The notes under the pieces: generated by a model
Told to the model about the DNA's origin: nothing
Seen by the model: the letters and a program-made list of their open reading frames with translations, nothing else
Databases searched by the model: none
In this document: in pieces, positions 1 to 22,714 of the stretch
Numbering within the stretch: the stretch's first letter is position 1
How the letters are laid out: the number at the start of each line of letters is the position of its first letter
Source of the DNA: a virus
Direction: 5' to 3' (one strand)
Length of the DNA: 22,714 nucleotides
Virus record (IMG/VR): IMGVR_UViG_3300037584_000122
Location: 1-22,714 of that record
Translations under genes and position numbers: made by a program

Positions 1-77
1 CTGTCACCCTCAAAGACAACCCGCACTGTCCAATCTTGGTTACGAGCCATATCAGTGATTGTAAAAACTTTTCCCAT
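1..77 (-). CDS. Unknown protein, N-terminal fragment (runs off the left edge)
   Basis: Only the first 25 codons are in the window, read leftward. The peptide begins MGKVFTITDMARNQDW and continues in frame to the window edge. An AGGAG ribosome binding site (86-90) lies 8 bases ahead of the ATG whose first base is 77. A second in-frame ATG at 83 is only 2 bases from the AGGAG and is the poorer start. It lies directly downstream of the Cys/His-motif gene (stop at 119-121) on the same strand and is probably co-transcribed with it from the promoter near 857-885. Too little sequence is present to assign a family. Confidence 0.55.
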   Translation of the reverse strand, partial: MGKVFTITDMARNQDWTVRVVFEGD

Positions 78-118
78 TTCCATTTCTCCTTTGGTTTGGT
101 CGTTGGTGGGCGGGGCTG

Positions 119-820
119 TTAAGCCCCCACCTCGATAAGTTCCTTTGGTGTCCAGCCAGCTAGACGCTCACGCTGGTACACAACTGACTGTTGTAGTGAT
201 TCGATGATCTGCTTGTTAGAAACCTTGCGGTCACGACCATAGCGATCCTTGTATTCGCGGAAACCCTCTGGGTCGATTGAGTGGATGGCGACAACCATGT
301 CATCAATGTGCTTTTTCAGATGGTCACATGAAACCTCAAACGGAAGCTGATGACCACCGCCACACTCACCGTTGAAATATCCGTATTCAACTGTGTAACC
401 ATGAGTGGCAATCTTGCCGCTTTTGTTGCTGACCTTGTGAACGCAACCACAAATCTGGCAAGTGCCTTGATGAGTGGCTTGGTTGCCAGTGGGCTTTGCA
501 ACAGGCTTTGGGGCTGGCTTTACAATTGGCATAGCCTTGATGTCGTTACGCATCTCAACTAGCTTTTGAGCGACATCCCAATCAATGTCAGCGGCTTTGA
601 AAATTGGCTCATGCTTTGCTTTAAGCTGATGCGGATAGCTTGGCAAATCCCAAAAGCTGTAACCAGCGGCGTCCAAGCCATCACGATTTTTTGTATCGAC
701 AAGTTTGTCAAAAGCGCGGCTAACATCATCAAGGGCATCTTTTTGAGCGGCCTTAGATGGGAAACTGCCATCAGCCATAGCAACAGCGGCGCGGGTCATA
801 TATTCAGCAATCGTTTTCAT
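119..820 (-). CDS. Phage protein with a Cys/His-rich (possible zinc-binding) motif, function unknown
   Basis: The product is 233 residues. An upstream in-frame ATG at 850 would add ten residues, but the ATG at 820 has an AGGAG 7 bases ahead and base 850 coincides with the predicted transcription start, so 820 is preferred. An N-terminal part (1-97) is followed by a Pro/Lys linker (98-112). A segment then carries CQICGC (Cys121, 124, 126), His140 in HGYTV, and FNGECGGGH (Cys153, His157) with Cys165. The spacing suggests metal binding, but this is unproven. The HGYTVEYGYFNG-type segment resembles one I recall from unannotated phage proteins. Residues 187-233 are charged and probably helical. 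It is the first gene of a leftward unit, opposite in direction to the structural genes, so it more likely belongs to an early or regulatory module than to the virion. Confidence 0.8.
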   Translation of the reverse strand: MKTIAEYMTRAAVAMADGSFPSKAAQKDALDDVSRAFDKLVDTKNRDGLDAAGYSFWDLPSYPHQLKAKHEPIFKAADIDWDVAQKLVEMRNDIKAMPIVKPAPKPVAKPTGNQATHQGTCQICGCVHKVSNKSGKIATHGYTVEYGYFNGECGGGHQLPFEVSCDHLKKHIDDMVVAIHSIDPEGFREYKDRYGRDRKVSNKQIIESLQQSVVYQRERLAGWTPKELIEVGA

Positions 821-849
821 AATTGAACTCCTAGTTAATGATTTGGTCA

Positions 850-885
850 TAATGAGAATCTAATCTCATTGTTTACATTTGTCAA
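850..885 (-). promoter_or_regulatory. Leftward sigma70-type promoter
   Basis: Read on the minus strand there is a perfect -35 box TTGACA (885-880), a 17-base spacer and a -10 box TAGATT (862-857). The predicted start is near 850, giving a leader of about 30 bases that contains the AGGAG of the gene starting at 820. It would drive the leftward pair of genes. The fit to the bacterial housekeeping consensus is the best in the intergenic region. Confidence 0.75.
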
Positions 886-886
886 C
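851..886. promoter_or_regulatory. Two abutting operator-like palindromes over the leftward promoter
   Basis: Positions 851-870 are a perfect inverted repeat, AATGAGA and TCTCATT around six bases, covering the -10 box. Positions 871-886 are a second inverted repeat, GTTTACA and TGTCAAC around two bases with one mismatched pair, covering the -35 box. Adjacent palindromes on promoter elements are typical repressor sites. The protein that would bind is not encoded in this window and is unknown. Confidence 0.5.
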
Positions 887-1037
887 AGATATACCTTATA
901 AATACACAATATAAAATCTAATAAAAACAAGGACTTAATTCCTGGGCCTGTCTATCTGTGAAAATATTTTTAATGATATTTGCATCGGGGGGATATTTTG
1001 GGCTTGTTTTGTGTCTAGGTGATTCGCATAATCGGCG

Positions 1038-1066
1038 TTGTTTATTTGGTTTTTACAGTGTATGCT
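1038..1066 (+). promoter_or_regulatory. Probable rightward (late, structural) promoter
   Basis: TTGTTT (1038-1043) and TATGCT (1061-1066) are separated by exactly 17 bases. A start would fall near 1073, leaving a leader of about 15 bases with GGAG at 1078-1081 ahead of the protease ATG at 1088. No other good rightward promoter was seen between the capsid genes and the end of the window. This one may therefore serve the whole structural operon, perhaps with a phage activator because the -35 box is imperfect. Confidence 0.5.
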
Positions 1067-1087
1067 GGGCGGGAATAGGAGTAGCTT

Positions 1088-1957
1088 ATGCCGATTCCCA
1101 AACCTACAAGTGGCGAAAGCGAACCTGATTTTATGGCTAGGTGCATCGAAGATAGCACTATGCTTAGTGAATACTCACAGCGTGACCAGCGGGTTGCAGT
1201 CTGTCTGAGCAGTTACCGTGATGGTAAAAAGGAGACTGTGATGGATGATGCCCCAGCATTTGATGAATGTGATGAGGTCAAATTTCTTGAGACTGGATAC
1301 ATTGATTGTGAGGCTGACTTAGAGTTAAAAGCCTATGAAGATGATGACGATGACAAAGACAAGGGTATGTTTGAAGGCTACGCATCTGTATTCGGTAATA
1401 AAGACTTGGGTAATGATGTTGTTGTCAATGGGGCGTTCCGTAAATCACTAAGAGCCAAGGGTGCGCGGAAAATCAAAATGCTTTTCCAGCATGACACCAA
1501 AGAGCCAATCGGCGTTTACACACAGATAAAAGAAGATGGCAATGGCTTGTATGTCAAAGGCCAGCTTGCAATGAATACCCAAAAAGGCAAAGAGGTCTAT
1601 GAGCTTATGAAAATGGGCGCGATAGATGGCTTGTCAGTGGGTTACAGGGTTGATGCCAAGGGGTACAGCTATGATGAGCGTGGCAAGAAGCGTATGCTCA
1701 GAGAAGTTGACCTAATGGAAATCAGTGCAGTTACCTTTCCAATGAACCCGAAGGCACGCATCAGTGCAGTCAAGGCAGAGGAAAGGTCGATTCGGGACTG
1801 GGAGACTTTCCTTCGGGATGAAGGTGGGCTATCTCGTTCAGAATCAAAAGTGGCGGCATCAGCCGTTTGTAAGGCTTTAGACCAGCGCGAGGTTGGCGAT
1901 GAGCAACAGGGGGTAGTGGATTCCATTACCAATTTAACCAACATCCTAAAATCGTAA
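1088..1957 (+). CDS. HK97-family prohead protease (peptidase S78) with an N-terminal extension
   Basis: The product is 289 residues. This serine protease acts inside the prohead, removing the scaffolding-like N terminus of the capsid protein and then itself. The protease domain runs from about residue 93 (MFEGYASVFGNKD) to about 228. The expected catalytic positions are present: His135 in FQHD, Ser183 in GLSVGY and Glu211 in LMEISAVTFP. Residues 1-45 (MPIPKPTSGE, FMARC, QRVAVC) form a separate small Cys-containing domain that I recall from other phage head proteins without known function. An acidic linker (about 75-92) joins the two. GGAG lies 6 bases before the ATG. A second in-frame ATG at 1241 (Met52) has a strong AAGGAG, so a shorter 238-residue form may also be made. 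The capsid gene follows after 12 bases, as in HK97. Confidence 0.93.
   Translation: MPIPKPTSGESEPDFMARCIEDSTMLSEYSQRDQRVAVCLSSYRDGKKETVMDDAPAFDECDEVKFLETGYIDCEADLELKAYEDDDDDKDKGMFEGYASVFGNKDLGNDVVVNGAFRKSLRAKGARKIKMLFQHDTKEPIGVYTQIKEDGNGLYVKGQLAMNTQKGKEVYELMKMGAIDGLSVGYRVDAKGYSYDERGKKRMLREVDLMEISAVTFPMNPKARISAVKAEERSIRDWETFLRDEGGLSRSESKVAASAVCKALDQREVGDEQQGVVDSITNLTNILKS
1230..1243 (+). promoter_or_regulatory. Internal ribosome binding site and in-frame start within the protease gene
   Basis: AAGGAG (ending at 1234) lies 6 bases ahead of an ATG at 1241 that is in frame with the protease (codon 52). The site is at least as good as the one at 1081. The start falls just after the N-terminal Cys-containing domain and well before the protease fold, so the short product would be a complete protease without the extension. 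Confidence 0.5.
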
Positions 1958-1969
1958 AAGGGGCATGAC

Positions 1970-3187
1970 ATGAGTGATGATGTCAAAACCGCAGTCGATT
2001 CAATGGCTAAAGCCTTCGAGGAGTTCAAGGCTACCAATGACGAAAGACTTGCGGAAATCGAGAAGAAGGGTTCGTCCGACCCGCTGGTTGAGGAAAAGCT
2101 GAAAAATATTGAAGCTGATCTTGACCGCTTTGAGGACATAAACCAAAAGCTGACTTTGGCTCAAGAAGAGCAAAAGCAGTACGGTGAGAAGCTGGACAAC
2201 ATGGAAGCAATGTTGAAGCGTCCTGAAGCTGGCGTATCAACAGAGCAAGTTGATTTCTCTGTCAAGGCTTTTGACAAGTGGTTGCGTAAAGGCGAAAAGG
2301 ACTTAGAGCCTGATGAGGTGAAAGCTCTGACTGTGAATAATGACACAGGCGCAGGGTTCTTGGCCCCGCCAGAGTATGTGAATGAGTTGATTAAGACCAT
2401 CACAGAAATCTCACCACTGCGTACAATCGCAAGGGTGCGTTCCACCAGCCAGAAATCAATTCAGATGCCAAGCCGTACTGCAACATTTAGTGCGTCATGG
2501 GTAGCTGAGACAGGCACAAAGTCTGAAACAACTGGTTACACAACTCAGTTGGAAGAAATCCCAACCCATGAGCATTACGCTCTGGTTGATATTTCAAATC
2601 AGATGCTTGAGGATTCTGTGTTTAATCTGGAAGCAGAGATGCAAGAAGAGTTCGCAACACAGCTTGCAAAGAATGAAGGCACAGCCTTTATCAGCGGAAG
2701 CTCCGTAGGTCAGCCAGAAGGTTTGTTGACCAACTCTAGTGTTGGTGAAACTAACTCTGGTGCTGGCGCGGCACTCACAGGTGATGGCTTGATTGACCTT
2801 GTTCATGCGGTGAAAACACCATATGGCACAGGTGCATCAATGATCTTCAACCGCACAACCTTGGCGGCAATCCGCAAGCTCAAGGATACAGCGGGCCAAT
2901 ATGTGTTCCAAGCTGGTATGATGCTCACCGCTGGTGTGCCAAATACTGTTTTGGGTTATCCATATATTGAGATGCCTGATATGCCAGATGTTTCTGCTGG
3001 TGCGTTTCCTGTAATGTTTGGTGATTTCTCAAGAGGCTACATGGTTGTCGATAGAGTCAACCTGTCAATCTTGCGTGATCCATTCACACAGGCATCCACA
3101 GGCAGTGTTCGTTATTATGCTCGTGCAAGAGTGGGCGGTCAGGTTATCTTGGCTGAAGCTCTACGCAAGCAAAAAGTCTCAGCATAA
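1970..3187 (+). CDS. Major capsid protein, HK97 fold
   Basis: The product is 405 residues, the usual length for the unprocessed HK97-type major capsid protein that builds the icosahedral shell. Residues 1 to about 85 are highly charged and heptad-like, the scaffolding delta domain normally cleaved off by the protease encoded just upstream. The conserved capsid part starts near VNNDTGAGFLAPPEY (about 122-136) and includes the E-loop and spine region (SPLRTIARV, SASWVAETG), the segment HEHYALVDISNQMLEDS, and a C-terminal P-domain and A-domain ending YARARVGGQVILAEAL. The exact cleavage site cannot be read from sequence; it should lie around residues 85-120. The ribosome site is AAAGGGG before ATG 1970. 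Confidence 0.96.
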   Translation: MSDDVKTAVDSMAKAFEEFKATNDERLAEIEKKGSSDPLVEEKLKNIEADLDRFEDINQKLTLAQEEQKQYGEKLDNMEAMLKRPEAGVSTEQVDFSVKAFDKWLRKGEKDLEPDEVKALTVNNDTGAGFLAPPEYVNELIKTITEISPLRTIARVRSTSQKSIQMPSRTATFSASWVAETGTKSETTGYTTQLEEIPTHEHYALVDISNQMLEDSVFNLEAEMQEEFATQLAKNEGTAFISGSSVGQPEGLLTNSSVGETNSGAGAALTGDGLIDLVHAVKTPYGTGASMIFNRTTLAAIRKLKDTAGQYVFQAGMMLTAGVPNTVLGYPYIEMPDMPDVSAGAFPVMFGDFSRGYMVVDRVNLSILRDPFTQASTGSVRYYARARVGGQVILAEALRKQKVSA

Positions 3188-3199
3188 GGGAGAGTTGAT

Positions 3200-3676
3200 A
3201 TGAAAGACCTTTCAAACAGCATCTCAACAGCCCTTTCACACAAAGTGGCTGTTACCACCGCCGCATCAAATGGCACAGGCGTTGACCTTCAGGGTTATGA
3301 AAGCGCAACGGTTGTTGTCACCATTGGTGCAGAGGGTGACACTCTTTCTGGTTCAGTCTTTTTTGAGATTGGCCTAGAGGAGTCCGATGATAACTCAACA
3401 TTCACAGATGTTGCTCAAGCTGGCATCGTTGATGGCACTATTGCCGCAGACGGTGTTTTCTTGAAAATTGATGGCACTGGAACCGCTGGTACAGGCGGCA
3501 ACCCAGATTCCACAGGCGCGACATATCGTGTTGGTTATATCGGTGGTAAGCGGTACATTCGCACAACTGTCGCCAAGACAGGCACACACTCAACTGGTAC
3601 ACCATTGGGAACAACGGTTATCAAGGGTAACGCTCGTCATACTGGTGATAATGCGTTTGACGCTCACAACGCCTAA
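3200..3676 (+). CDS. Probable capsid decoration or head-stabilising protein
   Basis: The product is 158 residues. It is rich in Thr, Gly, Ala and Ser, without signal peptide or membrane segment, and has a beta-sandwich-like pattern. The central part (FFEIGLEESDDNSTFTDVAQ) and the C-terminal segment (YRVGYIGGKRYIRTTVAKTG, then a Lys-Gly turn) are typical of small virion proteins encoded next to the capsid gene in many alphaproteobacterial phages and prophages. The start at 3200 has GGGAGAG ahead of it, 12 bases after the capsid stop. Position and composition suggest it coats or cements the HK97 shell, but no direct homology to lambda gpD is visible. A role as a head-fibre protein is the alternative. 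Confidence 0.65.
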   Translation: MKDLSNSISTALSHKVAVTTAASNGTGVDLQGYESATVVVTIGAEGDTLSGSVFFEIGLEESDDNSTFTDVAQAGIVDGTIAADGVFLKIDGTGTAGTGGNPDSTGATYRVGYIGGKRYIRTTVAKTGTHSTGTPLGTTVIKGNARHTGDNAFDAHNA

Positions 3677-3682
3677 AAAGAT

Positions 3683-3718
3683 GGGGGCAAGGTCTAGGTA
3701 TCAACTAACCTTGCTCCC
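3683..3718 (+). terminator. Strong hairpin after the capsid/decoration genes (attenuator or mRNA 3' stabiliser)
   Basis: GGGGGCAAGGT (3683-3693) pairs along all 11 positions with ACCTTGCTCCC (3708-3718), with one G-U pair, around a 14-base loop. The loop can add TAG/CTA pairing. The downstream tract TTACTTATGG is only weakly T-rich, so full intrinsic termination is doubtful. It sits just before the next gene's ribosome site. Partial termination or protection of the abundant capsid message would fit. Confidence 0.5.
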
Positions 3719-3736
3719 TTACTTATGGAGAGTCAG

Positions 3737-4045
3737 ATGGCTATAGTAATGATCAGACAAGCGATTGGTGTAGCCAATAAGCTGGGGTCAGTTACCCGCA
3801 CCTACAGTGAAGGTGAAGAATTATCCAATTCAGAAGATTGGGAAAAGGCGAGGAACGCCGCATTTATTGAGCAAGGGGCGGCTGAAGAAACCAAGGTAGT
3901 AAAACCTACAGAAACGAAGGCAAGCACCCCCACAAGGGCTAGAAACGCTGATGGCACGCTTATTGGCGATGACCCAAGCACTCCCGATGTCAATGAGGCA
4001 TGGGAAGGCGGCAAAGCACCTAGCAAAAAGGGCAAATCAACGTAA
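3737..4045 (+). CDS. Small structural-module protein with a disordered tail, function unknown
   Basis: The product is 102 residues. The ATG at 3737 is chosen over an in-frame ATG at 3725, because GGAG (3727-3730) lies 6 bases before 3737 and would be inside the coding sequence otherwise. The first half (about 1-50) is a compact domain ending in ARNAAFIEQGAAEE, reminiscent of the small proteins between capsid and connector genes whose ends read 'LIEAGLAEE'. The second half is Pro/Thr/Lys/Gly-rich and likely disordered. In related phages such a gene usually precedes the gp6/gp8-like connector, whereas here that connector is 12 kb away. No enzyme motif is visible. Confidence 0.6.
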   Translation: MAIVMIRQAIGVANKLGSVTRTYSEGEELSNSEDWEKARNAAFIEQGAAEETKVVKPTETKASTPTRARNADGTLIGDDPSTPDVNEAWEGGKAPSKKGKST

Positions 4046-4060
4046 CGTATTGGGGGCATC

Positions 4061-4621
4061 ATGAGCCGTGGAATAACCAGTGCGTTAAACACCGTATTCA
4101 CATCACAATCAATCCGCCCATTTGTTGCGGTTGACCTAGCTTTTTCAGGCGCAAATGTGCGTGTCTGGACAGGGCTTGGTAATATTACATTTGCCAGTAC
4201 AACATTTGTCGGCACTGGTGAGGTGCTAGGCATATCGCCAATCACTGAGAATGGGGCGGTTCAAGCGAATGGTATGGTTGTGTCATTCAATGGGCTTGAT
4301 TCTTCACTCGTATCCACCGCTCTTACAGAAAATTATCAAGGGCGTTCTGCTATCATCTACATTGGTTCATTGACTGATTCATACACAGTGGTGGCTGATC
4401 CATATACTTTGTTCAAAGGCAGAATGGACAAAATGTCTATCTCTGATGATGGGGAACACGCACAAGTCAAAGTATCATGTGAGAGCCGCCTTATAGATTT
4501 GAACAGAAACAGAGTGCGCCGTTATACCGATGTTGACCAGCAAACAGAGTTTTCTGGTGATTTAGGATTCAAGTTTGTGGAGAGTTTACAAGAAAAAGCC
4601 GTTGATTGGGGTGCTGGTTAA
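4061..4621 (+). CDS. Tail tip (baseplate hub) protein, DUF2163-like
   Basis: The product is 186 residues. Its layout resembles the hub-domain proteins at siphovirus and GTA tail tips (gp13/DUF2163-like): an opening beta segment (RPFVAVDLAFSGANVRVWTG), a FASTTFVGTGEVLGISPITE strand pair, then a beta-rich segment with FKGRMDKMSISDDG and the C-terminal RRYTDVDQQTEFSGDLGF. The family assignment is from recalled pattern, not a search. Its stop codon overlaps the next ATG by one base (TTAATG), so the two tip proteins are probably translationally coupled. In typical gene order it would follow the distal tail protein, here at 21417-22043. Start: ATG at 4061, after TTGGGGGC. Confidence 0.75.
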   Translation: MSRGITSALNTVFTSQSIRPFVAVDLAFSGANVRVWTGLGNITFASTTFVGTGEVLGISPITENGAVQANGMVVSFNGLDSSLVSTALTENYQGRSAIIYIGSLTDSYTVVADPYTLFKGRMDKMSISDDGEHAQVKVSCESRLIDLNRNRVRRYTDVDQQTEFSGDLGFKFVESLQEKAVDWGAG

Positions 4622-7482
4622 TGGGGTTTTTCAAAAGTTTCTTCAAAGCAATAACTGATCCAGCAACCTTGATTCAAGCCGTGGTCATGTTCGCGGTGCT
4701 TGGTCCTGTTGGCGCATATAGTTTTCTAACATCAGTTGCTATTTATGCGGCGGCATCAGCCGCGCTTACAGCATTATCACCAACCCCAGATATGCCAGAC
4801 CTTTCAGGCTATGGTGATTTTGTAAGTCAAGCTGGCAACAGAACACAGATGATTAAACAGCCAGCGCAACCGCGCAGGGTTGTATATGGCACAATGCGAG
4901 TATCTGGTGTTCTAACGTACATATCAACAACAAATGATGATAAAGATTTGCACATGATTATCTCAATGGCTTGCCATGAGATTGATGGATTTGATTCATT
5001 CAGGATTGATGATTCCACAGTGACCATGGCAGATAATGAAGTCACCGCCCCAAAGAGATTCCGCAAAGGCAATGTCCTTACTGGCGCAAAATTGGTTGAG
5101 ATTAATACCCACACAGGCGCAGATGACCAAGATGCAGATACGCTTCTCACGCAGAGGGTCAAAGAGTGGACAACAGATCATAGACAACGCGGTGTTGCGT
5201 ATATGTATTGCCAGCTAAATTTTGATAGAGATGCTTTCCCAAGGGGTCTGCCAAATATCTCTGCAACAGTAAGAGGCAAAAAAGTATTTGATCCAAGGGA
5301 TTCAAGCACTGCTTTTTCAAATAATCCCGCGCTTTGTATCAGGGATTACCTCACCAACACAAGGTTTGGACTTGGTTGTTCAGCAGATGAAATAGATGAC
5401 ACATCATTTATAGCGGCGGCAAATGCTTGTGATGAAAATGTTACTTTAGCGACAGGAGATACTCAGAAACGCTACACAATGGATGGCACGTTTGAAACAA
5501 ACCGCACACCTAAAAAGATTATTGAAGATATGTTATCTTCATGTGGGGGAATCCTTAATTATACCAACGGCAAGTTTAGGTTGCTGGTCGCGGAGTACAG
5601 AAGTCCATCAGTGTCCCTTGTGCAAAGTGATTTTGTCGCGCCTATTGAATTGCAAGCAAAAACAAGTCTGGCTGATCAATACAATACAGTCAAAGGCACA
5701 TACTCACCTGTAAGCACAGATTATATCCCAACGGATTACCCGCCAGTAACATCAGCCACATTCAAAACTGAAGATAACAATGAAACGCACACATTTGATT
5801 ATGATTTGCCATACACAACAGATAGCGCACGCGCACAGCGTCTGGCAAAGATTGTACTTTTCAGAAATAGACAACAAGTAACAATCTCATCAACCTTATC
5901 CATGAAAGGTTTTAATTTTGCAATCGGTGACACGGTTCAAGTTACGTTAGCAAGATATGGGTTTTCTAACAAAGATTTTGAGGTAGCGGAATGGAATATC
6001 GCCGTTGTTGGTGGGCAGAGCATAGGTGTTGAGGTTACATTGCGAGAAACAAACGCGGCGGTTTATGATTGGAACGCCGAAGAACAAACATTTGCAGACG
6101 ATGATTCTACACTGCCTGATATATTCAATGTTCCCGCGCCAACCCTCACGGTGACAGATGTAGTGCAAACATTTCAACAGGGGGCGATTACTACACTTAG
6201 AGCAACGGTGACATCTGATAGCCCATACGCAGATGTTTTTGAGGTTGAAGCAAAGCAACAGCAAGATGCAGATTATACATCACTAGGCCAGCAAAAGGGT
6301 AATGTGTTTGAGCTTGTTAATGTTGAGGCGGGTGTAACATATGATGTAAGGGCTAGGTCAATAAGCTCATTCGGTGTTCACTCTGATTATGCCACCGCAA
6401 CGCATACGGTAGCGGGTAAAGGCACAACCGCCCCAAGCAGTGTGTCTGACTTCACACTGGATTATCTTGGTGATAACGCTCTGCTAACTTGGACGCCTGT
6501 TACTGATGAAGATTTGAGCCACTATGTAATACGCCACCAAGGCGTCACCAGCGGCGGTGACTTCTCAAGTGGCATCACCCTAGCGCAAAAGGTATCAAGG
6601 CCAGCTAACAGCGTCATAGTGCCAGCTTTAGAGGGTACTTATTTTTGTGTTGCCGTGGATAAGTTTGGCAATAACTCAGCAACAGCGGCGCAGACTATAG
6701 GCATAATTGATGAAGCACCTGTAGCATCAGAGTTCAAGGTGGTTGCAACAAATACACAAAACCCATCTTTTTCTGGAACAAAAACCAACGTCATCAAGCC
6801 ATCAGACGAAGATGTGTTAGTTCTTGAGACAACAATACTATTTGATAGCGGTTCAGGGCTGTTTGATGATGCGGATGGTTTGTTTGATGGCGGTGTGGAT
6901 GGCGTTGTCGCCACAGAAGGCTTTTATGAATTTGACAGTGTAGTTGATTTGACTAACAAACAAACATCAAGAGTATCATTTAGCATTACCCAGACCCGCC
7001 GCCAGTATGATGTTGTGAAGCCAGCATCACAGGCTACAACGGATTGTGAGCTTCAAATAGCCACCACAGATGATGACCCAGCAAGCGGTTCAGCTACATT
7101 TAGCGCATTTTCGCGGGTGGTTGCGGGGGATTATTCTGCAAGGGGGTTCAAGTTTAGGCTGAAAATGAACACCACGGATATTGATGATACGCCTGTGGTG
7201 TCTGCTTTGACCGTTAATATATCACTCAAAAAACGCACTGAATCACAGGGTAACGTATCAAGCGGTACTGCCTCAACAGGTAAGGTGATAACATTCACTA
7301 ACGCTTTCGGTTCTATTGATGGTATAAGTATCATGGGTCAAAATATGAATAGTGGCGAGTTTTATACAATCACAAACAAAACGACATCTGGGTTCACAAT
7401 TACTTTTAAGGAATCAAATGGCAATGTGGTTGATAGAACATTTGATTTCGTAGCACAGGGTCACGGTAGAATCACCGCATAG
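4621..7482 (+). CDS. Tail tip attachment protein, lambda J-like
   Basis: The product is 953 residues, the central tip protein that normally carries host recognition and DNA ejection functions. The start is the ATG at 4621 overlapping the previous stop. A TTG five codons upstream is in frame but lacks support. Residues 16-52 are strongly hydrophobic, as in the N terminus of many J-like proteins. QPRRVVYGTMRVSG (about 83-96) is the typical opening of the J-like body, and the conserved core extends to about residue 480. Two fibronectin-III-like domains follow (about 505-600 and 601-700; motifs ITTLRATVTS, YDVRARSIS, ALLTWTPV, YFCVAVDKFG). A C-terminal beta region (about 700-953) contains short Leu-Phe-Asp repeats (near 740-755). 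No NlpC/P60 peptidase is fused or adjacent. Confidence 0.9.
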   Translation: MGFFKSFFKAITDPATLIQAVVMFAVLGPVGAYSFLTSVAIYAAASAALTALSPTPDMPDLSGYGDFVSQAGNRTQMIKQPAQPRRVVYGTMRVSGVLTYISTTNDDKDLHMIISMACHEIDGFDSFRIDDSTVTMADNEVTAPKRFRKGNVLTGAKLVEINTHTGADDQDADTLLTQRVKEWTTDHRQRGVAYMYCQLNFDRDAFPRGLPNISATVRGKKVFDPRDSSTAFSNNPALCIRDYLTNTRFGLGCSADEIDDTSFIAAANACDENVTLATGDTQKRYTMDGTFETNRTPKKIIEDMLSSCGGILNYTNGKFRLLVAEYRSPSVSLVQSDFVAPIELQAKTSLADQYNTVKGTYSPVSTDYIPTDYPPVTSATFKTEDNNETHTFDYDLPYTTDSARAQRLAKIVLFRNRQQVTISSTLSMKGFNFAIGDTVQVTLARYGFSNKDFEVAEWNIAVVGGQSIGVEVTLRETNAAVYDWNAEEQTFADDDSTLPDIFNVPAPTLTVTDVVQTFQQGAITTLRATVTSDSPYADVFEVEAKQQQDADYTSLGQQKGNVFELVNVEAGVTYDVRARSISSFGVHSDYATATHTVAGKGTTAPSSVSDFTLDYLGDNALLTWTPVTDEDLSHYVIRHQGVTSGGDFSSGITLAQKVSRPANSVIVPALEGTYFCVAVDKFGNNSATAAQTIGIIDEAPVASEFKVVATNTQNPSFSGTKTNVIKPSDEDVLVLETTILFDSGSGLFDDADGLFDGGVDGVVATEGFYEFDSVVDLTNKQTSRVSFSITQTRRQYDVVKPASQATTDCELQIATTDDDPASGSATFSAFSRVVAGDYSARGFKFRLKMNTTDIDDTPVVSALTVNISLKKRTESQGNVSSGTASTGKVITFTNAFGSIDGISIMGQNMNSGEFYTITNKTTSGFTITFKESNGNVVDRTFDFVAQGHGRITA

Positions 7483-7490
7483 GAGCAAAC

Positions 7491-7775
7491 ATGGCACAAC
7501 ACGATTACAACATTGCAAACCAGACATTCCCAGCAACCAGAACAGATATCAATAATGTTCTATCAGCGGTTGCTACTACAAATTCTGGTTCATCCGCCCC
7601 ATCAACCAACTTTGCGAATCAGTTGTTCTATGATACAAGTGATGACAAGTTGAAAATGAGAGATTCTGCGAACAGTCAGCATATTGATTTGTTTACGTTC
7701 AACCAGACTAGTAAGACTGTGACAGCGGTTGCAGGTGCAGAAGACCCAACAGCCATAGCAATCGCGCTAGGATAA
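7491..7775 (+). CDS. Small tail-fibre-associated protein
   Basis: The product is 94 residues. The sequence starts MAQHDYNIANQTFPATRTDI and has NVLSAVATTNSGSSAPS, followed by a short strand pair (LFYDTSDDKLKMRDS). This matches a module I recognise as the N-terminal attachment segment of many marine phage tail fibres, here as a free-standing gene. It ends about where the conserved segment ends, so it may be an adaptor between the J-like protein and later fibres, or a fibre whose distal part is now encoded separately. AGGAG precedes the ATG by 6 bases, and the J-like stop is 8 bases upstream. Confidence 0.65.
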   Translation: MAQHDYNIANQTFPATRTDINNVLSAVATTNSGSSAPSTNFANQLFYDTSDDKLKMRDSANSQHIDLFTFNQTSKTVTAVAGAEDPTAIAIALG

Positions 7776-7785
7776 GGAGAGCAAA

Positions 7786-8253
7786 ATGGCAGATGATGCA
7801 ATCGTTTCAACCACAGTGACGGTGTTGCCTGATGAAATTGCAAAGAATTTCACTGGGTCAATGAGCGTTGCGCCAGCAGACGCAAATGATAAGTGGTATT
7901 ACAAACTCACCACAATATCAACGACCAGCGGTGATTTGATAGCTGGCAGTTTCACAGATTACACGGCAGTCGCGGCTGGTAGTGCGCCAGCGGCAATCAC
8001 AACATCTGATAAGGTTAAGTTTTTATTCATACAAAACCAAAGTACGACAGATGGCATCATGCTGTGTTTAGATGGTGGCACAGCCGCCAATGACTTGGTG
8101 GATGGTATTTTTGTCGGACCAAGCCAGACATTTACTTTGAGATGCCCAAACACAACGGTTGGGAACCTACACGCTGTTTCATCTGATATTGATTCAGCGG
8201 GTGATGCGAGTGTGACTGCAATAGTATGTGCGCTGATTGACGATGTAGCGTAG
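7786..8253 (+). CDS. Predicted virion protein, beta-rich, function unknown
   Basis: The product is 155 residues, acidic, Thr/Ala/Ser/Asp-rich, without signal or membrane segment. Alternating hydrophobic stretches (FLFIQNQS, IMLCLDGG, TFTLRCPN, VTAIVCALID) suggest a single beta-sandwich of the kind seen in small phage fibre or decoration subunits. AAGGAGAG precedes the ATG. It sits between the fibre adaptor and another small beta protein, all in the same direction with about 10-base gaps, so co-assembly at the tail tip is likely by context only. I do not recognise a characterised homologue. Confidence 0.6.
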   Translation: MADDAIVSTTVTVLPDEIAKNFTGSMSVAPADANDKWYYKLTTISTTSGDLIAGSFTDYTAVAAGSAPAAITTSDKVKFLFIQNQSTTDGIMLCLDGGTAANDLVDGIFVGPSQTFTLRCPNTTVGNLHAVSSDIDSAGDASVTAIVCALIDDVA

Positions 8254-8263
8254 GGGGTGGCTC

Positions 8264-8590
8264 ATGGCTAACAACTTTGACAGGGCTATTCTTGATGGCA
8301 CGAATATGGCGGCAAACACTTTGCACTCGCTTTATTTCTGCCCGACAACCGCTACAACAAAGACTGTTGGCATTGGCCTTTTGTTCTCTAATGTTGGCAC
8401 ATCACAGGTGCTTGTCACGCTTGCGTTCAATAACACGGAGACAATGAAAGACATCCCAGTGCCAGCGGGTTCATCTCTGGAATACTTTGGCGGCAATAAG
8501 ATTGTGATGAAAAGCGGTGACTCATTAGCAATCAAGTGTGATACGGCAAATTCTCTCAACGCTTATTTCAGTTACATGGAGATCACTTAA
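8264..8590 (+). CDS. Small beta-sandwich virion protein (fibre- or decoration-like)
   Basis: The product is 108 residues. The pattern KTVGIGLLFSNVGTSQVLVTLAF, then IPVPAGSSLEYFGG, KIVMKSGDSLAIKC and YFSYMEIT resembles the compact beta-sandwich proteins I recall next to fibre genes in marine phages ('pip-pgSSLe...gkivl..gDsl.v'). No enzyme residues are evident. The start has a GGGGGTGG-type ribosome site. Its stop overlaps the next ATG by one base (TTAATG), implying coupled translation and matched amounts with the following MPYLG fibre protein. Confidence 0.6.
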   Translation: MANNFDRAILDGTNMAANTLHSLYFCPTTATTKTVGIGLLFSNVGTSQVLVTLAFNNTETMKDIPVPAGSSLEYFGGNKIVMKSGDSLAIKCDTANSLNAYFSYMEIT

Positions 8591-9258
8591 TGCCATATCT
8601 GGGTAACATATTAGCTAGGTCATTCAGCGCAGTATCTTACCAAGATTTGACAGGGGGTAGTGGCACAGGCTTTACCCTTGATCACGCAGTTGCAAACGCC
8701 AATGAGGTTGAGGTGTTTGTCAACAATGTGCGCCAAGAGCCGAATGTTGCATACACGGTATCAGGCACAACTATGACCATGACAGGTTCGGTCGCATCCA
8801 CAGATGATTTTTATGTGGTGTTTCAAAGCAAGGCTCAACAGAGCGTTACATTGCCAGCCAATATCACTAGCCCGACATCATTTGGCGGCGGAGTCACTTT
8901 TGCGGGTGGCGCAACATTCAGCAAAGCTATGCAGGGCAACACACAGACCGCCTCAATAAGCAGTGCCACAACTCTTGATTTTGATACGTTTCAAAACTTT
9001 ATTCTCACACTTGGAGCCACAAGCATAAGCCTTGATAACCCAACGACTGATGCGGACAACGGCGGTCAGGTAGGGTTTATAATATTCATACAAGATGGCT
9101 CAGGTAGCAGAAGCGTTAGCCCCGCTAGTGACTACATCACACCCGCAAATGCCGCCCTAACGCTTTCGTCAGCCGCTAACGCGGTTGATTTAGTGCCGTA
9201 TGCTATTCAAACAGATAATAAAATCCTCTTGGGAACGCCACAGCTTGCGTTTAGTTAG
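8590..9258 (+). CDS. Tail fibre protein with MPYLG N terminus
   Basis: The product is 222 residues. The MPYLGN opening is shared with the 14004-15083 fibre (MPYIGK). Residues about 17-90 hold one copy of the beta domain that is duplicated in that other fibre: 'EVFVNNVRQEPNVAYTVSG' followed by a strand and 'DFYVVFQSKA'. A glycine-rich joint (FGGGVTFAGGATFSKAM) leads to a C-terminal beta domain with a 'GGQVGFIIFIQDGSGSRSV' strand pair and a hydrophobic end (PYAIQTDNKILLGTPQLAFS), resembling a small trimeric fibre tip. Neither chaperone gene is adjacent; the next gene is the large lectin-like fibre. Confidence 0.7.
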   Translation: MPYLGNILARSFSAVSYQDLTGGSGTGFTLDHAVANANEVEVFVNNVRQEPNVAYTVSGTTMTMTGSVASTDDFYVVFQSKAQQSVTLPANITSPTSFGGGVTFAGGATFSKAMQGNTQTASISSATTLDFDTFQNFILTLGATSISLDNPTTDADNGGQVGFIIFIQDGSGSRSVSPASDYITPANAALTLSSAANAVDLVPYAIQTDNKILLGTPQLAFS

Positions 9259-9266
9259 GGGGCAGA

Positions 9267-12245
9267 ATGTCTGGCGTATTCGGTAATTCTTGGTTTCTAC
9301 CATCAATATCTTTTTTTAGTCACACCCTTGACCAGTCTTTGCGAGTCAACCAAGCTGATGACCCAATGCTTGTCCACACCCATTCTGCAAGCGCAGATGA
9401 CGAAGGGACTTGCACCATCTCTCTTTGGGTCAAGCGTGGAAAATTAGGCTCAAACACAAGATTTATGGGTGTGAGCAAAGGCACAAATTACGGATATTTT
9501 GGTTTTGAAAGCAATGACAAACTTGCATTTTTTGCTGGTAATCCAATCGTAATAAATTTCGTAACAAATAGATTTTTTCGTGATGCCTCTGCTTATTATC
9601 ATATAGTTGTCGCCTTAGACATTGATAACAGCACAAGCACAGAACGCTTCAAATTGTATGTCAACGGTGTTCAAGAAACAAGTTTTGCCACCGCCACATA
9701 CCCAACTAGCACGAATGCTTATTGGAATGAACCAAGCGCAAAACATTCTGTTGGGTGTGGATTGAATAGTGCTGGCGACCATTTTCAAGAGTTTGATGGA
9801 TACATTGCTGAAGTTAATTTTATTGATGGGGTAGTCTTAGATCCAACATCTTTTGGCGAAACATCTGAGGGTGTGTGGATACCAAAAAAATACACAGGTG
9901 CTTATGGGGCTGAAGGATTCCACCTAACTTTCAAAGGGACGGGAACGGCCACCACATCCGCAGGAACTACAGCCCAGAATAACATTGGTGATGATCAGTC
10001 TGGTAACGGAAACAATTTTGAGATTATAGGCAGTAGTATAGTCTCAAGCGATGTCGTGCCAGATAGCCCGACTAATAATTTTTGCACCCTTAACCCACTG
10101 ACTGCTGGCACATACCCAACACTTAAAGAAGGCAATTTAAGCATTGCAACTGCGTACAGTGCAGATTTGTGTGGGGTAACATCTACTTGGTATCCAACGA
10201 CTGGTAAATGGTATTGGGAAGTTCACGCAGAAGGGTCAACGCTAACTTATCCCTATCTTGGAATCACCGACCAGCGAATGACTATGACCAGTGCAACAAC
10301 TGGTAGTTATTATAGCGTTGCTTGGCTTAGAAATGGCGGTTCAGCGACTATGTCTGGCACTAGCACTTATATGGGTACAATTACCAATAACAATGTTGCA
10401 ACTTGGACAAACAATGACATTATTATGTTTGCGCTTGACGTTGACGCCAAAAAGCTATGGGTAGGGAAAAACGGAACTTGGGATGGCAGTGGTGATCCAG
10501 CCGCTGGAACTGGTGAAGATGCCTCTTGGACAGTTGACACTGGCGTTTCTCCATCTTGGATGGGGTATCAGAGTCAAGGCGTTAATTCTGTATTCAACTT
10601 TGGTCAGGATGGTACATTCGCTGGCAATCAAACCGCACAAGGCAACGCAGATGGTAATGGTGTGGGTAATTTTTATTACTCGCCGCCATCTGGTTTCTTG
10701 GCGATGGCGAACTCAAACCTAGACATCACAATCGGCCCTAGTCAAAACACTCAAGCCGATGATCATTTTGATATTCTTCTATGGACAGGCAACGGAACCT
10801 CCGCTGGTGATTCACAAGAAATAAACGGATTACAATTTCGTCCTGATTGGGTATGGACGAAAGGCAGGGGTGGCCCCGCTTCAAACCCAAATGCAGGTTT
10901 GCAATATCACGAATGGCATGATGCTGTGAGGGGTGCTGGGGTAAGGCTATTCAGCAATGCTACATCTGCTGAAAGTGACAAGCAGACAATAACAAGTTTT
11001 GACAATGATGGCTTTACTGTAGCGATGGGGACGGGAGGGCAGAGCGGAACGAATCAAAACCTTACCACTATGGTCGGTTGGTGTTGGAAGGCTGGCGGGG
11101 ACTCGCCTACAAAAACCTATAAAGTGAGGGTGGTGGCAACAGATCAGGGCAATAGATATCAATTTAGAAATTCAACGGATAGCGCAACATTTGATCAATC
11201 CCAAGTCACTTTGAATTTACAAGAAGGCGGAACATATACATTTGACGTTTCACATAGCACTGTCAATGGACACCCTATGAAATTCAGCACAACATCAAAT
11301 GGCTCTCATGGGGGTGGCACAACGTATTCTACTGGCGTTGTTTATACGCTAGATGGGGTCGCGGTTTCAGAAACAGATTATGTCAATAATTTTAACTCAG
11401 CCACATCCAGAACAGTAGCGATTACAGTGGCCGCATCTGCACCCACCTTGTATTATTTTTGCCATTATCATTCTGCTATGGGCGGTCAGATAAATACAAA
11501 CTCACTCTTTGGATCAACAAATTTTGATGGCACTTTGCTTTCAGTTGAGACAGTCAATGATACGGCTGGATTTAGCATGGTTTCATATTCTGGGACTTTA
11601 AGTAGTTCTGGAACAGCATCCTTTGGTCATGGTCTTGGTAAAAGGCCAAGTCTTGTAATCACGAAATCATTGAATAATGCTGATGTGGATTCTGGCAACT
11701 GGTTGATATGGCACGATAGTTTGACTTCAGACAACTACACGTTGCGCTTTGATACACTGGGAGAGTTAGACAAAGCTGGCAATGGCGATATGGCGTCTTT
11801 GTTTACAACCACAACATTTGGCACAAATTACACAGTAGGTTCAAACGTTACAGGCAACAATTATATTGCATATCTGTTTTCAGAAATTGAAGGTTTCAGT
11901 AAGTTTGGCAAGTTCAGGGGCAACTCAAGCGGTACAAATGGCGTATATGTATATTTAGGTTTTCGTCCCAGACTGGTAATAGGCAAGGTCATAACTCAAA
12001 CTGGAAGATGGTGGATATATGATTCTGCACGGTCGCCGCGAATGAATTATTCAATAGGAACTGGCGCGTATCTAACCGCGAACTCAGAAGCCAAAGAAGT
12101 AGGAGACAATGGAGTCAATGCTATTCAACTACTTAGCAACGGTTTCAAAATGAATACCACAAATGCTGAATGGAATGGAAGCAGTCATACCTATGTTTAT
12201 CTAGCATTTGCTGAAGTGCCGCAAAAATTTTCCAATGCCCGATAG
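9267..12245 (+). CDS. Large tail fibre or spike: LamG-like, SPRY-like and cupredoxin-like domain mosaic
   Basis: The product is 992 residues, the largest gene of the fibre region. Residues about 22-225 are LamG/concanavalin-A-like (CTISLWVKRGKLGS, YYHIVVALDID, FKLYVNGVQ, DGYIAEVNFIDG). About 265-475 is SPRY-like, starting at SPTNNFCTLNPL with GKWYWEVHAEG and LGI. A module of the form 'F..l.y.Gn....glgfrP..v..K' occurs three times (about 501-535, 769-800, 877-907). Between copies one and two lies a cupredoxin-like segment (616-750) with His669, Cys732, His735 and Met738 spaced as in type-1 copper sites. The lectin-like domains suggest glycan binding on the host surface. There is no catalytic triad or autoproteolytic endosialidase-type domain. 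AGG and GGG bases precede the ATG. A chaperone-like gene follows 9 bases downstream. Confidence 0.85.
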   Translation: MSGVFGNSWFLPSISFFSHTLDQSLRVNQADDPMLVHTHSASADDEGTCTISLWVKRGKLGSNTRFMGVSKGTNYGYFGFESNDKLAFFAGNPIVINFVTNRFFRDASAYYHIVVALDIDNSTSTERFKLYVNGVQETSFATATYPTSTNAYWNEPSAKHSVGCGLNSAGDHFQEFDGYIAEVNFIDGVVLDPTSFGETSEGVWIPKKYTGAYGAEGFHLTFKGTGTATTSAGTTAQNNIGDDQSGNGNNFEIIGSSIVSSDVVPDSPTNNFCTLNPLTAGTYPTLKEGNLSIATAYSADLCGVTSTWYPTTGKWYWEVHAEGSTLTYPYLGITDQRMTMTSATTGSYYSVAWLRNGGSATMSGTSTYMGTITNNNVATWTNNDIIMFALDVDAKKLWVGKNGTWDGSGDPAAGTGEDASWTVDTGVSPSWMGYQSQGVNSVFNFGQDGTFAGNQTAQGNADGNGVGNFYYSPPSGFLAMANSNLDITIGPSQNTQADDHFDILLWTGNGTSAGDSQEINGLQFRPDWVWTKGRGGPASNPNAGLQYHEWHDAVRGAGVRLFSNATSAESDKQTITSFDNDGFTVAMGTGGQSGTNQNLTTMVGWCWKAGGDSPTKTYKVRVVATDQGNRYQFRNSTDSATFDQSQVTLNLQEGGTYTFDVSHSTVNGHPMKFSTTSNGSHGGGTTYSTGVVYTLDGVAVSETDYVNNFNSATSRTVAITVAASAPTLYYFCHYHSAMGGQINTNSLFGSTNFDGTLLSVETVNDTAGFSMVSYSGTLSSSGTASFGHGLGKRPSLVITKSLNNADVDSGNWLIWHDSLTSDNYTLRFDTLGELDKAGNGDMASLFTTTTFGTNYTVGSNVTGNNYIAYLFSEIEGFSKFGKFRGNSSGTNGVYVYLGFRPRLVIGKVITQTGRWWIYDSARSPRMNYSIGTGAYLTANSEAKEVGDNGVNAIQLLSNGFKMNTTNAEWNGSSHTYVYLAFAEVPQKFSNAR

Positions 12246-12254
12246 GAGATAGTG

Positions 12255-12821
12255 ATGTGGAAGTATAAAACAAAAACTCTAAAAGAGGGTATGGCGTGGG
12301 CGGATGATGAAGGTTATCAGCATCCAAAAAACTGGGCATCAGTTTGGGATGATGCAACAAAAAAATCTAGGGGACTAATATGGGTAGATGACCCCGCCCC
12401 TTATGATAACAGATTTTATTACGGCAGAGATAGTGACGGCAAGCTCATTGAAAAAAGCCTTGTTGATACACTTTGGGTTGATGATGATGGCAAAGCTGTT
12501 GTTGATCCATCTACAGGTAAGCAAGGCGTTACGGATGGCTTAAAAACAATGCAAATAAAAGAGGTGAAGCAAACCGCAAACGGATTACTTGCGCCTACAG
12601 ACTGGATGGTGGTGAGAGCGGCAGAAGATAGCTCAAAGTCGGTAGATTCAAAATATACAACTTACAGGGCGGCAGTCCGTACAGCTTGCGAGGCGATAGA
12701 GAAGAAAATAAATGATGCTAGTGATATGTCTGAGTTTATGGCATTATGGGATACGCCAATGAAAGATGGTGAGCCAACTGGCAACGCACCAATTAATGAT
12801 TGGCCTGATGTGGTGGAGTGA
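12255..12821 (+). CDS. Probable tail fibre assembly chaperone-like protein
   Basis: The product is 188 residues. The ATG at 12255 has AGGAG 6 bases ahead; a GTG one codon upstream is too close. The N-terminal half (1-75) is rich in Trp, Tyr and Asp (MAWADDEGYQHPKNW, RGLIWVDDPAPYDNRFYYG). The C-terminal half has LLAPTDWMVVRAAED (111-125), TYRAAVRTACEAIEKKI (about 136-152) and FMALWD, the layout of tail-fibre assembly and capping proteins, which end in 'TDW.v.R....YR..vR'. Its place directly behind the large fibre supports a role in folding or trimerising it. It could also be a minor virion protein retained on the fibre. Confidence 0.65.
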   Translation: MWKYKTKTLKEGMAWADDEGYQHPKNWASVWDDATKKSRGLIWVDDPAPYDNRFYYGRDSDGKLIEKSLVDTLWVDDDGKAVVDPSTGKQGVTDGLKTMQIKEVKQTANGLLAPTDWMVVRAAEDSSKSVDSKYTTYRAAVRTACEAIEKKINDASDMSEFMALWDTPMKDGEPTGNAPINDWPDVVE

Positions 12822-12824
12822 GGC

Positions 12825-13469
12825 ATGGCACTTTCGAAATTGAGGTCTGAGAGCCTAGATTTGACAGATAATTATGCGTTCACTGGCACTGTCACAGGCG
12901 CAGGCAGTAACAGCGGATTTAGATTTATTTCTAAAACAACAGTATCAACATCTAGTTCAATTCAAGATTTCACCAATTTATTTAACGCAGACTTTAACCA
13001 TTATAAATTAATATGGGATTTAGTGGGTGAGGATACTGGTGACTCTGACACATCACACTCATTTCAATTTTTGAAAGCCAGTGATGGGTCTGTTGATACT
13101 ACGGCTGATATTGATTTTATAAGTCACGGCTTTGATTCTGATAGTAGCACTGGAAGGAGTCAGGGAAGGCAAAACAAAGATTATTTTAATTTTCTTTACA
13201 ATACTGTTGAAGATACGAAACCATCTTATTATGAAATGTCAATTTATGCACCTTTCGCATCCGAATTTACGACTGTAAATGCGCTTATAGCCTATATGGT
13301 CAACGCAAATACAAATGTTGTGTCAACAAATGGCGCGGCAGTTAGGGCTAACACAACAAGCTATTCTGGACTTAGGCTTGTTGTCACATCTGGTAATTCA
13401 ACATCTTCAGCAGATTCAGGTAGTTCTGCTACAGGCACTTTATTGCTTTACGGATTTGCAGAAAGTTGA
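12825..13469 (+). CDS. Tail fibre / receptor-binding protein (short type)
   Basis: The product is 214 residues. MALSKLRSESLDLTDNYAF followed by TGTVTGAGSN is a typical N-terminal joint of marine phage fibres. Residues about 32-214 form a beta-rich head with FNHYKLIWDLVG, FQFLKASDG, YEMSIYAPF, LIAYMVNA, LRLVVTSG and a final LLLYGFAES, the pattern of a trimeric binding tip. Its head is not obviously related to the tips of the next three fibres. GGAG lies 6 bases before the ATG and the previous stop is 3 bases upstream. Confidence 0.7.
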   Translation: MALSKLRSESLDLTDNYAFTGTVTGAGSNSGFRFISKTTVSTSSSIQDFTNLFNADFNHYKLIWDLVGEDTGDSDTSHSFQFLKASDGSVDTTADIDFISHGFDSDSSTGRSQGRQNKDYFNFLYNTVEDTKPSYYEMSIYAPFASEFTTVNALIAYMVNANTNVVSTNGAAVRANTTSYSGLRLVVTSGNSTSSADSGSSATGTLLLYGFAES

Positions 13470-13476
13470 GGTCAAC

Positions 13477-14004
13477 ATGAGTAGAGCAAGAGTATTAGCG
13501 GATATGGGTGCAAGTGGCTCAACCAAGATTACACGCATTGAAATACCGCCAAAGGCTTTGGCAAACGATGGAACTATTCCAAGAGACAACACACTGCCTT
13601 TAATTACTGAAGGCGCACAGGCTTTCCAACACGATTTTACGCCAACCAAAACAACCTCAACTATTATCGTAGAGGTTTATCTTGTGTTAGGAGAAGTTGC
13701 TAACGTAGGAAATTCATATATGGCGGCACTATTTATTAATGACACCTGTGTAAACGTACGCGCAATGACAGGTATGTCAAATGATGGTAACGGAGATAAT
13801 GGTGTGTATTACATGAGTGCCGAAGTAAATAACACCGATGGCAGTGCTATTGATATTGAGATACGAGCAGACGGTGTTACAAGTTTACACGTTAATCCTC
13901 AATTACTTTCAACAGGTAACTCACAAAACTTCACGGCTGGCTCGTCATCCTTTGGAGGGGCAACCAGTACAAACTGCACACACATGATGATTGCGGAGAT
14001 TTAA
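13477..14004 (+). CDS. Tail fibre tip protein (MSRARVLADM type)
   Basis: The product is 175 residues. The open frame extends back to 13315 inside the previous gene, but the ATG at 13477 is preceded by GAGGT (13468-13472) and gives the N terminus MSRARVLADMGASGS, which matches MTQARTLADFGGGSG of the 15422 gene. After a short N-terminal joint the C-terminal domain contains IPRDNTLPLITEGAQAF (34-50) and FTPTKTTSTIIVEV (54-67), closely paralleled in the next fibre. It probably forms a trimeric receptor-binding tip. The stop overlaps the next ATG by one base. Confidence 0.7.
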   Translation: MSRARVLADMGASGSTKITRIEIPPKALANDGTIPRDNTLPLITEGAQAFQHDFTPTKTTSTIIVEVYLVLGEVANVGNSYMAALFINDTCVNVRAMTGMSNDGNGDNGVYYMSAEVNNTDGSAIDIEIRADGVTSLHVNPQLLSTGNSQNFTAGSSSFGGATSTNCTHMMIAEI

Positions 14005-15083
14005 TGCCATACATAGGAAAATCACCTGAGTTCGGGGTCAGACAAAGATATTATTATACCCAATCAAGTGGTGGGGCTACATCTATATCTGGCTTAGATG
14101 ATAATGGCATCACGCTCAAATTTACTGATGGTAATTTTGTTGATGTATTTCTAAATGGCGTTTTGTTGGTTGATGGAGTTGATTATGGAACAAGCACCAC
14201 CAACACAATAAGCTCATTATCAGCATTAGCCAGCGGTGATGTCATTGAGGTTCTGGTTTATGATGTGTTCAACATTGCCAAAAACCAAGCAGAAGTCACA
14301 CGCACAAGATATTATAAGACCGCTTCTGGTAGTGAGACATCTATCAGCGGCAATGATGATAGTGGTGTGGCTATTGAGTTTCCCGCTGGCGCACAGCTAG
14401 ATGTCAGTTTGAATGGCGTATCACTTGTGGCGGGTTCAGATTACAACACAAGCACAGCAAACACAATTAGTGGTCTATCTGCACTCGCCGCTGGCAATGT
14501 GATTGAAATAGTCAAATATGAAAAGTTTGTTGTTAGTGATACAGTTAGCAAAGCCGCTGGGGGTACGTTTGGAGGAGCAATCGCCGCCACATCATTTAGC
14601 GGGGATGGTTCTGCACTTACAAACTTACCCGCTGGTGGCAAATTATTAAAGTTTGCATCTGATCAAAGCGCAAACACAAGCAATTCTGCAACAATACCAC
14701 AGGACAACACTACCCCCACAATTTCTGAAGGCACGGAAGTATTTAGCATAGCGTTTACACCAACAGCGGCATCAAGCACTTTGTTGATACAGGCGGCGTT
14801 CCAACTCTCAGCAGGCTCTAACGGTCAATATTTGATGTGGACACTGTTTGAAGATAGCACTTGTTTAGGTGCTTGGTCTGGGGCATCGCCCTACAGTAAC
14901 AACGGCAACGTAGTTTCATTTAATGTTGTAAGAGCCGCATCATCAACTTCTGCTCGTACTTATAGTGTCCGTGCTGGATGTTCAAATGGGACAGGTGGAA
15001 CCGTCTACATTGGTAATGTTTTTAGTAATAACTATGGTGGACTAAACGCTAACTTTATGACTATCCAAGAGATAGGAGCATAA
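14004..15083 (+). CDS. Tail fibre protein with duplicated beta domain and receptor-binding-like tip
   Basis: The product is 359 residues. MPYIGK opens the protein as in the 8590 fibre. Residues 13-92 and 100-178 are two copies of one beta domain (VDVFLNGVLLVDGVDYGTST and LDVSLNGVSLVAGSDYNTST). Residues about 185-211 are a fibre joint (GTFGGAIAATSFSGDGSALTN). The C-terminal domain (about 214-359) has IPQDNTTPTISEGTEVF (231-247) and FTPTAASSTLLIQA (251-264), so it is homologous to the tip of the preceding gene. It ends NFMTIQEIGA. A tail-fibre chaperone gene follows 2 bases after its stop, an arrangement typical of a receptor-binding fibre. Confidence 0.8.
   Translation: MPYIGKSPEFGVRQRYYYTQSSGGATSISGLDDNGITLKFTDGNFVDVFLNGVLLVDGVDYGTSTTNTISSLSALASGDVIEVLVYDVFNIAKNQAEVTRTRYYKTASGSETSISGNDDSGVAIEFPAGAQLDVSLNGVSLVAGSDYNTSTANTISGLSALAAGNVIEIVKYEKFVVSDTVSKAAGGTFGGAIAATSFSGDGSALTNLPAGGKLLKFASDQSANTSNSATIPQDNTTPTISEGTEVFSIAFTPTAASSTLLIQAAFQLSAGSNGQYLMWTLFEDSTCLGAWSGASPYSNNGNVVSFNVVRAASSTSARTYSVRAGCSNGTGGTVYIGNVFSNNYGGLNANFMTIQEIGA
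14040..14279 (+). repeat. Tandem protein-level repeat, copy 1 (fibre beta domain)
   Basis: This codes residues 13-92 of the fibre. It aligns without gaps to copy 2 at an offset of 87 residues: SISGLDDNGITLKF versus SISGNDDSGVAIEF, and TNTISSLSALASGDVIEV versus ANTISGLSALAAGNVIEI. The DNA copies have diverged, so the duplication is old. Confidence 0.8.
14301..14537 (+). repeat. Tandem protein-level repeat, copy 2 (fibre beta domain)
   Basis: This codes residues 100-178, the second copy of the domain described for 14040-14279. A single more distant copy is present in the fibre gene at 8590-9258 (VEVFVNNVRQEPNVAYTVSG). Confidence 0.8.
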
Positions 15084-15085
15084 AA

Positions 15086-15412
15086 ATGCAACATGAAGCA
15101 ATCAGAGCATTATATAATAATGTTACTTTAATTTCAGGCTATGGCGCAGAAGCAGTCGCTATGGATAAAGACAACAAAGTAGTTTCTTGGGATGCATCTG
15201 CTGTTGCAACAAAACAGGCGGAGCTAGAAAAAGCCGCTGACCTTAATAGATTAAGATTAGAACGTACAAGATTATTATCTGAGACAGATTGGTGGGACGC
15301 ATCTGATACGCCTGAAATGACTGATGCACAGAAAAAGTATCGACAAGACTTGCGTGATATAACTAAAACATATTCATCGTTAGATGATGTTAAATGGCCG
15401 ACAAAGCCGTAG
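15086..15412 (+). CDS. Tail fibre assembly chaperone (Phage_tail_APC-like)
   Basis: The product is 108 residues. MQHEAIRALYNNVTLIS is a short N-terminal segment. A charged helix follows (about 39-63), then the family signature: RLLSETDWWDASDTPEM (62-78, with TDWW at 67-70), KYRQDLRDITK (84-94) and a C-terminal VKWPTKP (102-108). Such proteins bind the C-terminal part of phage tail fibres to help folding or trimerisation. GGAG lies 7 bases before the ATG, inside the end of the previous fibre gene. Flanked on both sides by fibre genes with related tips, it could serve all of them. Confidence 0.75.
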   Translation: MQHEAIRALYNNVTLISGYGAEAVAMDKDNKVVSWDASAVATKQAELEKAADLNRLRLERTRLLSETDWWDASDTPEMTDAQKKYRQDLRDITKTYSSLDDVKWPTKP

Positions 15413-15421
15413 GGGTAAGGG

Positions 15422-15988
15422 ATGACACAGGCGAGAACATTAGCTGATTTTGGGGGCGGCAGTGGCACTGGGAAGGTTTTGCAAGTTGTTGTGCATCAAG
15501 AGACTGCCGCGCCACAACCGCCAGTTACCTTTGGAGCTTCAACAGCAAATCAGTATCTTTTGCTTTCTGCCGCCAATGCAAGTGATAGCACTGCAAAAAT
15601 GGAAGTCACAATAACTCCTACTTCTGCAACTTCTAAAATATTAATTCATGCAATTGTTCATTTTGAACCTAGCGTAGATTCACATGATACAATTTGGACA
15701 TTGTATCGAAATGGAAGCACAAGACTTGGACAACCAGACCAATCAAACAGGCGTGGTGGAATAGCACAGACCGTCACATCATTAGATGCCAACAACGATA
15801 GCACTATAGATATGGCCAATATTTTATTTGAAGATAGCCCAAACACTACATCAGCAACAACCTATACAATGGCTTATAATAATTCTAGTGCAATGACTGT
15901 TTATCTTAATAGAGTTCTTGGTAGTAGTGACTCATCAGGTGCAGAGCGTTTGCAAAGCATAATCATGGCGCAAGAAATAGCGGTGTAA
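15422..15988 (+). CDS. Tail fibre tip protein (MTQARTLADF type)
   Basis: The product is 188 residues. MTQARTLADFGGGSGTGKVL is the same N-terminal module as in the 13477 gene. The C-terminal domain contains ITPTSATSKILIHA (64-77), equivalent to the FTPT strands of the two related fibres, then TIWTLYRNGSTRLG, a variable Asn/Asp/Ser-rich stretch, TYTMAYNNSSAMTVYLNRV and a terminal IIMAQEIAV. It is likely a third version of the receptor-binding tip. AAGGG precedes the ATG. It is the last gene of the fibre block; the connector gene begins 10 bases later. Confidence 0.7.
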   Translation: MTQARTLADFGGGSGTGKVLQVVVHQETAAPQPPVTFGASTANQYLLLSAANASDSTAKMEVTITPTSATSKILIHAIVHFEPSVDSHDTIWTLYRNGSTRLGQPDQSNRRGGIAQTVTSLDANNDSTIDMANILFEDSPNTTSATTYTMAYNNSSAMTVYLNRVLGSSDSSGAERLQSIIMAQEIAV

Positions 15989-15998
15989 GGGGTAAAAC

Positions 15999-16670
15999 AT
16001 GAGCGGATTGACCATTACAACAGCCCCACAGAATGAGCCGCTAGATGCGGCTGAAACCATATCCTATTTGAGGGTTGATTCAGGTGTAGATACTACGCTC
16101 ATAAATAATCTTATCAAAGCGGCTAGGTTCTGGGCAGAAGATTACACAAATAGAACATTTCTCACCACGGTTTTTACTTTATCTCTGGATGCCATTGGCG
16201 AGGTTGATGTGCCGCTCAAGGAAGGTTTCCACACTGGCTATTCTGATACGCCAAGGGTCAACTACATTGAGTTACCGCGTTCACCAGTGCAATCTGTAAC
16301 CAGTATCAAATCATATGCTGATGATAATACGGCTACGACACTTGCCGCCTCAAATTATTTTGTTGATACGGTAAGAGAGCCAGCGCGGGTTGTTTTGAGA
16401 GATGGCGGGTCATGGCCTACTGATTTAAGAAATGCAAACGGCATTGAGGTGCTTTACACGGCGGGATATGGGGATGCTAGGTCATCAATACCAGAGCCAA
16501 TCCGCGTTGCTATGTTGGAATATGTTACGCACCTTTATGAACACAGAGGCGATGATGAAGGCAGGGCGTTAAATGCACCAGCTTTGATTACATCATTGTT
16601 ACAACCATACGTTATCATGCGGTATGGTGTTTCACCTTTCAATGGGGGAATGGCTGTTGGCTATCGGTAA
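15999..16670 (+). CDS. Head-tail connector protein (phiE125 gp8 / HK97 gp6-like)
   Basis: The product is 223 residues. It forms the ring below the portal that starts the head-tail junction. The N-terminal helical part (LDAAETISYLRVDSGVDTTL, INNLIKAARFWAEDYTNRTF) is the classic gp6-like helix pair. A beta insert follows (IELPRSPVQSVTSIKSY, NYFVDT, ARVVLRDGGSWPTDL), then GIEVLYTAGYGD and a C-terminal helix (PEPIRVAMLEYVTHLYEHRGD). The long form with beta insert fits the phiE125 gp8 family. AAGGGG precedes ATG 15999. The gene opens the connector cluster but is 12 kb from the capsid genes it would normally follow. Confidence 0.9.
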   Translation: MSGLTITTAPQNEPLDAAETISYLRVDSGVDTTLINNLIKAARFWAEDYTNRTFLTTVFTLSLDAIGEVDVPLKEGFHTGYSDTPRVNYIELPRSPVQSVTSIKSYADDNTATTLAASNYFVDTVREPARVVLRDGGSWPTDLRNANGIEVLYTAGYGDARSSIPEPIRVAMLEYVTHLYEHRGDDEGRALNAPALITSLLQPYVIMRYGVSPFNGGMAVGYR

Positions 16671-17004
16671 AATGCAACATTCTCTGGCTTTGCAAAGCAA
16701 GGCATCGAGTGCAGATGGTGGTGGTGGCTCGTCAGGTTCGTTCTCAACGTTTGCCACCACGTTCGGTCGCATAGAGGCCGTGGGCGGGGGCGAGAGGTTC
16801 TATGGTGATCAGAATGAGGACAGAACAACCCATAAAATAACGATCAGGCACAGACGAAATCTGACAATAGCCCATAGGATTCTTTATTCTTTTACAGTAG
16901 ACGGAACCACATACAACCGCTTATTCAACATCAAGCGTATTATAAACGTAGGTGAGCGTGACAAGTATCTGGAAATTTTGGCAGAGGAAGGCGTTGCAAC
17001 CTGA
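16657..17004 (+). CDS. Head closure / head-tail adaptor protein
   Basis: The product is 115 residues from a TTG start at 16657, preceded by GGGGGA (16644-16649) and giving MAIGKMQHSLALQ, close to the family opening 'M..GklrHri.lQ'. Alternatives are the ATG at 16672 or in-frame ATGs at 16642 and 16624 inside the previous gene. A Gly/Ser-rich insert replaces the usual short loop. The conserved core follows: FATTFGRIEAVGGGERFYGDQ, TTHKITIRHRRNLTIAHRI, YNRLFNIKRIINVGERDKYL. This is the Phage_H_T_join fold, which plugs the connector after packaging. It overlaps the next gene by one base (CTGATGG). Confidence 0.85.
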   Translation: MAIGKMQHSLALQSKASSADGGGGSSGSFSTFATTFGRIEAVGGGERFYGDQNEDRTTHKITIRHRRNLTIAHRILYSFTVDGTTYNRLFNIKRIINVGERDKYLEILAEEGVAT

Positions 17005-17423
17005 TGGCTAGTATCAAGACCAAGGTAATACGCAAGAGCCGTACACAGAGCGTTAAGACGCAATATGAGGCAAGCGCAAGACAGATTGTCGGGGCGGCTG
17101 GGAATTTAGTGAGGAATACTGCTGTTGACTCTATAAATCAGGGTGGGAGAAGCGGCGTTACCTACGAGCGAGGGGGAAAGACAGCCCAGAGATCAGCGGC
17201 AGGGGAACCGCCAAAAACAGATCAGGGGATATTAGCTGGTAGCATAAGGCTAAAACTGGATGCTAATAACCTTGGTGCAAGCGTGGAGTCAGGTGCTAAG
17301 TATTCAGAGGCGTTGGAATTTGGGACATCCAAAATGGCGGCAAGGCCGTTTTTGCAACCAGCATTAGAGGCCAACAGGTCGAAGATCAGGGCTTTAGAAG
17401 CCAAATTATTTAAGGCAAAGTAA
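17004..17423 (+). CDS. HK97 gp10-like head-tail protein
   Basis: The product is 139 residues, a usual length for the family. The N-terminal basic helix (SIKTKVIRKSRTQSV...QYEASARQIVGAAGN) is followed by GEPPKTDQGILAGSIRL and the hallmark C-terminal EFGTSKMAARPFLQPAL (105-121), then a basic helix. In siphophages it sits between head closure and tail terminator, as here, and takes part in joining head and tail. Start and stop codons overlap both neighbours by one base, indicating coupled translation. Confidence 0.9.
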   Translation: MASIKTKVIRKSRTQSVKTQYEASARQIVGAAGNLVRNTAVDSINQGGRSGVTYERGGKTAQRSAAGEPPKTDQGILAGSIRLKLDANNLGASVESGAKYSEALEFGTSKMAARPFLQPALEANRSKIRALEAKLFKAK

Positions 17424-17833
17424 TGTCAATCCATAGTTTTGAATTACAGAAAGCCGTGTTTTCCGCTTTGAATGGCGGGAGCATCACTGATGCTGGTGGT
17501 TCAGCAATCACTGGTGTATTTGATGACGTACCAACAGATACAGCATATCCATATATCCGTATTGGTGAAGAAACAATATCTGATAACTCAAGCAAAGATA
17601 AAGATATTTTTGAACACACGCTCACAGTACATATTTGGTCGCAATATCGGGGAAACCGTGATATTAAAGATATTATGAAACAGGTGCATGACTTATTGCA
17701 TGATAGCTCATTATCTGTTTCGGGTGCTTCAATGGTCAATATGAGACAGGAGTTTCATACAACCATAACTGAAGGTGATGGAATAACGCGGCATGGTGTC
17801 ATGCGATTTCGTGCCGTTGTGTCAGACAGCTAG
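17423..17833 (+). CDS. Tail completion / tail terminator protein (DUF3168)
   Basis: The product is 136 residues. The family pattern is clear: an N-terminal helix (SFELQKAVFSALNGG), then GVFDDVPTDTAYPYIRIGEE, HTLTVHIWSQYRGNRDIKDIM, KQVHDLLHDSSLSV, and a C-terminal ITRHGVMRFRAVVSD. DUF3168 proteins cap the finished tail tube and bind the head connector. The ATG overlaps the gp10-like stop by one base. The tail tube gene begins 17 bases after its stop. Confidence 0.9.
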   Translation: MSIHSFELQKAVFSALNGGSITDAGGSAITGVFDDVPTDTAYPYIRIGEETISDNSSKDKDIFEHTLTVHIWSQYRGNRDIKDIMKQVHDLLHDSSLSVSGASMVNMRQEFHTTITEGDGITRHGVMRFRAVVSDS

Positions 17834-17850
17834 TACAAGGAGATTTAGAC

Positions 17851-18264
17851 ATGGCGGCACAAAAGGGTTCAGCCCTACTAATGAAAATCGGAGATGGCTC
17901 AAGCCCAGAGGCTTTCACTACTATTGGCGGTATGCGTTCAACCTCACTCACCATGAATGATGAGATGGTTGATGTAACAAACAAAGACTCAGCAAGAGCG
18001 AGAACAATTCTTGCTCAAGGTGGTGTAAACTCAATAACTGTTACAGGCAGTGGCGTTTTCACAGATAGCGCATCAGAGACAACCCTGAAGGGAAAATTTG
18101 ATGTATCAGCTTTGACAAACTATCAATTCCTTGTTCCAGATTTCGGCACGTTCACAGGGTCATTCATGTTGACCACCCTTGAATATGGCGGTGAGTATAA
18201 TGGCGAAGTGACTTACAGCTTCACATTTGAAAGCTCTGGCGCAATTACATTCGCAACGGTATAG
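17851..18264 (+). CDS. Major tail (tube) protein, TP901-1 family
   Basis: The product is 137 residues. The typical opening is KGSALLMKIGDGSSPEAFTT, followed by IGGMRSTSLTMNDEMVDVTN, TVTGSGVFTDSASE, and the closing strands GSFMLTTLEYGGEYNGEV and FTFESSGAITF. The protein stacks as rings to make the flexible non-contractile tube. A strong AAGGAG 10 bases before the ATG and a 17-base gap suit the high expression expected of a tube protein. No C-terminal Ig-like domain is present within this frame. Confidence 0.92.
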   Translation: MAAQKGSALLMKIGDGSSPEAFTTIGGMRSTSLTMNDEMVDVTNKDSARARTILAQGGVNSITVTGSGVFTDSASETTLKGKFDVSALTNYQFLVPDFGTFTGSFMLTTLEYGGEYNGEVTYSFTFESSGAITFATV

Positions 18265-18268
18265 CGTA

Positions 18269-18547
18269 ATGGCTTGGGAACAAGTAGAGATTGAGGTTGG
18301 TGGCAAAAAATTTGCTGGTCATATGATGATTGGTGATGATGCTACCATCTTCAACATTCCCCCTGCTTCTGAATTAGAAGTAGGCGGGAAATTTAAGTGC
18401 GGCGGTAAAACATACACAGCCGCTAGTGTCCATGATATAGCCCAGAGGGGCGAAGAATTATTGGTAGAGACCAAGGAGAAGGCCGATGGCAAATCCAAAG
18501 CGCGGGGAGATGACGATAGCTCTGGGGGAGAAGAAATACAAAGCTAG
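18269..18547 (+). CDS. Small protein behind the tail tube gene, function unknown
   Basis: The product is 92 residues, starting MAWEQVEIEVGGKKFAGHMM. The first 65 residues look like a small beta domain (IFNIPPASELEVGG, GGKTYTAASVHDIAQRGEELLVE), and the last 25 are charged and disordered. The ATG is 5 bases after the tail tube stop and has no recognisable ribosome site, so translation may depend on reinitiation. Its last 62 bases overlap the start of the tail chaperone gene in another frame. The open frame also extends back into the tube gene. I do not recognise a family; a tube-associated accessory domain or tail assembly factor are possible roles. Confidence 0.6.
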   Translation: MAWEQVEIEVGGKKFAGHMMIGDDATIFNIPPASELEVGGKFKCGGKTYTAASVHDIAQRGEELLVETKEKADGKSKARGDDDSSGGEEIQS

Positions 18548-18839
18548 GGTTACGTTAGATGTCGTTAAAAGAATTGAGGATGAGTGTGGCTTGGGAATCG
18601 TAAAAGTGACTCAAGCTCTTTCTCAAGGTGATTTAACGACCACGCAAATGGTGAACATTCTGACACCAGCTATTCGCGCTGGGGGAAATGATGTAAATGC
18701 AAAAGAGGTTGGCAATGCTTTGTGGGGTGCTGGCCTTGTTGATGGAATGAAAGCTATTGGCGAAATTCTCTCGACAGTTTTGAGTGCGGGAGAAGATGAG
18801 GGAAACGAGGAAAAGGCGGAGGAAAATCGGCTAGTGTAG
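18486..18839 (+). CDS. Tail assembly chaperone, GTA-gp10-like (upstream product of the frameshift pair)
   Basis: The product is 117 residues. MANPKRGEMTIALGEKKYKA, then RVTLDVVKRIEDECGLGIVKV, a helical middle (QMVNILTPAIRAGGNDVNAK) and VGNALWGAGLVDGMKAIGEIL match the GTA gp10 / phage tail chaperone pattern. AGGAG at 18474-18478 lies 7 bases before the ATG. Like lambda gpG it would bind the tape measure before tube assembly. Its last ten codons after the GGGAAAC site encode an acidic tail (EEKAEENRLV) that is replaced when ribosomes slip to the -1 frame. It overlaps the previous gene by 62 bases. Confidence 0.85.
   Translation: MANPKRGEMTIALGEKKYKARVTLDVVKRIEDECGLGIVKVTQALSQGDLTTTQMVNILTPAIRAGGNDVNAKEVGNALWGAGLVDGMKAIGEILSTVLSAGEDEGNEEKAEENRLV
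18800..18806 (+). other. Programmed -1 frameshift slippery site GGGAAAC
   Basis: The heptamer is read G GGA AAC in the chaperone frame, the canonical X XXY YYZ form and one base from lambda's GGGAAAG in the G-T genes. The -1 frame has a stop (TGA 18797-18799) directly before the heptamer and is then open to 19033. A possible stimulatory hairpin pairs 18816-18822 with 18845-18851 (seven pairs, two of them G-U), starting 9 bases after the heptamer. Confidence 0.8.
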
Positions 18840-19033
18840 ATGAGCTTCCGTGGGAGCAATGGATGCAGACAGCCCTTGGTAAAATGGGTATCCCCCCGCA
18901 AGTTTTCTGGGATATGAGCTTTCCAGAATTTTACGCCGCAGTCGAAGGCTTTGCTGAGTTTCATTCTGGTGGGAAGCCGCCCCCGCTAAGAAAGAATGAA
19001 CTGCATGAACTGATGGAGTTATACCCTGACTGA
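18800..19033 (+). CDS. C-terminal (T-like) part of tail assembly chaperone fusion, GTA-gp11/rcc01693-like, made by -1 frameshift
   Basis: This frame has no ATG, GTG or TTG before codon 18863, yet the conserved part begins earlier (LPWEQWMQTALGKMG, PQVFWDMSFPEFYAAVEGF, and a C-terminal LHELMELYPD typical of the rcc01693/GTA gp11 family). Slippage at 18800-18806 would join the first 107 residues of the gp10-like chaperone to 75 residues from this frame, giving a protein of 182 residues. The new junction is basic and Gly-rich (RGKGGGKSAS), unlike the acidic tail of the short form. Independent initiation at ATG 18863 (56 residues) has no good ribosome site and would cut the conserved start. The stop overlaps the tape measure ATG by one base. 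Confidence 0.8.
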   Translation, partial: GKRGKGGGKSASVDELPWEQWMQTALGKMGIPPQVFWDMSFPEFYAAVEGFAEFHSGGKPPPLRKNELHELMELYPD

Positions 19034-21417
19034 TGGCAACTGTTGATACACTACTCGTCAGGATTGAAGCTGACCTCAAAGATGTAAATCAAAAGCTGGC
19101 ACAGTTTGATCGCAGGGTGGATTCCACCCAAAAATCCGCCAGCCGTGGTTTTGGCAAAATAGCTACAGCCGCGAAAGCTGTTTTTGCCGCCGCGATAGTC
19201 ATGCAGACAGCTAGGGCTGGGTTGGCATTGGTCAAATTCGCCTCTGGCGTTGAAGAAATGCAAGCCAAATCTTCTGTTGTCTTTGGTGAATTTACCAAAA
19301 CAGTAAGGAGCGAGCTTGAGGCTTTCGGAGATTCCGTTGGTCGAAGCACTCATGAATTAGAGGGGATGGCGGCAAGCGTTCAGGATACGTTTGTACCTCT
19401 GGGGTTTGCTAGAGGTGAAGCCGCACAACTGTCAACTCAACTGACTAAACTAGCGGTCGATGTTGCGTCATTTAACAACGCCTCTGATACCGAAACGATG
19501 GCGGCGTTTCAGTCTGCGATCGTGGGCAACCATGAGACTGTAAGACGCTTTGGAATTATAATTACTGAGGCAACGCTTCAGCAAGAATTATTCCGAATGG
19601 GTATCAATAAGACATCCCAAGAAGCAACCAATCAAGAGAAAGTGCAAGCCAGATTAAACCTTATCATGGCTGGCACAACTGATGCCCAAGGTGATGCCGC
19701 AAGAACATCAGGCAGTTTTGCTAACCAATCAAAAGCCCTTACAGCCGCCCTTGAGGAATTAGCTGTTAATGTTCTCACCCCTTTGTTGCCAGCACTATCA
19801 GGCATTGTTGGCGGTTTGGTAGATGCCACCAATGCAACCAATCAATTTTTGACTGCAATAGGACTTTTAGAGGAACAAGGTGATGCCACAGTCAAAAGTC
19901 TTAGTAGGCAAGCAGAGATTGCGGTAGAGCTTAAAGAAAAAGAGGATGCGCTTGCTAAGGCTACAGAAAGACTACAGAAAACACAAGCGGGTCTTAGTTT
20001 TGGTGAATTTTTTGAAAATCTTATAGGCCCAGATGGCGATTTTGCATTAGCGGCTGGGAGTGCGAAAGGTTTTCAAAATCAGGTCGCGGGACTAAAAGCA
20101 GAAATAGCCGCGTTGAGAGGTGAATCATCTGCACTTCAAGAGGCCGCAGAAATGATGCGAAGGGCGGGTAGAGGCACGACATCTACAGCCGCAAGCGGAG
20201 ATACAGCCGCCACACCAGCAGAAATAAAAGCCAGAGAGAAAGTTCAAGATGCTATAGATGGCATGACTAATGCCAACAAGCTGTTGACGATGGAGCTTGA
20301 GAATCAAAGTCCAGCGTTGATTGAGCAAGAGAGAATATTGCAAAGTCTTGGCGCAGAGGGTCAGGCAAGGGCAGATACTGTTCTGGCATTAGCTTTAGAA
20401 GAACAAAACCTAAAAACCGCGATAGATGCGAAAAATGAAGCGGAAAGAGAAGCGCAAAAACTAGCCGCTGAAAGGTTGGCACAGAATGAAAAAGGCAAGG
20501 AACAACTGGATGCACTCATACAAAAAGAGGCAATACTCAAGGCACAAATTGAGGGGAAAACAGCGGCAGAGATAGCGCAGATAGAAGCGGCTTTTAATAT
20601 GGGTAATTTAGAGGGCGGTAGGTCTGAAGAAATATTGAAACAGATAGAAGCAAATGCTGGTCTAACTGCACAGTTAAAAAAGAAAAATGAAGCAGAACAA
20701 TTAGCCGAAGGATTGATTAATAGTGTTAAAACAGAAGAAGAAAAACTATTAGAAGTTCAACAAACGCTTAATCAGGCTTTGGCAGATGGTGGTTTGCAGA
20801 CTGATGTTTTCAATCAGGCAAATGCGGCACTTGAGCAAAAATTAAAAGAAATGGACCCTACATTCCAGAATTTCAAAAGAGCGGCAGAACAAGCGGCTGA
20901 TTCTGTTGCTGATTCATTGGCAGATGGTCTAATGGAAGGCAAGTTATCGCTTGATGGATTCCAAGATATATTTAGAGATTTTGTAAAACAGCTTATCAAA
21001 GAAGCAATCAAAACATTTATTATCAAGCAAATACTTGGTGCGGCTACAGGTGGCTTTAGTTTTGGCTTTGGCGGCGGGGGTTCAGTTGGCGGGGGAACTG
21101 ATAACTTTATGGCATTTGCAAAGGGTGGAAGAATACCAGCCAGAGCAACAGGTGGCCCCGTTTTAGTTGGAGAGCGTGGGCCTGAGTTGTTTATACCTCA
21201 TTCAGCAGGGGTTATACGCAACAATCATGATTCAATGAACATGATGGGCGGCGGACAGCAACCAGTGGTCAATCAGACAATCAATGTTACAACAGGTGTT
21301 GCCCAAACTGTGAGGGCAGAGGTAATGAGCATGATGCCAAGAATTAAACAAGAAACAATCGGTGCAATGATTGATGGTAAAAAGCGCGGTAACGCAGTGT
21401 CGAAGGCGTTTAGCTAA
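19033..21417 (+). CDS. Tail tape measure protein
   Basis: The product is 794 residues. It sets tail length, fills the tube and takes part in DNA entry. The N terminus (MATVDTLLVRIEADLKDVNQ) and the region about 75-270 (VEEMQAKSSVVFGEFTKTV, VASFNNASDTETMAAFQSAI) match phage tail tape measure cores. Hydrophobic stretches lie at about 43-70 and 245-268. Residues about 285-660 are mostly charged helix/coiled coil. A Gly/Phe-rich stretch (about 670-690) precedes the common C-terminal motif TGGPVLVGERGPELFIPHSAG (about 705-725). At about 1.5 angstrom per residue a tail near 120 nm would be expected. The gene directly follows the chaperones and precedes the distal tail gene with one-base overlaps. 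Confidence 0.95.
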   Translation: MATVDTLLVRIEADLKDVNQKLAQFDRRVDSTQKSASRGFGKIATAAKAVFAAAIVMQTARAGLALVKFASGVEEMQAKSSVVFGEFTKTVRSELEAFGDSVGRSTHELEGMAASVQDTFVPLGFARGEAAQLSTQLTKLAVDVASFNNASDTETMAAFQSAIVGNHETVRRFGIIITEATLQQELFRMGINKTSQEATNQEKVQARLNLIMAGTTDAQGDAARTSGSFANQSKALTAALEELAVNVLTPLLPALSGIVGGLVDATNATNQFLTAIGLLEEQGDATVKSLSRQAEIAVELKEKEDALAKATERLQKTQAGLSFGEFFENLIGPDGDFALAAGSAKGFQNQVAGLKAEIAALRGESSALQEAAEMMRRAGRGTTSTAASGDTAATPAEIKAREKVQDAIDGMTNANKLLTMELENQSPALIEQERILQSLGAEGQARADTVLALALEEQNLKTAIDAKNEAEREAQKLAAERLAQNEKGKEQLDALIQKEAILKAQIEGKTAAEIAQIEAAFNMGNLEGGRSEEILKQIEANAGLTAQLKKKNEAEQLAEGLINSVKTEEEKLLEVQQTLNQALADGGLQTDVFNQANAALEQKLKEMDPTFQNFKRAAEQAADSVADSLADGLMEGKLSLDGFQDIFRDFVKQLIKEAIKTFIIKQILGAATGGFSFGFGGGGSVGGGTDNFMAFAKGGRIPARATGGPVLVGERGPELFIPHSAGVIRNNHDSMNMMGGGQQPVVNQTINVTTGVAQTVRAEVMSMMPRIKQETIGAMIDGKKRGNAVSKAFS

Positions 21418-22043
21418 TGGCGGCTCCAAGTTATCCATTGACCTTGCCAACTGCGCCAGCTTTTTCAAAAGCACGTTGGACGCTGAAACGTGCCACAGCT
21501 ATGTCAGAATCACCGTTTACAGGGCAACAGCAAGTCTTTGATTATGGCTATGCGCTTTGGACTGCCACGCTTACTTTGCCGCCCATGATGCGTGAACAGG
21601 CGGCGAATTGGGAAGCGTTTATGATGAAACTACATGGTCGCAAAGGCACGTTTCTTCTGGGTGATCCTGATGCAAAAACAATACAGGGTGGTGCAACCAC
21701 ATCCGCAACGCTAGATGGGGCGATAAGTGTTGGGGATTTTACAATATCTATCAATACCAATAACGCCAATTTGACAAACATTTTCAAGGCTGGTGATTAC
21801 ATTCAGATAGGTACAGCGGGGGCATCTAAACTTTACATGATTGTTGATAACGCAACATCTAATTCATCAGGGATTGCCAGTGTAAACATTGAGCCAGCCA
21901 TCAAAACGGCGGCAAGCGATGGGGCGGCGGTAGATTACACAGAGGCGCAGGGTGTATTCAGAATGGATTCAGCAGACTTAGGCTGGGATACAAATGAGGT
22001 TTCGCGGTACGGCATCACATTTTCGTGTACTGAGGCGTTGTGA
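21417..22043 (+). CDS. Distal tail / minor tail protein
   Basis: The product is 208 residues. YPLTLPTAPAFSKARWTLKR and SESPFTGQQQVFDYGYALW, then TLPPMMREQAANWEAFMMKLHGRKGTF with LLGDP, form a conserved N-terminal half seen in phage minor tail proteins encoded right after the tape measure. The C-terminal half (about 95-208) is a beta domain (DYIQIGTAGASKLYMIVDN; YGITFSCTEAL). Such proteins form the ring joining tube to tip, the role of lambda gpM or distal tail proteins. In standard order the hub gene would come next; here that gene is at 4061. The ATG overlaps the tape measure stop by one base. Confidence 0.8.
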   Translation: MAAPSYPLTLPTAPAFSKARWTLKRATAMSESPFTGQQQVFDYGYALWTATLTLPPMMREQAANWEAFMMKLHGRKGTFLLGDPDAKTIQGGATTSATLDGAISVGDFTISINTNNANLTNIFKAGDYIQIGTAGASKLYMIVDNATSNSSGIASVNIEPAIKTAASDGAAVDYTEAQGVFRMDSADLGWDTNEVSRYGITFSCTEAL

Positions 22044-22276
22044 TGGAAGATATTACCTTGGCAAATGTTTTGTGGTTTGTGGGTACTCTTTTGGTGGGTT
22101 TCTTTATCAAAACCATATGGGATAGAATCACCGCTTTGAGTGATAGGGTTGAAAGCTGGGCAAGCCTTTTACCAGAAACATATGTCAGGCGTGATGATTA
22201 CCGTGAGGACATCCGCGACATCAAAGATATGTTGGGCAAAATTTTTGACAGATTAGAAATGAAGGCAGACAAATGA
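22043..22276 (+). CDS. Small membrane-anchored protein of the lysis module (holin- or spanin-like)
   Basis: The product is 77 residues. The ATG at 22043 overlaps the previous stop by one base; a GTG one codon upstream is in frame but needless. Residues about 6-24 (LANVLWFVGTLLVGFFIKT) form one transmembrane segment without a signal peptidase site. The rest is a charged coiled-coil-like helix (ITALSDRVESWASL, YVRRDDYREDIRDIKDMLGK, IFDRLEMKADK). It overlaps the lysozyme gene by four bases. One membrane segment plus a coiled coil directly before a lysozyme fits an inner-membrane spanin subunit or a class III-like holin. No lipoprotein o-spanin is seen beside it. The function is inferred from context. 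Confidence 0.6.
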   Translation: MEDITLANVLWFVGTLLVGFFIKTIWDRITALSDRVESWASLLPETYVRRDDYREDIRDIKDMLGKIFDRLEMKADK

Positions 22277-22701
22277 ACAAGAACAGATTTATCAAACAGA
22301 TGCGCTTCCATGAAGGCGTTAAGGGCAAGGTGTATAAAGATCACCTTGGTATTGAAACAATCGGCGTAGGCCGAAATCTGGTAGATCGTGGGTTATCCGA
22401 GGATGAAATAGATTACCTATTAGCAAACGATATTCAAATTGTAGAGAATGAGCTTGATAACGGCTTGTCATGGTGGCGTGATCTGGATGAGGTACGGCAG
22501 AGAGCCTTGGCAGACCTTGCGTTTAATATGGGTTTGCCGCGCTTGCATGGATTCGTAAAAATGCTGGATGGCTTACAGCGCAGGGATTACCACGCCGCCG
22601 CTGATGAGTTACTTGACAGCAAGTATGCAAAACAGGTCGGCGCACGCAGTGAGCGTGTTGCTCAAATGATACGAACAGGTGAGGATAGTGCGGATTTCTG
22701 A
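22273..22701 (+). CDS. Endolysin: T4-type lysozyme (glycoside hydrolase family 24)
   Basis: The product is 142 residues. It hydrolyses the bond between N-acetylmuramic acid and N-acetylglucosamine in peptidoglycan. The catalytic triad of T4 lysozyme is present with exact spacing: Glu14 (MRFHEG), Asp23 (YKDHLG) and Thr29 (ETIGVGRN), equivalent to Glu11, Asp20 and Thr26. Further family marks are ALADLAFNMG and MLDGLQRRDYHAAADELLDS with AKQVGARSERVAQMI. No signal peptide or signal-anchor is visible at the N terminus (MNKNRFIKQM), so release should need a holin. The ATG overlaps the membrane protein stop by four bases and the stop overlaps the next ATG by one. Confidence 0.93.
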   Translation: MNKNRFIKQMRFHEGVKGKVYKDHLGIETIGVGRNLVDRGLSEDEIDYLLANDIQIVENELDNGLSWWRDLDEVRQRALADLAFNMGLPRLHGFVKMLDGLQRRDYHAAADELLDSKYAKQVGARSERVAQMIRTGEDSADF

Positions 22702-22714
22702 TGTATGAGTACAA
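22701..22714 (+). CDS. Start of a further gene (runs off the right edge)
   Basis: An ATG overlaps the last base of the lysozyme stop (CTGATG), the same junction used repeatedly in this operon, and reads MYEY before the window ends. Four residues cannot define a protein. I recall small phage nucleases of the staphylococcal nuclease type starting this way, but that is only a guess. Confidence 0.4.

Follow-up and report, generated by a model that had tools for sequence, protein, structure and literature searches.

Does a phage tail fibre carry a genuine cupredoxin with a complete set of type-1 copper ligands, and what would such a domain do on a virion? Known type-1 copper domains carry electrons or form parts of enzymes, and the proteins that contain them are generally exported or located in membranes. 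The window, which is the whole stretch of DNA analysed here, comprises a 22,714-base virus record with siphovirus-like morphogenesis genes, namely those for a major capsid protein, a lambda-J-like central tail protein, a tape measure and a lysozyme-like product. Its large fibre is colinear with a virion structural protein of Roseobacter phage CRP-811. The fibre gene is followed by a run of small fibre-like genes (12252-15988) for a probable tail-fibre assembly protein and for several products without known function. The first-pass annotation had placed in this fibre a cupredoxin-like segment that has every type-1 copper ligand. Re-reading of the ORF returns the translation of the segment 11112-11516 and the positions of His669, Cys732, His735 and Met738 as claimed (Table 1), and the assignment itself is supported by the model fold, by homology and by ligand conservation, in the absence of any copper data.

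Table 1 Positions of the fibre domains, the predicted copper ligands and the adjacent assembly gene within the window.
Feature	Position	Strand	Evidence
Tail fibre / virion structural protein, 992 aa	9267..12245	+	phrog_19943 'virion structural protein' E 1e-156; phrog_24898 'tail fiber protein'
Laminin_G_3 / concanavalin A-like lectin domain, N-terminal, residues 39-188	9381..9830	+	Pfam PF13385, 46.1 bits, cut-off 27.6
SPRY-like segment, weak, under cut-off	10206..10481	+	PF00622 E 0.002, 18.7 bits, cut-off 26.3
DUF7483 first part (profile 3-107), residues 498-612, first repeat unit of the receptor-side region	10758..11102	+	PF24299 E 1.6e-23
Cupredoxin domain, residues 616-750, between DUF7483 profile positions 107 and 108	11112..11516	+	AlphaFold2 pLDDT 92.7; cupredoxins are the top PDB matches; site empty in relatives
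His669, first predicted copper ligand (GHPMKFS)	11271-11273	+	Invariant in the 67- and 16-sequence alignments
Ligand loop CHYHSAM (C-x2-H-x2-M): Cys732 11460-11462, His735 11469-11471, Met738 11478-11480	11460..11480	+	Invariant in the 67- and 16-sequence alignments
DUF7483 second part (profile 108-330), residues about 749-985	11511..12221	+	PF24299 E 6.5e-57
Probable tail-fibre assembly protein, directly downstream of the fibre	12252..12821	+	phrog_4912 'tail fiber assembly' E 7e-5, C-terminal part only

Predicted fold and placement of the domain

The AlphaFold2 model of the domain, built with 67 relatives from the fetched loci, reaches a pLDDT of 92.7 and a pTM of 0.88. Strand 116–120 of the model ends at the Cys ligand (model Cys120, which corresponds to Cys732), the loop that follows holds the His and the Met, and the last strand extends from residue 128 to residue 133. 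This arrangement is the cupredoxin order, and the His...Cys-His-Met succession of type-1 copper proteins is met in both sequence and model. Nearly all of the top PDB matches retrieved with the domain model by VIA-align are cupredoxins, with Z 8.7–9.6 over about 104–120 residues. The best of them is the N-terminal domain of the three-domain nitrite reductase of Hyphomicrobium denitrificans (2dv6; Z 9.6, 106 residues, 2.9 Å), and small laccases, factor VIII and rusticyanin (Z 8.9) follow. The Hyphomicrobium nitrite reductase is also the best PDB match in Foldseek (E 2.9e-4). Its N-terminal domain holds type-1 copper. The AlphaFold2 model and its top PDB matches satisfy the Greek-key β-sandwich of 7–8 strands expected of a cupredoxin, and the fold anticipated in the first-pass annotation was thus obtained both by structure prediction and by fold search. 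A second model, which covers 498 residues of the fibre end (pLDDT 89.4, pTM 0.91), again matches cupredoxins over residues 118–267, and a fold search with this model gave no clear match for the DUF7483 units outside the cupredoxin part. The fold of the domain model is also matched by small 'beta-sandwich proteins' of pithovirus- and marseillevirus-like genomes (BFVD A0A481Z6J5, A0A481Z7Q7 and A0A481YY19).

The alignment of the fibre with its counterparts in CRP-811, Methylophilales phage MEP301 and Pelagibacter phage HTVC121P displays an empty cupredoxin site in all three, where the first DUF7483 unit runs directly into the second. Because the domain sits cleanly between DUF7483 repeat units and is missing there in the three related phages, the cupredoxin segment, from about Asp612 to Ser750, is on the evidence of these alignments a complete, optional and removable cassette. 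DUF7483 itself is suggested by its sequence to be a series of similar units, with the cupredoxin placed between the first and the second. Nesting of the cupredoxin inside one single DUF7483 domain was considered and dropped in view of the empty-site alignment and of a repeated GF-P-W-K pattern.

Ligand set and relation to blue copper proteins

The C-x2-H-x2-M motif occurs a single time across all six frames of the window. The motif is not a chance occurrence, because its residues belong to a family of 67 sequences in which no columns other than H, P, L, C, H, M and G are invariant. A 16-sequence alignment that extends down to 25% identity retains eight invariant columns, four of them ligands. 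The complete ligand set (HCHM) is present in 243 of 258 distinct domains. After clustering at 60%, it is found in 20 of the 26 representatives, while one displays HCHQ, one displays HCH with a truncated end and four are without the site. The first His and the Cys are retained or lost jointly in all 26 representatives (Fisher p 7e-5, or 4e-4 if two related PSS2-like rows count once), although shared ancestry makes both p-values optimistic. The ligand conservation on which the first-pass annotation had made its proposal depend thus extends to distant homologues, with His669 and Cys732 kept or lost as a unit. HCHQ is displayed by CPXG_00120 of cyanophage P-RSM6 (L087:4588-12207), in which Gln replaces the Met ligand. 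Gln is the axial ligand of stellacyanin-type sites, and this replacement therefore fits a real metal site.

Blue copper proteins usually have Asn after the first His, whereas this residue is Pro in the phage domain. When the phage loop is aligned with that of amicyanin, the C-x2-H-x2-M spacing is the same. The first-pass annotation had instead likened the loop to the CTPHYAMG of pseudoazurin, a comparison that does not hold, since pseudoazurin-type sequences carry CTPHxxMGM with the Met at C+8, i.e. C-x2-H-x4-M, a spacing that the phage loop fails. A crystal structure with Cu(II) exists for an azurin that bears CTPHPFM in place of its own loop (PDB 2fta, title).

The sequence relation to known cupredoxins is not apparent from direct comparison. 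Searches with the window domain and its family against Pfam, NCBIfam and PDB sequences returned nothing significant, and the window domain gave no match to Copper-bind (PF00127) at its cut-off of 21.2 bits. Only 8 of the 67 close relatives match Copper-bind, the best with E 0.014. When the 67-sequence family is compared with a small pseudoazurin/plastocyanin set, the hhalign probability is 3–11%, which is weak and was not used as proof. A bridging alignment, A7, was assembled from gp9-type C-terminal domains and from domains of PSS2-like phage, MED4-213, P-RSM6 and S-SCSM2R. The window family matches A7 with an hhalign probability of 99.1% (E 1e-18), with the His-Pro pair and the C-x2-H-x2-M loop in register. 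The A7 profile, in turn, retrieves plastocyanin (E 1.5e-6) and amicyanin (5.6e-6 for a variant, 3.6e-5 for 1aac) from PDB sequences, and nearly all of the 60 PDB matches listed are type-1 copper proteins. The first His is in register in the alignment with plastocyanin and off by two residues in that with amicyanin. One A7 member, a distant phage relative from locus L222, lies exactly at the Copper-bind cut-off of 21.2 bits. A7 includes L222 phage domains that are nearer to classical cupredoxins and that supply part of its signal. A statistically supported relation of the window domain to known cupredoxins may thus be claimed from these profiles, only via intermediate phage domains. Locus L222 contains, at about 822-1448 on the + strand and just upstream of a PSS2 gp080-like gene, two domains in tandem that each have the complete set of ligands (GHPLYIS...CEFHDAM and GHPFWIS...CQYHDSM); one of the two is the domain at the Copper-bind cut-off, and it bridges phage and cellular cupredoxins.

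A minority of relatives has lost the ligands. Cyanophage PSS2 gp080 (L085:5974-6312), like the proteins of loci L220-L231, is a stand-alone protein of 112 residues that consists of this domain only. In gp080 the ligand positions read DATM, i.e. the first His, the Cys and the second His are all lost. BFVD entry C7F4C6, which is probably PSS2 gp080 as judged from its 112-residue length and identity and not from its name, matches the domain model with an rmsd of 0.7 Å and a TM of 0.89. The first copy in P-HM2 gp7 is, by sequence, another ligand-less relative. Since some ligand-less relatives keep the fold, copper is dispensable for folding, and the entire family could be regarded as a copper-free β-sandwich block for spacing or weak adhesion, with Cys, His and Met kept for packing or for another metal such as zinc. 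Insertion and removal of the cassette and weak cross-matches of the domain family to Ig-like Pfam families are compatible with such a block. We nevertheless consider it unlikely, if still to be reckoned with, as the four exact ligands do not vary even among sequences down to 25% identity, although the rest of this virion domain does, and as the first His and the Cys are lost only jointly, which packing alone does not predict. The copper-free fold that the first-pass annotation had allowed for is therefore found in a minority of relatives, in which the ligands are lost and the fold is kept. The site, where present, is kept whole, and the fold can exist without it.

Occurrence in marine phages and host genomes

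The domain is common in marine phages, both in IMG/VR and in phage records, and the suspicion that it might be widespread proved correct. Narrow alignment A2 was used for the back-translated scans. IMG/VR yielded at least 597 relatives in one scan, and 142 and 438 with other queries, and in a phage collection of 50,697 records three queries matched 93, 345 and 358. Nearly all of the matching records are from phages of Synechococcus and Prochlorococcus; a few are from phages of Pelagibacter and Methylophilales. T4-like cyanophages display several scoring places per genome, among them gp9 at its C-terminal end, wedge proteins such as gp7, and giant structural proteins. In pelagiphages the domain lies near the end of the tail fibre. 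The assignment of the domain to the tail rests on annotation and protein families.

A species genome collection contributed 25 loci, mostly from SAR11 single-cell genomes with the pelagiphage fibre architecture, and a plasmid search found no copy of the domain. Long Pelagibacteraceae contigs bear the cupredoxin fibre of pelagiphage type in loci L181-L194 and L196, which come mostly from single-cell genomes of SAR11. These contigs may represent integrated prophages; an integrase is encoded by the related phage HTVC028P.

Other arrangements of the domain are observed in individual cyanophages. CPMG_00018 of Prochlorococcus phage MED4-213 (L209:3560-8231) contains, within one ORF, a cupredoxin directly ahead of a catalytic region that looks subtilisin-like (S8), and a second cupredoxin-like domain further on. 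Synechococcus phage S-SCSM2R also has an S8 peptidase gene beside a cupredoxin domain. Its protein XQU50115.1 (PQ898602.1, L207:5794-6300) is annotated as PetE, displays a fibre-like N-terminus without a clear Copper-bind score and adjoins FhaB-like and S8 peptidase structural genes. This 'PetE' is probably a virion cupredoxin and not a photosynthesis gene.

Possible roles and comparison with known systems

The explanation that we favour, with good though not full confidence, is a genuine cupredoxin from the branch of plastocyanin and amicyanin, taken over by marine tailed phages as a transferable module of tail-fibre and baseplate proteins, to act as a copper-loading knob for display or adhesion. 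Its fold, its homology, the coordinated conservation of the His/Cys/His/Met set, the amicyanin-spaced loop and the cassette behaviour are computed results. Binding of copper by the site on the virion is inferred, and convergence of the ligands on one metal is predicted from their order and conservation, with no measured distances. Free copper is scarce in both the bacterial cytoplasm and seawater, which counts against the involvement of copper. The fibre would be made copper-free in the cytoplasm and would acquire copper extracellularly or from the host once lysed, the loading being most likely after release because cytoplasmic copper is tightly held. A filled site would lock the ligand loop at one end of the β-sandwich, leaving the module as a stabilised, rigid and surface-exposed knob beside the receptor-side repeats of DUF7483, comparable to the Ig-like domains of phages. 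The latter are said by Fraser and colleagues to be accessory domains that form optional β-sandwich cassettes on structural proteins of unrelated phages.

The location of the domain in the receptor-side part of the fibre, beside DUF7483 and lectin-like domains, would also suit a metal bait, whereby a host receptor for copper or metal uptake in the outer membrane would bind the copper-loaded domain as a mimic of a copper protein or copper chelate, much as has been suggested for iron in phage fibres (Ferrojan horse). Within the phage collection the domain is restricted to marine phages, and metal on fibres has a precedent in the iron-binding HxH sites of T4 gp37 and of the alterophage R22Y fibre, a transition metal having also been proposed for tail fibres of marine phages (PMC11705849). 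The iron in T4 gp37 is, however, structural within the trimer and no receptor is known. Moreover, not all carriers are expected to be first at the receptor, as gp9 connectors, wedge proteins similar to gp7 and further structural proteins have the domain as well. Its occurrence on the baseplate favours a broader use, in structure or adhesion, over that of a receptor bait, an attractive but unsupported idea which we regard as improbable.

A redox role is less plausible still. The type-1 site is a one-electron carrier in amicyanin and plastocyanin, members that the phage domain matches in loop spacing and sequence relation, and it could exchange electrons with periplasmic or surface carriers, or catalyse reactions of oxidants or quench them at the cell surface during infection. 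Against this, the domain is an optional structural cassette, no partner redox gene is seen in the tail module, the hosts include non-phototrophs (Pelagibacter, Methylophilales) and some relatives are without the site. Cyanophages carry true petE genes and one relative is annotated as PetE, but the capture of a host plastocyanin for photosynthesis, fused by accident, can practically be set aside, as the domain resides inside virion structural proteins, here a 992-residue fibre, and not in a stand-alone protein, occurs also in phages of non-photosynthetic hosts and, in the S-SCSM2R protein, follows a start like that of a phage fibre with S8 peptidase and FhaB genes alongside.

The favoured copper-loading knob may be extended to marine phages as a group, which would then carry copper on their tails as a virus-specific type-1 family, several per cyanophage genome, whose metal-dependent recognition knobs exploit host copper handling at the cell surface and constitute a particulate copper pool in seawater; this extension is speculative and we would not expect it to hold. 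In abundant ocean viruses the tails carry an entire family in which the predicted site is intact; no dedicated Pfam model exists for it, and its members are labelled 'hypothetical' or 'baseplate wedge'. Should copper be bound, the site would represent a new kind of virion metal cofactor, the part of metals in phage adsorption would become directly testable with culturable cyanophages and pelagiphages, and viruses would join the list of seawater copper carriers. Even without copper, the assignment explains a domain present in hundreds of phage genomes, and it gives warning that some phage 'PetE' calls may be structural proteins and not photosynthesis genes.

No description of a cupredoxin on a phage virion, baseplate or tail fibre was found in open full text, subscription papers and UniProt/InterPro superfamily annotation being outside the scope of the search. 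The first-pass suggestion that the domain may be undescribed thus stands for the open papers searched, the nearest of which concerns viral NirK. A generic 'cupredoxin' label at the superfamily level may already be attached to some cyanophage proteins in UniProt/InterPro. The novelty lies in the place, the tails of marine phages, as the fold and the site are already known.

The phage domain shares with amicyanin (1aac) and plastocyanin (2plt), both of Pfam PF00127, the common cupredoxin sandwich and the ligand order His...Cys-His-Met. With amicyanin the C-x2-H-x2-M spacing, followed by x-G, is identical, a likeness of spacing only. In contrast, amicyanin and plastocyanin are small exported electron carriers, whereas the phage domain is part of a virion fibre and displays His-Pro in place of His-Asn. 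Similarly to the phage case, the nitrite reductase of H. denitrificans (2dv6) has a cupredoxin fused to a larger protein, but there it is a domain of a periplasmic enzyme, with 17% identity, and not of a virion protein. Phage Ig-like domains belong to a different superfamily and are without the conserved metal-ligand set of the phage cupredoxin. Finally, the fibres of T4 gp37 and R22Y bind octahedral iron through HxH pairs of the trimer, while the phage cupredoxin is predicted to form a type-1 copper-like site within a single chain and in a domain of its own.
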